In this document: piece after piece, positions 1 to 64,000 of the stretch
Position numbering within the stretch: the first letter of the stretch is position 1
How the letters are laid out: the number at the start of each line of letters is the position of its first letter
Assembly (NCBI RefSeq): GCF_003173595.1
Contig: NZ_QGNZ01000002.1
Location: 248,001 to 312,000, forward strand
DNA length: 64,000 nt
Source of the DNA: Pedobacter yonginensis
GTDB taxonomy: Bacteria > Bacteroidota > Bacteroidia > Sphingobacteriales > Sphingobacteriaceae
Direction: 5' to 3'
Notes under the pieces: generated by a model
The model's database searches: none
Told to the model about the DNA's origin: nothing
Seen by the model: only the letters and a program-made list of their open reading frames with translations
Made by a program: the position numbers and the translations under genes

Positions 1-569
1 TTTTCCAGCACGCCCTCTTTTACCATTAAAGCCGCCCCACCCTCTTCACCTGCAGAAACCCCTTCTTCAGCAGGTTGAAAAATAAACTTCACGGTGCCTT
101 GTATGTCTTTTTGCATGGAAGCAAGCACTTCTGCCACGCCCATGAGAATGGCAACGTGACTATCGTGTCCACAAGCATGCATCACGCCCACAGTTTGCCC
201 ATTATATTGCGCCTTTACCTTCGACGCGAAAGGCACATCAACCCTTTCCGTAACTGGCAAGCCATCCATATCTGCACGTAAAGCAACAACAGGCCCAGGT
301 TTACCGCCCTTCAGAATACCAACCACACCTGTTTTGGCAACCCCAGTTGTTACTTTTATCCCTAACGCCTCTAAATGTTTGGCTATAATACCGGCAGTTC
401 TCACTTCATTGTTTCCCAGTTCTGGATGTTCGTGAAAATCTCTGCGCCATGAAATTACTTTTTGTTCAATTGCATCTGCTTTCTTGGCAACAGTCGCTCT
501 TTGCTCAGATTTTTGGGCAAATGCAGCTAAAGAGGTGAATGAAAAAAGCAATAAGTAGATTTTTTTCAT
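1..569 (-). CDS. M20 family amidohydrolase, exported (3' end outside window)
   Basis: Only the N-terminal ~190 residues are in the window. The reading frame runs off base 1. The ATG at 569 begins a Sec-type signal peptide (MKKIYLLLFSF... ending near AFAQ), so the enzyme should act outside the cytoplasm. Family marks are RRDFHEHPELG, ALRADMDGLP, the metal-binding MHACGHDSH and the FQPAEEG segment of the M20D metal-dependent amidohydrolases that cleave N-acyl amino acids or hippurate-like amides. It resembles the cytoplasmic paralogue at 10982-12166 but differs by the leader peptide. The substrate cannot be decided from sequence. Confidence 0.93.
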   Translation of the reverse strand, partial: MKKIYLLLFSFTSLAAFAQKSEQRATVAKKADAIEQKVISWRRDFHEHPELGNNEVRTAGIIAKHLEALGIKVTTGVAKTGVVGILKGGKPGPVVALRADMDGLPVTERVDVPFASKVKAQYNGQTVGVMHACGHDSHVAILMGVAEVLASMQKDIQGTVKFIFQPAEEGVSAGEEGGAALMVKEGVLE

Positions 570-748
570 AAAGAATTGATTTGGGATTAATTAACATCCT
601 AATCTAGTTAATTTTATGGAAAAGAATAGTCGTATTAAATAAGAAAAATAAACGTTCCATTAGCATTTCTTCGCTCGGCTTAAATTGAACTAAAATTATA
701 CCCAAGCAATGAGGTGAACAAAGGGTTAACTAATTAACAATTCTAATT

Positions 749-778
749 TTTGAACCTAAAAAAACGATTTTAAATTTT
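749..778 (+). promoter_or_regulatory. Possible pgi promoter
   Basis: A TTTG at 749-752 is followed after 18 bp by TAAATTTT, close to the Bacteroidetes TTTG/TAnnTTTG pattern. It lies about 33 bp before the pgi start. The spacing is one short of the usual range and the region is AT-rich, so this is tentative. Confidence 0.35.
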
Positions 779-811
779 TGCTTTCTTACTTTTACAAAAA
801 AACAAAAGACT

Positions 812-2458
812 ATGTTACCAAAAATTAATTTTACAGAAACTGAAGCCTATAAATATTTGGCTGATCATTTCATAGATATCAATCAAAAAAGCATTGCCTC
901 CCTTTTTGCAGAAGATGCCGATAGATTTAGCAAGTTTTCGGTTTTTTTTGAGGACATTTTATTAGACTACAGTAAAAATAGAATTAGTGATGAAACCTTA
1001 GCCTTGTTAATGCAATTGGCCCGCGAATGCAAACTAGACGAGGCCATTAAAGCCATGTACAATGGCGATAAAATTAATGAAACCGAAGACCGCTCCGTTC
1101 TGCACATCACCTTAAGAAATCTAAGCGGCACACCCGTTCTGGTTGACGGCAAAGACGTAATGCCTGAGGTGAATGCTGTGCTGGCCAAAATGGAGAAATT
1201 TAGCAATAGTATCATTAGTGGCGAGTGGAAAGGCTACACCGGCAAAGCCATTACCGATGTTGTAAATATTGGTATTGGGGGATCAGATTTAGGTCCAGTA
1301 ATGGTTACCGAAGCATTAAAACATTATAAAAATCACCTAAACATCCACTTCGTTTCTAACATAGATGGTACGCACATTGCCGAAACGCTTAAACATTTAG
1401 ATGCAGAAACTACTTTATTTTTAGTGGCTTCCAAAACTTTTACTACGCAAGAAACCATGACGAACGCACATTCTGCACGCTCTTGGTTTTTAGAAAAAGG
1501 TGGTAAAGAGAATGATATTGCCAAGCACTTTGCGGCCTTATCAACCAATGCAAAAGATGTAGCTGCCTTTGGAATCGACACCGAAAACATGTTCGAATTT
1601 TGGGATTGGGTTGGTGGTCGTTATTCTTTATGGAGCGCAATCGGATTATCCATTTCGTTAAGCATCGGCTTTGATAACTTCAAACAACTTTTAGCCGGGG
1701 CGCATGCAACAGACAATCACTTCAAAACGGCGGAATTTGAAAGCAATATTCCAGTGATTTTAGGCCTACTGGGTGTTTGGTACATCAATTTCTACAATGC
1801 AGAAACGCAAGTAATACTCCCTTACGATCAATATCTACATCGTTTCTCTGCTTATTTTCAACAAGGCGACATGGAAAGTAATGGTAAGCATGTAGATAGA
1901 AATGGCAATGAAGTGGATTATGAAACAGGTCCAATTATTTGGGGTGAGCCAGGAACAAATGGACAACATGCTTTCTATCAATTGATTCATCAAGGCACGA
2001 GGATTATTCCGGCAGACTTTATCGCCCCTGCTCAAAGTTTAAATCCACTTGGAGAACACCATGAAATTTTGTTGTCCAACTTCTTTGCACAAACGGAAGC
2101 ATTAATGAATGGCAAAAGTGAGGAAGAAGTTTCAGCAGAACTGAAAAAGGAGGGTAAAACAGACGCAGAAATTAAAAAACTTGCACCATTTAAGGTATTT
2201 GAAGGAAACAGACCCACAAATTCCATCCTACTTAAAAAAATAACGCCGTACAGCTTGGGCAGCTTAGTGGCCATGTACGAGCATAAAATATTTGTTCAAG
2301 GCATCATTTGGAACATCTTTAGCTTTGACCAATGGGGTGTGGAATTGGGTAAGCAACTAGCTAAAAAAATCCTACCCGAATTAAAAGGTAATGAAGAAAT
2401 TTCTAGCCATGATGGTTCCACCAACGGACTCATCAACCAATACAAGGCGTGGCGATAA
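812..2458 (+). CDS. pgi: Glucose-6-phosphate isomerase
   Basis: Interconverts glucose 6-phosphate and fructose 6-phosphate in glycolysis and gluconeogenesis; cytoplasmic. The 548-residue protein matches the length of the long bacterial PGI form (about 549). Visible signatures are the sugar-binding GIGGSDLGP segment (residues ~152-160), the SKTFTTQET phosphate loop (~205-213) and the C-terminal active-site block [13 protein letters not shown]. It starts at ATG 812 after an A-rich stretch, stands alone, and is followed by a strong terminator. Confidence 0.98.
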
Positions 2459-2481
2459 GATACAAAACATTTTAACACGAA

Positions 2482-2520
2482 AATCCTGCTCAATTCATTT
2501 TGAGCAGGATTTTTTGTTTT
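2482..2520 (+). terminator. Rho-independent terminator of pgi
   Basis: Perfect 12-bp inverted repeat (AATCCTGCTCAA / TTGAGCAGGATT) with a 6-nt loop, followed by a T-rich run, 23 bp after the pgi stop codon. Confidence 0.9.
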
Positions 2521-2731
2521 TGAGACCTACACTAATTTATTTCCAATGCGATAAGCAACCATCATACAGAAGCACACGTAATCAACTTTGAATTCATTGG
2601 AAATTCAATTTTAGAAAATCTTTGCTGTTGCGAAATCATCCTTTTATAAAATTTACGGGCTTTAAAAATTAATCGGGCGCAACAGGCAGGTTTTTATAAA
2701 TAGGATATAAAAATTCTAAAACACTCTGGTT

Positions 2732-3292
2732 ATGAATAAAAAAAAGCAAATTTTAGTTATCCTTTTTGCGGCATTTCTTCTCATGCTTTGCATCTCCGTA
2801 AATGCTCAAAGCTTTACATCAAGCAATTTAAGAACCTCCTTCTTTTCTTCAACACCCATCGAGGATATAAAAGCGGCCAGCAACAAAACCGTTGCCGCGC
2901 TCATTTCAAAAACAGGCGATTTTGCATTTCAAGTACCCATTAAAAGTTTTGAGTTTGAAAAAAAATTGATGCAGGAACACTTCAATGAAAACTATCTGGA
3001 AAGCGACAAATACCCTACAGCATATTTCAAGGGAACGGTAGATCCAAACATCAATTGGGCAAAAGATGGCGAATACAGCGTGATGGCAAAAGGCACCCTA
3101 ACCGTTCATGGGGTGAGCAAAGTGAGAAGTATCCCTGCAAAAATTACGATAAAAAATGGATCTGTAACAATCTCATCTAGTTTTGATGTGGCGTGTGTAG
3201 ATCACAATATCGAAATCCCTACGCTTGTTTTTACCAAGATTGCTAAAATAATAGCTGTAAAAGTTAATGGAACCCTCAACTTAAAGCCTTAA
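2732..3292 (+). CDS. YceI-family exported protein
   Basis: 186 residues with a signal peptide (hydrophobic residues ~7-24, cut near VNAQS). The mature part has the YceI pattern: FQVPIKSFEFEKKLMQEHF, DKYPTAYFKG, a GTLTVHGVSK turn and a final strand VKVNGTLNL. YceI proteins form a lipocalin-like barrel and many bind isoprenoid quinones or lipids in the periplasm. The ligand is not visible here. It is followed after 4 bp by the DUF5777 gene and then a Rieske lipoprotein, so the three probably form one operon with a redox or lipid role. Confidence 0.88.
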   Translation: MNKKKQILVILFAAFLLMLCISVNAQSFTSSNLRTSFFSSTPIEDIKAASNKTVAALISKTGDFAFQVPIKSFEFEKKLMQEHFNENYLESDKYPTAYFKGTVDPNINWAKDGEYSVMAKGTLTVHGVSKVRSIPAKITIKNGSVTISSSFDVACVDHNIEIPTLVFTKIAKIIAVKVNGTLNLKP

Positions 3293-3296
3293 ATAC

Positions 3297-4235
3297 ATGT
3301 TAAAAATCTCTACTTTACTAGGTTTTGCTGTTTTAATAAGCGGCAATGTTTATGCTCAGTCTGCCGATTCATTGTTAAAAACGATGACCGACACCACAAA
3401 AATAAAAGTGCTGAATCCCACTTTTAAATCCACACGGATTGTACTTTCACAATCTACCGAAACCCAAAAGAAGCACGATCTGGATATGCGCATTCGCCAT
3501 CATTTTGGCGATATAGGTGGAGAATTTGGTAGTGCGCATACGCTTTATGGTTTAGATGTGGCATCAGATCTTTTTATTGGATTCGATTATGGCATTACCG
3601 ATCGCTTAACAGTAAGTATTGGAAGGAGCAAGCACAACGAACTTTATAATGGATTTCTGAAATATAAGCTATTGGAACAAGAAGGAGGAAATTCTGGCAA
3701 CATCCCGCTCAATATTACTTTACTGGCACAAATGGGTTGGATAGCCAGAGAACCTTTTACAACAACAGAATTTGAAACCTATGCCAATCGTTTCAGCTAC
3801 TTTTTACAACCCATCTTCTCTAGAAAAATTACTCAGCGCCTTTCTTTACAGGTGGCGCCATCGGTATTACTCAGAAAAAACACAACTGAGGCGAGAGACC
3901 CAGAAAGCTTGTTCAGCATCGGCTTTGCCGGAAGGTTAAAATTAACCAAAAGATTATCTTTTGTAGCCGATTACACATGGGTGAATGGCATCAATCGGCC
4001 AACAGATTTGTTTCAGAAATTTTATAATCCCTTAGGCCTTGGTTTGGAAATAGAAACTGGCGGACATGTGTTCTCGCTCAACTTTATGAACGCTGAATTT
4101 ATTTCAGAGAATAGTTTTATTCCAGACACTAAAAAATCTTGGAAACATGGGGGTGTTCGATTTGGATTTACCATTTCAAGAAACTTCACTTTGTTCAAAT
4201 CGAAAGATAAAGATCTTCAATCTAAAATATACTAA
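3297..4235 (+). CDS. DUF5777 family beta-barrel protein
   Basis: 312 residues with a signal peptide ending near VYAQS. The mature chain shows alternating hydrophobic and polar strands typical of outer-membrane barrels (FIGFDYGITDRLTVSIGRSK, RLSLQVAPSVLL, RLSFVADYTWV) and the conserved start FKSTRIVLSQSTET, which I recognise as DUF5777 of Bacteroidetes. Function is unknown. It sits 4 bp after the YceI gene and 13 bp before the Rieske gene, which suggests coordinated expression and perhaps a shared envelope redox or transport task. Confidence 0.8.
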   Translation: MLKISTLLGFAVLISGNVYAQSADSLLKTMTDTTKIKVLNPTFKSTRIVLSQSTETQKKHDLDMRIRHHFGDIGGEFGSAHTLYGLDVASDLFIGFDYGITDRLTVSIGRSKHNELYNGFLKYKLLEQEGGNSGNIPLNITLLAQMGWIAREPFTTTEFETYANRFSYFLQPIFSRKITQRLSLQVAPSVLLRKNTTEARDPESLFSIGFAGRLKLTKRLSFVADYTWVNGINRPTDLFQKFYNPLGLGLEIETGGHVFSLNFMNAEFISENSFIPDTKKSWKHGGVRFGFTISRNFTLFKSKDKDLQSKIY

Positions 4236-4248
4236 CAAAACAGAAATT

Positions 4249-4701
4249 ATGGAACGTAACGAATTTATTAAATCTTTGGGCTTAGGAATAGCCCTAGTTT
4301 GCACAGGATCGTGTTTAGCTGGTTGCGGTAAAAAAGGCGATGACCCATCTCCTAGCACCCCAGGCGGCGGTGGCGTACCTGCTGGAACCACAGCAAGTGT
4401 AGATCTTGGAACTCAACTGCTAACAGTGGGTGCATCTATAGTGGTAAGTGGAATATTGTTTATTCGAACAGCGACTGGAAATGCGACTACATCTTTTGCG
4501 GCCACCCAAGCCGTATGCCCGCACCAAGGTGGATCGTTAAGCTTCATCCAAGCCAGCAACTTTATCCAGTGCAGTTTGCATGCTTCAAGATATACAACCA
4601 CAGGTAGCATTTTAGCCCAACCTAACGATGGTGGAACAACAAGCGCACTAAGAACATATCCATTAACACTTACAGGCACAACACTTTCTGCCACAGCATA
4701 G
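4249..4701 (+). CDS. Rieske [2Fe-2S] domain lipoprotein
   Basis: 150 residues. The C-terminal half carries both Rieske ligand pairs: C90-P-H92 and C108-S-L-H111, separated by 15 residues, with the expected GG after the first pair. The N-terminus is a lipoprotein-type leader with lipobox LAGC (Cys26), followed by a Gly/Pro/Ser linker, so the iron-sulfur domain is likely membrane-anchored in the periplasm. The ATG at 4249 is preferred over an upstream in-frame ATG at 4147, which lies inside the DUF5777 gene and would give no leader. No cytochrome b partner is nearby, so this is not an obvious bc1 subunit. Confidence 0.9.
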   Translation: MERNEFIKSLGLGIALVCTGSCLAGCGKKGDDPSPSTPGGGGVPAGTTASVDLGTQLLTVGASIVVSGILFIRTATGNATTSFAATQAVCPHQGGSLSFIQASNFIQCSLHASRYTTTGSILAQPNDGGTTSALRTYPLTLTGTTLSATA

Positions 4702-4724
4702 TAATTTGTTTTTATTAGGGGTTA

Positions 4725-4755
4725 GGCGGTATCATTTTATGGTATCGCCTTTTTT
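4725..4755 (+). terminator. Terminator of YceI-DUF5777-Rieske operon
   Basis: GGCGGTATC / GGTATCGCC stem (two G-U pairs) with a 7-nt loop followed by TTTTTT, 23 bp after the Rieske stop. Confidence 0.8.
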
Positions 4756-4871
4756 ACTTTGGCTGAATTATTGATTACATTTAGGTATAAAAAATTTTTG
4801 AGTTGCCGTATTTTATGGAATCCGACAGGCTAGCACATCATTAAGTTGTTATTTCATTAAAAATATTAATC

Positions 4872-5402
4872 ATGAAAAATTTAAAATCCCTATTGAGCAT
4901 TGCCATATTAGCTTTAGCTACCCAAGCCTTTGCTCAAACCAATAAAGAAACTACCGCAAAAATTGTTGCTGAAAAAAACTATACTTTTATTGCCAATACA
5001 GCCATCCCAATGGCGAATAACGACATTAACAATGTTTTATCACAATTGCAAGGCGGACAAGGTGGTGGTTTAATTAATCTTACTGGCTCTCAGTATGACG
5101 TTAAGGTTAATAAAGATAGCGTAATTGCTTATCTGCCTTTTTACGGTCGTTCGTTTAACGCCCCATACAACCCATCTGAGGGCGGGATCAAGTTTACCTC
5201 AAAGGATTTTACTTATACAGAATCAAAGTCGAAAAAAGGATCCTATACCATTCAAATTAACACGAAAGATGTTAAGAGAGAAAATTACCGCTTTACCATT
5301 AACATTTCTGCGAATGGATATGCTTCATTGATAGCCAGTAGCGTTAATAAGCAACCCATAACTTTCAACGGTTATTTGAGCGAACCTAAAAAAAATGACT
5401 AA
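4872..5402 (+). CDS. DUF4251 domain exported protein
   Basis: 176 residues with a clear signal peptide (MKNLKSLLSIAILALATQAFA). The mature protein has the DUF4251 layout: NYTFIANTAIPM near the N-terminus, a Gly-rich segment, DSVIAYLPFYGRSFNAPY in the middle and FNGYL at the end. This Bacteroidetes family is uncharacterised; it is predicted periplasmic and beta-rich. It is monocistronic between two terminators. No function is claimed. Confidence 0.85.
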   Translation: MKNLKSLLSIAILALATQAFAQTNKETTAKIVAEKNYTFIANTAIPMANNDINNVLSQLQGGQGGGLINLTGSQYDVKVNKDSVIAYLPFYGRSFNAPYNPSEGGIKFTSKDFTYTESKSKKGSYTIQINTKDVKRENYRFTINISANGYASLIASSVNKQPITFNGYLSEPKKND

Positions 5403-5446
5403 AGTTGTTTAAGGATTCTAAATTTCAAGTTTTCGAAACCTCAAGA

Positions 5447-5529
5447 TCCGCTGCGCTCCAGTCGAAAAGACGGATTACTTAGGCGCCATTTCGACCGTAT
5501 TAAGGGATCGTCCTTTCGACCGCAGCGGA
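5447..5529. repeat. Imperfect inverted-repeat element
   Basis: The left arm has TCCGCTGCG (5447-5455) and GTCGAAA (5461-5467). The right arm has TTTCGAC (5514-5520) and CGCAGCGGA (5521-5529). The left arm carries a short insertion relative to the right. Another TTTCGACC copy lies inside, near 5489. It sits between converging genes and resembles a non-coding dispersed palindrome or MITE-like element; copies elsewhere cannot be seen from this window. Confidence 0.55.
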
Positions 5530-5575
5530 GAAATCATTTAAAGATGTTTGCGTTCTTTCTTTAAAAAATCTTCCC

Positions 5576-5609
5576 GTCCCCGCTCCAATCGGGAGGACGC
5601 ACCTTTTTT
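5576..5609. terminator. Likely bidirectional terminator between converging genes
   Basis: GTCCCCG (5576-5582) pairs with CGGGAGGAC (5590-5598) with one bulge. There is a T-run on the plus strand at 5604-5609, and an A-run on the plus-strand left side gives a T-run for the minus strand. It fits the convergent DUF4251 and cyclotransferase genes. Confidence 0.5.
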
Positions 5610-5618
5610 GTATCGAGC

Positions 5619-6695
5619 TTACTTTTTAATCAATTTGATTTCGAAAATGTGTGGCCATTTTTTTCCGGTAACAAAAAGTCTTCTAGTTGCCTTATCGTAA
5701 GCAATACCATTTAACACATTATTTCCAATGGCATCTTCCGTTTTAAAATAGCCTTCGGGCAGCAGTCCTGATAAATCAATTCTAGCTTCAACAGCACCTG
5801 AGGTGGCATCGATAATTAAAATATCATTTGTAGTGTACACATTGGCATAAATTTTCCCATCAATAAGTTCCAATTCGTTCAAATCTTTGATTGCGCCTTT
5901 ATTATCGAACACATCAATTGAACCAACAGGCTGATAAGTATTTTTATCTAAGAAAAATATGGTGCCAGAACCATCTGTGTTCAACACTTTATTTCCATCA
6001 AAATACAAACCCCAACCCTCCTGTGTACCGTGGGTATAAGGAAACTCTCCGATTTTTTTCAAGGTAGCTTTATCATACACAAAACCCACTTTTTCGCGAT
6101 AGGTGAGTTGGATGATTTTATCGCCAATTACAGTTATGCCCTCGCCAAAGTATTGCTTATCCAAATCTGCCTTTTGAACAATTTTTCCTGTGGTGGGTTC
6201 TACTTTCCTCAAGCTCGAATGGCCATAATCACCAGCACTTTCGTAGAAATATCCATCGTGATATTCCAAACCCTCTACATACGATGAAGTATCGTGAGGC
6301 AAACTTTTAATAATTTTATAGCCATATTGGATGGGCTCAATGTTTGACAGAATGTTGATATTAGTGGTTAAATCATCTGATTTTCCCTCTCCAAACACTT
6401 TTGCTGTAATGAGGTGATTACCCAACTTCAATCCTGCCGTTTTTAGCTTTAAAATAGAGGTATCTTGCTTGGTTTCTAATTTTACGGTATCCAACAGGTA
6501 AACAACAGAATCTACTTTACGGTCGGTTCCAAACTGCACCTTAACCTCTATTTCATTACCCGATGGTACATTTAAGCCAATAATTGGCGAAACAATGCTT
6601 CTGTACGTTACAGATGGAGCATCTTTACAGGAACTTATACCTGCAACCAAAATTGTAATAAAAAATAGGTTTTTAATCTTCTGGCCAAAAAGCAT
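5619..6695 (-). CDS. Glutaminyl-peptide cyclotransferase (plant/bacterial type), lipoprotein
   Basis: 358 residues. The N-terminus is a lipoprotein leader with lipobox GISSC (Cys23), placing it at the envelope. Residues ~120-355 match the beta-propeller glutaminyl cyclase family (PF05096), with YVEGLEYHDGYFYESAGDYGHSSLRK, YFGEGITVIGDKIIQLTYRE, TQEGWGLYFDGNKVLNTDGSGTIFFLD and VLNGIAYDK. The enzyme makes N-terminal pyroglutamate. The N-terminal ~100 residues look like an added Ig-like domain. Its start overlaps the end of yraN by 23 bp; no later Met would keep the leader. Confidence 0.9.
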   Translation of the reverse strand: MLFGQKIKNLFFITILVAGISSCKDAPSVTYRSIVSPIIGLNVPSGNEIEVKVQFGTDRKVDSVVYLLDTVKLETKQDTSILKLKTAGLKLGNHLITAKVFGEGKSDDLTTNINILSNIEPIQYGYKIIKSLPHDTSSYVEGLEYHDGYFYESAGDYGHSSLRKVEPTTGKIVQKADLDKQYFGEGITVIGDKIIQLTYREKVGFVYDKATLKKIGEFPYTHGTQEGWGLYFDGNKVLNTDGSGTIFFLDKNTYQPVGSIDVFDNKGAIKDLNELELIDGKIYANVYTTNDILIIDATSGAVEARIDLSGLLPEGYFKTEDAIGNNVLNGIAYDKATRRLFVTGKKWPHIFEIKLIKK

Positions 6696-7038
6696 CTTCG
6701 ATATGATTTAATGTATAACTTTTATTTTTTGTGAATGTAATTGCAATAATATCAAAACGAACATCATTTTGATGATTCATCATTTCAATATAGGCGGCGG
6801 AGGCAAGCTCCATTTGTTTCTGCTTTGCTTTATGAACAAAATCTTCTGGCTGTCCAAAAGCGATTGAACTTCTGGCTTTTACTTCAACAAAAACCATAAT
6901 GCCGTTCATATAGGCGATTAAATCCAGCTCAGCCTTACCATGTACCCAATTCTCGTCTAAAATTTCGTAGCCATTATCTTCCAGATATTGTTTGGCAATT
7001 CCTTCGCCTGCTTTACCTAGCTCGTTGTGAATGGCCAC
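6673..7038 (-). CDS. yraN: YraN family protein (UPF0102, predicted nuclease fold)
   Basis: 121 residues, full length for the family. It has the restriction-endonuclease-like signature: GKAGEGIAKQYLEDNGYEIL, then HGKAELDLIAY and VFVEVKARS (the E-x-D...E-x-K pattern). The biological role is unsettled. It lies 6 bp downstream of dnaG and overlaps the following cyclotransferase gene, so it is in a dnaG-led transcript. Confidence 0.92.
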   Translation of the reverse strand: MAIHNELGKAGEGIAKQYLEDNGYEILDENWVHGKAELDLIAYMNGIMVFVEVKARSSIAFGQPEDFVHKAKQKQMELASAAYIEMMNHQNDVRFDIIAITFTKNKSYTLNHIEDAFWPED

Positions 7039-7044
7039 TTTAAA

Positions 7045-9021
7045 CTATTTTACAATGACTGAACCCAGAAATTTAGAAATTTCCCTCTCTACACCTTTAA
7101 TAACCCCATAACGTTGCATCAAAATCATCTGGTTATCCATATCTTTTTCATCTTTAATTTCTTTCAACAAATTAGATAAAATTTTATCAACCTTATGTTT
7201 TTTAAGATGAAAAATGCCTCCAAGTATGGTTGCCTTTAAGTGCATAGATTCATCTTTCACATAAATTTGATGCTTGTTTAACCAATTTTCGCTCAATGCA
7301 TATTCTGAGGTAGAAAGGGTAATGGCTAAATCTGCAATGTCGCGATCTTCATTTTTAATAAAATGATTTGCAGTTGGCAATCGTCCGTTATCAATTTCAG
7401 ATTTATAATAATCTACTATTCTTTTGCAGAGCGCATTTTCGAAATCAACATCAGCCAAATTCTGCATAATGAAGGAACCGATGTACATATCATCAATGTT
7501 ATCCCAATTCACAAATTCATGACCATAGGCCAATAATAAACGCACCACTTCTCTTTCCTGATGATCTTCTGCCAGCGACTGCACCTGCGTTTCACCAGGC
7601 CCAGCAGCATCATCCCATAGGTTATCTGGCGGACCTAATGGCTCAGGGGCATTTGATGAATGCGCGTAATTATTGGTTTGACTTGCCCTCTGGTTGCTTT
7701 CGAAAGTTTTTTTACTTTTTGCAGAACGCATTTTGTTCAGTTCTGTCAGCAAAATTCTCTCCTCAATTTCAAGCAAGCTACTGCACTCGCGAATAAAAAC
7801 AGAAGCCTTAATTTGATCGGGAATTTTAGCGATACTTTCAACAATATCACGAATGATTCCTGCTCTTTTTATTGGATCATCGCCTGCATCTTTTAGCAAA
7901 ACATTGGCTTTATACAAAATAAAGTCTTTTCTATTCTGCTCTAAATAGGTTTTAAAAGCCCCTGCACCAACGTGGTGCATATACGAATCTGGATCGTGCC
8001 CATCAGGGAAAGAAACAATTTTAACGTTGAGCCCTTCCTCCAAAATCATATCCAAACCACGCAAAGATGCCTTAATACCAGCGGCATCTCCATCGAATAA
8101 AATGGTTACGTTTTGCGTAAAACGACCGATTAACTTAATTTGCTCTACTGTGAGCGATGTTCCAGAAGAAGCCACTACATTTTCTATTCCGGCTTGATGA
8201 ACCGAAAGTACATCGGCATATCCTTCAGCCAGATAGCAATTATCCGATTCTCGAATGGCTTTTTTCGCATGGAATAAGCCATAGAGCACATTGGATTTAT
8301 GGTAGATCTCGCTCTCTGGAGAGTTTACATACTTCGGAACATTTTTATCGGTTTTAAGTGTTCTACCCCCAAAACCAATAATTCTGCCTGTAAAATTATG
8401 GATCGGAAACATCACCCTACCTCTAAACCGATCGTAGATTTTACCTTTCTCGTTTTTGATGGATAGACCTGTGGCTTCTAAAAACTCGATGTTATGACCT
8501 GCATTTATGGCACTCTGGGTCATGGCGTCCCAAACATCAGGCGAGTAGCCGACTTCAAATTTTTTGAGGATGTCTTCTCTAAAACCGCGCTCCTTAAAAT
8601 AACTAAGACCAATTCCCTTTCCCTCGTCGGTTTCCCAAAGTTGCTTTACAAAAAATGCTGCGGCGTATTGCGATACGATATAAAGACTTTCCTTTGCGCT
8701 TTGTGCTTCGGCTGCCTGAGGGCTAAGTTCTGTCTCCTCAACCTCAATATTGTATTTGTTGGCTAAAAACTTAAGGGCTTCTGGGTACGAATATTTCTCG
8801 TGATCCATGATAAAGCGCACAGAATCTCCCCCTTTGCCACAACCAAAACATTTATAAATACCTTTGGTTACCGAAACGTGAAACGACGGTGTTTTTTCGC
8901 CATGAAAAGGACAATTGCCAATGAGGCTGGTTCCGCGTTTTTTTAAGTGTACAAAATCCCCCACTACCTCCTCAATTCGGGCGGTATCCATGATTTTATC
9001 TATCGTTTCGCGGTTGATCAA
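7045..9021 (-). CDS. dnaG: DNA primase
   Basis: Synthesises RNA primers at the replication fork. 658 residues. An N-terminal zinc ribbon is visible (C37-x2-H40 ... C58-x2-C61), followed by the RNA-polymerase core with RFRGRVMFPIHNFTGRIIGFGGR. The TOPRIM segment has EGYADVLSVHQAG and the DGDAAGIKASLRGLD motif. The C-terminal ~200 residues should contain the helicase-binding domain, which is weakly conserved. yraN and a cyclotransferase gene follow closely. It is not next to rpsU or rpoD as in the classical macromolecular synthesis operon. Confidence 0.97.
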   Translation of the reverse strand: MINRETIDKIMDTARIEEVVGDFVHLKKRGTSLIGNCPFHGEKTPSFHVSVTKGIYKCFGCGKGGDSVRFIMDHEKYSYPEALKFLANKYNIEVEETELSPQAAEAQSAKESLYIVSQYAAAFFVKQLWETDEGKGIGLSYFKERGFREDILKKFEVGYSPDVWDAMTQSAINAGHNIEFLEATGLSIKNEKGKIYDRFRGRVMFPIHNFTGRIIGFGGRTLKTDKNVPKYVNSPESEIYHKSNVLYGLFHAKKAIRESDNCYLAEGYADVLSVHQAGIENVVASSGTSLTVEQIKLIGRFTQNVTILFDGDAAGIKASLRGLDMILEEGLNVKIVSFPDGHDPDSYMHHVGAGAFKTYLEQNRKDFILYKANVLLKDAGDDPIKRAGIIRDIVESIAKIPDQIKASVFIRECSSLLEIEERILLTELNKMRSAKSKKTFESNQRASQTNNYAHSSNAPEPLGPPDNLWDDAAGPGETQVQSLAEDHQEREVVRLLLAYGHEFVNWDNIDDMYIGSFIMQNLADVDFENALCKRIVDYYKSEIDNGRLPTANHFIKNEDRDIADLAITLSTSEYALSENWLNKHQIYVKDESMHLKATILGGIFHLKKHKVDKILSNLLKEIKDEKDMDNQMILMQRYGVIKGVEREISKFLGSVIVK

Positions 9022-9121
9022 GTTTTATATCGTTTACGAGATTAAGCAGTTATGCCATCTACATTTGTTTTTATCCACTCATGAGCGCACAATTGTTCAT
9101 CCATTATTGCATCTAGCGAAA

Positions 9122-9781
9122 CTATTTTACCAATGGCAATAGTTGATCTGCCACCAACTTATTTCCAGTTTCGTTTAAATGTACCCTATCAACGGTTAAT
9201 ATTCCTTTTTCTTTATCTTCAGGATTGTTTTTTGCTTCATATTCTGTAAAGATTTTTCTTAAATCGCAAACCGGAAGATTGTTTTTTGCTGCCAATTCTC
9301 TGATACCCGCAGCATACTTATTCAAATCTGCGTCAAGCTCATTAGTGCCATCTTTTTTCTCGCCCACAACCGATGGGGTAACCAAAACTACTTTACTGCC
9401 TACGCCTTGAATTTTGTTAATTAATGCCTGATAGAATTTCAAATATTTATCATAATCGGTTCCGGTATGTGACGATTGCTTGTGCCAAACATCATTTATG
9501 CCTACATAAATCACAACTAAGTCTGGCTTTTTATTCAGTACATCATCTTCCAGGCGTAAGTACAAATCATACACCTTATTGCCGCCAATTCCGGCTCCAA
9601 TAACATTGTATTTTGTAGAGTCTAAGGATTTTTTAATTAAGGTAACATATCCATTTTTAGAAACGCCTTGTTGCGTAATCGAATCGCCAAAGAATATGAT
9701 TCGTTTTGGTTTAAATGTCATTGAGGTTAATACGATTAAGCAAATACAAAGTAAAATGCTGGTTTTGAATAGGATTTTCAT
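9122..9781 (-). CDS. SGNH/GDSL hydrolase, exported
   Basis: 219 residues with an N-terminal hydrophobic signal segment (residues 4-20). The catalytic blocks are visible: FFGDSIT with nucleophile Ser34, a Gly in GAGIGGN, the VIYVGINDVWH block with its Asn, and the final DRVHLNETG carrying the Asp-x-x-His pair. The order and spacing match lysophospholipase or acetylesterase-like SGNH enzymes (TesA/rhamnogalacturonan acetylesterase type). The substrate is not predictable; it may deacetylate glycans or lipids in the periplasm. Confidence 0.93.
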   Translation of the reverse strand: MKILFKTSILLCICLIVLTSMTFKPKRIIFFGDSITQQGVSKNGYVTLIKKSLDSTKYNVIGAGIGGNKVYDLYLRLEDDVLNKKPDLVVIYVGINDVWHKQSSHTGTDYDKYLKFYQALINKIQGVGSKVVLVTPSVVGEKKDGTNELDADLNKYAAGIRELAAKNNLPVCDLRKIFTEYEAKNNPEDKEKGILTVDRVHLNETGNKLVADQLLPLVK

Positions 9782-9947
9782 AATGGGTTATATATTGGTT
9801 AGAATTACTGTTTATCTGTCTATTTAAAATCTAAATTCTGGAAATCGAAACTAAAATTGCTTAATGGAGAGATGCCTTCTGTCTTATAGAAAGCTGCCTA
9901 TCCAAATCAACCAAAAATATTGATTTTTTACGTGTTATTTATGCGAA

Positions 9948-10889
9948 TTATTTACCCTTTTCGAGTTTGTAATCTTTATGAACGATTAGGAAACTTGCTC
10001 GTTCTTCCTTTTTGAAAGGATAATCCCAATTGCCTTGGTAAGTAATTTTTGTTGGCAGTTTATCATCACCAAAATACCCCATTTCAATATTCATTTGCAC
10101 ATCGAAATCAAAAAGCATGTTGCTGTACTTCATATCCACGTATCGACCTAAAATATTAAAATTACGCTTATCAAAAATGGTAACCAACTCTTTAATCATG
10201 ATGCCATCTTTTGTCCAACTGCTCAAATCGGGCTTAACCGAAACTTTGAAGCGATATACCGGAATGGAATCTAGGTAGGTACCACTGGTGAAACCATAAT
10301 CGTAATATTGGCGCATGTTTGCTGAAAAGATCTCGGTTTTACTGCCAATAAAAGGCACTTTAACGGGCCTACCCGGATTAAAGATCAGCGTTTTTAATTT
10401 ATCCTTATAACTTTCATTTGTACCGCCTTTTCCATCACCTGATGGTGCATTTGGCACAAAATCGGTATTGTAGGCATTCATAAAAATATAGTCGAACATC
10501 TCCACGGTGTAGAGCTGATACTTTCCATTCTTTTTATAGATTTTTCCAGTGTCTTGCTTCAACAGATATTCCATTTTATAAGGCCCTTGGTTGTTGTGGC
10601 GTATTTTGCGATAAATTTTACCATCAACCTTGTTCTTTTTATCGTAGGTGTAAATTCGATTTTCGGCAATGAAAGTGTATCGTTTCATATCTCTAAAAGA
10701 TTGATAAAACGAGGTATCGTTTACGATGCGATTGATAAATGTTTCGATGTTTAGGCGCTCCGCTTTAATATTTACAGCCGAATCAAGCGTAATCGTTTTT
10801 ATCGTGTCGGGGTTAAATCGAGGGATTTCCTGCCCATAACTGTTGTAAAATAGAGCGATTGAAACGAAAAATAAAAATAATTTCTTCAT
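9948..10889 (-). CDS. Exported protein of unknown function
   Basis: 313 residues from the ATG at 10889, which begins a signal peptide (MKKLFLFFVSIALFYNSYGQ). An upstream ATG at 10958 would add 23 non-leader residues and is less likely. The body is rich in Tyr, Lys and Asp and predicted beta-rich, with SFYQSFRDMKRYTFIAENRIYTYDKK near the start and DKLPTKITYQGNWDYPFKKEERASF near the end. It resembles Bacteroidetes outer-membrane-associated proteins of unknown role. It lies 23 bp downstream of the amidohydrolase stop side, in the same orientation. Confidence 0.75.
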   Translation of the reverse strand: MKKLFLFFVSIALFYNSYGQEIPRFNPDTIKTITLDSAVNIKAERLNIETFINRIVNDTSFYQSFRDMKRYTFIAENRIYTYDKKNKVDGKIYRKIRHNNQGPYKMEYLLKQDTGKIYKKNGKYQLYTVEMFDYIFMNAYNTDFVPNAPSGDGKGGTNESYKDKLKTLIFNPGRPVKVPFIGSKTEIFSANMRQYYDYGFTSGTYLDSIPVYRFKVSVKPDLSSWTKDGIMIKELVTIFDKRNFNILGRYVDMKYSNMLFDFDVQMNIEMGYFGDDKLPTKITYQGNWDYPFKKEERASFLIVHKDYKLEKGK

Positions 10890-10981
10890 GCTTGATTGTG
10901 TTGACAAAAACGATGCCCATTTATAATGTAGTGCAGAAATGGGTAGGCGATAGCCCACTATATTTACTCGATGCGCCTTAT

Positions 10982-12166
10982 TTAATTTCCGAGCTGCTTC
11001 AGGGCGATATAAGCCATTAAACCTGTTGATATTTTCAGTGCATCTTCATCTACATCAAACCTTGGCGTATGAACAGAATATTGGGTTTCTTTGGCGGTAT
11101 TGCCAGTACCCAACCTGTAAAAACAGGCATCAGTAACCTGAGAGTAGAATGAGAAATCTTCCGCTGCCATCCAAATATCCAAATCAATTACGTTTTCTTT
11201 ACCTAAAAAATCTTCTGCAAAGGATCTTGCGTTGGCGGTTAACTTTTCTTCGTTAATGAGAAATGGATAACCCCTGTGGATATCAAAATCACAGCTTCCG
11301 CCCATGCTTTCTGCCATGCCTTCAGCCATTTTTTTCATGCGTTTATGCGCTTCGGCTCTCCAGTTTTCATCCAAAGTTCTAAATGTTCCTTCAATTTTAA
11401 CTTCATTTGGGATAATATTGGTTGCGCCATTTGCGGTAACTTTTCCAAAGGATAAAACAGAAGGTAAACGTGGATCGGCATTACGACTTACAATTTGCTG
11501 CAAAGCGACAATAATGTGCGATGCGATTAAAACAGGGTCGATATTTTGGTGTGGTTGTGCGCCATGCCCACCTTTTCCAGTTACGGTAACGTACAGCTCA
11601 TCGGTAGAAGCCATGTAAATACCCGAACGAAAACCTACTTTCCCCGTTTCTATTAAAGGCATAACGTGCTGACCGACAATATAATCTGGTTTTGGGTTTT
11701 CTAAAACACCTTCCTTAATCATAATGCTCGCCCCACCGGGAAGTAATTCTTCTGCGGGTTGGAAAATCAGTTTTATGGTTCCGCCAAATTCGTCTTTTAA
11801 TTGATTCAAGATGAAAGCAGTACCTAGAAGGGAGGAAGTATGAACATCGTGCCCACAGGCGTGCATTACGCCATGATTTTTGGAAGCATAGGGTTTATCG
11901 TTTGCCTCATGGATGGGAAGGGCGTCCATATCAGCACGTAAAGCAATAACGTTATCGGATGGTAGCTTTCCTTTGATTAAGCCCACAACACCAGTATTTG
12001 CACAATCTGTAAATTCAATTCCCCATTTGGCTAATTTGTCTTTCACAAACAAGGAAGTTTGAAATTCTTTGAATGACAGTTCGGGATTGGCATGAATATG
12101 TTGACGATAGCCAACTACATCATTAAAAATGCTGTTCGCTAATTCTTGAATTTTATTTTTGATCAT
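10982..12166 (-). CDS. M20D family amidohydrolase (N-acyl-L-amino acid / hippurate type)
   Basis: 394 residues, full length for the family, with no signal peptide, so cytoplasmic. Metal and catalytic blocks are visible: YRQHIHANPELSF, ALRADMDALPI, MHACGHDVHTSSLLG, FQPAEE, the dimerisation domain with VTGKGGHGAQPHQNIDP, and the C-terminal AAEDFSFYSQ. It hydrolyses N-acylated or N-aminoacyl amino acids. Its start overlaps the end of the SPOR gene by 14 bp, suggesting translational coupling. A secreted paralogue lies at 1-569. Confidence 0.94.
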   Translation of the reverse strand: MIKNKIQELANSIFNDVVGYRQHIHANPELSFKEFQTSLFVKDKLAKWGIEFTDCANTGVVGLIKGKLPSDNVIALRADMDALPIHEANDKPYASKNHGVMHACGHDVHTSSLLGTAFILNQLKDEFGGTIKLIFQPAEELLPGGASIMIKEGVLENPKPDYIVGQHVMPLIETGKVGFRSGIYMASTDELYVTVTGKGGHGAQPHQNIDPVLIASHIIVALQQIVSRNADPRLPSVLSFGKVTANGATNIIPNEVKIEGTFRTLDENWRAEAHKRMKKMAEGMAESMGGSCDFDIHRGYPFLINEEKLTANARSFAEDFLGKENVIDLDIWMAAEDFSFYSQVTDACFYRLGTGNTAKETQYSVHTPRFDVDEDALKISTGLMAYIALKQLGN

Positions 12167-12596
12167 CAGAAGCAGTTTCTAAGGTTGGCGCATTAATTTT
12201 TTCCCTAAATATAAATAAAGTGGGGAAAGTTGGGCGAAGCTCGTTGATTAAACGTTGAGCTTCCAATCTGGTACGAAAATCGCCAACACGCACGTAATAA
12301 TTTGGCTCTTTATAAACGATATAGGTATTCAATTTTGGATAGCTTCCTTTAAATCGCGCTTGTTGGTTAAACACCTCACGCCGATCGGAGCCATAAAAAA
12401 TTTGTACTCTATAGCCATAGCCCGAAACGATGGGCTTGTTCGATTTGACCACATCGCCCCCGGTTTTATAAACTTCTAGGCGCTTAGCAATTAAACTATC
12501 AATTTTTGGATCTTTTATCTCCGTTACTTCCCCCTTTTGTGCAAACGATGCTTTAAATAAAAGTAAACAGCCAATAAAAGTAAATAGTATTTTCAT
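12153..12596 (-). CDS. SPOR domain protein, exported
   Basis: 147 residues. Signal peptide MKILFTFIGCLLLFKASFAQ, then a linker and a C-terminal SPOR domain (residues ~65-135) with GYRVQIFYGSDR, YYVRVGDFRTRLEAQRLINELRPTFP. SPOR domains bind denuded peptidoglycan glycan strands, often at division sites. It overlaps the downstream amidohydrolase gene. Confidence 0.88.
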   Translation of the reverse strand: MKILFTFIGCLLLFKASFAQKGEVTEIKDPKIDSLIAKRLEVYKTGGDVVKSNKPIVSGYGYRVQIFYGSDRREVFNQQARFKGSYPKLNTYIVYKEPNYYVRVGDFRTRLEAQRLINELRPTFPTLFIFREKINAPTLETASDDQK

Positions 12597-12907
12597 GTAT
12601 GATTAACGCTGGGCATTCGGAAATTGTTTAACAACAATGGAACCGAAAATATGTGCAAAAATCGACATTCTTTATGGGTTGTGCAAATGGTTATTATCCA
12701 GAGCAGATTTTTTCGATTTCTTGGCGCTTGCGAGGGCGGAAGAAGCATACCGTTTTGAAAATCGGTTCAAATTGAAGAACGTGGATGATTCGCCCAAAGG
12801 CTGAAAATTGGGATCTTTGAGGCAAAATGAAATTAAAGCTACAACAACACAAAGGCCAAGTTCCTTACGAAACCTGACCTTTAGAATTATAACCATTAAA
12901 GGGATTT
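12597..12907. other. Intergenic gap without a convincing gene
   Basis: 311 bp between the SPOR and PEGA genes. A 74-codon open frame on the minus strand (12672-12896) has no leader, no recognisable domain and unusual composition for this genome; I do not call it. No strong terminator or riboswitch is visible. Confidence 0.6.
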
Positions 12908-13285
12908 TTATTGTGCCTTTTTAGGCTCCAATGTAAATTCGTAAACTTTTGGATCGTATTTCATCATTGCTCCAGTAGCTGCATCTATAGCAAAACCTGG
13001 CCAAAATAATACATTTACAATGCCAACTGCGTTGAAAGCGGTTTTGGGCTGAAATGTTTTTGTTTCGTAACCATCTAGTTTTAAACTGATGGTTTGTCCG
13101 CTAAAACCTTTCTTAAGTGATACAGCCATAGGCGTAACACCTGTTTTTACTCCGTCTACTTCAATAGTTGCAGCTGGTGGGTTTGAGTTAATTTGAACGG
13201 TTTGACTGGTTCCCGTAAAAATAGTGGCGCAGCTTGATAGCAGCAATGTCGCTGATACAGCAACAGTGTTCATTACTTTTTTCAT
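12908..13285 (-). CDS. PEGA domain lipoprotein
   Basis: 125 residues. The leader ends in lipobox LLSSC (Cys19), so it is membrane-anchored. Residues ~30-80 match the PEGA domain, with NSNPPAATIEVDGVKTGVTPMAVSLKKG and LDGYETKTF. Then comes a hydrophobic Gly/Pro segment (VLFWPGFAIDAATGAM) often seen in small Bacteroidetes lipoproteins of this type. PEGA domains are surface or S-layer associated; the exact role is unknown. It is monocistronic. Confidence 0.85.
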   Translation of the reverse strand: MKKVMNTVAVSATLLLSSCATIFTGTSQTVQINSNPPAATIEVDGVKTGVTPMAVSLKKGFSGQTISLKLDGYETKTFQPKTAFNAVGIVNVLFWPGFAIDAATGAMMKYDPKVYEFTLEPKKAQ

Positions 13286-13490
13286 TTGTGTGTTTTTTGT
13301 GTGTGTTCTTACTCTTATGGCTTTTCAGTTACGCCCCGTTTTTTATGGTTTCTGGTCTCCATTTTAAATTGTTACATCATTAAAAAACTGCCTACCAGTT
13401 TCAAATTGATTTATTAAACATTTTCAAGAAATTTTTAAATTTCTATTTCGCTAAAATAGAAGTTATATCTAAAAGTAAAAATTTTGTTGC

Positions 13491-13516
13491 AAAAAAAACC
13501 ACATCGATTGATGTGG
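13491..13516 (-). terminator. Terminator of secA
   Basis: CCACATC / GATGTGG stem with a 4-nt loop (13499-13516). On the minus strand it is followed by eight T residues (the A-run at 13491-13498). It lies 31 bp after the secA stop. Confidence 0.85.
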
Positions 13517-13546
13517 CTTTAGCAAATAAGATTGGGCAATGGCTAG

Positions 13547-16500
13547 CTACAGGTTTGCGCCGTGACAGTTTTTGTATTTCTTACCACTACCGCATGGGCA
13601 TGGTTCGTTACGGCCAACTGTTGCTTCTTTACGAACCGGTTGTTGCGGTACTGCTTCGCGTGTATCTCCAAATTCAACTCCTGGCTCCTCTCTACCAAAT
13701 TCTTGTTTGGTGGTTTGTAGCTTAGGTTGTTTTTTCGGCGCTGGTGCTTCTCTTACATCTTCTGGTTCTTGTTGTACAGGAATACCACCTTTATATAAGA
13801 AACTCACAACCTCTTTATTTACAGCATTTAACATGTTTTTAAACAAGTTGAAAGCTTCCATTTTATAAATTACCAATGGATCTTTTTGTTCGTAAACTGC
13901 ATTCTGAACCGATTGTTTCAAATCATCCATTTCACGCAAATGCTCTTTCCAGCTGTCATCAATTAAAGCTAAAACAATTGTTTTCTCGAATGATCGAACA
14001 ACCTCTTTTCCTTTATTGTCAATGGCTTTCTTTAAATCAACAGCAACCTGAATTCCACGAATACCATCTGTGAATGGAACAACAATTTGCTCAATCTGCT
14101 GACCGCGTTCTTCGTAAACTTGAGTTAAAACAGGCAATGATTGTTGAATAATGGATTCTGATTTGCGCGCATAAAATACTTCGGCTTCTTCGAATAAACG
14201 TTCTGTAAGCGTTGCGATGTTTGATGATGAAAACTCTTTCTCAGTAATCGCTGTATCTATCGAGAAGTTTTTAATTACTTCAAGTTTAAAACCATCGTAA
14301 TTAGCTTCTTCTTTATATTCTGTAACGATATCTTCAGCAACATCAAACACCATATTGTTCATGTCCACATCCAAACGTTCGCCGAATAAAGCGTTTTTAC
14401 GCTTCGCATAAATAACGGTACGTTGAGAATTCATAACATCATCGTATTCCAATAAACGCTTACGAATACCGAAGTTGTTTTCTTCAACTTTCTTTTGGGC
14501 ACGCTCGATGGATTTGGTAATCATAGAGTGTTGAATCACTTCACCATCTTCAATTCCCATACGCACCATAATGCTTGAGATTCTTTCAGAACCAAACAAA
14601 CGCATTAAGTTATCCTCCAATGAAACGAAGAATTGTGATGAACCTGGATCGCCCTGACGACCTGCACGACCTCGCAACTGTCTGTCAACACGACGAGATT
14701 CGTGCCGCTCAGTACCTACGATGGCCAAACCTCCTGCTTCTTTAACGCCTGCACCCAATTTTATATCGGTACCACGACCAGCCATGTTGGTTGCAATGGT
14801 AACGGTGCCTGCTTGTCCGGCTTCGGCAACAATATCCGCCTCTTTCTGGTGCATTTTAGCGTTTAATACGTTGTGCTTAATTCCGCGGAGTTTAAGCATA
14901 CGGCTTAACAATTCAGAAATCTCAACTGAAGTGGTACCCACCAAAACTGGGCGACCTGCCTCTGTTAATTTCACAATTTCATCGGCTACTGCATTGTATT
15001 TCTCCCGAACCGTACGGTAAACGTAATCTTGCTCATCTTTTCTAGAGATATTTCTGTTGGTTGGAATTTCAACTACATCTAATTTATAGATAGACCAAAA
15101 CTCGCCTGCTTCTGTTGTTGCAGTACCAGTCATACCACAAAGCTTATGGTACATACGGAAGTAATTTTGCAGGGTTACTGTAGCATAGGTTTGAGTTGCA
15201 TCCTCAACCTTTACATTTTCTTTGGCCTCAATGGCTTGGTGTAAGCCGTCAGAATAACGACGACCATCCATAATACGACCTGTTTGCTCATCAACAATTT
15301 TTATCTTGCCTTCATCAATGATGTATTCTACATCGATTTCGAATAAGGTATAGGCTTTTAATAGTTGATTTACAGAATGGATACGTTCTGCTTTAACCGA
15401 ATAATCGCGCATTAAAGCATCTTTTTGAACTACTTTTTCCTCTAAAGGCAAATCAGATTTCTCTAAATCAGCCACTTCAGTACCCACATCAGGCAATACA
15501 AAGAAATGAGGATCTTCTCCCGATTGGGTAATTAATTCAATCCCTTTTTCAGTTAATTCTACCTGATTATTTTTTTCGTCGATATAGAAGAACAACTCCG
15601 AATCTACCTTAGGCATATTCTTAGATTGATCTGCCATGTAGTAATTTTCGGTTTTTAATAACAAACCACGAACACCACTTTCGCTTAAAAATTTAATTAA
15701 GGCCTTATTTTTTGGCAAACCACGATAAGCACGTAATAGTGCTAAACCACCTTCACCTTCTTCGGTTCCGGTATTGCCCGCGTTGATCAGTTTTTTGGCT
15801 TCGTTTAATGCTGAAGAAACATATGCTTTTTGAGCGTTAACCAAACGTTCGATACGTGGTTTCAACTCATAAAATTCGTGTTCATCGCCACGAGGAATAG
15901 GACCAGAAATAATTAATGGTGTACGGGCATCATCAATTAATACTGAATCGACCTCATCCACCATTGCAAAGTGCAATTTACGTTGCACCAATTGATCTGG
16001 CGTTTGCGACATATTGTCACGCAGGTAATCAAAACCAAATTCGTTGTTGGTACCGTAGGTAATATCAGCGGCATAAGCTTTTCTTCTTTCTTCAGAATTT
16101 GGCTCATGTTTATCAATACAATCTACACTTAAACCATGGAATTCGAATAGTGGGCCATTCCATTCACTATCACGACGAGCTAGATAATCATTCACCGTAA
16201 CAATGTGTACACCTTGACCAGCAAGGGCATTCAAATAAGCAGGCAATGTACTTACCAAGGTTTTACCCTCACCAGTAGCCATTTCGGCAATTTTACCACT
16301 GTGCAAAACAATACCACCAATTAACTGCACATCGTAATGCACCATATTCCACGAAACTTCCGTTCCGGCGGCATCCCATTTATTTGCCCATTGTGCTTTA
16401 TCGCCAACAATTTTTACATTGTTTTTTCTTGCCGCATAATCCTTATCAAACTGAGTAGCGGTCACTTCCAAATAGTCGTTTTCGCTTAATCTGCGTGAAG

Positions 16501-16849
16501 TTTCTTTTACAACGGCAAAAGCCTCCGGCAAAATTTCCAAAAGCACTTTTTCCAGTTCTGCATCACGCTCTTTGCCCAATGCATCTACTTGATCATAAAG
16601 GGCTGTTTTTTGGTGAAGATCTAAATCATCACCCTCAGCATCGTTTTTTAAAGCCGCAATTTTAGCATCAATATCTGCTAAAAAAGTGGAAATTTTTTCT
16701 TTGAATTCTATTGTTTTACCACGTAATTCATCATTGCTCAGGGCAGATAATTTACTGTAGTGTTCGTTTATTTTAACTACCAAGGGCTGTATGCTCTTGA
16801 TATCTCTTTCTGATTTACTTCCGAAAACCTTCGCTAAAAATCCTAACAT
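13547..16849 (-). CDS. secA: Protein translocase ATPase SecA
   Basis: Motor ATPase that drives preproteins through SecYEG. At 1100 residues it is longer than E. coli SecA (901), as usual in Bacteroidetes, from insertions around residues 40-110 and 330-420. It contains the Walker A block [13 protein letters not shown], the DEAD-like [21 protein letters not shown], the preprotein cross-linking domain, [29 protein letters not shown] and [20 protein letters not shown]-terminal zinc-binding SEC-C tail ([14 protein letters not shown]) binds SecB or ribosomes in other species. It has its own terminator. Confidence 0.98.
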
Positions 16850-16991
16850 TATATTTTAATCGTATTTATTGTAAAAAATGGTGTGTTTTAACAAGCAAGC
16901 CATGTTATGGCTTAAGCCATTTTGGCATTGTTGCTTTATTATGGATATAAATCTTTCACTAAAGATTTACAAAATGAATTGGAAAAGATAG

Positions 16992-17291
16992 CTAGGGACT
17001 GTTATTCTTCGGTTTTTTCCTGATTGTTAAATCAGTGATTAGCTGATTAACACTAATATATTTTGCAACTTTAAAAGGGCTTTGGGTTCCAATTAAAGCA
17101 AGACTGCTGTAGGATAATAAATAAGGGTTGTGTTGCTCATTAAGCTGAAAAGAGGCATTATCAGCTGCGCCAGCGGTAATTTTGTGCTCGTTACAATATT
17201 CAGTCAACATCCTTAGCCCTTCAACACGTTCGGCTTTTGCCAAATGTGTTAAGCTAAAAAATACAAGCGATATGGTAACTAGGTGTTTCAT
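16992..17291 (-). CDS. Small exported protein of unknown function
   Basis: 99 residues from the ATG at 17291. An upstream TTG in frame adds only four residues and is less likely. A signal peptide is visible (MKHLVTISLVFFSLTHLAKA). The mature part of ~80 residues has no motif I recognise; it contains one Cys and ends in a lysine/proline-rich tail. It stands alone between secA and the DUF2027 gene. Confidence 0.55.
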   Translation of the reverse strand: MKHLVTISLVFFSLTHLAKAERVEGLRMLTEYCNEHKITAGAADNASFQLNEQHNPYLLSYSSLALIGTQSPFKVAKYISVNQLITDLTIRKKPKNNSP

Positions 17292-17387
17292 TAATAGCCG
17301 CAAAGCTAGTTTTAATCTTTTATAAAACGAAATTAAGGGCCTGCAAAAAGCATACCTCTATTTCTAGCGCCCACAAATTAGCCCTAA

Positions 17388-18338
17388 CTATTTAAAAACA
17401 ACCTCGGTTGCACCGTAACCAAATTTTTCTTTTTGAGCATCCATGTACGTTTTTACGTGTGGATTTTTACTAATCATTTTATGAATCTTATCCCTCAATG
17501 TTCCATTTCCAGAACCATGAATGAAAACCATTTTATCGAAGTGATGCACCACTGCGGCATCCATAGCGGTTTGAAAATGATTCAGTTGGATTTGCAACAT
17601 CTCATCAGCTTCTAAAAAATGATGATCGTCGCGAAGTTTTTCGATATGTAAATCTATTTCCTTTGCAGGTACATCAACCGTTTTTTTCTGCTCTGCGCCC
17701 CTAAAAAAGCTTTCCTTTAATTTTTGAGCATCAATTAAAGGTACCTGATCATCTAGGCGAATGAGCCAGCCTTTCTGCTTAGCACCTGGAAGTTCTTTAA
17801 GTTCGCCACTAAAATCTTTCGCTCTAAACTTTTTGCGTATCACCAAAGGTTCTATCGGTTTAACATCAGCCTTGCTGTACACTAAAATCTGGAAATTGAA
17901 CTCAGGCCATAAATCTAAATCCGGTAAAGAAGCGGAGTAAACCAGCTCAGTGGCTTGGGCTTCTAAAACACCATAAAAAGCGCCGGCATATTTGTCCTTT
18001 CGCGCTGTATTTAAGGTAACCAGCAAAACATTTGGACTTTGGTTTTGCAAATGGAAATGAACCACATTGCCGGCCTTATTATCGTTTGCAACAGCAAGAT
18101 AAATTCCATTTTCGATGGTATTGATGCTGGGTACATTTACTTGAATGGGTTTTGGAGCATCTACTGCTTCTGCTGTATGCCCATGCCCGTGCACGGAGGT
18201 TAAATTACTCAACGCAACCGGAATTTCAAAGCCATCTTCATCCGTTACGCCCAAAGTTTGGCCATCAATTATTTTGGTTACATAGCCTTCACGTTTTTCA
18301 TCAACAAAACGAACAAAATCACCTAATTTAAATTTCAT
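17388..18338 (-). CDS. DUF2027/Smr domain protein
   Basis: 316 residues. The N-terminus is an SH3-like strand-rich start (KFKLGDFVRFVDEKREGYVTKIIDGQTLGV). A Bacteroidetes-specific DUF2027 middle follows, with NTIENGIYLAVANDNK. The C-terminal Smr domain (residues ~225-316) has the EIDLHIEKL motif, the HFQTAMDAAVVHH segment, and MVFIHGSGNGTLRDKI. Smr domains nick nucleic acid, and some act as ribosome-rescue endonucleases; the DUF2027 part has no known function. It stands 86 bp from rsgA in the same direction. Confidence 0.9.
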   Translation of the reverse strand: MKFKLGDFVRFVDEKREGYVTKIIDGQTLGVTDEDGFEIPVALSNLTSVHGHGHTAEAVDAPKPIQVNVPSINTIENGIYLAVANDNKAGNVVHFHLQNQSPNVLLVTLNTARKDKYAGAFYGVLEAQATELVYSASLPDLDLWPEFNFQILVYSKADVKPIEPLVIRKKFRAKDFSGELKELPGAKQKGWLIRLDDQVPLIDAQKLKESFFRGAEQKKTVDVPAKEIDLHIEKLRDDHHFLEADEMLQIQLNHFQTAMDAAVVHHFDKMVFIHGSGNGTLRDKIHKMISKNPHVKTYMDAQKEKFGYGATEVVFK

Positions 18339-18424
18339 AACCCTAAATCCTCTAAACGGGATTTCTCCATTCTATATTTTAAGCAACATGCAAAAAACAA
18401 ACTCATTAATTCTTCAATCCAAAG

Positions 18425-19345
18425 CTAATGCCTAGTATCATTGCCGTGATAAATGCTCAAATAGCTTTCATATCTCGATACAGCAATATCGCCATTGTTA
18501 ACCGCTTCTAAAACGGCACAACCAGGTTCGTTAACATGCCTGCAATTATTAAAGCGGCAACTGTGAGAGGTTTTAAAAATTTCTGGGAAAAAATGACCAA
18601 GCTCTTCCTTTTCGATATCGATTACACCCAATTCTCTAATGCCCGGCGTATCTACAATGAAACCGCCTTGTGGCAGTTCAAACATCTCGGCAAAGGTGGT
18701 GGTGTGCTGGCCCTTATCGCTCCAATCCGAAACTTCTCCTGTTCTTAAATCTCTATCGGGCAAAAGTGCATTAATTAAACTCGATTTTCCCACGCCAGAA
18801 TGCCCAGAAATTAAGGTAATCTTATTGGCAATTAAATCTTGAATTATTGGGATATTGATGCCTTTTAATGCAGAAACCTCATAACAAGGATAGCCAATGG
18901 CTTGATATATTTCTTTAAAATCTTGCAGAATTTCTAAACCTTCTTTACTAAATAAATCTAGTTTGTTAAACACTAAAACAGCGGGCACATCATAAGCTTC
19001 TGCGGTAACTAAAAACCGATCGATAAAACCCAATGAGGTTCGAGGTGAAGCCAGCGTAACCAGCAAAATCGCCATATCCAAGTTTGCGGCCAAAATTTGC
19101 GCTTGCTTACTTAAATTTATAGACTTGCGGATGATGTAGTTTTTTCTTGGCAACAGTTGGTTAATCACTCCAGTAATCCCATCACGTTCCAAATCGAATT
19201 TCACTTGGTCTCCAACCGCAATAGGATTGGTGGTTTGGATCCCCTTCATTCTGAATTTCCCAACAATGCGGCAGTCATAGCGGTCGCCATCATCAGCCAA
19301 AACACTATACCAACTCCCGGTAGATTTAATTACTAAGCCCTGCAT
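18425..19345 (-). CDS. rsgA: Small ribosomal subunit biogenesis GTPase RsgA
   Basis: 306 residues. Circularly permuted GTPase that checks 30S maturation. An N-terminal OB fold (~1-60) comes first, then G4 (VFNKLDL) ahead of G1 (GHSGVGKSSLINAL), followed by G2/G3 (TTTFAEMFELPQGGFIVDTPGIRELG). The C-terminal zinc site has Cys-x-Phe-Asn-Asn-Cys-x-His with a later GCAVLEA Cys. Length and order are typical. Confidence 0.97.
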   Translation of the reverse strand: MQGLVIKSTGSWYSVLADDGDRYDCRIVGKFRMKGIQTTNPIAVGDQVKFDLERDGITGVINQLLPRKNYIIRKSINLSKQAQILAANLDMAILLVTLASPRTSLGFIDRFLVTAEAYDVPAVLVFNKLDLFSKEGLEILQDFKEIYQAIGYPCYEVSALKGINIPIIQDLIANKITLISGHSGVGKSSLINALLPDRDLRTGEVSDWSDKGQHTTTFAEMFELPQGGFIVDTPGIRELGVIDIEKEELGHFFPEIFKTSHSCRFNNCRHVNEPGCAVLEAVNNGDIAVSRYESYLSIYHGNDTRH

Positions 19346-19824
19346 ATTTGAAACAAAGGTATAAAAAGGATAGAAGATGTAGGCGCTAAAAATAGCAGGC
19401 TTTTTTCAATCAATATTTGGAAAGCAAAACCTGTGTTTCATCTTAAAGATTCAAAGCACAGCGACTGGGCTTAAAAATATTTCGGTACGTGCAATACCAA
19501 CCGATAGGCAAACACCCACCTTAACTAAACCTGACAGACGCGGAAATACTTTTTGCAGTACAAACTTACATGTATGTGTTACGATTGCAGTGTAAACATT
19601 ACTTGCATTCACTTTACCCAAAAAGATTGTAGCAAATGGCAGGATTGCTGCTGCCGAAGAGTTACTGAAGCATCTTTTCTAATATCTATGTACGCCTCAG
19701 TTTGAGTTCATGATCACGAGCATAAATTACACATTTGGCTAAATCAGTTTTCGGTTCAGAAAATGTGGCTATTTCATCTGATTAAACGTTTTATTAAAAT
19801 ATTTTCAAATAAATTTCAAAATTG

Positions 19825-19857
19825 TTTGCATTTAAGAAAAATAATCTGCTACTTTAC
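19825..19857 (+). promoter_or_regulatory. Predicted promoter of the thr operon
   Basis: TTTG at 19825-19828, 21 bp, then TACTTTAC at 19850-19857, a partial match to TAnnTTTG. Transcription would begin near 19863, about 17 nt before the leader peptide, as expected for an attenuated operon. The preceding 450 bp (19346-19824) contains no gene that I can support. Confidence 0.5.
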
Positions 19858-19879
19858 GGTGTAGAAAATACACTAAGAA

Positions 19880-19945
19880 ATGAATTTTAACACTTCAATT
19901 ATTACAACGATTATTATTACCACCGGTATAAACCAGCGGGGCTAA
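19880..19945 (+). CDS. thr operon leader peptide
   Basis: A 21-codon open frame (ATG 19880, TAA 19943) too short for normal gene calling. Eleven of its 21 residues are Thr (5) or Ile (6), clustered as ITT-III-TT in the centre. It precedes a strong terminator and then thrA. This is the layout of a ribosome-mediated attenuator sensing threonyl- and isoleucyl-tRNA, as known for the enterobacterial thrL leader. Its last codons contain CGGGGC (19937-19942), which can pair with the 5' arm of the terminator (19983-19988). Confidence 0.88.
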   Translation: MNFNTSIITTIIITTGINQRG

Positions 19946-19976
19946 TTTGTTGTAAATTGAAAAAATATAAAACACC

Positions 19977-20013
19977 AAAAGCGTCCCGACAAAAATCGGG
20001 GCGCTTTTTTTTT
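19977..20013 (+). terminator. thr attenuator terminator
   Basis: AAGCGTCCCGA / TCGGGGCGCTT stem (11 bp, one G-U) with a 6-nt loop, followed by nine T residues, ending 13 bp before the thrA ATG. Pairing of leader bases 19937-19942 with 19983-19988 would break it; a ribosome at the leader stop codon would mask those bases and allow termination. Confidence 0.9.
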
Positions 20014-20026
20014 AACTCCAAACTAA

Positions 20027-22477
20027 ATGAAAGTACTAAAATTCGGCGGCACATCCGTAGGTTCGGCCGAGAACATTAAAACGCTACTGCGCATAGTAGC
20101 CCAAGAAAAATTACAGAGCAATCCGGTAGTTGTATTATCGGCAATGAGTGGCGTAACCAATTTGCTTACCGATATGGCCGAAAAGGCAGAACGGGGCGAA
20201 GATTACGATGCATCTTTAAAAGAAATTGAAGCCAAACACTTCGCCGTAATTCGCACCCTACTTCCGGCCGGCGCTCAAAACCCAGTATTTACACGTTTGA
20301 AAATCTTTTTTAATGAGTTAGAAGATTTATTACAGGCGGTTACCAACTTACGCGAGTTGAGCCTGCAGACCAAAGATCAAATTTTAAGCTATGGCGAGCG
20401 TTGCTCATCTTTCATGATTGCACACATTGCGGCACAGCAATTTCCAGAAGCCTTGTATGTTAATGGTGCAGAATTGATAAAAACAGATAACAATTTCGGA
20501 CAGGCAAGGGTTGATACGGAGCTTACCGAAATGTTGATTAAAAATTTCTACCAAGAAAATAAAAGTAAAGTGCTTTTTGTTACTGGCTTTATTGCTAGCA
20601 ATGCAAATGGTAGAGTAACCACTTTAGGGCGTGGAGGAAGCGATTACACCGCGGCTGTATGGGGAGCGGCTTTAAATGCGGAGGAGATTGAAATTTGGAC
20701 GGATGTTAATGGAATGATGACTGCCGACCCACGTATTGTCAAAAAGGCTTTCTCTTTACCCGAACTGAGTTATACTGAGGCCATGGAATTGAGTTATTTT
20801 GGGGCGAAGGTTATTTATCCACCAACGATGATTCCCGCCTTTATGAAGAAAATTCCGATTGTAATTAAAAATACTTTCGAGCCTGACTTTGCTGGAACTT
20901 ACATCAAAAGTGACGTTAAAACATCGAGTTTGCCTATAAAAGGCATTTCTTCGATTGACCACATTAGCATCATCAATTTGACTGGAAGTGGAATGGTGGG
21001 CAAGGCGGGTTTTAGCGGGAGATTGTTTTCTTTACTTTCTCGCGAACAAATTAATGTAGTACTGATTACCCAATCTTCTTCAGAGCATAGCATTACCTTT
21101 GCGGTGAAACCTACTGATGCCGGGCAGGCCATTGCTTTAATTAAAAAAGAGTTCGAATTAGAATTGGATGCCAATAAACTGGCTTTACCAGAAGTTGAAA
21201 ATAATTTAGCGGTTTTGGCCATTGTTGGCGAAAACATGAAGCATACGCCGGGCATGAGCGGTAGATTGTTTAACGCATTAGGCAGAAATGGTATAAACGT
21301 TAGGGCCATTGCTCAAGGATCTTCAGAATACAATATTTCGGTAATTATCGGTGCTGGCGATTTATCAAAAGCCGTAAATGCCGTCCATGATGCCTTTTTT
21401 ACCGATTTGAAAAGAACACTAAACATTTTCTGTTTAGGTACAGGTAACATCGGCAAAACCTTATTCAATCAGTTGAAAGAGCAAATGCCTTTTTTGGCGG
21501 CCAACAACGATTTACAAGTTAAAGTTGCAGGCATTAGTAACACCAGAAAAATGATTTTCAAAGCGGAGGGCCTATCACTTGATGAATGGGAATCGGAATT
21601 GGAAAAAGATGGCGAAACAGCAGACTTGGCCGGCTTTGTTGAAAAGATGAAGCAGATGAATTTGCCAAACTGTGTTTTTGTGGATAATACCGCAGCAGAA
21701 GCGCCAATTGAATTTTATCAAGGCATTTTTGAAAGCAGCATTTCTGTGGTTACTTGCAATAAAAAAGGCAATTCGGCTGATTTTGCTCAATACAAATCAT
21801 TTAAAGATACGGCCCGTAAATTTGGGGTAGATTTTTATTATGAAACCAACGTAGGCGCAGGGCTACCAATTATCCGTACGCTTAGAGAATTAATGATGAG
21901 TGGGGACAAAGTTGCACGTATTGAGGCCATTTTATCAGGAACTATTTCTTACATTTTCAACAACTTTAAAGGTGATGCAGGATTTTACGAAACCGTGAAA
22001 GAGGCACAAGAACTGGGCTACACTGAACCCGATCCGCGTGATGACTTAAACGGAAAAGATTTTATGCGTAAAATGTTGATTTTGGCTAGAGATGCAGGCT
22101 ATCCTTTAGAAGCATCGGACGTTAAGATTGACAACATTTTGCCAGAAGCTTGTTTAAATGCCACTTCGGTTGAAGACTTTTACACTGAATTGCAGAAAAA
22201 TGCAGCCTATTTTGAAGACTTAAAAACCACAGCCGCTAACGATGGAAAAGTACTGCGTTACATTGGTAAGTTAGAAAATGGAACCGTAGAAATCAGTTTG
22301 CAAATGGTTGATGATAGTCATCCGTTCTTTATGCTTTCAGGCAGTGATAACATCATTTCTTTTACAACAGACAGGTATAAGTCTCGTCCATTGGTGGTTA
22401 AAGGACCAGGTGCAGGCGCTGAAGTTACCGCAGCTGGAGTTTTTGCAGATATTATAAACGTAGGCTCCTTAAGCTAA
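20027..22477 (+). CDS. thrA: Bifunctional aspartokinase / homoserine dehydrogenase I
   Basis: 816 residues, close to the 820 of E. coli ThrA. It catalyses the first and third steps from aspartate to threonine and methionine. The N-terminal kinase opens with MKVLKFGGTSVGS and has TTLGRGGSDYTAA. Two ACT regulatory repeats lie at ~310-460 (INLTGSGMVGKAGFSGRLFS and VGENMKHTPGMSGRLFNALG). The homoserine dehydrogenase half starts at ~465 with FCLGTGNIGKTL and contains NVGAGLPIIRTL and the GYTEPDPRDDLNGKD motif. It is first in thrABC, behind the attenuator. Confidence 0.98.
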   Translation: MKVLKFGGTSVGSAENIKTLLRIVAQEKLQSNPVVVLSAMSGVTNLLTDMAEKAERGEDYDASLKEIEAKHFAVIRTLLPAGAQNPVFTRLKIFFNELEDLLQAVTNLRELSLQTKDQILSYGERCSSFMIAHIAAQQFPEALYVNGAELIKTDNNFGQARVDTELTEMLIKNFYQENKSKVLFVTGFIASNANGRVTTLGRGGSDYTAAVWGAALNAEEIEIWTDVNGMMTADPRIVKKAFSLPELSYTEAMELSYFGAKVIYPPTMIPAFMKKIPIVIKNTFEPDFAGTYIKSDVKTSSLPIKGISSIDHISIINLTGSGMVGKAGFSGRLFSLLSREQINVVLITQSSSEHSITFAVKPTDAGQAIALIKKEFELELDANKLALPEVENNLAVLAIVGENMKHTPGMSGRLFNALGRNGINVRAIAQGSSEYNISVIIGAGDLSKAVNAVHDAFFTDLKRTLNIFCLGTGNIGKTLFNQLKEQMPFLAANNDLQVKVAGISNTRKMIFKAEGLSLDEWESELEKDGETADLAGFVEKMKQMNLPNCVFVDNTAAEAPIEFYQGIFESSISVVTCNKKGNSADFAQYKSFKDTARKFGVDFYYETNVGAGLPIIRTLRELMMSGDKVARIEAILSGTISYIFNNFKGDAGFYETVKEAQELGYTEPDPRDDLNGKDFMRKMLILARDAGYPLEASDVKIDNILPEACLNATSVEDFYTELQKNAAYFEDLKTTAANDGKVLRYIGKLENGTVEISLQMVDDSHPFFMLSGSDNIISFTTDRYKSRPLVVKGPGAGAEVTAAGVFADIINVGSLS

Positions 22478-22544
22478 AAAAGAAAGCCAATTATACAATC
22501 CATATTACGCGCCCAATAAAAGCTTGGGAAAAATTAGAGATAAA

Positions 22545-23540
22545 ATGTCAAACAACATAAGTCCAAAAGAAGAGGTTTTAAACCTCAAAAAGAACGATAC
22601 AAAAACACCACTAAAGGTTATCCGCGTGTTTGCACCGGCAACAGTTGCCAACGTGGTTTGCGGTTTCGATGTGTTGGGCTTCGCAGTAAATGAACCTGGA
22701 GATGAAGTTGAAATGCGCTTAACCGAAATACCAGGGGTAGTGATTAAAAAAATTACTGGCGATGATGGAAAATTGCCCTTAGATGCAGCCAAGAACACGG
22801 TAAGCGCAAGTGTACAGCATTATTTAAAGCATGTTAACCGCTTAGATGTAGGGGTTGAAATTGAATTGCACAAGAAAATGCCAATTGGCAGCGGGTTGGG
22901 TTCGAGTTCTGCGAGCACGGTTGCGGGTTTGTTTGCCATCAACAAATTAATGGGCGATTTATTAAGTCCGAAGGAGTTGGTTCCCTTTGCCATGAAAGGT
23001 GAAGAATTGGCTTGTGGCTATGGGCATGCAGATAATGTAGCACCGGCAATTTTAGGTGGCTTCGTCTTGGTGAGAAGTTATGATCCATTGGATGTAATTT
23101 CATTACCAACACCTGTAGGCATGTTTGCTGCAATTGTTTACCCAGAGGTGGATGTGCCAACAAAAGATGCCCGCCAAATGATTCGAAGCAAAGTGTTTTT
23201 AAAAGACGCCGTTACACAATGGGGTAATGTTGCTGGCTTAGTGAGTGGCTTGTTTATGAATGACTTTGATTTAATTGGCCGAAGCATGAAAGATGTTTTG
23301 GTTGAACCTACCCGATCAATCTTAATTCCTGGGTTCGAAGAAATGCGAGCCATAGCGATGGAAAATGGTGCAATTGGCTTTGGTATTTCTGGTTCAGGGC
23401 CATCGGTTTTTTCTTTAACAAAGGATGAAGAGAGCGCAAAACGCATCACTAAAGCACAACAACAACTTTTACATAAATTAAATATTAACAGCAAAGCCTA
23501 TGTTTCTTCAGTAAATGCTGAAGGGCCAAGAGTACTTTAA
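22545..23540 (+). CDS. thrB: Homoserine kinase
   Basis: 331 residues from ATG 22545; an in-frame TTG seven codons earlier is less likely. It is a GHMP-family kinase phosphorylating homoserine. FAPATVANVVCGFDVLGFAV is near the N-terminus, the ATP-binding loop is PIGSGLGSSSAS, and the C-terminal motif is GFGISGSGPSVF. It lies 67 bp downstream of thrA. Confidence 0.96.
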   Translation: MSNNISPKEEVLNLKKNDTKTPLKVIRVFAPATVANVVCGFDVLGFAVNEPGDEVEMRLTEIPGVVIKKITGDDGKLPLDAAKNTVSASVQHYLKHVNRLDVGVEIELHKKMPIGSGLGSSSASTVAGLFAINKLMGDLLSPKELVPFAMKGEELACGYGHADNVAPAILGGFVLVRSYDPLDVISLPTPVGMFAAIVYPEVDVPTKDARQMIRSKVFLKDAVTQWGNVAGLVSGLFMNDFDLIGRSMKDVLVEPTRSILIPGFEEMRAIAMENGAIGFGISGSGPSVFSLTKDEESAKRITKAQQQLLHKLNINSKAYVSSVNAEGPRVL

Positions 23541-23630
23541 GATAGGTTTACGACCGACGTTTCAGCGCGCTTTAAATAATCAAGTGCGATAAACTAAACC
23601 ATCGAAATCTTGAACTTTATTACCTTAACA

Positions 23631-24938
23631 ATGAAACTATATTCAACCAACAATAAAGATTTACGTGTATCCTTTAAAGAAGCTGTTTTTAACAGCATGC
23701 CACAGGATAAAGGCTTATACATGCCTGTAGAAATACCAGCTTTAGATTCAGATTTTATCGAGAATATTGAAAAATACAGCCTACCGGAAATTGCTTACCA
23801 AGTGGCCGCAACTTTGCTAAAAGACGAGATTCCGGTGGAAGATTTGAAGGCCATTATTGAAGATGCCATTAACTTCGAAGCGCCTGCCGTAAAGTTAGAC
23901 GACCACACTTTCGTTTTGGAATTATTTCACGGACCTTCCCTAGCTTTTAAAGATTTTGGTGCTCGTTTTATGAGTAGGGTGATGGCTTATTTTTTGAAAG
24001 ATGGCGAACAGTTATTAGATGTTTTAGTAGCTACCTCTGGCGATACTGGTGGTGCCGTTGCACTGGGCTTTCTTGGTGTACCAAATACCAGAGTTACCAT
24101 TCTTTATCCAGAAGGAAAAGTTAGCCCTATACAAGAATTACAATTAACCACCAACGGTGCAAACATCAGAGCTGTAGAAGTGAAGGGTACTTTTGATGAT
24201 TGCCAAGCACTGGTTAAACAAGCTTTTGCAGATGATGAATTGAATACCAAATTCCGACTAACATCTGCAAATTCGATTAATATTTCGAGATTAATTCCGC
24301 AAACATTCTATTATTTTAACACCTATGCACAACTAAAAAAGCAAGGATTTAAAGATGTGATTTTTTCCGTACCAAGTGGAAATTTCGGAAATATCGGGGC
24401 AGGTTTATTGGCCTACAAATTAGGATTACCTGTTAAACAATTTATTGCGGCAACAAATGTAAACGATACCGTTCCTCGTTTCTTACAATCGGGTATTTAC
24501 GAAACCAAACCATCTACCCAAACCTACTCAAATGCAATGGATGTGGGTGCGCCTAGCAATTGGGTGCGGATTATGGATTTGTTTAGCGGCAACGTAGATG
24601 AACTCAAAAAAGTAGTGACCTCTTATCGCTTTGATGATGAAGAAACACTTAACGGAATTAAAGCGATTGACTCCAAATTCGATTATGTTGCTTGTCCGCA
24701 CACGGCTATTGCTTACCTAGCGATTGAAAAATTCAGAAACGAAAATCCAGATGATCAGAGTGCCGCTGTATTTCTTTCAACGGCCCATGCCTGCAAATTT
24801 CCAGATATTTTCCCTACTAACATTGCCGATAAAATTGAAATTCCGGTACAACTTAAAGCTTTAGAAAGTAAAGCAAAACATGCAGATCAATTGAGTGTAG
24901 ATTTTGAATCGTTTAAAATTTATTTATTGAATGGTTGA
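23631..24938 (+). CDS. thrC: Threonine synthase
   Basis: 435 residues from ATG 23631, chosen over a TTG seven codons upstream. It is a PLP enzyme converting O-phosphohomoserine to threonine. The family start is MKLYSTNNKDLRVSFKEAV, the PLP lysine lies in GPSLAFKDFGARF, and the phosphate-binding SGDTGGAV and SVPSGNFGNIGAG are visible. It is last in thrABC; its stop is 28 bp before the first hairpin of the repeat array, which may double as a terminator. Confidence 0.97.
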   Translation: MKLYSTNNKDLRVSFKEAVFNSMPQDKGLYMPVEIPALDSDFIENIEKYSLPEIAYQVAATLLKDEIPVEDLKAIIEDAINFEAPAVKLDDHTFVLELFHGPSLAFKDFGARFMSRVMAYFLKDGEQLLDVLVATSGDTGGAVALGFLGVPNTRVTILYPEGKVSPIQELQLTTNGANIRAVEVKGTFDDCQALVKQAFADDELNTKFRLTSANSINISRLIPQTFYYFNTYAQLKKQGFKDVIFSVPSGNFGNIGAGLLAYKLGLPVKQFIAATNVNDTVPRFLQSGIYETKPSTQTYSNAMDVGAPSNWVRIMDLFSGNVDELKKVVTSYRFDDEETLNGIKAIDSKFDYVACPHTAIAYLAIEKFRNENPDDQSAAVFLSTAHACKFPDIFPTNIADKIEIPVQLKALESKAKHADQLSVDFESFKIYLLNG

Positions 24939-24965
24939 GGTGGATTGAAAATCCCCATTTTCTTA

Positions 24966-25545
24966 GGTCGAGAAAACATTTCTCGACCAACCTAATTAAC
25001 AATTAGCTAGTCGGGATTTGCAATCCCGACTTAAGAACTAAGGATTTGTAATCCTTTATTGTATTAGAAATTCACAGTTCCACAGTCTAGAAAACAATTC
25101 TAGATCAACTTAATTATCAAAAGCTAGTCGGGATTCGTAATCCCGACTTAAGAACTAAGGATTTGTAATCTTTTATTGGATTAAAAATCCACAGTTCCAC
25201 GGTCGAGAAAACATTTCTCGACCAACCTAATTAACAAAAGCTAGTCGGGATTTGTAATCCCGACTTAAGAACTAAGGATTTGTAATCCTTTATTGCATTA
25301 TAAATCCACAGTTCCACGGTCTAGAAAACAATTCTAGATCAACTTAATTAACAAAAGCTAGTCGGGATTTGCAATCCCGACTTATGAACTAAGGATTTGT
25401 AATCCTTTAATGAATTATAGATCCACAGTTCAACGGTCGAGAAAACATTTCTCGACCAACTCAATTAACAAATAGCTAGTCGGGATTTGGAATCCCGACT
25501 TAAGAACTAAGGATTTGTAATCCTTTAATGAATCCCCTATTCAAG
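24966..25545. repeat. REP-like hairpin array, left half (about five 117-bp units)
   Basis: Tandem units of 117-118 bp. Each contains hairpin A (GTCGGGATT / AATCCCGAC, starts 25010, 25127, 25244, 25361, 25479), hairpin B (AAGGATT / AATCCTT) and hairpin C (GGTCGAGAAA / TTTCTCGACC, starts 24966, 25084, 25201, 25318, 25435). A weaker GGATTAAAAATCC hairpin is intact only in some units. Hairpin C alternates between CGAG and CTAG stem versions, with both arms changed together. The array directly follows thrC and runs into the RAYT gene. Confidence 0.95.
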
Positions 25546-25588
25546 ATCACATCAACACCGTACAAAGACCAATATTTTAAACATTAAT

Positions 25589-26131
25589 ATGGCTTTCAAA
25601 TACAATGTGACGGAACAAAATGATCTTTATTTCGTAACCATTACAGTAGTGGGTTGGATCGATGCCTTTACGCGAAAGGAACTTTCTTATGTGATAATTG
25701 ACAGCTTAAAGTTTTGTCAAGAAAAGAAAGGATTGATCCTATATTCATGGTGTTTGATGCCTAGCCATCTACACATGATTGTGAGCGCCAAGGAAGGCAA
25801 TAGACTTTCAGATATCATTAGAGACTTCAAGAAATTCACCTCAAAGCGGATTATTTCTACCCTAAAAGAAATCAATGAAAGCAGGGATTGGTTGTTGGAC
25901 AAATTTTCCTTTGCTGCAAAAACACATAGTAAAAGTAAAGAATTTAAATTTTGGCAAGATGGTTTTCATCCCATTGCACTTTATTCAAATGAATTCAAAG
26001 ATCAAAAATTAGATTATATCCACTACAATCCTGTTGAAGCGGGTATTGTAGCAGAACCCGAACATTATCTCAACAGCTCTGCAATTAATTATTCAGGTGG
26101 TTTGGGGTTAATCGATATTGTATTTTTATAG
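25589..26131 (+). CDS. REP-associated tyrosine transposase (RAYT, Y1/HUH family)
   Basis: 180 residues. HUH single-strand transposase related to IS200/IS605 TnpA. The metal-binding HUH pair is H60-L-H62 in MPSHLHMIV, and the probable catalytic tyrosine is in LDYIHYNPVEAG (Tyr143), a RAYT-type ending. Members cut and join single-stranded REP hairpins and are domesticated single-copy genes in many genomes. Here the gene lies inside an array of hairpin units, five on the left and four full plus one partial on the right, so the array is its likely substrate. The frame is intact. It replaces the second half of one unit. Confidence 0.93.
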   Translation: MAFKYNVTEQNDLYFVTITVVGWIDAFTRKELSYVIIDSLKFCQEKKGLILYSWCLMPSHLHMIVSAKEGNRLSDIIRDFKKFTSKRIISTLKEINESRDWLLDKFSFAAKTHSKSKEFKFWQDGFHPIALYSNEFKDQKLDYIHYNPVEAGIVAEPEHYLNSSAINYSGGLGLIDIVFL

Positions 26132-26154
26132 TAGAGTAGTTGAAGAATTATATG

Positions 26155-26683
26155 TGGATTAAAAAAATGCACAGACCTACGGTTAACAAAAGCTAGTCGG
26201 GATTTGCAATTCCGGCTTAAAAACTAAGGATTTGTAATCTTTTATTGGATTAAAAATCCACAGTTCCACGGTCGAGAAAACATTTCTCGACCAACGTAAT
26301 TAACAAAAAGCTAGTCGCGATTTGCAATCCCGACTTAAGAACTAAGGATTTGTAATCCTTTATTGCATTATAAATCCACAGTTCCAAGGTCGAGAAAACA
26401 TTTCTCGACCAACTTCATTAATAAAAAGCTAGTCGGGATTTGCAATCCCGGCTTAAGAGCTAAGGATTTGAAATCCTTCATTGGATTAGAAATCCAAAGT
26501 TCCACGGTCGAGAAAACATTTCTCGACCAACCTAATTAAAAATTAGCTAGTCGGGATTTGCAATCCCGGCTTAAGAACTAAGGATTTGTAATCCTTTATT
26601 GCATTATAAATCCACAGTTCCACGGTCGAGAAAACATTTCTCGACCAACCTAATTAACAAAAGCTAGTCGGAATATGCAATTC
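26155..26683. repeat. REP-like hairpin array, right half (four and a half 117-bp units)
   Basis: Same units and orientation as the left half. Hairpin A starts are at 26196, 26314, 26432, 26550 and a decayed copy at 26667. Hairpin C starts are at 26270, 26388, 26506 and 26624, all of the CGAG version. The first part (26155-26186) is a damaged remnant of the unit interrupted by the RAYT gene. The array ends at the metF stop codon (26684). Confidence 0.95.
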
Positions 26684-27637
26684 TTAAAATATCGCCTTTG
26701 CGATCCTTTTGGTTTGTTCTGGCCTGCCCATGGTGTAAAAATGCAATACTGGCGCACCAAAATCTATCAACTCCTTACATTGCTTAATCATTGCTTCAGT
26801 TCCGATTTCTTTAGCTTCTGCATTGCTTTTCGCATGAGATAGAGCATCTGTGAGTTCGTCCGGCAAATCTATATGGAAAATCTTAGGCAGAACGTTTAGT
26901 TGCGTAAGGGTACTTATCGGTTTTAAGCCTGGTATAATCGGAACATTAATATCATTCTCTCTACATTTTTTAACAAAGTCGAAATACTTCTGATTATCGA
27001 AAAACATTTGAGTAACAATAAACTCTGCGCCCATATCAACCTTCTGCTTCAAGTATTTGAAGTCGGCATTTAAATTTGGAGCCTCAAAATGCTTTTCAGG
27101 ATAGCCTGCCACACCAATACAGAAATCACTTTTAAAGGTTTCGATATCTTCATGTAAAAATTTACCATCATTGTGGTTTTTGATGTGCTGAATCAAATCC
27201 GTTGCATAGCAATGTCCGCCCTTTGTCGGGATAAATGAATGGTCTGCCGCACGGGCATCGCCCCGTAAAGCCAATACATTGTCGATTCCTAGAAACTGCA
27301 AATCTATCAAGGCATTTTCGGTTTCCTCTTTGGTGAAACCGCCACAAATCAAATGGGGTACGGCATCAATTTTATATTTATGGATAATTGCAGCGCAAAT
27401 GGCTATTGTACCAGGCCGTTTACGGTAAGAAACTTTTTGCAACAGTCCGTTTTCTTGTTCTTTATAAATGTAATCCTCCCTTAAAGATGTTACATCAATA
27501 AATGGTGGATTAAACTCCAATAGAGGATCAATGGCATCATAAATCCATTGGATGCTTTGCCCCTTAATTGGCGGTAAAAGTTCAAAAGAGAATAAGGTTT
27601 TACCCTTTGCGTTAATGATATGGTCTGTAATCTTCAT
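26684..27637 (-). CDS. metF: Methylenetetrahydrofolate reductase
   Basis: 317 residues, a TIM-barrel flavoprotein reducing 5,10-methylene-THF to 5-methyl-THF, the methyl donor for MetH just upstream. Visible marks are the FSFELLPPIKG start, DVTSLRED, HLICGGFTKEE, LALRGDAR, and QMFFDNQKYFDFV followed by IIPGLKPI. It lies 111 bp after metH in the same direction and probably shares its SAM-riboswitch-controlled transcript. Its stop codon abuts the repeat array. Confidence 0.96.
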   Translation of the reverse strand: MKITDHIINAKGKTLFSFELLPPIKGQSIQWIYDAIDPLLEFNPPFIDVTSLREDYIYKEQENGLLQKVSYRKRPGTIAICAAIIHKYKIDAVPHLICGGFTKEETENALIDLQFLGIDNVLALRGDARAADHSFIPTKGGHCYATDLIQHIKNHNDGKFLHEDIETFKSDFCIGVAGYPEKHFEAPNLNADFKYLKQKVDMGAEFIVTQMFFDNQKYFDFVKKCRENDINVPIIPGLKPISTLTQLNVLPKIFHIDLPDELTDALSHAKSNAEAKEIGTEAMIKQCKELIDFGAPVLHFYTMGRPEQTKRIAKAIF

Positions 27638-27748
27638 GCTTAATTTTAGTCTGCTATGCTGATGCGAGAAACACCTTTAAAAACACAGCTATTTTGTTTG
27701 TTGCCTACGTTAACATTTTATGCCTTACTAATAAATTCCGAATAGAAA

Positions 27749-30700
27749 TTAATAAGCCAAATTTGGACTTAGCCACCTTTCTACCTCCTCTATCGTCATG
27801 TTTTTACGAGCGGCATAATCTTCAATTTGATCCTTTGTAATTTTGCCTAAACCAAAATACCTCGAATCGGGATGAGCGAAATAAAAGCCACTTACCGCAG
27901 CTGTAGGATACATGGCGTAACTTTCAGTTAAATGTAAGCCGATTTCCTGTTCAGCATTGAGCAATTGAAATAAAGTGCCTTTTTCGGTGTGTTCAGGGCA
28001 AGCTGGATAACCTGGCGCCGGACGAATACCTGCATATTCTTCTTTAATTAATGCAGAATTATCTAAATTCTCATCTTTTGCATAACCCCAATATTCCTTA
28101 CGCACCCGCTCATGCATCCTTTCAGCAAAGGCTTCTGCTAAGCGATCGGCCAATGCTTTTGCCATAATACTGTTATAATCATCATGATTTGCTTCAAACT
28201 CATTCACCAATTCATCTATCCCAATACCTGTCGTTACAGCAAAACCGCCAAAGTAATCTTGAACACCGCTTTCTTTAGGCGCAATAAAATCAGATAGTGC
28301 GTAGTAAGGCTGGCCATCTACTTTTTCGGCCTGTTGGCGAAGGGTGTGAATAACAACCCGATTCAATTCTTCAGAATCACCATCTCCAACCTGTAGTTCG
28401 ATATCATCGCCAATGGCATTTGCAGGCCAAAAACCAATAACGCCCCTTGCCGTCAATAATTTTTCATCTAAAATACGTTTCAATAAAACTTGAGCATCAT
28501 GGAAGAGTTTTTTAGCTTCATCACCCACGTTTTTATCATCAAATATTTTAGGATAACTACCACGGAGTTCCCAGGTGTGGAAAAACGGTGTCCAATCTAT
28601 GTAAGGTACTAACTCCTCTAAAGGATAATTGTCAAAAACTTTTGTCCCTGTAAACTGAGGAACTGTTAGGTTTTCTTTAAAATCAATTTTAAACTTATTT
28701 GCTCTGGCGTCTTCAAGCGTTTTAAAACGTTTGTCAGAGCGTTTATTCAAGTGTGCCTCTCTGGCCTTATCATATTCAGCCCTAATGCCAGCAACATATT
28801 CGTCCTTAGTTTCAGGATTCATCAAAGTGCTGCAAACCGTTACACTTCTTGATGCATCCAAAACATGAATAGCGGGTCCAGAATAGTTTGGCGCAACCTT
28901 TACCGCTGCATGAATGCGAGACGTTGTGGCTCCGCCTATAATTAATGGAATGGTAAAACCCTCTCGCTCCATTTCTTTCGCGAAGTGAACCATTTCATCT
29001 AGAGATGGGGTAATTAAGCCACTTAAACCGATGATATCGGCGTTAATTTCTTTGGCTTTCTTAATGATTTCCTGTGCCGGAACCATTACACCCATATCTA
29101 CAATTTCGAAATTATTACAGGCCAATACCACGCCTACAATGTTTTTACCAATATCGTGTACATCACCTTTTACAGTAGCCATTAAAACTTTACCTGCTGA
29201 TGAGCTTTGATCTTGATCGGGATTATCCAATTTTTCTTGTTCGATGAAAGGCAATAGATAAGCTACCGCCTTTTTCATCACTCGGGCCGACTTTACCACT
29301 TGAGGCAAGAACATTTTACCTGCTCCGAACAAGTCGCCAACGATGTTCATTCCATCCATTAAGGGCCCCTCAATAACCTGAATTGGACGAGCATATTTTT
29401 GACGGGCTTCTTCAACATCATCATCTAAATACTCAACAATTCCTTTCACAAGCGAATGCGATAGTCGGTCTTCAACTGTACCTTTCCGCCATTCCTCATC
29501 GCGAACAATTTCTTTGCCTTTGCTTTTTATCGTGTCAGCATATTCTACCAGGCGTTCAGTGGCATCTTCTCGGCGATTAAGCAACACATCTTCTACCCTT
29601 TCGAGTAACTCTGGCGGAATTTCTTGATACACTTCCAACATCCCGGCGTTCACAATGCCCATATCTAAACCCGCCTGAATGGCATGATATAAGAATGCAG
29701 AGTGCATGGCTTCGCGGACGGTATTGTTTCCTCTAAATGAGAAAGATATATTGGAAACACCCCCACTAACTTTGGCGTATGGTAAGTTTTCTTTAATCCA
29801 CCTTGTGGCATTTATAAAATCTACAGCGTAATTGTTGTGCTCTTCTAAACCTGTTGCCACAGTTAAAATATTCGGATCGAAGATAATGTCCTCAGCAGGG
29901 AAACCAATTTCATGCACTAGAATATCGTAACTTCTTTTACAAATTTCTTTTCTCCGTTCGTAGTTATCGGCCTGTCCCTGCTCATCAAAGGCCATTACCA
30001 CAACCGCAGCGCCGTATTGCATAATTTTCTTTGCACTCTCGCGAAATTTGTTTTCGCCTTCCTTTAAAGAAATGGAGTTTACAATGCCTTTGCCCTGCAA
30101 ACATTTCAAGCCATTTTCAATAACCGACCATTTTGAGGAATCGACCATGATGGGAAGTTTCGCAATGTCTGGCTCAGAAGCAATTAGATTCAAAAACTTG
30201 GTCATGGCCGCTTCCGAATCCAACATACCTTCGTCCATATTTACATCGATGATCTGAGCGCCACCTTCCACTTGCTGTAAGGCAACCGCCAATGCCGCTT
30301 CATAATCGCCCCCCAAAATTAACTTAGAAAATTTAGGTGAACCTGTGATGTTGGTTCTTTCGCCAATATTAACAAAAATGCTTTCTGGAGTAATGGTAAC
30401 GGGCTCTAAACCACTTAAGCGCATAAACGGCTCTATTTGTGGGATTTTTCTTGGACTAGCTTTTCGAGCATTTTTGGCAATACAGCCAATGTGCTCTGGT
30501 GTTGTACCACAACAACCGCCTACAATATTTACAAAGCCTGATGAAATAAAATCATCAACCAAATGAGCGGTTTCATGAGGTTGTTCATCATAAGCACCAA
30601 ATTCGTTTGGTAAGCCCGCATTTGGATAGGCTGATACATAACAACCCGCCTTTGCAGCCAGCTCCTCAATATGCGGACGCATTTCTTTTGCACCCAAAGC

Positions 30701-31426
30701 GCAGTTAAAACCGATACTCAAAGGGTTAGCATGCCTTACAGAATTTAAAAAAGCTTCTGCGGTTTGCCCTGAAAGTGTTCTTCCTGAAGCATCGGTAATG
30801 GTACCAGAAATCATAATTTCTAGTTTTCTACCAATAATTTCTTCGTATTTTTTGATCGCAACAATAGCAACCTTGGCATTTAGGGTATCGAAGATGGTTT
30901 CAATTAAAAGCACATCAGAACCACCATCAACCAACCCGCGCACTTGTTCATAGTAGGCGGCCTCCAACTCATCAAAGTAAACGGCTCTGTAACCAGGATC
31001 ATTTACATTCGGCGACATAGAAAGTGTTCGGTTTGTTGGACCAATGGCACCTGCCACAAAGCATTTGCGATCTGGATGAGCAGCCATAAATTCGCTAACC
31101 GCCTCTTTTGCTACTCTCGCCCCTTCAAAACTCATTTCGTATGACAAATCTTCCATTTGGTAATCGGCCATGGAAATGCGTTGCGTACTGAAAGTATTGG
31201 TTTCGATAATATCTGCACCAGCATTCAAATACTCCAAATGGATGGCCTTTATAATATCCGGGCGGGTTATGTTTAAGAGGTCGTTATTCCCCTTTACATC
31301 GCAAGGATGGTTAGCAAAACGTTCCCCTCTAAAATCTGCTTCTGATAAAGTATAACGTTGAATCATGGTGCCCATGGCCCCATCAATTACTAAAATACGT
31401 TTTTCTAATTCTTCTCTAATGCTCAT
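27749..31426 (-). CDS. metH: Cobalamin-dependent methionine synthase
   Basis: 1225 residues, the full four-module enzyme (E. coli 1227). Homocysteine-binding module at the N-terminus with DGAMGTMIQ and the zinc ligands in [11 protein letters not shown]. Methyl-THF (pterin) module with [14 protein letters not shown]. Cobalamin module with the [11 protein letters not shown]12-ligand His (residues ~755-765). C-terminal AdoMet reactivation module with [15 protein letters not shown]. Cytoplasmic. It is preceded by a SAM-I riboswitch and followed by metF. B12 must be made elsewhere in the genome or imported. Confidence 0.98.
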
Positions 31427-31596
31427 TTGTTGTTGTTAGTACCAAAAACCTTAAATCGAATATCAAAATGCCCTAATATTCTACTAATGGTAAATGATGC
31501 GCAAAATATACAGACTAAATTTGTCTCGATATTTATGCTTTATACCTGATGTTTAAAAGGCTTATTTAAAAAGTGGCACGTAAGCGATACCCTAAA

Positions 31597-31705
31597 CTTA
31601 TCTGTTCCGCACCAACAATAATCAGTACGAATAGAATTTAGCACCTTGTTGGCACAGGTTGCTAAGACATCTTTGGGTCTAATCCCTCCGTCTTTCTTAA
31701 TAAGC
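31597..31705 (-). ncRNA. SAM-I (S-box) riboswitch
   Basis: Read on the minus strand, it contains the conserved S-box landmarks in order: CTTATTAAGAAAG at the P1 5' side, ACGGAGGGA kink-turn, GACCC, GCAACC, AAGGTGCTAAATTC, and GAACAGATAAG closing P1. P1 forms between bases 31700-31704 and 31597-31601. It lies 170 nt upstream of metH. It should repress metH-metF when S-adenosylmethionine is abundant. The expression platform is not obvious; GCTTA...TAAGC followed by CTTTT near 31561-31586 is a weak terminator candidate. Confidence 0.95.
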
Positions 31706-31708
31706 ACA

Positions 31709-31740
31709 CAAAAATGCAACAAAGCAACATCAATTCCAAA
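31709..31740 (-). promoter_or_regulatory. Promoter of the metH-metF transcript
   Basis: On the minus strand, TTTG (31740-31737), 20 bp, then CATTTTTG (31716-31709), one mismatch from TAnnTTTG. It would start transcription just at the 5' edge of the SAM riboswitch. Confidence 0.65.
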
Positions 31741-31761
31741 AATTATCGGGCAACTGCCAAA

Positions 31762-31797
31762 TAAAATTACAAAGGCCATGCAATTATGCACGGCCTT
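31762..31797 (-). terminator. Terminator of the Bax-inhibitor gene
   Basis: AAGGCCGTGCA / TGCATGGCCTT stem on the minus strand (one G-U, 4-nt loop), followed by TGTAATTTTATTT, 25 bp after the stop codon at 31822. Confidence 0.8.
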
Positions 31798-31821
31798 AAG
31801 AATATTGTTCTGTTTATGAAA

Positions 31822-32577
31822 TTATTTTCTGTTTCCGAATATGCGAAGCAAAAAGATAAAGATGTTTAGGAAATCTAAATACAATGATAAAGCAGCAACA
31901 ATCGAAGTTTTCTTAGCATCAACAGATAATACCTGATCTCCACTTGCTTCAATTCCTTCTCCAATTCTTTTGATTTTCTGAACATCATAAGCGGTTAAAG
32001 CGGTAAATATAGCCACCCCTGCATAGGCCAATAGCAAATTAAAACCTTCACTTTGGATAAAATAATTAATTAGGGTTGCCACAACAAGCCCAATAACCCC
32101 AACCATTAAAATAGTGCCGAACTTACTTAAATCTACATTGGTAGTGTATCCCATTACAGCCATAATTCCGAAAATACCAGTTGCGCCAGCAAAACAACTT
32201 ACTACAGAGCTTGATGTATATGCCCAAAGTATGAAACTTAAGCTTACACCTGTTAAGGCAGCATAAAGCACAAACAAGGCAACCAATGCTACATAAGAAA
32301 GCCTGCTCAAGCCGAAACTAATTGTCATAACAAGACCAAGTGGAGCAAACATGGCAATGTAACCGAAAATGGTTGTGCTCACTTTTCCAGTTTCTGGGTT
32401 TACTACCCTCAAATACTGCATCAATTCTAAATTTGTACCAAAAAGGTATGCGGCAAGGGTTGATAAGCCTAGCGCTACAAACATCCATGTAAAAACGCTT
32501 GCGAAGAATTTTTTTGAAACCGATCCCTCCTCTACGAAAACACTATTCTTTTGATATTGAAAATTTTGTTGTTCCAT
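31822..32577 (-). CDS. Bax inhibitor-1/YccA family membrane protein
   Basis: 251 residues with seven predicted membrane segments after a short cytoplasmic N-terminus (FFASVFTWMFVALGLSTLAAYL is the first). The C-terminal pattern matches the BI-1 family: FTALTAYDVQKIKRIGEG, then ALSLYLDFLNIFIFLLRIFGNRK. Members are inner-membrane proteins proposed to leak or sense calcium/pH; YccA also interacts with FtsH. It is monocistronic with its own terminator. Confidence 0.93.
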   Translation of the reverse strand: MEQQNFQYQKNSVFVEEGSVSKKFFASVFTWMFVALGLSTLAAYLFGTNLELMQYLRVVNPETGKVSTTIFGYIAMFAPLGLVMTISFGLSRLSYVALVALFVLYAALTGVSLSFILWAYTSSSVVSCFAGATGIFGIMAVMGYTTNVDLSKFGTILMVGVIGLVVATLINYFIQSEGFNLLLAYAGVAIFTALTAYDVQKIKRIGEGIEASGDQVLSVDAKKTSIVAALSLYLDFLNIFIFLLRIFGNRK

Positions 32578-32615
32578 TTTAATTTGTGTATGTATAATAA
32601 TATAAAAATAAGGCT

Positions 32616-33182
32616 TTAATTCAATCTTTTTGTCAGTTGCTCTTCAACTTTTTTAAAGAATTGTAAAGGCTTTAAAGTTCGCCAAGGCATTTCATCAAAA
32701 GCTCCCCCGAAGTTTATAAAATAATCGATATTGTTATCCTTAAACTCTCGAATCACATGCTCGCTAAAGTTGATGCCGGCAATCCATCCTTCTTCCACTT
32801 CTTGAAACCATTCTTCATAGTAACTGTCATCAGAAGCATGAAAATTTAAAACATTTTCGCCAATAAGGATAAACTTGTTAATGCCCTCATCCATCATCAG
32901 TTCCAAAATATCGCGCTTCAACAACATAATATCGTTATTAATGGCATCATTCCATTCTCCAATAAATTCTATTATGGCATAACTTCTGTCGTAATCGGCA
33001 AACAATACTTTCATATAAAGCGTGTTCGAACCAAATTCATCCCATTGCGGGTGTAACAAGAAGTTGTATATCTGCTTATCGAAATAAAGCTCCGAATATT
33101 CGGTATTATAAAATGGCGAACGCTCATCTTCTGCCGAAATATATTCATCTCTCCACTGATAATAAGGCTCTATTTCGTGCAT
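32616..33182 (-). CDS. Conserved protein of unknown function
   Basis: 188 residues, acidic, with many Glu, Asp and aromatic residues and no leader or membrane segment, so cytoplasmic. It starts MHEIEPYYQWRDEYISAEDERSPFYNTEYSE and has GINFSEHVIREFKDNNIDYFINFGGAFDEMPWRTLKPLQFF near the end. I recognise this as a conserved Bacteroidetes hypothetical without assigned function. It lies between murQ and the Bax-inhibitor gene in the same direction, 38 bp from the latter. Confidence 0.75.
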   Translation of the reverse strand: MHEIEPYYQWRDEYISAEDERSPFYNTEYSELYFDKQIYNFLLHPQWDEFGSNTLYMKVLFADYDRSYAIIEFIGEWNDAINNDIMLLKRDILELMMDEGINKFILIGENVLNFHASDDSYYEEWFQEVEEGWIAGINFSEHVIREFKDNNIDYFINFGGAFDEMPWRTLKPLQFFKKVEEQLTKRLN

Positions 33183-33272
33183 TGGTAAATTTTAATTTTG
33201 ATTGAACGTTTTGAAAGCGCAAATGTTTCAAATGTTGGTGATTATACGCATTGCTACAGTTGATCTTATTTA

Positions 33273-34088
33273 TTACTGAGGTTGTTTTTGCCCAGCGGCA
33301 ACGGCTTTTCGAACACTTCCGTACTGCGTTAACAATTCGGCAGCTTCGTTGTAATCAATCTTCAATTCATTGGCAACCATTTGCACACCGCGATCAACCA
33401 ACTTGTGATTTGTTAACTGCATATCAACCATTTTATTGCCAACTACACGTCCCAATTGCACCATTACCGTGGTACTCAGCATGTTTAGAACCAGTTTTTG
33501 AGCCGTTCCAGATTTCATCCGTGTAGAACCGGTAATAAATTCAGGACCAACAACCACTTCAACCGGAAAATCAGATTCTGCAGCAATCGGACCACCCGTA
33601 TTGCAAACAATGCATCCTGTTAAAACACCCATTTTACGAGCGGTATTTAAACCACCAATTACGTAAGGTGTGGTGCCAGATGCGGCTAAGCCTACTAAGC
33701 AATCCTTTTCATTAATGTTAAACTCTTGCAAATCTTTCCAAGCTTGTTCTGCATCATCTTCGGCAAACTCTACAGCTTTTCTTATGGCGGTATCACCGCC
33801 AGCAATTATGCCCACTACCCAATCGAAGGGTACACCATAAGTTGGAGGACATTCAGAGGCATCTACAACGCCCAAACGGCCACTTGTTCCTGCACCAATA
33901 TAAAAAAGACGACCGCCTTTTTTCATTCTTTCGGCAACTGCCGAAGTTAATTTTTCTATCTGAGGCAAAGATTTTTCAACTGCGAAAGCCACAGTTTTAT
34001 CTTCGTTATTAATGCCCTGCAAAACTTCCATTACCGACATTTGATCAATGTGGTTATAGTTGGATTCGTGCTCGGTTACTCTGTCCAT
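33273..34088 (-). CDS. murQ: N-acetylmuramic acid 6-phosphate etherase
   Basis: 271 residues. Cleaves the lactyl ether of MurNAc-6-P in cell-wall recycling, giving GlcNAc-6-P and lactate. SIS-domain enzyme: RLFYIGAGTSGRLGVVDASECPPTYG, GLAASGTTPYVIGGLN, and the C-terminal EFITGSTRMKSGTAQKLVLNMLST. It is shorter than E. coli MurQ (298), as common in Bacteroidetes. No anhydro-MurNAc kinase gene is adjacent in this window. Confidence 0.95.
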   Translation of the reverse strand: MDRVTEHESNYNHIDQMSVMEVLQGINNEDKTVAFAVEKSLPQIEKLTSAVAERMKKGGRLFYIGAGTSGRLGVVDASECPPTYGVPFDWVVGIIAGGDTAIRKAVEFAEDDAEQAWKDLQEFNINEKDCLVGLAASGTTPYVIGGLNTARKMGVLTGCIVCNTGGPIAAESDFPVEVVVGPEFITGSTRMKSGTAQKLVLNMLSTTVMVQLGRVVGNKMVDMQLTNHKLVDRGVQMVANELKIDYNEAAELLTQYGSVRKAVAAGQKQPQ

Positions 34089-34258
34089 AAATTTAATTTT
34101 GATAAAATTCGGTAAATTCTTTCTAAAAACTGGCTTAAAAATTCAAAAATATATGTTCAAATGCGAAAGTTGTAAATCGCAAACTTAATTTATAATAAAA
34201 ATTATAAACAAAAGACAGTTAAATTGAGTTAAAAAATTAACCAACCCGCTAATTTTCA

Positions 34259-34266
34259 TAAATTTG
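34259..34266 (+). promoter_or_regulatory. -7 element for the S41 peptidase gene
   Basis: A perfect TAAATTTG (TAnnTTTG) 11 bp before the ATG at 34278, implying a very short 5' leader. No clear TTTG at the correct upstream spacing. Confidence 0.4.
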
Positions 34267-34277
34267 TAGCAACGCTG

Positions 34278-35885
34278 ATGAAGAAAAATACCCGTAACAA
34301 TCTATTGATATCCCTGAGCTATTCTATCATTTTAATAGCAGGAATGGTATTGGGTATAAAATTTATCAAAGATCAAGGTTACGGCGTTCAAAAAAACTCA
34401 AAACTTGCCGATAACAATTCCGAAAAACTCGATGAAATTCTTCACATCATCAATCGGAATTATGTTGATGACATCAATACCGATTCGCTACAGAATTTGC
34501 CTATCGATAGCGTGCTTCACCAACTCGATCCGCATAGCGTTTATCTTCCGCCATCTGATGCGCAAGATATGACCGATAACCTAGAAGGAAATTTTGAAGG
34601 CGTGGGCATTGAATACTATATGCTTAACGATACCATGATGGTTACCGGAGTGGTTAAAGATGGCCCAGCATATCAAGCCGGAATTAAACTTGGCGATAAA
34701 ATTTTGAGTATAGATTCTACTTACGTAAGTGGAAGAAATTTGCCCAAAGAACAACTCACCGGCCGCTTTAAAGGCAAAGCAGGAAGCGGTGTAAGTGTGC
34801 TATTAACCAGAGCCGGACTTAGCCAACCAAGCAGACTGATGGTTACCAGAGGCAAAGTAAACATCAGCAGTATTGATGCTTATTACATGATGAACAGCGA
34901 AACAGGCTACGTACGCATTAGTAAGTTTGGTGCCAACACCGATGAAGATTTCGCCCTTGCAGCCAATAACCTAAAGGCTAGAGGGATGAAAAAACTTATT
35001 CTAGACTTACGCGATAACGGTGGTGGCTATTTTACCGCAGCAACAGGTTTGGCAGATCAGTTTCTGCCCGAAAATAAACTCATTGTGTACACCCAAGGCA
35101 AGCACGAACCCCGCACCGATTACTTTTCTACCGGTAACGGCGCTTTCCAGCAAGGCAAACTAGCCGTATTAATTAACGAAAATACCGCCTCGGCCAGCGA
35201 AATTGTTGCCGGTGCCATACAAGATTTAGGCAGGGGAATTATCGTGGGTCGCCGATCGTTTGGCAAAGGCTTGGTACAAGAACAATTTGCTTTTGGCGAT
35301 GGCTCTGCACTAAACCTTACCATCGCCAGATACTATACCCCATCAGGCAGAAGCATACAAAAATCATATAAAAAAGGTTATGATGCATACAAGCATGAGC
35401 TTGATGAACGAATGAGCGATGGCGAACTTACCGGTGATCGAACATCCTTTCAGGATTCTATTGAAAAGGCAGAAGGTGTTAACGTTACATCAACAAAAAA
35501 ATTCAGAACGAGTGGTGGCATCCAACCCGATATTTTTGTAAAACTAGATACCACCGGCTACAATAGATTTTATGCCAACTTAGTCAGCAAGAAAATTCTC
35601 TCCGATTTTGTTTTCAATGTGTTAACCAACAGATACAGTGCAAGTTTTGTAGAACAAAACATCAACATCTTTAACATTAACGATAATGATTTTAGAGATT
35701 TTATCGGTTTCATCCAACGTAAAAACGTACCCATTGATCGGATGCAGCTTTATAGTTCCAAATCAGTTATTCAAAATGATTTGAAAGCCTTACTATGTCG
35801 TTACTACTTAGGCGATGTTGGGTATTACAGAGCTGTCAATCAGAATGATAACGCAGTAAAACAAGCCTTGGCAAACCTACAATAA
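34278..35885 (+). CDS. C-terminal processing peptidase (S41, PDZ domain)
   Basis: 535 residues with one N-terminal membrane anchor (residues 9-27), so a periplasmic protease held at the inner membrane. The PDZ domain (~95-175) has GNFEGVGIEYYMLNDTMMVTGVVKDGPAYQAGIKLGDKI. The S41 core has LRDNGGGYFTAATGLADQFL, the nucleophile Ser in NENTASASEIVAGAI and the general-base Lys in RRSFGKGLVQEQ. This is CtpA/Prc-like, likely trimming envelope proteins or controlling cell-wall hydrolases. It is monocistronic and followed by a 158-bp repeat array. Confidence 0.95.
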   Translation: MKKNTRNNLLISLSYSIILIAGMVLGIKFIKDQGYGVQKNSKLADNNSEKLDEILHIINRNYVDDINTDSLQNLPIDSVLHQLDPHSVYLPPSDAQDMTDNLEGNFEGVGIEYYMLNDTMMVTGVVKDGPAYQAGIKLGDKILSIDSTYVSGRNLPKEQLTGRFKGKAGSGVSVLLTRAGLSQPSRLMVTRGKVNISSIDAYYMMNSETGYVRISKFGANTDEDFALAANNLKARGMKKLILDLRDNGGGYFTAATGLADQFLPENKLIVYTQGKHEPRTDYFSTGNGAFQQGKLAVLINENTASASEIVAGAIQDLGRGIIVGRRSFGKGLVQEQFAFGDGSALNLTIARYYTPSGRSIQKSYKKGYDAYKHELDERMSDGELTGDRTSFQDSIEKAEGVNVTSTKKFRTSGGIQPDIFVKLDTTGYNRFYANLVSKKILSDFVFNVLTNRYSASFVEQNINIFNINDNDFRDFIGFIQRKNVPIDRMQLYSSKSVIQNDLKALLCRYYLGDVGYYRAVNQNDNAVKQALANLQ

Positions 35886-35940
35886 CCTTATTATTGGTGA
35901 GGCGACAACCATAAAATACGCACTTTTGTGGCTCATTAAA

Positions 35941-36439
35941 TAAACAATAGCTTAGTTTTTTTGGAAATGAACGTTCAGTAATACGACCAACCCGACAGCC
36001 CTGCTTTCCGTTATATCCCTGATGAAAAATCAGGGATGCCACTTCAATCACGTTTATGAACAAGGGTAAGCACAATAAGTTCTAGCCTATCAAAAAACTA
36101 AACGCCTTAAATCCTTTTTTGGAAATGAACGTTCAATAATACGATCAACCCGACAGCCCTGCTTTCCGTTATATCCCTGATGAAAAATCAGGGATGCCAC
36201 TTCAATCACGTTTATGAACATGGGTAAGTACAATAAGTTCTAGCCTATCAAAAAACTAAATAGCTTAAATCCTTTTTTGGAAATGAACGTTCAGTAATGC
36301 TACCAACCCGACAGCCCTGCTTTCCGTTATATCCCTGATGAAAAATCAGGGATGCCACTTCAATCACATTTATGAACAAGGGTATGTACAATAAGTATTC
36401 GCTATGCTCATGCTTGGTAGCCTATTAAAAAATTAAAAG
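35941..36439. repeat. Three 158-bp direct repeats with an internal hairpin
   Basis: The phrase GGAAATGAACGTTCA begins copies at 35963, 36121 and 36279, exactly 158 bp apart. Each copy contains the palindrome GAACGTTC and a 9-bp stem ATCCCTGAT / ATCAGGGAT with a GAAAA loop (36015, 36173 and 36331). Copies 1 and 2 differ at only a few bases; the third diverges after AATAAGT. There is no open frame in the array. It lies between the S41 peptidase and a GNAT gene. Confidence 0.95.
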
Positions 36440-36626
36440 GCAATTTTTGCGTATTAATTTTGTACCGCTACTTTTGTGACCTTTTGTGCCATATGTAGTT
36501 CAAAATAAAATTTTGTAAGCTCTACGTAATTTACGATATACCCCCAATAGAGATAGTGTGATAAGCGCATAAAAAATAACGCTCAAAAAGTAAAACTCTT
36601 AGTAAGTTATTCGGTTATCTAATAAA

Positions 36627-37145
36627 ATGCTGCTCAACATGATAGAAACCGAAAGACTCTTATTAAAGCCACTAACTCACGATCAACTTTTAAAATTCAT
36701 TAAAGACGATCATTCTCTGGAAAAAGAGTTTAAAATATTACCGACTAAAAAAAGCATCTCACCCACCCTACAAAAGGCCCTAAAAGAAACCATTTTACCC
36801 AATGTTTGCGATCAAGATAAAGACTACTTATACAACACCCTGTGGACAATCATCTCCAAACCGGATGACAAAATAGTTGGTGATATTTGCTTTGTGGGCG
36901 AGCCCGACCCGAACGGTGAAATTGAAATTGGCTATGGCACCTACGAGGAATTTCGGGGCAAGGGGTACATGACTGAAGCAGTGGGCAGAATAGTGGAATG
37001 GGCTAAAGAACAGCCAAAAGTTAAATCCATCTTTGCCTCCACAGCTAAAGAAAACATTGCTTCTTATTCTATTTTAGAGAAAAACAATTTTGTGCAAATT
37101 GGAGAAGTAGATGATATGCTGAGCTGGAACATTAAAATTAAATAA
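36627..37145 (+). CDS. GNAT family N-acetyltransferase (RimJ/RimL type)
   Basis: 172 residues. N-terminal IETERLLLKPLTHDQL is typical of ribosomal-protein or amino-group acetyltransferases of this branch. The acetyl-CoA loop lies in GYGTYEEFRGKGYMTEAVGRIVEWA, and ENIASYSILEKNNFVQIGE closes the fold. A second ATG at 36639 gives MIETERL and may be the true start. It converges with another GNAT gene, stops 9 bp apart. Substrate unknown. Confidence 0.9.
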   Translation: MLLNMIETERLLLKPLTHDQLLKFIKDDHSLEKEFKILPTKKSISPTLQKALKETILPNVCDQDKDYLYNTLWTIISKPDDKIVGDICFVGEPDPNGEIEIGYGTYEEFRGKGYMTEAVGRIVEWAKEQPKVKSIFASTAKENIASYSILEKNNFVQIGEVDDMLSWNIKIK

Positions 37146-37154
37146 CTAACAAGA

Positions 37155-37664
37155 CTATAATTCAATTTCAAATAAACTTAAACTAATGCCCTCGTAATGT
37201 TTCGGTAAACCTTCCGTTTCGGTTAGGGTTACAAGGCCTACATAATTAAAACCGCATGAGGTGTAATAGTGCAAAAGCTTTTCATTATCGGCCCAGGTAT
37301 CCATGCGGATGTATTTAATCGCATGTTTTGAAGCATAACCTTTAGCCCATTTAATAATCTCTTTTACAAAGGCATAACCCCGAAAATTAGGGTGCGTAAC
37401 AATACGGTGGATGTAGATCGAATCCCGATCGCGATTGCCCCAAATTAATTTATCATTAAAGGTTACGGCAAAAACACAAGCCACCACCCCATCAACAAGA
37501 ATTTTATACTGCCTATTTTCTGAAACTTCTTGGCTAACCAATTCTAAGCTAAAGCCTTGCCAATGTTTATTGAATACCTTTTTTTGGTGTGCTATAGCTA
37601 AATCGTAAAACTCGAAAATGGTATCAATATCACAGCTTTGGCTATTTTGTACTTGAATTTGCAT
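37155..37664 (-). CDS. GNAT family N-acetyltransferase
   Basis: 169 residues. The acetyl-CoA-binding region is RIVTHPNFRGYAFVKEIIKWAKGYA, followed by IRMDTWADNEKLLHYYTSCGFNYVG, the usual beta4-alpha3 and C-terminal signature. It is not closely similar to the neighbouring convergent GNAT protein. No substrate can be inferred. Confidence 0.88.
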   Translation of the reverse strand: MQIQVQNSQSCDIDTIFEFYDLAIAHQKKVFNKHWQGFSLELVSQEVSENRQYKILVDGVVACVFAVTFNDKLIWGNRDRDSIYIHRIVTHPNFRGYAFVKEIIKWAKGYASKHAIKYIRMDTWADNEKLLHYYTSCGFNYVGLVTLTETEGLPKHYEGISLSLFEIEL

Positions 37665-37749
37665 GGCGCAAAGGTAAAGAGGTTTTTGGAGATTGAACAG
37701 TAAAATTTAGTTGCCCAATCAATCTATATGAAATGATTTCCTTAAAAGA

Positions 37750-37784
37750 AAAGGGCTTGTCATTCTAGTGAAAGCAAGCCCTTT
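37750..37784 (-). terminator. Terminator of der
   Basis: AAAGGGCTTG / CAAGCCCTTT perfect stem enclosing a smaller hairpin, with a T-rich tail (TTTTCTTTT) on the minus strand, 52 bp after the der stop. Confidence 0.8.
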
Positions 37785-37835
37785 GTAATGATATTGAAGA
37801 TTTAACAATCGCCTTTACGGGCGTAATCTGTCATA

Positions 37836-39137
37836 TTATTTTTGTCTGAAATAAATTTGAATTGGAGAACCAGAAAAATCAAAGTTTTCTCTCAACTTAT
37901 TCTCAATGAAACGTTTATACGGATCTTTAATATACTGTGGCAAGTTGCAGAAAAATGCAAACATGGGCGAAGTCGCGTTAATTTGAGTGATGTATTTAAT
38001 TTTAATGTGCTTTCCTTTTAGTGCTGGAGGTGGAAATTTCTCAATTAGCGGCAACATTACATCATTCAATTTTGATGTAGGTATCTTTTTGCTACGGTTT
38101 TTATAAACTTCTAAAGCGGTTTCGATTGCCTTAAAAATACGTTGCTTGTTTAATACGGAGGTGAAAATGATCGGCACATCTGTAAAAGGGCGAATACGCT
38201 CGTGAATTTGCTCTTCGAAAGCTTTCATGGTTTGCGTATTTTTCTCAATTAAATCCCATTTGTTAACTAAGATTACAATACCTTTTTTGTTTTTCTCTGC
38301 AAGGTGGAAGATATTAATATCCTGACTTTCAATTCCTTCTTGGGCATCAATCATTAACACCACCACATCTGCTTCTTCTAAAGCTTTGATGGTACGCATA
38401 ACGGAATAAAACTCAAGATTTTCCTTAACCTTGGTTTTTTTACGCAATCCGGCGGTATCAATCAGCATAAATTCATGACCAAATTGGTTGTAATGAATTT
38501 TTATAGAATCGCGGGTTGTACCTGCATTTGCGGTTACAATGTTGCGTTCTTTACCAATTAAAGCATTTACTAAAGATGATTTACCTACATTCGGGCGACC
38601 AGCGATGGTTATCTTAGGCAACTGGTTTTCTTCTTCTGGAACATCTTCGAAATTTTTGATGATTTCATCCAATAGTTCTCCAGTTCCCGAACCCGTCATT
38701 GAAGATAATGGATACACTTCGCCCAAACCGAAACCGTAAAAAGTGCTAATTTCGCTATGTAGAGCGGTGTTATCTACTTTGTTTGCCGTTACAAATACCG
38801 GCTTGTTGCTTCTACGCAAAACCTGTGCAATATCATCATCCAAATCGGTAATGCCTGTAGTTACATCAACCATAAAGATCAATACACTGGCTTCTTCAAT
38901 GGCAATCATTACCTGCTCACGGATGGCGGCCTCGTACACATCTTCTGAATTGGCTACATAACCTCCGGTATCAATTACTGTAAACTGCTTGTCGGTCCAC
39001 TCGCCAACACCGTAATGTCTGTCGCGGGTTACGCCACTTAAATCATCTACAATTGCTTTGCGACTTTCGGTTAATCTATTAAAGAGGGTGCTCTTGCCTA
39101 CGTTTGGCCTGCCTACGATGGCTATAATGTTACTCAT
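37836..39137 (-). CDS. der: Ribosome biogenesis GTPase Der (EngA)
   Basis: 433 residues with two tandem GTPase domains required for 50S assembly. G1 copies are [14 protein letters not shown] (residues ~8) and [14 protein letters not shown] (~180). G3 is DTGGYV and [11 protein letters not shown]4 is TANKVDN and VNKWDLI. A KH-like domain makes up the last ~80 residues. It lies upstream (in transcript order) of a terminator and downstream of era, separated by 131 bp with an inverted repeat. Confidence 0.97.
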
Positions 39138-39148
39138 GATCTGTGTTA

Positions 39149-39232
39149 TTGATAGTTAATGGCTTATAGTTAATGGTCGGGATATCTAGGCGTTCTGCAT
39201 AAATGATTTGGCTATCAGCCATTGACTATCAA
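39149..39232. repeat. Inverted repeat between era and der
   Basis: TTGATAGTTAATGGCT (39149-39164) and AGCCATTGACTATCAA (39217-39232) are inverted copies with one mismatch in 16. A partial direct copy TATAGTTAATGG lies at 39165-39176. No open frame. It could be an RNA hairpin or a small dispersed repeat. Confidence 0.7.
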
Positions 39233-39268
39233 CTACTAACCGATTTCTTTCGGGCTGCAAAGGTACGC

Positions 39269-40165
39269 TTAATTATCGTAACCAAAGCTCTTTAGGTAGT
39301 TCTTTTTGCTTCTCCAATCCGGAATCACCTTTACGAATAACTCAAGAAACACTTTTTTATCCAAAAATTTCTCGATCTCGGTACGGGCTTCGGTGCCTAC
39401 TTTCTTAAGCATACTACCACCTGTGCCAATTAAAATGTTTTTTTGCGAATCGCGTTCTACCACAATTTCAGCACTGATGCGAATCATATCGCCTTTGCCA
39501 TGTTTAAGTTGTTCTTCTTTAAAACTTTTAACAATTACCTCGGTGCTGTAAGGGATTTCTTTCTGATAATTTAAGAAGATTTTTTCGCGAATAATCTCCG
39601 AAACGAAGAAGCGCTCAGAGCGATCGGTATAATCTTCTTTATCGTAGTAAGCTGGATGTTCTGGCAATAAATCGAGCACCAAATCCATAATTCCATCTAA
39701 ATTGTGATTATGCAGTGCAGAAATGGCGTGGATGGAAACTGGTTTTAGCTTTTCTTGCCAATAGGCAATCTTTTCATCAACCTGTTCTTGTAGGGCTTTA
39801 TCTATCTTATTGATGAGTACAATGGTGGGAATATCTCGGTTTAAAATTTTCTCCAAAACATCCTCTTCGTCATGCTCTTCATTAATGTCCGTTACAAATA
39901 AAAGTACGTCGGCATCGGTTAAAGATCCGTTAACAAAACTCATCATACTCTCCTGTAAGCTGTATTTTGGCTTGATTATGCCCGGAGTATCAGAAAAAAC
40001 GATCTGATAATCTTCTTCATTTACGATGCCCAAAATACGGTGTCTTGTGGTTTGAGCCTTAGGAGTTATAATGCTAAGTCGCTCGCCTACAAGCACATTC
40101 ATGAGGGTTGATTTACCTACATTTGGTTTACCTATTATACTAACAAAACCTGCTTTATGCGCCAT
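39269..40165 (-). CDS. era: GTPase Era
   Basis: 298 residues from the ATG at 40165 (MAHKAGFVSIIGKPNVG); an upstream TTG would add 11 residues and overlap the tRNA promoter. It binds 16S rRNA during 30S maturation. G1 [15 protein letters not shown]2/G3 TTRHRILGIV and DTPGII, G4 INKIDKA, then a C-terminal KH domain with IGTGGSMLKKVGTEARTEIE. It is followed by der in the same orientation. Confidence 0.97.
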   Translation of the reverse strand: MAHKAGFVSIIGKPNVGKSTLMNVLVGERLSIITPKAQTTRHRILGIVNEEDYQIVFSDTPGIIKPKYSLQESMMSFVNGSLTDADVLLFVTDINEEHDEEDVLEKILNRDIPTIVLINKIDKALQEQVDEKIAYWQEKLKPVSIHAISALHNHNLDGIMDLVLDLLPEHPAYYDKEDYTDRSERFFVSEIIREKIFLNYQKEIPYSTEVIVKSFKEEQLKHGKGDMIRISAEIVVERDSQKNILIGTGGSMLKKVGTEARTEIEKFLDKKVFLELFVKVIPDWRSKKNYLKSFGYDN

Positions 40166-40186
40166 TAAAATATTTTTTAAAAAAAA

Positions 40187-40218
40187 TTTGCAGTACAAAG
40201 AAACGAATTATATCTTTG
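40187..40218 (+). promoter_or_regulatory. Promoter of the first tRNA-fMet/Glu pair
   Basis: TTTG at 40187-40190, 20 bp, then a perfect TATCTTTG at 40211-40218, matching the Bacteroidetes consensus. It lies 63 bp upstream of the tRNA and overlaps the 5' side of era on the other strand. Confidence 0.75.
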
Positions 40219-40280
40219 CATTCCAATTCGGAAACAGAGTTAAGGATTTAATTCAAGCGAAAAAACGAGTTGATATAGAG

Positions 40281-40356
<76 letters not shown>

Positions 40357-40434
40357 AGTAGATTGATGAAGATAGATTTTGTGAACCAGATTTGAAAAAA
40401 TTGAAGTTCTAGAATCTTAACTCTAAAATTTAAT

Positions 40435-40506
40435 GGCCCGTTCGTCTAGGGGTGAGGACGCCAGATTTTCATTCTGGAAACAGGGGTTCGATTCCCCTAC
40501 GGGCTA
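40435..40506 (+). tRNA. tRNA-Glu (TTC)
   Basis: 72 nt cloverleaf. Acceptor GGCCCGT / ACGGGCT, anticodon stem CCAGA / TCTGG, anticodon TTC at 40468-40470, T-arm AGGGGTTCGATTCCCCT. CCA is not encoded. It shares a transcript with the tRNA-fMet 78 bp upstream. Its paralogue at 54511-54582 differs at several D-arm and acceptor positions. Confidence 0.95.
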
Positions 40507-40523
40507 CAGAAAATTTATAAAAG

Positions 40524-40554
40524 AACCTGCAAATATTTAATTTGCAGGTTTTTT
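40524..40554 (+). terminator. Terminator of the first tRNA pair
   Basis: AACCTGCAAAT / ATTTGCAGGTT perfect stem with a 5-nt loop and TTTTTT tail, 17 bp after tRNA-Glu. The following 318 bp to 40872 holds no gene or structure that I can support. Confidence 0.9.
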
Positions 40555-40872
40555 GCGTTTAGATGTTATTTTATAAATAGGTCGAATTTCTGAATGGTCT
40601 TCAAAATAATAGAAATGAATTAATTAACCTACTTTTTAGAGTTCAACCCTAATTCTATAAAAGAACGAGAGTGTTCGAAAAAGAATTGATAACCGATTAC
40701 TTAGGCTTCATTTCTATTTCTACAACATTTTGGAACACTGATTTATCCTTTTGCAAAGCATAATTTCTACAATAAGGTTAGCCGTTAGATTGTAATAACG
40801 AGTTTTATTCCTCGTTGATTTGTTGTGGTTTTAGGATGCGTTTTCCTGTACGTTTTTTCAATTCCAAAAATC

Positions 40873-41928
40873 TTAATTTTCTAGCGATGCCATGTCGATT
40901 ACAAAGCGATATTTTACATCGCCCTTTGCCAGACGTCCAAAAGCTGTATTCACTTCTTGAATGTTGATGATTTCACTTTCAGCAGTAATGTTATGCTTAA
41001 AGCAGAAGTCGAGCATCTCTTGTGTTTCGGCAATGCCACCGATGTTTGAGCCCGCAAAGCTCCTTCTTCCCATCACTACATTAAATGCCCCTATTTCGAG
41101 TGGTTCTGGTGGAAGGCCCACCAATACCACGCTTCCATCATGCCTTAAAAGATTGAGATAAGTATTAACATCGTGCTTTGCAGAAACGGTATCAAGAATG
41201 AAATGAAGTTTGCGATTATATTTAGCCATTTGCTCGCTATCGGCCGAAAGCACTGCCTCGTCGGCACCTAAACGTTTAGCATCAGCTACCTTTTCGGAAG
41301 ATGTGGTGAACACCACCACCTCAGCACCCATTGCCTTTGCAATCTTGATGGCCAAATGACCCAGTCCCCCAATGCCAAGCACACCAACCTTCTTACCAAG
41401 GCCCGCTTGCCAATGCTTTAATGGAGAATATACCGTAATGCCCGCACAAAGCAGTGGTGCCGCAGCTGCCAAATTTTCAAAAGAGGGCATACGCAAAACA
41501 TACTTCTCGTTGCATACATACGCTTTGGAGAAACCTCCGAATGTTGTACCACCCAGATCGTGATCTAAGCTATTGAAAGAAAAGGTTACCCCATCGTCAC
41601 AGAACTGCTCGATGCCATCTTCGCAATATTCACAATGCCCGCAGCTGTACACAATACAACCTATACCCGCAAGATCACCAACCTTGAAATCCTTTACGTG
41701 ATCGCCAACTGCTGTAATCCTACCCAAAATCTCATGTCCTGGAACAATAGGGAACATCGTTCCACCAAAGTCGTTTTTGATCTGGTGAAGGTCTGAGTGA
41801 CAGATCCCGCAGAAAAGGATTTCCATTTCAACATCGTTTGGCTTAACGACTCTACGATTGATATTCATCTCTGCCAATGGCTGTTCGGCTGGTGCAGTAC
41901 CATATGCTTTTATTTGCTTGATTTCCAT
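40873..41928 (-). CDS. Zinc-dependent NAD(P) alcohol dehydrogenase (YahK/CAD-like)
   Basis: 351 residues from the ATG at 41928 (MEIKQIKAYG), 4 bp after the preceding stop; an ATG at 41955 would add nine residues and overlap that gene. Catalytic zinc ligands in GICHSDLHQ and PGHEI; structural zinc from four Cys in SCGHCEYCEDGIEQFC; nucleotide loop GIGGLGHLAIKIA. This branch reduces aldehydes. It is the last gene of the six-gene operon and a paralogue of 43210-44343, but cytoplasmic. Confidence 0.93.
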   Translation of the reverse strand: MEIKQIKAYGTAPAEQPLAEMNINRRVVKPNDVEMEILFCGICHSDLHQIKNDFGGTMFPIVPGHEILGRITAVGDHVKDFKVGDLAGIGCIVYSCGHCEYCEDGIEQFCDDGVTFSFNSLDHDLGGTTFGGFSKAYVCNEKYVLRMPSFENLAAAAPLLCAGITVYSPLKHWQAGLGKKVGVLGIGGLGHLAIKIAKAMGAEVVVFTTSSEKVADAKRLGADEAVLSADSEQMAKYNRKLHFILDTVSAKHDVNTYLNLLRHDGSVVLVGLPPEPLEIGAFNVVMGRRSFAGSNIGGIAETQEMLDFCFKHNITAESEIINIQEVNTAFGRLAKGDVKYRFVIDMASLEN

Positions 41929-41932
41929 ATTC

Positions 41933-43210
41933 TTATTTTGCTGGTAAAATTTCATTTAAACAATTGATAGCATTCAGGGTACGTGGATAGCCAACATAAG
42001 GCAATAGCTGAGTCATCAGATTAATTAGTGTTTGCCTATTATTTCCTACTTTAATATTGCCGCTGATATGACCTTTGATCTGGCTTTCTGTTCCGCCCAA
42101 GGCAATAAGAAAAGATAGTGTAACCATTTCCCTTGTTTTCACATCTAGACCATTCCTTGTTATGTAGTCTCCGAAACAGTTTGCAGACAGATATTCCTGA
42201 ATGTGCAATAAATCCTTTGGTGAGCTTTTATACATCTCGTTTACACGGTTGCCTACGATTTCCTTTTGTTTGGCCATTCCCTTCTCCATACGAGTTGCGG
42301 GAGAGGTGGTAGCCTGGCTTTCCAATGGTAATTCAATATTTTTCGCAACAAATATTTCATTCGTTGCACCGATAAAATCGATCACCTTTGAGATGCCTAC
42401 ATATGGCACAGACTGATAGAGCACCTCCTTAATCTCAACAGGTGTAACGCCCACATTCAATGCCGCTTCAACAAACATTTTATATTCGGTTAGCGCTTGA
42501 CTACCGATTGTAGAGGCCATGATTATCAGCACACGTATTTTTGTTTCCATTTTATCGTGGGCAATTACCTGGTCGAATGCAAAATTGTCAAACACCTGGA
42601 TCAACTCAGGATCGGTCTGCGCTGCTTTAGAAACATAGTTAGGCCAAAGCTCTTCGTGATTTTTATGGGCAGTTTCGGTTATTCCCAACTTCGATGAACC
42701 CTTAATGGCTGATGCTTGGTAACGGTTATAATCTTCATCACTAACCGGATTTAACCATTCGGTCTTGTCCTTTTCATAATCCGGAACAAGGGCGATGTGC
42801 CGCATCAAACTGCCATGTGATGCGCCATGCCAGTGTACAGCATTTTTTGGAATTTTCACTACATCTCCTTTTTGTATGAGTTGGATTGATTTTCCTTTTT
42901 CCTGGTAATACCCCGTTCCTTCGATTACAAATAGAATTTGTCCGCTAGCATGGGTATGCCAGTTGGTCCTTGCTTTGGGCTCAAACGTTACCGTCCCGAT
43001 ATTTACATCATAACCTTCATCAGGCTTTACGTTCATGTTCACCCAAACCGTTCCGGTAAAATTCTGTGCTGGCGCAGCTACACCCTTATCGATAAATGAA
43101 TTCATCTTATTAATTCTTTTCTGTTCAACCTGCGCATCAGCTGTGGTTGCATCTAATAAAAGGGATGCAACCAGCAACAGCGCGGGCTTCATTTGTTTAA
43201 GTACTTTCAT
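41933..43210 (-). CDS. Cupin / carboxymuconolactone decarboxylase fusion, exported
   Basis: 425 residues with a signal peptide (LLLVASLLLDATTADAQ). Residues ~50-150 form a cupin with RTNWHTHASGQILFVIEGTGYYQEKGK and PKNAVHWHGA, giving three His metal ligands. Two CMD-type helical repeats follow (~215-300 and ~335-420; TEYKMFVEAALNVGVTPVEIKEVLYQ and KGHISGNIKVG). The AhpD-type CxxC pair is absent, so it is not a thiol peroxidase; the reaction is unknown. The start overlaps the upstream stop as TAATG, so it is translationally coupled to the exported dehydrogenase. Confidence 0.9.
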   Translation of the reverse strand: MKVLKQMKPALLLVASLLLDATTADAQVEQKRINKMNSFIDKGVAAPAQNFTGTVWVNMNVKPDEGYDVNIGTVTFEPKARTNWHTHASGQILFVIEGTGYYQEKGKSIQLIQKGDVVKIPKNAVHWHGASHGSLMRHIALVPDYEKDKTEWLNPVSDEDYNRYQASAIKGSSKLGITETAHKNHEELWPNYVSKAAQTDPELIQVFDNFAFDQVIAHDKMETKIRVLIIMASTIGSQALTEYKMFVEAALNVGVTPVEIKEVLYQSVPYVGISKVIDFIGATNEIFVAKNIELPLESQATTSPATRMEKGMAKQKEIVGNRVNEMYKSSPKDLLHIQEYLSANCFGDYITRNGLDVKTREMVTLSFLIALGGTESQIKGHISGNIKVGNNRQTLINLMTQLLPYVGYPRTLNAINCLNEILPAK

Positions 43211-44343
43211 TATTTCAATGTTTTCATATCAATCACGTAACGAAACTTTACTTTTCCATCCAACACATTTTTATAGGCATTTTCTACAGCTGTTGCTGTT
43301 GCCGGAATGATTTCTACTTCCGGATAGATATTGTTGGCGGCCGAATAATCCAACATCTCTTGTGTTTCTTTAATACCTCCAATTTGTGAACCAAATACCT
43401 TTCGGTTGCCTTGCCAGATCAGTTTATCAATAGGAATGTTAGGCATTACTGCATAAGGTGGAAGTCCAACAATCCCCATCTGCCCATCAATCTTCAGCAT
43501 CTTGAGGTAGGTGTTCGGTTCGTAGCTTGCAGGAATGGTGCTGAGCACGAAATTCAATGAATTATCTAGTCCTTTTAACTGGGCAGAATCATTTACGTTT
43601 ACATAGCGAATAGCTCCCATTCGCTTCGCATCTTTCCTTTTATCTTCTGTAATATCAAAAACAGTAACCTCTGCTCCTAGTTTTACCGCATATTGGACGG
43701 CCATGTGGCCTAACCCGCCAAACCCTGCAACACCTACCTTGTCGCCCTTTTTCACGCCTGCATAACGGATTGGCGAATAAGTGGTAATGCCCGCACATAA
43801 AAGTGGTGCTACCTTTTTAAGGTCGGCAGTTGCTGGGATTTTAATGGCAAAGCCTTCGGTCAGCGTAATGTTGTTCGAATAGCCGCCTTGAGTGGTTTCA
43901 TTGTTATGGAACTGGTCTTTGTCATGATAGGTGAGCACCACATCTTTGCAATACTGTTCTAACCCTGCCTTGCAGTATTCACATTGACCACAAGAGTTTA
44001 CCATGCAGCCAACCCCTGCAAGGTCGCCAACCTTGAACTTGGTAACATTTTTACCTATGGCAACTACCTTCCCTGCGATTTCATGTCCGGGAACCATCGG
44101 AAATTCTTCCTTTCCCCAATCGCCTTTTACATGGTGGATGTCGCTGTGGCAAATACTGGCATAAAGTATATCGATCTGGATATCGTTATCGCCAACTGCA
44201 TGCCGCTGGAATTCAAAAGGCTTAAATTTTCCACCGATCGCAACTACGGCAAGGCCTTTTGCTGGAAGGGTTTTTTGTTGTGCAGATGCCGCAGTAAAAA
44301 GGGAGAGCGTAAGTAGTGTAATCAAATTGAGTGTCCGTTTCAT
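43210..44343 (-). CDS. Zinc alcohol dehydrogenase family protein with signal peptide
   Basis: 377 residues. The first ~22 are a clear Sec leader (MKRTLNLITLLTLSLFTAASAQ), rare for an NAD(P)-dependent dehydrogenase. The remainder is a full zinc ADH: ASICHSDIHHVKG, PGHEIAGKVVAIG, four structural Cys in SCGQCEYCKAGLEQYC, and nucleotide loop GFGGLGHMAVQYA. It is about 40-50% identical by eye to the cytoplasmic paralogue two genes downstream. How it would get cofactor outside the cytoplasm is unclear; the leader may be inefficient or the substrate-binding role non-catalytic. Confidence 0.9.
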   Translation of the reverse strand: MKRTLNLITLLTLSLFTAASAQQKTLPAKGLAVVAIGGKFKPFEFQRHAVGDNDIQIDILYASICHSDIHHVKGDWGKEEFPMVPGHEIAGKVVAIGKNVTKFKVGDLAGVGCMVNSCGQCEYCKAGLEQYCKDVVLTYHDKDQFHNNETTQGGYSNNITLTEGFAIKIPATADLKKVAPLLCAGITTYSPIRYAGVKKGDKVGVAGFGGLGHMAVQYAVKLGAEVTVFDITEDKRKDAKRMGAIRYVNVNDSAQLKGLDNSLNFVLSTIPASYEPNTYLKMLKIDGQMGIVGLPPYAVMPNIPIDKLIWQGNRKVFGSQIGGIKETQEMLDYSAANNIYPEVEIIPATATAVENAYKNVLDGKVKFRYVIDMKTLK

Positions 44344-44377
44344 AATTTTGCTTTTTTATGTAATTATTAATTTGTGA

Positions 44378-44947
44378 TTAGGGCTTACTGATGCCCAGGT
44401 TTTCATTTTTATGCAGTTCTGGATTTTGAACAAGGGTTGCCACAAATGCAGCAATGCTTTTTCTGGATATAGCCGAACCTTTTTCGGGAGTGCCCTTTTC
44501 TGTCAATGTATAGTTCACTTCATTGCTATTGGTAAACCAATCTGGCCTTAGTATCGTAAAATCTAATCCAGATGCTTCAATTACATCTGCCAATTTCCTG
44601 TAAGGAACCAGAACTGATTTCAACGGTGTTTCATAAATACCAATGGAACTTATAGCAATTATTCGCTTTGCTTTGGCTTCATTCATTGCCTTTACAATGT
44701 TCTTTGTCATGGCCTCTAAGTTACCTGCAAGGTTTACATACACAATATCCTGTCCTTCAACTGCATCTTTCAGATTGGTATAATCCATTACATCTCCTTG
44801 CACTATCTTAGCGCTGGTGGTTTCTTTCGTTATATTGCTTATGTTTCTTGCCAAAAGGGTTAGATGTATATCATCCAGTTTTTGTAGGGCATCTACTACA
44901 AATTTCGCTAGACTTCCTGTGGCACCTACAATCAATACATTTTTCAT
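44378..44947 (-). CDS. NAD(P)H-binding SDR-like protein
   Basis: 189 residues. N-terminal Rossmann motif MKNVLIVGATGSLAKFVVDAL, then GDVMDYTNLKDAVEGQDIVYVNLAG and ISSIGIY, and LDFTILRPDWFTNSNEVNYTLTEKGTP, as in the atypical SDR5 / NmrA-like NAD(P)-binding family (PF13460). It lies 34 bp before the exported dehydrogenase and 8 bp after the aldo/keto reductase. Confidence 0.9.
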   Translation of the reverse strand: MKNVLIVGATGSLAKFVVDALQKLDDIHLTLLARNISNITKETTSAKIVQGDVMDYTNLKDAVEGQDIVYVNLAGNLEAMTKNIVKAMNEAKAKRIIAISSIGIYETPLKSVLVPYRKLADVIEASGLDFTILRPDWFTNSNEVNYTLTEKGTPEKGSAISRKSIAAFVATLVQNPELHKNENLGISKP

Positions 44948-44955
44948 ATTTTTAT

Positions 44956-46322
<1,367 letters not shown>

Positions 46323-46506
46323 TTATTGAGAAAGCTAGTTTCTGTTTGATATGCTCAATGTTATCGATAATACAAAGTTGGACATAGCCCATAAACAAAT
46401 TGTTATACAGATTACTGCATGTTATACCATTATCACTGATTTAGATTTTTCAAGGACATAAACACTATCTGCGTTTGTATATTTGAGGTAGATAAATGGA
46501 AATGAA

Positions 46507-47403
46507 ATGGAAAAATTGCTCAAAATCGACAATGTAGGACAATTCAGCGCTATGAATAACAATGAAACCCTGCACCCACTGGTAAATATCGTTGACCTAT
46601 CTAAGGCTGACAAAAGAGAGAACCGCAAGTCTAATTATGGTTTTTATGCTGTTTTTCTAAAGGAAATAAAATGCGGCGATCTTCATTACGGCTGTAATTA
46701 TTACGACTACGAGGAGGGCACCTTGGTCTTTGTGGGGCCTGGACAAATAATTGGCGTAGAAAATAGTGGTGAGATGTACCAGCCAAAAGGCTCTGCGCTT
46801 GTTTTTCACCAGGACCTAATCAAGGGAACATCACTTGGCCGACACATCGCTGATTATAACTTTTTTTCTTATCAAGTGCATGAAGCACTCCATCTTTCTG
46901 AAAGCGAAAGAAAATTAATTTATGATTGCTATGAGAAGATCAGACAGGAATTGGGCCGTTCCATTGATAAGCATAGCCGCACATTGATTGTAAGTAATAT
47001 CGAGCTCCTGCTCAATTACTGCGTTCGCTTTTATGATCGCCAGTTCATTACCCGTGAAAATGCAAACAAGGGCGTCCTTCAAAAGTTTGAAGAACTACTT
47101 AATGGCTATTTTAGCTCAGAAAAGCCCAGGGAAATCGGCCTCCCGTCTGTTGCGTATTGTGCAAATCAACTCAACTTATCGGCAAATTATTTTGGCGATC
47201 TCATCAAGAAAGAAACCGGAAAATCTGCACAGGAATACATCCAATTAAAACTGATGGATATTGCCAAAGAGAAAATGTTTGACACTAGCAAGTCCGTTAG
47301 TGAGATTGCGTACGAATTAGGATTTAAATATCCCCAGCATTTCAGCCGGTCGTTTAAGCAACATGTTGGGTATTCTCCCAATGAATATCGTAGCTTGAAT
47401 TAG
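46507..47403 (+). CDS. AraC family transcriptional regulator
   Basis: 298 residues. N-terminal cupin-like sensor (~20-150) and a C-terminal AraC double helix-turn-helix (~195-298) with LGFKYPQHFSRSFKQHVGYSPNEYRSLN. A TATATTTG -7 element lies at 46478-46485. It is divergent from the six-gene oxidoreductase operon and very likely controls it, possibly in response to an aldehyde or quinone. The inducer is unknown. Confidence 0.94.
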   Translation: MEKLLKIDNVGQFSAMNNNETLHPLVNIVDLSKADKRENRKSNYGFYAVFLKEIKCGDLHYGCNYYDYEEGTLVFVGPGQIIGVENSGEMYQPKGSALVFHQDLIKGTSLGRHIADYNFFSYQVHEALHLSESERKLIYDCYEKIRQELGRSIDKHSRTLIVSNIELLLNYCVRFYDRQFITRENANKGVLQKFEELLNGYFSSEKPREIGLPSVAYCANQLNLSANYFGDLIKKETGKSAQEYIQLKLMDIAKEKMFDTSKSVSEIAYELGFKYPQHFSRSFKQHVGYSPNEYRSLN

Positions 47404-47489
47404 TAATACAGCTACTTAAAACGAACCTCCCCATACCCAAAATTCCATTAAAGAGTCCGAACAAATCCCATTCCTGAACAGAAAGTTAA

Positions 47490-47521
47490 AACCTATAGAT
47501 CAATAATCTGTAGGTTTTTTT
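47490..47521 (+). terminator. Terminator of the AraC gene
   Basis: AACCTATAGAT / ATCTGTAGGTT stem (one G-U) with a 5-nt loop and T-run, 87 bp after the stop. The rest of the gap up to 47784 shows no gene. Confidence 0.8.
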
Positions 47522-47784
47522 GTTTTATCTATTTAAAATTTCTTCTATACTACCAAAACACATTTTCTTAGTGATATTTCGCACAGAAACCACATATAAC
47601 TTAACCTTTCAGCTCAGAAAAAGTTAAATACACTAAAAATCAAACGATTTGCATATTTTTTTGTTTAAAACGTATTATTTAATTTCACTTTCAGCTTGTA
47701 ATTGTTTTATTTTGTAATGCTCTTAACGGATTACTGATTAAACTCACCGAAAAGGGACTTAAAGATATCCGAAAATTATTATTT

Positions 47785-48102
47785 ATGCCTAAACTTTTTA
47801 TTGGAGGACTTGCTGAGAACATTCAGGAAATGGATTTGGCGATATTTGTGAGTTTGCATGGTCGCGTGGATACAATAAAAGTGGTAAGAGACCGAGCCAC
47901 AGGTAAATGCAAAGGTTACGCATTTCTAGAAATTCCAGATCTGGCAGACGCGAAAAACATCATTTCTATGCTTAATGGAGAAACTTTTAAGGGCAACGTA
48001 GTTACCATTAAAATCAACCCAGATACACCTGTAGTCACTAAACCAATAGCTAAAAACAACGACACCTTTAAAAAGAAACGACCAAGGGTTTCTAAAAGTT
48101 AA
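47785..48102 (+). CDS. RRM-type RNA-binding protein
   Basis: 105 residues, a single RNA recognition motif. RNP2 is LFIGGL (residues ~4-9) and RNP1 is KGYAFLEI (~44-51), followed by VVTIKIN. A basic C-terminal tail (KKKRPRVSKS) likely aids RNA binding. Many Bacteroidetes carry such small RRM proteins in place of Hfq/ProQ roles; targets are unknown here. It is monocistronic. Confidence 0.93.
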   Translation: MPKLFIGGLAENIQEMDLAIFVSLHGRVDTIKVVRDRATGKCKGYAFLEIPDLADAKNIISMLNGETFKGNVVTIKINPDTPVVTKPIAKNNDTFKKKRPRVSKS

Positions 48103-48384
48103 AAACCATTTAAAATGCAACCGTTAACTCAATTGAGGTTTATTTAAGCCCCAAGATACTAAAGCACACCCTGAATTTATTTCAGTTTCTATTTCGTTTT
48201 AAAAGCTATTATTGTAATCCCGAAGCTAGGTCAACTTAGTTAAATTATCAATCAACATTCCGAAATACTGCGGTGCGCTGTTCCCATAAACCAAATACTC
48301 GTTTCGGTTTTTGCTCCCGAAAGATACAAAAGGTGTATTGGAAAACCTTTTCGTTTTACCAATACACTAAATTAGGGCAAATGC

Positions 48385-51300
48385 TTAAGCCTCAGCGGCT
48401 TCCGAAGGAAATTCAATTTTAAGCATAGAAATCACTGTATTTACGGTTTCATCTACATTTTTGATGGCGCCTTCTAAAGATGGATCATTAATTTGCTCGC
48501 TTCCGAAACCTTCTATATCTCGAATTACGCGTTGTATGGTGGTCATATTTAAATGATCTATACTCGATTTTAATTTGTGGGCAACTGAGCCCATTTGCTG
48601 CAAGTTGTGGTTTTGGTAGGCTTCTTTAAGCTCATTTACCATTGGTGGCATTTGCTCACAGAACATATCGACCATTTTTTTCACAAAATCTTCTCTCCCC
48701 TTACTGATTACACGCAGAGAGGATAAATTATATAAAGGTTCTTCCATTTTAACTCCTTCTTCTAGTTGAGTATCCTCATCTTTATTAATCCACTTATCTA
48801 TTGTTTTTAAGAACGTTTCCTCGTCAATTGGTTTGGTAATGTAATCGTTCATCCCCGCAGCAATGCACTTCTCCCTTTCGCCTTTTATGGCCGATGCTGT
48901 AAGGGCAATAATCGGAATTTGATTACCCATTTCGCGCAAACGCCTGGTGGTTTCGTAACCATTCATAATTGGCATTTGAATATCCATTAAAACCACATCA
49001 AACTGATCATTAGCAATCATATCCAGCGCCATTAAACCATTTTCTGCTACCATTACCGTTGCACCAAAATCTAAAAGTAAAATAGAGGCAACTAGGCGAT
49101 TTAAATCGTTGTCATCGGTAATTAAAACTTTTCTACCCTGTAGAAATTCCTCGCTGAATTCGGTTACCACTTTCTCTGGCATATCTTCGGCAACACCCTT
49201 TGGTAGTTCCAAAATAAATGAAATGGTGGTTCCTACGTTTTTAACGCTATCTACAAAAATCTCACCACCCATTTGTTTAATTAGGTTTTTACAAATGCTC
49301 ATCCCTAAGCCTGTACCCCCATATTTACGGCTTACCGATTCGTACTCCTGACTAAACTTATCAAACAAGTGTGCAACAAAGGATTCTTCCATCCCAATAC
49401 CGGTATCCTTTACAGAAACCTCGATCACTTGAGAGTGGAGCCTATCGGTAATTACTTTGCAACTTAAATCAACAGATCCCTTTTCGGTGAACTTAACGGC
49501 ATTGGTCATTAAATTGAGCAACACCTGATTGATGCGGTATGGATCGCCAATTAATACCGGTGCAATTTTACCATCGAAATAGTAATTATTTAAATCTAAG
49601 CCCTTTTGTTCGCCCTTGTGTGTAATTACCTGCATCGAGTTTTGAAGCACATCTATCAAATTAAAGCCGATGTTTTCTAAACTCAGTTTACCCGCATCAA
49701 TTTTTGAAAGATCCAACACATCATTGATGATAACCAACAGACTTTTTGAGGCTTTTTGTATCGTTTCGAGATAAAATTCTTGCTCGGTACCCAATTCAGT
49801 TTTGGCCAATTGGTTGGTCATACTCATTATTGCATTCATCGGAGTACGCATTTCGTGGCTCATATTTGCCAAAAATGTTTCCTTTGTGGCCGCCAAATGC
49901 TCAGCCTCATTTCGTGCTGCAATTAGTTCTATTTCTTGTAGCTTTTGGTCAGTAATATCGAGGTGAATGCCGATAGAACCTACGAGTTCTGATTTATCAT
50001 TATAGCGGGGTGCACCACTTACCAACCACCATTTCTTTTCGCCATTTTTGTTTTTGGTTTCTACTTCGTAGGCATCTGCAACGCCTTCTTGGCGCTGTTT
50101 TATTTTATCCTGTTCCAGGTAGTCCTGCTCTGGTGATAAAAACATTTCGCTGGCCTTTTTCCCAATTAACTCGGGAATGGTATAACCACACATGTGGCAA
50201 AAACTGTTGTTGGCGTAGGTAATGTATCCATCGTTATCTACCTCAACCATACCCAGTTTCATATTGGCTAAAATACTTCGGTACTTTTCTTCGTTCACCC
50301 GTAACGATTCCTCCACTGTCTTCCGCTCAGTTATATCGGCCATAAAGCCTGTAAATACCTTGGCATTATCCTGGCTGGTGTATGAGTAAGCCGAGTGCAC
50401 GGCATACCATCTGGTATCTAAACCCGGAATTGTAATTTCCGACTCATCGTAAAAGGGCTCTAATGTATTTCGGCTGTGTTGCTGTTTGCGATCTATCCGA
50501 GCCTGATCTATAGGGGAAATATATTTACCTTCCCAAAATTCTTTTGCAGAGATGCCAAATACACGCTCAACCGCTGGACTTATATATCGTAACCCATCTG
50601 TGCCATCTTCTCTATATTCGTATTCGTAAATTACCCCTGGAATATTCTCCGAAAGCGATCTAAATTGCCTTACGTGCTGCTCCAGTTCGAGCTCTGTTTT
50701 TTTAATCGGTGTAATATCTGTATGGGTACCCACAATTCTAAGGGGCCTCCCGTTATCATCTTTTTCGATCACTACACCTCGATCCAATACCCATTTTACA
50801 TCTCCATCTTTTTGAATGATGCGGTATTCTTCGTTGTGTGAATCTATTAAGCCACGTTTATATTTTTTAAAATTTTGAAAAAGCAGGTGAAAATCTTCCT
50901 TATGCACTTTATCCCACCAAACAATCTCGTTGGCCTCCATTTCTTCGTCAGAATAGCCCCAAAACTCATTATTGGTTTTAGAAAACAGGGTTTTTCCAGT
51001 CCTGAAATCGTGTTCCCACACATTACCTATTTTTTCTAAAGCCAACCTAAAGCGGTTTTCAGATTCTTTTAAAAGCTCTTGGGCTTCTTTTTCTTTAGTA
51101 AAATCTTCTATCAGTGCAAAAAAGCCAGTAAGCTCACCAGATTGATTATGAATGGGTTGCCCTTTTATACGAGCCCAATAGGGTTTCCCAGATTTAGAGT
51201 AGTTGTAAATATCTGCATTAAACGCCTCCCCTTTTGTTATCTGGGTGTTTAAATACTTTAGCGTTTCTCGATCTGTTTTTTCACCATTAAGCAAATCCTC

Positions 51301-51816
51301 AGGTTTCTGGCCGAGTGCTTCTTCAAAAGTATAACCCGTCATCTCGGTAAAGCTTTTGTTTACCCAGGTTATTCTATCCTCTTTATCGGTGATGATGATG
51401 GTATTGATATTGATTTCTGCAATTCTAGAAAGGGTTCTTAATTGATCTTCCTTACTTCTGGTGGCAACGGGAGCATTTTCTGATGCCGCCATATCGTAAG
51501 ATGTTCCAGTAAAAAGAATCTGATCACTCCCTTCCAAATATTCAATATTACCGTTGATGGTATATCCGCTGCTGTGTTTTACTCTGAGGTTTAAAGATTG
51601 GCTATTGAGAGATTTAAGAAAATCAAAGCTCAGAACATCATCAGTTGCCTTATCTAAAACAAAGTGTTCTGAAAATGAACTTGCGACGCATTTTTCACAA
51701 ATCTTCTCTATTTCAACGCCACAATCTTCAATAATTAAATTTTGATCAATAAGAATGTACAACGGAAACAATCGGTTGAGTTGTTTTTTGCTGAACGAAA
51801 ATTGGGATGTACTCAT
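48385..51816 (-). CDS. Soluble hybrid sensor histidine kinase (multi-PAS, HisKA, REC, HPt)
   Basis: 1143 residues and no membrane segment, so it senses inside the cell. Order: an N-terminal PAS-like region (~10-110), four further PAS domains (~130-250, 255-375, 385-500, 510-630), a dimerisation/phosphoacceptor region with HEMRTPMNAIMSM, a HATPase region with DTGIGMEESF and GGTGLGMSI, a receiver with MDIQMPIMNGYETTRRL (~900-1015), and a C-terminal HPt with SVAHKLKSS. It likely feeds a phosphorelay; the response regulator at 52562 across a 745-bp gap is a plausible partner. That gap (51817-52561) has no supported gene. Confidence 0.95.
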   Translation of the reverse strand: MSTSQFSFSKKQLNRLFPLYILIDQNLIIEDCGVEIEKICEKCVASSFSEHFVLDKATDDVLSFDFLKSLNSQSLNLRVKHSSGYTINGNIEYLEGSDQILFTGTSYDMAASENAPVATRSKEDQLRTLSRIAEININTIIITDKEDRITWVNKSFTEMTGYTFEEALGQKPEDLLNGEKTDRETLKYLNTQITKGEAFNADIYNYSKSGKPYWARIKGQPIHNQSGELTGFFALIEDFTKEKEAQELLKESENRFRLALEKIGNVWEHDFRTGKTLFSKTNNEFWGYSDEEMEANEIVWWDKVHKEDFHLLFQNFKKYKRGLIDSHNEEYRIIQKDGDVKWVLDRGVVIEKDDNGRPLRIVGTHTDITPIKKTELELEQHVRQFRSLSENIPGVIYEYEYREDGTDGLRYISPAVERVFGISAKEFWEGKYISPIDQARIDRKQQHSRNTLEPFYDESEITIPGLDTRWYAVHSAYSYTSQDNAKVFTGFMADITERKTVEESLRVNEEKYRSILANMKLGMVEVDNDGYITYANNSFCHMCGYTIPELIGKKASEMFLSPEQDYLEQDKIKQRQEGVADAYEVETKNKNGEKKWWLVSGAPRYNDKSELVGSIGIHLDITDQKLQEIELIAARNEAEHLAATKETFLANMSHEMRTPMNAIMSMTNQLAKTELGTEQEFYLETIQKASKSLLVIINDVLDLSKIDAGKLSLENIGFNLIDVLQNSMQVITHKGEQKGLDLNNYYFDGKIAPVLIGDPYRINQVLLNLMTNAVKFTEKGSVDLSCKVITDRLHSQVIEVSVKDTGIGMEESFVAHLFDKFSQEYESVSRKYGGTGLGMSICKNLIKQMGGEIFVDSVKNVGTTISFILELPKGVAEDMPEKVVTEFSEEFLQGRKVLITDDNDLNRLVASILLLDFGATVMVAENGLMALDMIANDQFDVVLMDIQMPIMNGYETTRRLREMGNQIPIIALTASAIKGEREKCIAAGMNDYITKPIDEETFLKTIDKWINKDEDTQLEEGVKMEEPLYNLSSLRVISKGREDFVKKMVDMFCEQMPPMVNELKEAYQNHNLQQMGSVAHKLKSSIDHLNMTTIQRVIRDIEGFGSEQINDPSLEGAIKNVDETVNTVISMLKIEFPSEAAEA

Positions 51817-52561
51817 TTTTTTAAGGGATAATTTAATTTTCAGAACCTAAATTCTGAGGAGCGATTAATTTTAGTCGATGATCTATATTGTTAAGTAGAC
51901 CAATTCTCAAAACAGTCAAAATAGCCGATTTTGGTCTTCCTTTCAAAGATATTTCATCTCAAAGAATAATGATTAAAGATAGAAGTTTAAAATTTAAAAA
52001 TGTAAGGAACTACGTTTTTAACAATTTTTTACATACAACTGTGTAAACTTAATCATCAACACCATCAAATGATTTTTAATGAAGTAAGTGATTTGAGCCA
52101 GTAGAGCTATCATTTACATAAAAACGGAAAAGAATTGTGAATTATTCTAAAATCAATTTGTAATTAGGTCAGCTTTTTTTTTTATAATTGCACTAATCAT
52201 CACCTATTTAATCATAAAAAAGCTGTTCAAAGGAATGAATTTGCATGTTAAATGTTTCTCCAACCAAAGAAATGTAATGCAATTATTTGAACAGACACTC
52301 GAAAATGGGTTTTGGTAAAAAAAAATTACTGAGACGTGTAAATCAATCTAGATTCTAAAATTACAAGCAGAAACCCCATTAAAATTTTCTATCCGATTGA
52401 GAATCAAGATTTAATTTGATGCAAATAAACAAGAATAGATAATTTATTAATAAAATAGTAATCATAAAAGTAACATTCGGGCATTTGAGAATATTACCTT
52501 TATAAATCGCTCTGAGTTGTTTTTACGTATTAAGAGCAAGAGTTTAAATCACCCTATTAAA

Positions 52562-52966
52562 ATGAATTTATCCAGTACCCGTACAATTAACATCCTTATT
52601 GTTGAAGACGATGTGTTTATGCAGGCCATACTCGAAGAGATATTAAGCACTTCATACCTGATCGAAATCAGATCTAATGGAATGGATGCTTTAGCCTATA
52701 TGCAAAACGGAAACATCCCTGATTTGGTTATCGCCGATTTGAATACTCCAAAATTAAGCGGCTTAGAGCTTATCCAACAGGTTAAGGTTAGTGATTTTTT
52801 CAATTCTGTTCCTATCATCATATTATCGGGCGAAGAAAGTTCTGATAAAAGGATAAAATGCTTAGATGCTGGGGCTGATGATTTTGTGGTTAAACCATTT
52901 AATCCGGCAGAGCTGGAAGCGAGAATACGAGTGGTTTTAAGGCGTATGGGCAAAATGAGTGCTTAA
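52562..52966 (+). CDS. Single-domain response regulator
   Basis: 134 residues from ATG 52562; an in-frame TTG 15 codons upstream is less likely. Receiver fold only: acidic pair EDD (15-17), phosphoacceptor Asp59 in VIADLNTPKLSG, Thr/Ser in IILSGEE and Lys in FVVKPFNP. No output domain. It is followed after 4 bp by a sugar transferase gene, so its output may be protein-protein control of that enzyme. Divergent hybrid kinase 745 bp away. Confidence 0.95.
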   Translation: MNLSSTRTINILIVEDDVFMQAILEEILSTSYLIEIRSNGMDALAYMQNGNIPDLVIADLNTPKLSGLELIQQVKVSDFFNSVPIIILSGEESSDKRIKCLDAGADDFVVKPFNPAELEARIRVVLRRMGKMSA

Positions 52967-52970
52967 TTAT

Positions 52971-54170
52971 ATGGTTGAAGAAATTAATGCTGAAACTAAA
53001 AAACCGATAATTGCACTTATAGGATTTGACGATACTTCTGCTGAGGTATTTGAACAATGCAATTTCGGGGATAGAATATTAGTTCGTTTCGATAATGGAA
53101 TGAAAATGGCTACATCATGGAATGATGAAGGGCTTAATATTGCGGCTATAATCTCTTACAGCGAAATCATGGCCCCTGCTGGCTTATCGCTTATAGAAAC
53201 CCTTAATAAAAAAGAACACCCAGTAGTTCCATTTTTTCTGGTTGTAAATTATTTCAATCCTAATCTTCGGGTACTTGCGCTATCCGCAGGTATATCTGAT
53301 GTATTTAGGCTTCCCCTGAAAATGAAGCGTGTAGAAAAACGCATCAATTTTTTAATCGACAATTGGGATAACCTTAAAGGCAACATCAAATCGGATGTGC
53401 CTCCAATTAAAAATATTGGTTTCGCAAAGCGGGTTTTTGATGTGTTTTTTGCCGGTATGGCACTAATTGTACTTGCCCCACTTTTTGTAATCATCTACAT
53501 CTTAATTAAGCTAGAATCAAAAGGACCTGTATTTTATTATTCTTTACGGGCTGGAACGGGATTTAGGGTTTTTAGATTTTACAAATTCAGATCGATGTTT
53601 GTGAACGCCGACCAAAGAATTAAAGATTTAAAACACCTTAACCAATATGATATTGATGCGGGCGTTGATACCGTTGAAGAAATAAGTAACCACACTCTAT
53701 GCTCAAAATGTGCAGCTGAAGGCAAATGCCAATACCCGCTATATGCCGATAACATTCAATGGTGTGAGAAAGATTTTATTAGCAATAAAAACGCTAATGC
53801 AGGGGCTGCATTCTTTAAAATTAAGAACGATCCTCGTATTACTAAGGTGGGTAATTTTATCAGAAATACGAGTATTGATGAGCTTCCGCAGCTTTGGAAC
53901 GTAATTATTGGTGATATGAGTATTGTAGGCAACCGTCCGTTGCCGCTTTATGAAGCTGAAAAGTTAACTACCGATAAATATGTGCTTCGCTTTGCGGCAC
54001 CCGCCGGAATTACGGGCTTATGGCAGGTAGAAAAACGTGGTAAAGGCGATATGAGTGAAGATGAAAGACTGATGCTAGACAATACTTATGCTAAAAATCA
54101 AAGTTTTTCGAACGACATTAAGCTGATTTTAAAAACCATTCCGGCTTTGCTTCAAAAGGAAAGTGTTTAG
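52971..54170 (+). CDS. Sugar transferase with receiver-like N-terminus and Cys-rich insert
   Basis: 399 residues from ATG 52971. The C-terminal ~240 residues are a polyprenyl-phosphate sugar-1-phosphate transferase (WcaJ/RfbP family) with a membrane helix (KRVFDVFFAGMALIVLAPLFVIIYI), FRFYKFRSMF, RNTSIDELPQLWNVI, SIVGNRPLP and ITGLWQV. It should start exopolysaccharide repeat assembly. Residues ~10-135 resemble a degenerate receiver (LALSAGISDVFRLPLKMKRVEKRI) without the usual Asp cluster. A Cys-x2-Cys-x5-Cys...Cys insert (~240-270) interrupts the transferase. Coupled to the response regulator. Confidence 0.9.
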   Translation: MVEEINAETKKPIIALIGFDDTSAEVFEQCNFGDRILVRFDNGMKMATSWNDEGLNIAAIISYSEIMAPAGLSLIETLNKKEHPVVPFFLVVNYFNPNLRVLALSAGISDVFRLPLKMKRVEKRINFLIDNWDNLKGNIKSDVPPIKNIGFAKRVFDVFFAGMALIVLAPLFVIIYILIKLESKGPVFYYSLRAGTGFRVFRFYKFRSMFVNADQRIKDLKHLNQYDIDAGVDTVEEISNHTLCSKCAAEGKCQYPLYADNIQWCEKDFISNKNANAGAAFFKIKNDPRITKVGNFIRNTSIDELPQLWNVIIGDMSIVGNRPLPLYEAEKLTTDKYVLRFAAPAGITGLWQVEKRGKGDMSEDERLMLDNTYAKNQSFSNDIKLILKTIPALLQKESV

Positions 54171-54226
54171 CATTTAATTCGATAAATTATTTTTGAAATA
54201 AATATCTAATAATATACAATTAATAG

Positions 54227-54257
54227 TTTGTTTAATAAACAAATAATAGTACCTTTG
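54227..54257 (+). promoter_or_regulatory. Promoter of the second tRNA-fMet/Glu pair
   Basis: TTTG at 54227-54230, 19 bp, then a perfect TACCTTTG at 54250-54257. It lies 106 bp upstream of the tRNA. Confidence 0.75.
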
Positions 54258-54363
54258 CACTCCTTCAAACGATAAGATTTAAAGGAAAAACGGCGTAAAC
54301 TGCCGCTTAAAGCATGAAAATTCGAAAGAGTTGATTTGCGGAGACGAAAAGTTTAACATAGAG

Positions 54364-54439
<76 letters not shown>

Positions 54440-54510
54440 AATCAATTGATGGTGGTAAATTTAATACTGGAAACAATGTTAAGTTCAAATCACATTACAA
54501 AGATTGACTT

Positions 54511-54582
54511 GGCCCGCTCGTCTACCGGTTAGGACGCCAGATTTTCATTCTGGAAATAGGGGTTCGATTCCCCTGCGGGCTA
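54511..54582 (+). tRNA. tRNA-Glu (TTC), second copy
   Basis: 72 nt. Acceptor GGCCCGC / GCGGGCT, anticodon stem CCAGA / TCTGG, anticodon TTC at 54544-54546. Compared with the copy at 40435 it has TCTACCGGTTA in the D-arm and a compensated acceptor pair (C7-G66 for T7-A66), so the two are paralogous but diverged. Confidence 0.95.
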
Positions 54583-54608
54583 CTGGGATTTTAACCCAAA
54601 AATACGAA

Positions 54609-54643
54609 AACGCTGTAAATCATCATTTACGGCGTTTTTTTTT
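54609..54643 (+). terminator. Terminator of the second tRNA pair
   Basis: AACGCTGTAAAT / ATTTACGGCGTT stem (one G-U) with a 4-nt loop and a run of T, 27 bp after tRNA-Glu. It faces the 3' end of the hip remnant on the other strand. Confidence 0.88.
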
Positions 54644-54675
54644 CGCACTCATTTGTGATTTATAGGTACAAAGGG

Positions 54676-54898
54676 CTATTTGAACTGGATATTCTTATTT
54701 ATGCCCTCCGTTAAAGGCCCGACCAAAAAGAAAGAGCTGTTCGCTTTTAAACTCTTTTTGTGTTTTGGGCAATGTAATACTAATCGCATGCGTTAGCGGA
54801 TCATCAAAGTACTCCTGCTCGTAAACAAAGCGATAGCCATCCTCTTTTTCGATATATCCAGCTAAACGCCCATTACAATAAACCGCTCCCCTCTGCAT
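54676..54898 (-). pseudogene. HipA N-terminal domain (hipS-like), frameshifted and truncated
   Basis: Frame one gives 67 residues: GAVYCNGRLAGYIEKEDGYRF, then AISITLPKTQKEFKSEQLF, the HipA-N pattern that should continue as a Phe-rich turn and an EG motif. Instead it reads LFGRAFNGGHK and stops. A +1 shift just after EQLF restores FLVGPLTEGINKNIQFK before TAG at 54676, matching the expected family ending. So one base appears lost. The kinase gene (hipT/hipA) that should follow is absent; a tRNA operon lies there instead. It could still be a short functional HipS, but decay fits better. Confidence 0.6.
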
Positions 54899-55107
54899 TA
54901 TTCAGTCTGTTTTACTACTACGCGAATATCAAGACCCAAAATTTCAAAAAGCTTACTCAAGGTTAGCAATGAGGGATTTCCTTTTCCTGACTCTATTTGT
55001 TGAATGGTTTTCATATTCACTTCGCTCATTTCCGACAAATCTTCCTGCCGCAACCGCAGCATCAAACGCCTTTCATTGACAATCCGTCCAATTTCTATAA
55101 GATCCAT
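54898..55107 (-). CDS. hipB: HipB-like helix-turn-helix regulator
   Basis: 69 residues from ATG 55107 (MDLIEIGRIVNERR), preferred over a start nine codons upstream that would lie in the operator. XRE-type HTH: LRQEDLSEMSEVNMKTIQQIESGKGNPSLLTLSKLFEILGLDI. Its stop overlaps the next ATG (TAATG). It is the antitoxin/repressor half of a HipBST or HipBA system whose toxin kinase is missing here. Three palindromic sites upstream are likely its own operators. Confidence 0.85.
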   Translation of the reverse strand: MDLIEIGRIVNERRLMLRLRQEDLSEMSEVNMKTIQQIESGKGNPSLLTLSKLFEILGLDIRVVVKQTE

Positions 55108-55108
55108 C

Positions 55109-55240
55109 AGTATTATAATACTTATTTTGATCAAATCTAACGTTATCTATGGAAATTTACAACAAAAGCGAATTATAATTCTTATTTCGGTAATATTTTG
55201 TTTATGGTCTTATTTTTAGGTCATTTAAGAATTATAATAC
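55109..55240. promoter_or_regulatory. Three repeated palindromic operators and -7 element for hipB
   Basis: AGTATTATAATACT (55109-55122, perfect palindrome), GAATTATAATTC (55170-55181, perfect palindrome) and GAATTATAATAC (55229-55240). All share the ATTATAAT core and a following TATTT or GATTTTG context; centres are 60 and 59 bp apart. A perfect minus-strand TAGATTTG lies at 55132-55139, between the first and second sites. This fits autoregulation by HipB. Confidence 0.7.
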
Positions 55241-55265
55241 CGATTTTGGCTATGAAAATAAAAAA

Positions 55266-55297
55266 GAAGGCAATTCTCGTAAGTGAAAATTGCCTTC
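55266..55297 (-). terminator. Terminator of the SusC-SusD operon
   Basis: Perfect GAAGGCAATT / AATTGCCTTC stem (55266-55275 with 55288-55297). The minus strand continues into TTCTTTTTTATTTT. It is 96 bp after the SusD stop and closes the operon. Confidence 0.8.
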
Positions 55298-55392
55298 GTT
55301 AATCCTAAACGATGTTCGCTGTAAACTATTATTTGGCCGATGAAAGGTCAAATTGAGTAATGATACAGCCCTTACTGAAAGGATCTTTCTTC

Positions 55393-56922
55393 TTAATATC
55401 CAGGGTTCTGATACATTTTAGCTGGATCTAATTTAACTTCATCAAAAGGAATCGGATAAAAACGATCTTTTAAAGTAACGTTTGATAATTTCGCGATGCC
55501 GTAAGAAGCTTGTGGTTTGGATTTGAGATAAGTTACCAACTCGGCTGCCGTAAAGTTCCTAATCAAATCGAACCACCTATGGTGTTCAAAGGCCAATTCA
55601 ACACGTCGCTCATGCAAAATAGCAAGTTTTAAAGTTGGAAAGTTAGCGGCGTAGGTTGCGTTTAACTTTGCTACGGCATACAGCGGCATTCCTGCTCTTG
55701 CTCTCACCATATCTAAATATTGGATGGCTACTGCATCATTGCCTTGCAACATGTTCACTTCTGCAAGCATTAAAATTACATCTGCATAACGCATCAAAAT
55801 CCAGTCGTTGCCACCATAACCATTATTGGTTGCCGCAGAACTTGCATCGCGAAACTTGGTAATAAACCAATCCTTAACAATTGGGTCGTTAGCATATTTA
55901 ATGGAATAATCTTTTCTTAAATCGGCTGTTTCATATTCGTTTACCAAATCGAGCTTCACATTACCCCCAATTCCTGTCGATACTTTCAAAGAATTTATGG
56001 TTTCGCCTTTTGCCTGATTGTTAGCGGCGATGCTTGAGCTATAGCTGATATCGCCTTGTTTATTTGAGATTACAAAAAGCGCTTCTTTATTGGTGGTTTT
56101 TTTAGATACGTCAAACACATCGGCATATGGAATTTCGGTCAATGCGCCGAAAGTGCGTAAGTTATAAGCAGCCAACAAATAGGTATTGGCATTAGTTAGG
56201 TTTTCGGCCTTATTATTTGGCAAAGTTGCCGCCATAGTAAGGTAAACTTTCCCTAAATATGCATTTATAGCCGCTTTTGATGCTCGCCCACTTCCAGAAA
56301 CGGGTTGAAAGTTTGGCAATGAACTGTTTAATCCATCTTTCAAATCAGCTACAATTAAATTATATACATCTGCCTCTGGTACGCGAAAAGTGTTTTCTGT
56401 TACTTCTCCCGGTGTGCTTAATGGTTTGGTTACCAATGGAACCGGCCCCCATTTCCGAACCAGTTCGAAATACATGATAGCCCTGATGAATTTAGCCTCG
56501 GCACTATAGTTGGCTTTATTAGCCGCATTGGCGAAAGTTACTTGATCAATATTCGCTAAAATTACATTGCTTCTGGTGATGGATTGATACAAGGCTAACC
56601 AGTGGCTCTTTAAATATGAATTGCTGGGTAGTAGTGAGAAATCGTTAAACTGAAAAGGCTCGCCGGCATTACTTTGATTGTCATTTCGTCCGGCATCATC
56701 AGAACGTTCATCGCTAAACAAGCCACTGTTCTCTCCCACGGTGTTCGAACTTCTAAGCGATTGATACGCACCATTAACGGCTAATAAAACATCGTTCTCT
56801 GTTTTGAAATAATTTTCTACCGCAATTGCATTTGGATTGTTTTGATTCAAAAAATCCTTTTTACAAGCGCCCAAGCTTAAAACAAGGCTTAAGACTGCTA
56901 TTTTATAAATATTTTTTTTCAT
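55393..56922 (-). CDS. SusD/RagB nutrient-binding outer-membrane lipoprotein
   Basis: 509 residues from ATG 56922; an upstream start inside susC would remove the leader. Lipobox LGAC (Cys20), then KKDFLNQNNP, the usual SusD start. Tetratricopeptide-like helices follow (AEAKFIRAIMYFELVRKWGPVPLV) and the C-terminal VRARAGMP, LAILHERRVELAFEHHRWFDLIRN and FYPIPFDEV segments. It caps the SusC channel to bind an oligosaccharide or peptide. The ligand is unknown, and no glycosidase is near. Confidence 0.95.
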   Translation of the reverse strand: MKKNIYKIAVLSLVLSLGACKKDFLNQNNPNAIAVENYFKTENDVLLAVNGAYQSLRSSNTVGENSGLFSDERSDDAGRNDNQSNAGEPFQFNDFSLLPSNSYLKSHWLALYQSITRSNVILANIDQVTFANAANKANYSAEAKFIRAIMYFELVRKWGPVPLVTKPLSTPGEVTENTFRVPEADVYNLIVADLKDGLNSSLPNFQPVSGSGRASKAAINAYLGKVYLTMAATLPNNKAENLTNANTYLLAAYNLRTFGALTEIPYADVFDVSKKTTNKEALFVISNKQGDISYSSSIAANNQAKGETINSLKVSTGIGGNVKLDLVNEYETADLRKDYSIKYANDPIVKDWFITKFRDASSAATNNGYGGNDWILMRYADVILMLAEVNMLQGNDAVAIQYLDMVRARAGMPLYAVAKLNATYAANFPTLKLAILHERRVELAFEHHRWFDLIRNFTAAELVTYLKSKPQASYGIAKLSNVTLKDRFYPIPFDEVKLDPAKMYQNPGY

Positions 56923-56932
56923 TTCCGTAATT

Positions 56933-59900
56933 CTAAAAAGTAAGTTTAACACCAACGTTGTAAGCTCTGGCCAATGGATAGTTTCCATAATCTACGCCTG
57001 GCGCAAGGTTATTGCCAGCGCTGTAATCTACCTCTGGATTATAGCCTTTATAATCGGTGATAGTAAAGGCATTGTCAACGCTTGCATAAAGACGGATGTT
57101 ACTCACCTTCAATGTATTGGCTAACGATTTAGGAAAACTGTATCCTAATGTAATGTTGGTACATCTGAAATAAGAACCATCTTGAATGTAGAAGCTTGAT
57201 AAACGCGTACTGTTACTCTGCGTACCCGCTCTTGATGCCCGATAAACCAAACCAGATCCTGGATTCGCTTCATTGCGGTAACGATTTGCCACATCGGCAT
57301 ATTGATTGCCCGATCCTTCCATGTTATACAAATAGTAATCCTGCCCATCCAATACTTGGTTACCGTAAGAGCCATTAAATGAAGCTCGTAAATCGAATGT
57401 TTTATAAGAGGTATTTAATGCAAATCCATACGTAAATTTAGCGTATGGTGTGCCGATTACGGTTTTATCTGCATCGTTAACAATTCCATTTCCATCGGTA
57501 TCTTGGAAATATAAATCGCCAACTTTTAACGGATTGGTTGACGCCGCTGAAGGGGCTACTTTTCCTAAATTATCTGGAGTAACTCTTCCCAACACCTTAA
57601 ATCCATAAAACATACCAATCGATTGCCCTTCTTGTGTAATGTGGGTAATGTAAGAGCGTTCTGCACCAGCGGTGAAGATGGTACTTGCTCCACCCATGTT
57701 TAATACTTTGTTTCGGTTTACGGCAATATTTCCGCTTAGGCCAAAAGTGAAGTTTTCATTCTGGATAATTCTACCATCTACCTGTAAATCAAAACCTTTG
57801 TTCCGAACTTTACTATCAGCCAGATTGGTTAAAATGGATGAGGTACCCGATACCGCAGAAATGGGCTGATTGAATAATAAGTTGTAAGAATAACTTAAAT
57901 AATAGTTGGCGATAATGGAAACCCGGTTTTTAAACAAAGTAATGTCTGTTCCGAAATTATATTGCGATGTTGATTCCCATCCAAGTCCTTGATCTTGTAT
58001 AGCATTAGGCCAAATGGCTGTGGCAATTGCATTACCAATTACAACACCACCTGGCGAACTCAGTTCTTGAGCCGTTCTATAATTTGGGATGTTGTTGTTT
58101 CCACTTAAACCCCAACTGGCTCTGATTTTAACTTTTGATTGCTCGCCCAAGAAATTGTTGTAAAAATCTTCGTCAGATAAATTCCATCCCGCAGCAACTG
58201 ATGGGAAGTTCCCATACTTATTTAATGGGCCAAATCTTGATGAACCATCTCTACGGAAAGATCCGGTTAAGAAATATTTACCTGCATAATTGTAACTGAA
58301 ACGACCAAAATAAGAAAGCAAGGTATTTACAGATTTACCTGTTCTGGAGTTATCTAAAGTAAAAAACCCAGCATCTGCCCCTTTATCTGTAATTTCTCCA
58401 ATGTAATCATTCTGGAAACCCGTGGCCGAAACCCGAATCTGGTCGCTGGTTGTTTTTTGTGCCGAATAACCTCCTAAAACATCAAGGCTGTGTTTGCCAA
58501 ACGTTTTGTTGTAGTTTAAGGTAAATTCAGCCAACTGATCTACCTGACTTAAGGTTTGAGCGATTGCATTTGCGGCCGTTATTGAGGCAGTAGAATACGG
58601 TGGATTATTACCGTTACTTAAGCTGGTTGGTAAATAATAATCGTATTTTTCATTGTACGTTTGGGTACCTAAATTTGCCTTAAATGATAAACCATCGATA
58701 ATTTTGTAGGTGGCGTTTGCATTATACGAACTTCTATTGCCTTTTCTGGTGATTTTTAGTTGTTCTACCGTTGCCAAAGGATTCTCTGGATTTTGAACCC
58801 CAAAAGCGGAAGCAATAGCGCCCATTCCAAATTGAATGGGGTTGCCATTTGCATCGCGAGCTGGAAGATAGGGTAGATAAAGTAATGCAGACATCATCGG
58901 ACTCAAATTATAACGTCCTTCCTGCACTTCTCTATTGGTATTTTGGGTATAAGATACGTTTGCGCCAACATGCAATCGCTCACTTACATTACCATCTACG
59001 TTTGCTCTAAAATTGATAACCTTTTGATTGGTATTGCTTACTATCCCATCATTATCCTGAAAACCACCGCTTAAGAAATATTTGATGTCTTTATTACCTC
59101 CTGAAAAGGAAAGATTATGGCGTTGAAAAGCGGCATTGCGATACAACTCATCTTGCCAATCGGTATTGTAGGCAGCAGGAATAGCCGTTTGGGTACTGAA
59201 GTTATAAAGATCGGTTGGAATGCTTACACTAGATCCGTTACCAACATTTGTGATACGGGTAGCATTGTTATCTCCAAACATAGAATCGTTCCATGTTTTA
59301 CCTGCATTTACCCATAAATCTTTATAGGCGTTATTGCGTCCATCAATTAACAATTGAATAAATTGATTTGCATCTAAAAGTTTAATCTTTTTTGCCAATT
59401 GCGAAACTCCGCCTTGAACATCATATTCAAAACGACCTTGACCATCTTTTCCTCTTTTTGTGGTGATTAAAACTACGCCTCCCGATGCTCTGGAACCATA
59501 AATTGCTGCTGAGGCTGCATCTTTCAAAATGTCGATGGTTTCAATATCTTCGGGATTGATGGCCACATTATTTCCTGCCGGATAACCATCAATAACGTAT
59601 AAAGGATCTGAACTGGCGTTAATTGACCCAACCCCTCTAACTCTAATTTTTGTACCCGAATAAGGAGCACCACTGGTTTGCGAAACCTGCACTCCTGCTA
59701 CCTTACCCACCAAGGCCTGCCCAACTGTTGGTGAGGTTAAATTCAGTTCGCTTGCTTTAACACTACTAATTGCGCCCGTTACATCAGATTTTCTGATTTT
59801 TTGATACCCGATTGCAACCACCTCATTTAAGGTATTGCTGTTTTCTTTTAAAACTATGTTGAGTGTTTGGCGCCCGTTTACCGAAACTTCCTGACTGTCG

Positions 59901-60205
59901 AAACCGATAAACGAGAATATCAAGACAGCCCCATCTTCAACTGATATTGAAAATTTACCATTACCATCGGTTACGGTTGCCTTTTTGGTTTTCTTCTCGT
60001 AAACATTTACGCCTGGCAATGGCTGCCCGTTTTGATCTGAAACGGTACCATTTACGGTAACTACAGCCTTATTGTTACTTACCAGATGCTTAACTGGTTT
60101 AGGTTTCATGGCCATTATTGTGGTATTACAAATTGCAATTAATCCTAAGGGCAATAGCAATTTCCTGCATGTACTTTTCATACCTGCGGTTAAAATTGAT
60201 GTCAT
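56933..60205 (-). CDS. SusC/RagA-type TonB-dependent receptor
   Basis: 1090 residues. Signal region (an alternative ATG lies eight codons in), then a CarboxypepD-like regulatory domain (~50-135: VNGTVSDQNGQPLPGVNVYEKKTKKATV), the plug with KVAGVQVSQTSGAPYSGTKIRVRGVGSINASSDPLYVIDGYPAG (~175-230), and a 22-strand barrel to the C-terminal VGVKLTF. No STN domain, so it does not signal to an anti-sigma factor. It is followed after 10 bp by susD; together they import a large nutrient. No enzymes of a polysaccharide utilisation locus are present here. Confidence 0.96.
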   Translation of the reverse strand: MTSILTAGMKSTCRKLLLPLGLIAICNTTIMAMKPKPVKHLVSNNKAVVTVNGTVSDQNGQPLPGVNVYEKKTKKATVTDGNGKFSISVEDGAVLIFSFIGFDSQEVSVNGRQTLNIVLKENSNTLNEVVAIGYQKIRKSDVTGAISSVKASELNLTSPTVGQALVGKVAGVQVSQTSGAPYSGTKIRVRGVGSINASSDPLYVIDGYPAGNNVAINPEDIETIDILKDAASAAIYGSRASGGVVLITTKRGKDGQGRFEYDVQGGVSQLAKKIKLLDANQFIQLLIDGRNNAYKDLWVNAGKTWNDSMFGDNNATRITNVGNGSSVSIPTDLYNFSTQTAIPAAYNTDWQDELYRNAAFQRHNLSFSGGNKDIKYFLSGGFQDNDGIVSNTNQKVINFRANVDGNVSERLHVGANVSYTQNTNREVQEGRYNLSPMMSALLYLPYLPARDANGNPIQFGMGAIASAFGVQNPENPLATVEQLKITRKGNRSSYNANATYKIIDGLSFKANLGTQTYNEKYDYYLPTSLSNGNNPPYSTASITAANAIAQTLSQVDQLAEFTLNYNKTFGKHSLDVLGGYSAQKTTSDQIRVSATGFQNDYIGEITDKGADAGFFTLDNSRTGKSVNTLLSYFGRFSYNYAGKYFLTGSFRRDGSSRFGPLNKYGNFPSVAAGWNLSDEDFYNNFLGEQSKVKIRASWGLSGNNNIPNYRTAQELSSPGGVVIGNAIATAIWPNAIQDQGLGWESTSQYNFGTDITLFKNRVSIIANYYLSYSYNLLFNQPISAVSGTSSILTNLADSKVRNKGFDLQVDGRIIQNENFTFGLSGNIAVNRNKVLNMGGASTIFTAGAERSYITHITQEGQSIGMFYGFKVLGRVTPDNLGKVAPSAASTNPLKVGDLYFQDTDGNGIVNDADKTVIGTPYAKFTYGFALNTSYKTFDLRASFNGSYGNQVLDGQDYYLYNMEGSGNQYADVANRYRNEANPGSGLVYRASRAGTQSNSTRLSSFYIQDGSYFRCTNITLGYSFPKSLANTLKVSNIRLYASVDNAFTITDYKGYNPEVDYSAGNNLAPGVDYGNYPLARAYNVGVKLTF

Positions 60206-60725
60206 CTTTTTGTTTTTAGTAATGTTTTAAATGTGATTGTACTGTTTTTAAAAGGCATGTATCGTTCGGATCTACATAGGCTCTAATTAAATGTTATACT
60301 GTTGTTTGGGTATTTTTGAATTGCCCAAATGTAGATGTGTACTTTTAACACTATGTATCTTTAGCGTTAACTCTATAAAAAATTTTTGATGGGCTTAAAA
60401 GTTGGGGTTACAACAGCATAGGTTAAGAAAACAATAGACTGTTTTAAGATATTTAGTCTGTTGGTTTAACTGCATAAGCTGGCCTTTCCCATTTCTGCGA
60501 AGGCAAAAAAGAAGTGGATGCGAAAATACTATTGATTGGGCCTTCTGAATGAAAACCGTGCGACTTCTATGGAAATAAAATATTGTAATTTGGATTATAC
60601 AATAGGAATTGTGGTATAAGATGAGCTGAAACTTGCTAAAATTTAGCGGCTCATCTCATTTAACACGATTGGCTTTCTAAAAACCTGAACAGGAATTTAG
60701 AAAGTGTAGAAGGATAATGACTTAA
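60206..60725. other. Intergenic region upstream of SusC
   Basis: 520 bp without a supported gene. It contains a nested palindrome at 60620-60655 (GATGAGC / GCTCATC around GCTAAAATTTAGC) and no clear riboswitch or sigma-factor gene. Confidence 0.6.
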
Positions 60726-60920
60726 TTATGCGGTTTTATCGAGTTCTTGTAGATAAGCTTCAAATGCAATTTCAAAGTCTGATTTTTCTACATAAATGGC
60801 ACCAATGCCTTTGGGCACTGAGTTAAGCTGAGTAAATAGCGTTAAGCGATTCGATTGCTTGTTGATATCGAAAACATTTAACAATTCTCTGAATTTTGAT
60901 GGACTTAATTTGAGTAACAT
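60726..60920 (-). CDS. Small protein of unknown function
   Basis: 64 residues from ATG 60920 (MLLKLSPSKFRELLNVF). A longer frame extends upstream but its added residues overlap the neighbouring lipoprotein gene and have poor composition. The sequence FDINKQSNRLTLFTQLNSVPKGIGAIYVEKSDFEIAFEAYLQELDK is helix-rich and acidic at the end. I do not recognise a family. It lies 34 bp after the small lipoprotein gene and may share its transcript. Confidence 0.5.
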   Translation of the reverse strand: MLLKLSPSKFRELLNVFDINKQSNRLTLFTQLNSVPKGIGAIYVEKSDFEIAFEAYLQELDKTA

Positions 60921-60954
60921 ATTGGTATTTTTTAAAAAAATTAATGTTAAAACT

Positions 60955-61164
60955 CTAATCATTACAATACGCTTCCCCCACTTGATGATTGCCCTTAACT
61001 TTTGTTGGCACAACCTCTCCGCTTTCTAAGTATAGCTTGTACAATGGCTGACCATCAACAGGCGAAGTTTCTGTGCTTATGGCCGTAATTACGCCACAAA
61101 ACTTTTTCTTACAACTAGAAAAACAGATCACGAAGACAAATAGGGTTAGAAGTACTTTTTTCAT
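60955..61164 (-). CDS. Small lipoprotein of unknown function
   Basis: 69 residues from ATG 61164. Leader MKKVLLTLFVFVICFSSC ends in lipobox CFSSC (Cys18). The mature part of ~50 residues has two further Cys and a central TSPVDGQPLYKLYLESGEVVPT strand region, perhaps a small OB- or SH3-like fold. No function recognised. The 364 bp to the next gene (61165-61528) holds no supported feature. Confidence 0.7.
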   Translation of the reverse strand: MKKVLLTLFVFVICFSSCKKKFCGVITAISTETSPVDGQPLYKLYLESGEVVPTKVKGNHQVGEAYCND

Positions 61165-61528
61165 AGGTACAGATGAATAGCCAAATTTAATACCAAAAAT
61201 TAACAAAGCCTAGTGAAACCTGTATGATTAATCATATTTTTATCCACAATTTTATAAAGTTATCAACAGACTACCAGCCAGTTACGGGCTAATTAATTGG
61301 ATATTTATAATAGCAAGTGCTAAATGGAGTATTCCGTTTTTGTTTAAATTATTTTGTAGAAATGATTAGTTTTGCCATCAATTTTGAACAAAATGAATAA
61401 TCGATCTAAAAAGAAAAAACTATCTTCGTATTGTAAACCATTGATAATCTGAGTGTGAAAAAATAGATTTTATACCTGTTTTTCGCCAATCCCACATCTA
61501 TCCTTATTGCTAAACATTCCAAATTTAC

Positions 61529-61927
61529 ATGAAAACAAAAATACTGATCGTCGACGATGATGAGATGACCCTTTTAATTCATCGAGAAGTGCTTAAAGGC
61601 AGCGAATTCTCTTTTGGTGCCAAATATTTTAATGCGGCTAAACCTGCGCTAAAATTTATCGAAAAAAACTTATCATACGAACTATCTTTTTTAATCCTGC
61701 TAGATCTTGAAATGCCCGGAATGGATGGTTGGCAGCTACTCGATCATTTGCAAATAAGTCCGTATAAAAACAATATTTATGTGGTTCTGGTTACCGCATC
61801 CGAAAACGAGGAGGATAAAAAGCGGGCAGCAGAATACGAAGAGGTACACGGTTTTATAACTAAACCCTTTGTAATTGACCATTTTAAAATGCTGAAAGGA
61901 ATTAAAAAGGTGATCGATTCTTTCTGA
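61529..61927 (+). CDS. Single-domain response regulator (CheY-like)
   Basis: 132 residues, receiver only. Acidic DDD at 9-11, phosphoacceptor Asp59 in LLDLEMPGMDGW, Thr/Ser in VTAS and Lys in GFITKPF. No output domain, so it acts through protein contacts. It converges with the LytS-type kinase at 62148, and the two are separated by a heptad minisatellite. A partner kinase is not assigned. Confidence 0.94.
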   Translation: MKTKILIVDDDEMTLLIHREVLKGSEFSFGAKYFNAAKPALKFIEKNLSYELSFLILLDLEMPGMDGWQLLDHLQISPYKNNIYVVLVTASENEEDKKRAAEYEEVHGFITKPFVIDHFKMLKGIKKVIDSF

Positions 61928-61943
61928 TAAACGGAAATCCGAG

Positions 61944-62127
61944 GGGTAGATACGAGAAAATAGATGTGAGATACGAGAAACTAGATAGGAGAAACTAGAT
62001 GTGAGATACGAGAGATTAGACGGCTAATCTTTCCCCTCTCACGTCTCACCTCTCAAATCTTAAATCTCACGTCTCGCCTCTCAAATCTCACGTCTCAAAT
62101 CTCCAATCTCAAATCTCAAGTCTCACC
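61944..62127. repeat. Inverted heptanucleotide minisatellite
   Basis: The left half (61944-62020) is eleven 7-bp units of form NNNGAGA or NNNTAGA (for example TACGAGA, AACTAGA, TGTGAGA). The right half (62037-62127) is thirteen units of the reverse complement, TCTCNNN (TCTCACG, TCTCACC, TCTCAAA and so on). A short central palindrome, AGATTAG / CTAATCT, joins them at 62013-62030. It lies between converging genes and could form a very long imperfect hairpin. Confidence 0.9.
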
Positions 62128-62147
62128 TCTATAAACATTTTTCAATG

Positions 62148-63176
62148 CTAGAGTATCGGTAATCTTAACTCGATGTTGTAATCATTTTTCCCTTCTTTTA
62201 TCTCTAAGGTAAAATTACTGCCGTAATGGTGCGCCAACCTTTTTCTAATGTTCACTACCCCTATCCCGCTCGAAAGTTCTTTAGGCCCTGTTTTCTTTTT
62301 GTTGCTGGCATTAAAATAAATAAGCCCATCCAGCTCAGAAATACTTAAAATGATGTAAACTGGGTTGAGTTTATCGGTACAATCGCCATGCTTGAGTATG
62401 TTTTCTACCATGGTAATTAGCACCAAGGGAATAATGCGCACGTTTTTGGTATCGCCTTTCACATCAAAATCCAATTGCAGTTTGTTGTTAAAGCGGAGCT
62501 GATTGATTTTAATGACGTTTCTAATGTGCGCCAATTCATGATCCAAAAGGGCCGTTTTATCATCTTTATCAATTTCTAAAGAGTAGCGCATAATTTCACT
62601 CAAAATCATGATGCCCTCAGAAAGTTCAGCCGATAGCGTTAAAGATTTTGCGTAGAAAAAGTTTAAGGTATTGTTTAAAAAGTGTGGATTTATTTGCGCC
62701 CGCAAAAAGGCATATTCTGCCTCGTGCTTCTCTCGCTCCATTAAGCGCAATTGTTTTTGTTGCTTAATGTTTTCCGTGGCATAGTAATAACTAAAAGCAA
62801 AGAGCGCATATTTTATAAAAATCCAAATGAGCAAAACCGAATAGTTCCAAATGCTCATTATGGGTGGTGGATCACCATTCATTCTAAAATGAGGCCTAAT
62901 TAAATATCCTGTAACATACCAATGCAGGCATGAAAATGCATAAACTAAAAATATACCTATTGATAATGGAACAATTTTTAGTGGGGAGGCAAATTTTCTA
63001 AATAAAAGGATACACAGATATACAGTACAAATATTCGGGAACTCGGAGAAGAAAATATCCGGTATGCTAAAAAAAAAGGTTTCAGGCTCGGCCACAAACT
63101 CCAATAACCCACCTAAAAGCATATAAGGTAACCAAAAGATGAGGTGGTAAACTATAAGCTTGTATTTAGACTGCAT
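62148..63176 (-). CDS. LytS-type sensor histidine kinase
   Basis: 342 residues with four to five N-terminal membrane segments (~8-135), then a His_kinase (PF06580) domain: QLRLMEREKHEAEYAFLRAQINPHFLNNTLNFF with the phosphorylated His, and an ATPase region with VLITMVENILKHGDC and SSGIGVVNIRKRLAHHYG. Such kinases usually pair with LytTR regulators; none is in the window. Its start overlaps the S41 peptidase stop as TAATG, so it is coupled to that gene. Confidence 0.93.
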   Translation of the reverse strand: MQSKYKLIVYHLIFWLPYMLLGGLLEFVAEPETFFFSIPDIFFSEFPNICTVYLCILLFRKFASPLKIVPLSIGIFLVYAFSCLHWYVTGYLIRPHFRMNGDPPPIMSIWNYSVLLIWIFIKYALFAFSYYYATENIKQQKQLRLMEREKHEAEYAFLRAQINPHFLNNTLNFFYAKSLTLSAELSEGIMILSEIMRYSLEIDKDDKTALLDHELAHIRNVIKINQLRFNNKLQLDFDVKGDTKNVRIIPLVLITMVENILKHGDCTDKLNPVYIILSISELDGLIYFNASNKKKTGPKELSSGIGVVNIRKRLAHHYGSNFTLEIKEGKNDYNIELRLPIL

Positions 63177-64000
63177 TACTTTTCCTTATAAGTTTTTACG
63201 TAATCAACCCAATTTTCTATTTTCTCAGAAAGTTCAACGTCAGGTTTAATACCCGTATTATCCAATGGATTATTTATACTATATATAGATTTACCTGCTG
63301 GATAAACTAATGTATAAAAATCACATGGTAGCTTCGAGGTTATAACTTCCAAATAATCAACCATCCCTGCACTAGCGGTGCCAAATATTTTGCATTTTGT
63401 ACTTTGTTTGGCTTGTAATAAAAAGAGCTCTGCCGCGCTTGCCGTATTCTTATTAATCAAAAAAGATACTCGTTCTGGATTCTTGGCAATTGACTCAAAT
63501 TTGATAGTGTCAACAGGGTATAAATCATAAAGTTCTCCTTCATGTTTTTTTAGCTCTATTAAAGTTTCATCCAAAGCTTTTTGAATACTGTCAGATACGC
63601 CAGGATATTTAATTGAATAGCCATCCTTAATATTATCTGGTGTAGCCAGTACCATACCGCCAGCGGTTAGAATAGGATTGGTATAAATATAAGGCATTAG
63701 GCTTTCATACACATATACCGAACCTCCACCATTGTCCCGTAAATCAATGATTAGATGTTTCGTATTTTCTAAAATGGATTTATTTTGCTTTACAATACTA
63801 TCGACTTGATTTATGTATGCCATTGATTCAAATGATGGAAACGTAAATAAGGCGGTTTCAGGGTCTATAATTCTAAATTTTGGAGATAAATCCGAATTAC
63901 CCAGAACTATTTCTTTTGGTTTTAGCGTGCCTCTAACCCATTTACCAAAGAAATCAAAATCTAGAGTATCTGAACTATACTTTAATTTTGGATAATTTAT
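63176..64000 (-). CDS. S41 family peptidase (N-terminus outside window)
   Basis: The frame is open from the window end to the stop at 63176, giving at least 274 residues. An internal Met at 63823 is not the start. S41 signatures: LIIDLRDNGGGSVYVYESLMPYI and the nucleophile Ser in FLINKNTASAAELFLL, then GTASAGMVDYLEV and a C-terminal NTGIKPDVELSEK. The usual catalytic Lys of Ctp enzymes is not in the same place, as in tricorn-core-like family members. It is translationally coupled to the LytS-type kinase gene. Confidence 0.9.
   Translation of the reverse strand: MNYPKLKYSSDTLDFDFFGKWVRGTLKPKEIVLGNSDLSPKFRIIDPETALFTFPSFESMAYINQVDSIVKQNKSILENTKHLIIDLRDNGGGSVYVYESLMPYIYTNPILTAGGMVLATPDNIKDGYSIKYPGVSDSIQKALDETLIELKKHEGELYDLYPVDTIKFESIAKNPERVSFLINKNTASAAELFLLQAKQSTKCKIFGTASAGMVDYLEVITSKLPCDFYTLVYPAGKSIYSINNPLDNTGIKPDVELSEKIENWVDYVKTYKEK

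Follow-up and report, generated by a model that had tools for sequence, protein, structure and literature searches.

The locus described here most closely resembles those of the REP-associated tyrosine transposases (RAYTs, TnpAREP). In E. coli and S. maltophilia, TnpAREP binds to folded, single-stranded REP DNA, which it cleaves at C|T (PMC8266576). One branch, subclass 2.6 (RAYT group 5), is found in Bacteroidota and is characterized by a length of ~179 aa, the motifs WQ and YIH[QN]NP and a median HUH-to-Tyr distance of 82 (PMC6006769); its members are not conserved in the GTAG-reading region (PMC6006769). It has already been reported that genes of this subclass are flanked by hairpins with copies elsewhere in the genome (PMC6006769), and Quentin et al. 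2018 described these hairpins only as 'atypical secondary structures' (PMC6006769). Beyond PMC6006769 and PMC3733652, we found nothing in the literature on REPs in Pedobacter or Bacteroidetes.

Here, we analyzed a 64,000-nucleotide stretch of the 4.37-Mb Pedobacter yonginensis genome (contig NZ_QGNZ01000002.1, positions 248,001 to 312,000; hereafter, the window), in which a RAYT gene is embedded in an array of hairpins. We propose, with a probability of roughly 0.8, that this locus is a REPtron, i.e. a subclass 2.6 RAYT fixed at one place together with its cognate two-hairpin REPs, which are arranged as inverted pairs in 117-bp units, with modules seeded elsewhere by action in trans and the array expanded locally at a later stage.

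A RAYT gene lies between two tandem blocks of hairpin units

In agreement with the initial annotation, which placed the array and an intact RAYT gene between thr and met genes, thrC and metF are convergent neighbors with repeats on both sides of the RAYT gene. The features are listed below in window coordinates; the D remnant ahead of the first A was assigned from the sequence.

23610-24938, plus strand: thrC (threonine synthase; TIGR00260), upstream neighbor with its 3′ end facing the array
24940-24955: remnant of hairpin D ahead of the first A; an intact D is at the equivalent place in locus L048
24966-25533: upstream tandem block of five units (A, B, C and decayed D), period 117-118
24966-24988, minus strand: hairpin A, copy 1, the long hairpin of module X
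25083 and 25318 (paired variant), 25201, 25435, 26270, 26388, 26506 and 26624: remaining copies of hairpin A
25009-25031, plus strand: hairpin B, copy 1, the long hairpin of module Y
25126, 25243, 25360, 25478, 26195, 26313, 26431 and 26549, with a truncated one near 26667: remaining copies of hairpin B
25040-25056, plus strand: hairpin C, copy 1, the short hairpin of module Y, 8 nt past B
25509-25525, plus strand: hairpin C of the last upstream unit, ~60 bp ahead of the RAYT gene
25589-26131, plus strand: RAYT (TnpAREP, Y1 HUH), 180 aa, with H60-L-H62, W122-Q123 and Y143-IHYNP
26154-26172: remnant of hairpin D in the first downstream unit, from which A is missing
26183-26681: downstream tandem block with four A, five B (the last truncated) and four C, period 118
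26684-27637, minus strand: metF (methylenetetrahydrofolate reductase), convergent downstream neighbor; TIGR00676 at 291 bits, just below the cut-off of 293.7

Tandem Repeats Finder gave a period of 117 with 4.8 copies and 90% matches for 24966-25533 and a period of 118 with 4.2 copies for 26183-26681, and the intact 180-aa open reading frame (25589-26131) sits between both blocks. Together with an alignment of the units, this bears out the spacing of 117-118 bp noted initially, and the fourth hairpin, D, which had been described as decaying, is indeed mostly decayed within the window. The alignment contains nine A hairpins (five upstream and four downstream) instead of the ten first counted, and ten B hairpins, the tenth of which is truncated at the metF end. 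In A copies 2 and 4, both arms have changed together from CGAG..CTCG to CTAG..CTAG, and because this change is paired, hairpin A is preserved in these copies. The gene had also been thought to replace half of one unit; however, in the closest relative (L048) the RAYT gene lies between two units with D-A-B-C on each side. In P. yonginensis, the first downstream unit has lost its A since then.

Two-hairpin modules in inverted orientation make up the 117-bp unit

Along each unit of 117 bp, the four hairpins D, A, B and C follow one another. From the sequences in the array and at other loci of the genome, A and D make up module X, which on the minus strand reads GTT, GGTCGAGAAA-tgt-TTTCTCGACC, GTGGAACT, GTGGATT..AATCCAC, while B and C make up module Y, which on the plus strand reads GCT, AGTCGGGATT-tgc-AATCCCGACT, TAAGAACT, AAGGATT-tgt-AATCCTT. 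X and Y follow the same plan and are related in sequence; the unit therefore consists of one two-hairpin element present twice, in opposite orientations. The plan consists of a stem of ~10 bp, a linker of 8-10 nt and a stem of ~7 bp, with 3-nt loops and a foot that is often GYT. Folded as single-stranded DNA, X and Y form two hairpins each (z of -7.1 and -5.5, respectively); the whole unit has a second folded state (z of -7.4) in which D plus its linker is base-paired to C plus its linker, and A and B protrude as arms. We conclude that a REP of this RAYT subclass comprises two hairpins, i.e. a whole module, and that two modules in inverted orientation form the 117-bp unit, i.e. a BIME or REPIN. 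What had seemed a unit more complex than BIMEs resolves to a BIME-like inverted pair, though of two-hairpin REPs.

The RAYT fits subclass 2.6 and is under purifying selection

The protein scores 107 bits with NF047646 (cut-off 80), identifying it as a REP-associated tyrosine transposase. A structural model built on 49 relatives has a mean pLDDT of 89.9 and, among solved folds, best matches the E. coli TnpAREP-REP complex (4er8), an entry that was also found by a sequence profile; phmmer with the single RAYT sequence found no PDB relative. In the 49-row alignment, the RAYT (180 aa) has WQ, YIHYNP, with Y where relatives mostly have N or Q, and a HUH-to-Tyr distance of 81. Its motifs, length, spacing and host are all in line with TnpAREP subclass 2.6 (RAYT group 5). 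E. coli TnpAREP reads GTAG through E100, H101 and R104; the RAYTs aligned here retain W and Q but show no conserved counterpart of these three residues, which fits the absence of GTAG from the modules and agrees with the lack of conservation noted for subclass 2.6 in PMC6006769. The RAYT is 86% identical to that of L048. Relative to the RAYT of the nearest relative (G007), dN is 0.081 and dN/dS 0.04, documenting purifying selection, though with a near-saturated dS of 2.1, and thrC of the same pair has the same ratio.

We also considered that the locus might be an active IS200/IS605-type insertion sequence with multiplied ends. Such an element would share the fold family, and at the RAYT loci described below the modules nearest to the RAYT gene point inward in 80 of 105 cases, as element ends do. 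However, the IS200 NCBIfam model reaches 25 bits, far below its cut-off of 55, and no set of near-identical copies was seen: this genome has one intact copy, and the gene is kept between thrC and metF in G007 and just past thrC in G001 and G004. An insertion sequence of this type is therefore a most improbable reading, and we retain that of a RAYT fixed at one place with its cognate REPs.

Two-hairpin modules flank RAYTs across Bacteroidota

For a broader view of the module, 110 RAYT loci from across Bacteroidota were sampled, with 167 kb of far flank as control. The 109 kb within 500 bp of the 110 RAYTs contained 391 hairpins of at least 7 bp, compared to 18 in the 167 kb of farther flank, and because of this difference in density chance is excluded. 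Pairs of a big and a small hairpin numbered 218 within 600 bp of the 110 RAYTs, two in the far flank (167 kb) and none in shuffled sequence. With a strict finder, the module was not found at 39 of the 110 loci, and some clades (L072, L074) have other hairpin forms. Density, spacing, clade and subclass were chosen as controls; stem covariation was left unused because it is circular where a hairpin finder picked the stems.

The modules obey a regular grammar. The distance between neighboring hairpins peaks at 8-10 nt, far commoner than any other distance; big stems are mostly of 10 bp, small stems of 7 or 6 bp and loops of 3 nt. The apex of the small stem matches that of the big stem at 3.38 of 4 bases versus 2.56 after shuffling, a value reached in 0 of 2000 shuffles. 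The three bases ahead of the big stem are GCT or GTT (the GYT foot) in 76 of 149 modules, and GT[AG]G is present within 6 nt in only two of the 149. Finally, modules are present at 25 of 29 Pedobacter loci of the RAYT's own subclass, whereas for another Y1 subclass, i.e. Pedobacter genes of ~157 aa, the figure is 1 of 20 (p = 2e-8).

Hairpin sequence follows RAYT clade

On the RAYT tree, which was built by a quick procedure and leaves many forks unresolved, the apical hairpin class (GATT, CGTT, GACN and others) changes 10 times, compared to 25.8 times when shuffled. Among 101 Pedobacter genomes, the clade-I hairpin GTCGGGATTNNNAATCCCGAC is present in 13 of the 16 with a clade-I RAYT (the exact hairpin is absent from the other three) versus 12 of the 85 others, relatedness being ignored in this as in the other genome-level tests; 23 of the 25 positive genomes hold some RAYT of this family. 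The clade-II hairpin, of which there is none in the P. yonginensis genome, occurs in each of the eight genomes to which a clade-II RAYT was assigned, with 3-11 copies each; two of these were assigned via their flanking hairpins, leaving six independent cases. P. suwonensis has two RAYTs, each with a different hairpin family. We conclude that each Bacteroidota RAYT clade is flanked by its own hairpin family and that hairpins co-vary with the RAYT; with the copies elsewhere in the genome described below, these clade-matched families support the Bacteroidota REP/RAYT system suggested initially. Of note, G035, G052 and G074 have 6-9 hairpins of clade-I type with no clade-I RAYT among the matches listed, and these hairpins may be survivors of a lost RAYT or be used by another clade.

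Alternatively, a RAYT could have settled by coincidence among ordinary host elements, the hairpins then being terminators, RNA-stabilizing structures or protein-binding sites. The module loci of the genome, window included, are mostly found past the 3′ ends of genes (8 in convergent, 6 in tandem and 1 in an apparently divergent setting), and the region contains six terminator-like sites where 1.1 are expected, both of which would suit host elements. An Rfam search returned chance matches only. Against this stand the tracking of RAYT clade by hairpin sequence, even within one genome, the near absence of modules around another Y1 subclass, and the 23 of 25 genomes in which the clade-I hairpin is accompanied by a RAYT of this family. 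Because the hairpins co-vary with the RAYT, the strict form of this coincidence is refuted, and we consider the alternative very unlikely. The related suggestion that the array ends both convergent transcripts holds up weakly: terminator-like sites are present at the hairpins, but only on the strand of metF and with interrupted T tracts.

Modules are dispersed in the genome and in relatives

Rather than being found only in the array, A and B hairpins are present at 14 further loci of this genome, so that the restriction to a single locus that was named initially as a refutation did not materialize. X-Y inverted pairs occur in the window as well as at L033, L034, L037 and L038, and in G032 a REP pair of ~105 nt recurs at several places. 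Among relatives with alignable flanks, one REP pair in G032 is absent at the same site in six species, and another is common to five species and absent from one; because of these two pairs, we conclude that REPs arise at new sites and can persist.

Arrays grow locally

In G007, the RAYT is at the same place as here but has a single unit on each side; therefore, the array is a recent local expansion that is younger than the split from G007. The RAYT lies slightly farther beyond thrC in G001 and G004, G008 has a broken RAYT and G005 hairpin remnants only, and in more distant species thrC and metF are close together with neither RAYT nor hairpins between them. Local growth is not restricted to the window: 10 of the 14 other module loci are also arrays, with periods of 52-383 bp, and tandem arrays adjoin several further RAYTs of this family. 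In four of five arrays tested, the spacers were found only in the array itself, while the fifth contains a different dispersed hairpin, and the repeated unit at L036 includes approximately the last 39 bp of the neighboring ORF. Thus, irrespective of what drives it, array growth duplicates DNA of its own locus, an argument against the export of finished 117-bp units.

Such an export was implied by the idea of a nursery locus, in which the array is the source of finished 117-bp units that spread over the genome. While the presence of the same hairpins elsewhere would be in line with this idea, the whole unit was found nowhere else in the genome (the best remote match covers 89 of 117 bases at 82%, and most cover ~50), the spacers of remote arrays are local, and the array arose after the split from G007, which has one unit per side. 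We consequently regard a nursery as scarcely credible and prefer seeding of modules followed by growth in place.

As for what drives this growth, it is probably independent of the RAYT and caused, as in any tandem repeat, by slippage during replication or by recombination of inserted modules with one another. The L033 and L041 arrays start and end with a module, as expected of unequal exchange between direct modules, and the A variants take turns along units 1-5, the pattern that would result if a two-unit stretch had doubled. However, the L040 array has no module at its right end; therefore, the first duplication there was not an exchange between two modules. A role of the RAYT itself, in which it nicks beside modules and rejoining or repair copies the module with adjoining local DNA, is possible but doubtful. 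The many arrays with locus-specific spacers, one of which holds the 3′ end of a neighboring ORF, the arrays adjoining other RAYTs of the family and the cutting of TnpAREP enzymes at C|T (PMC8266576) are consistent with this role; on the other hand, direct repeats and hairpins cause slippage and unequal recombination without a RAYT, and at L040, the only array in which the outside breakpoints were read by eye, C|T fits on one side but is one base off on the other. Separately, adjacent RAYT genes that look like duplicates, some of them interrupted by an in-frame stop, were observed at G070:C15:106405-107628, G052:C30, G034:C27, G063:C7, G004:C34 and G094:C2; here, the RAYT gene itself seems to have been caught in local tandem duplication.

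For the REPtron, we envision the following steps. The RAYT most likely binds single-stranded modules and, by homology with the TnpAREP enzymes of E. coli and S. maltophilia, would nick and rejoin the DNA next to them. By acting in trans, it would seed modules at other intergenic sites. The long array stems from later local tandem expansion, with a single unit on either side of the RAYT gene as its starting point and with the probable driver outlined above. More tentatively, subclass 2.6 RAYTs might read a bipartite GTAG-free site for which both hairpins of the module are needed, with nicking at this site driving the tandem growth of local DNA.

Other repeats and RAYT relics

A second tandem array in the window (35957-36396; 158 bp × 2.8, 95% matches) has a different hairpin, ATCCCTGATGAAAAATCAGGGAT, that looks like another dispersed element; the repeated unit of L044 contains a similar stretch, TTTTTTGGAAATGA...ACAGCCCTG. 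The spacer of L041 contains an unrelated dispersed palindrome, CTTGTTTCGTG-gaga-CACGAACCAAG, with ~35 weak matches across its own genome and no known partner gene. Short low-complexity tandem repeats of 7, 14, 21, 28 and 35 bp (AGATACGAGAAA / TCTCAAA) lie at 61947-62130 of the window. The P. yonginensis genome also has a relic of a second RAYT (L047:2465-2681; contig C1 near 482965-483180), in which the start and the C-terminal third are joined in frame (~80 aa) and which lies between GGCGCACGCGTG-type inverted repeats similar to the repeats of a different RAYT clade (L072, L073). Another RAYT fragment, from the N-terminus, is at 3316-3366 of L047.

Comparison with known systems

Subclass 2.6 is a Bacteroidota branch of RAYTs whose targets were previously described only as atypical. 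In the texts consulted, we found no description of a regular two-hairpin form, of its pairing in inverted orientation, of hairpins matched to RAYT clades inside one genus or of local arrays. The module as defined here, by two stems, linker length, foot and clade-specific sequence, offers ready matched and mismatched substrates for studying recognition by a RAYT without GTAG-reading residues, and the many local arrays form a natural series for studying how REP arrays grow.

With subclass 2.6/group 5, the system shares the length (180 vs. 179), WQ, YIHxNP, the HUH-to-Tyr distance (81 vs. a median of 82) and occurrence in Bacteroidota, as well as hairpins beside the gene with copies elsewhere and no GT[AG]G. 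It differs in that the structures in PMC6006769 were called atypical, identified by eye and weaker, whereas those reported here are regular inverted two-hairpin modules of clade-specific sequence. Compared to IS200/IS605 elements (IS608, ISDra2), the Y1 HUH fold and the hairpins on both sides of the gene are the same, but the IS200 score (25 vs. 55 bits) and the one intact copy at a conserved place are not. The fold and the HUH, W-Q and Tyr motifs are those of E. coli TnpAREP (4er8), to which the protein is 18% identical and from which it differs at E100, H101 and R104, which lack a conserved counterpart. Finally, as in the BIMEs/REPINs of enterobacteria and Pseudomonas, two inverted REPs, often in tandem, are dispersed in intergenic regions, and the whole unit can fold on itself; here, however, each REP has two hairpins, giving four per unit, and the foot is GYT and not GTAG. 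The modules are thus not canonical single-hairpin GTAG REPs, and with two hairpins per REP and a GYT foot, the unit works like a BIME but is of a non-canonical kind.
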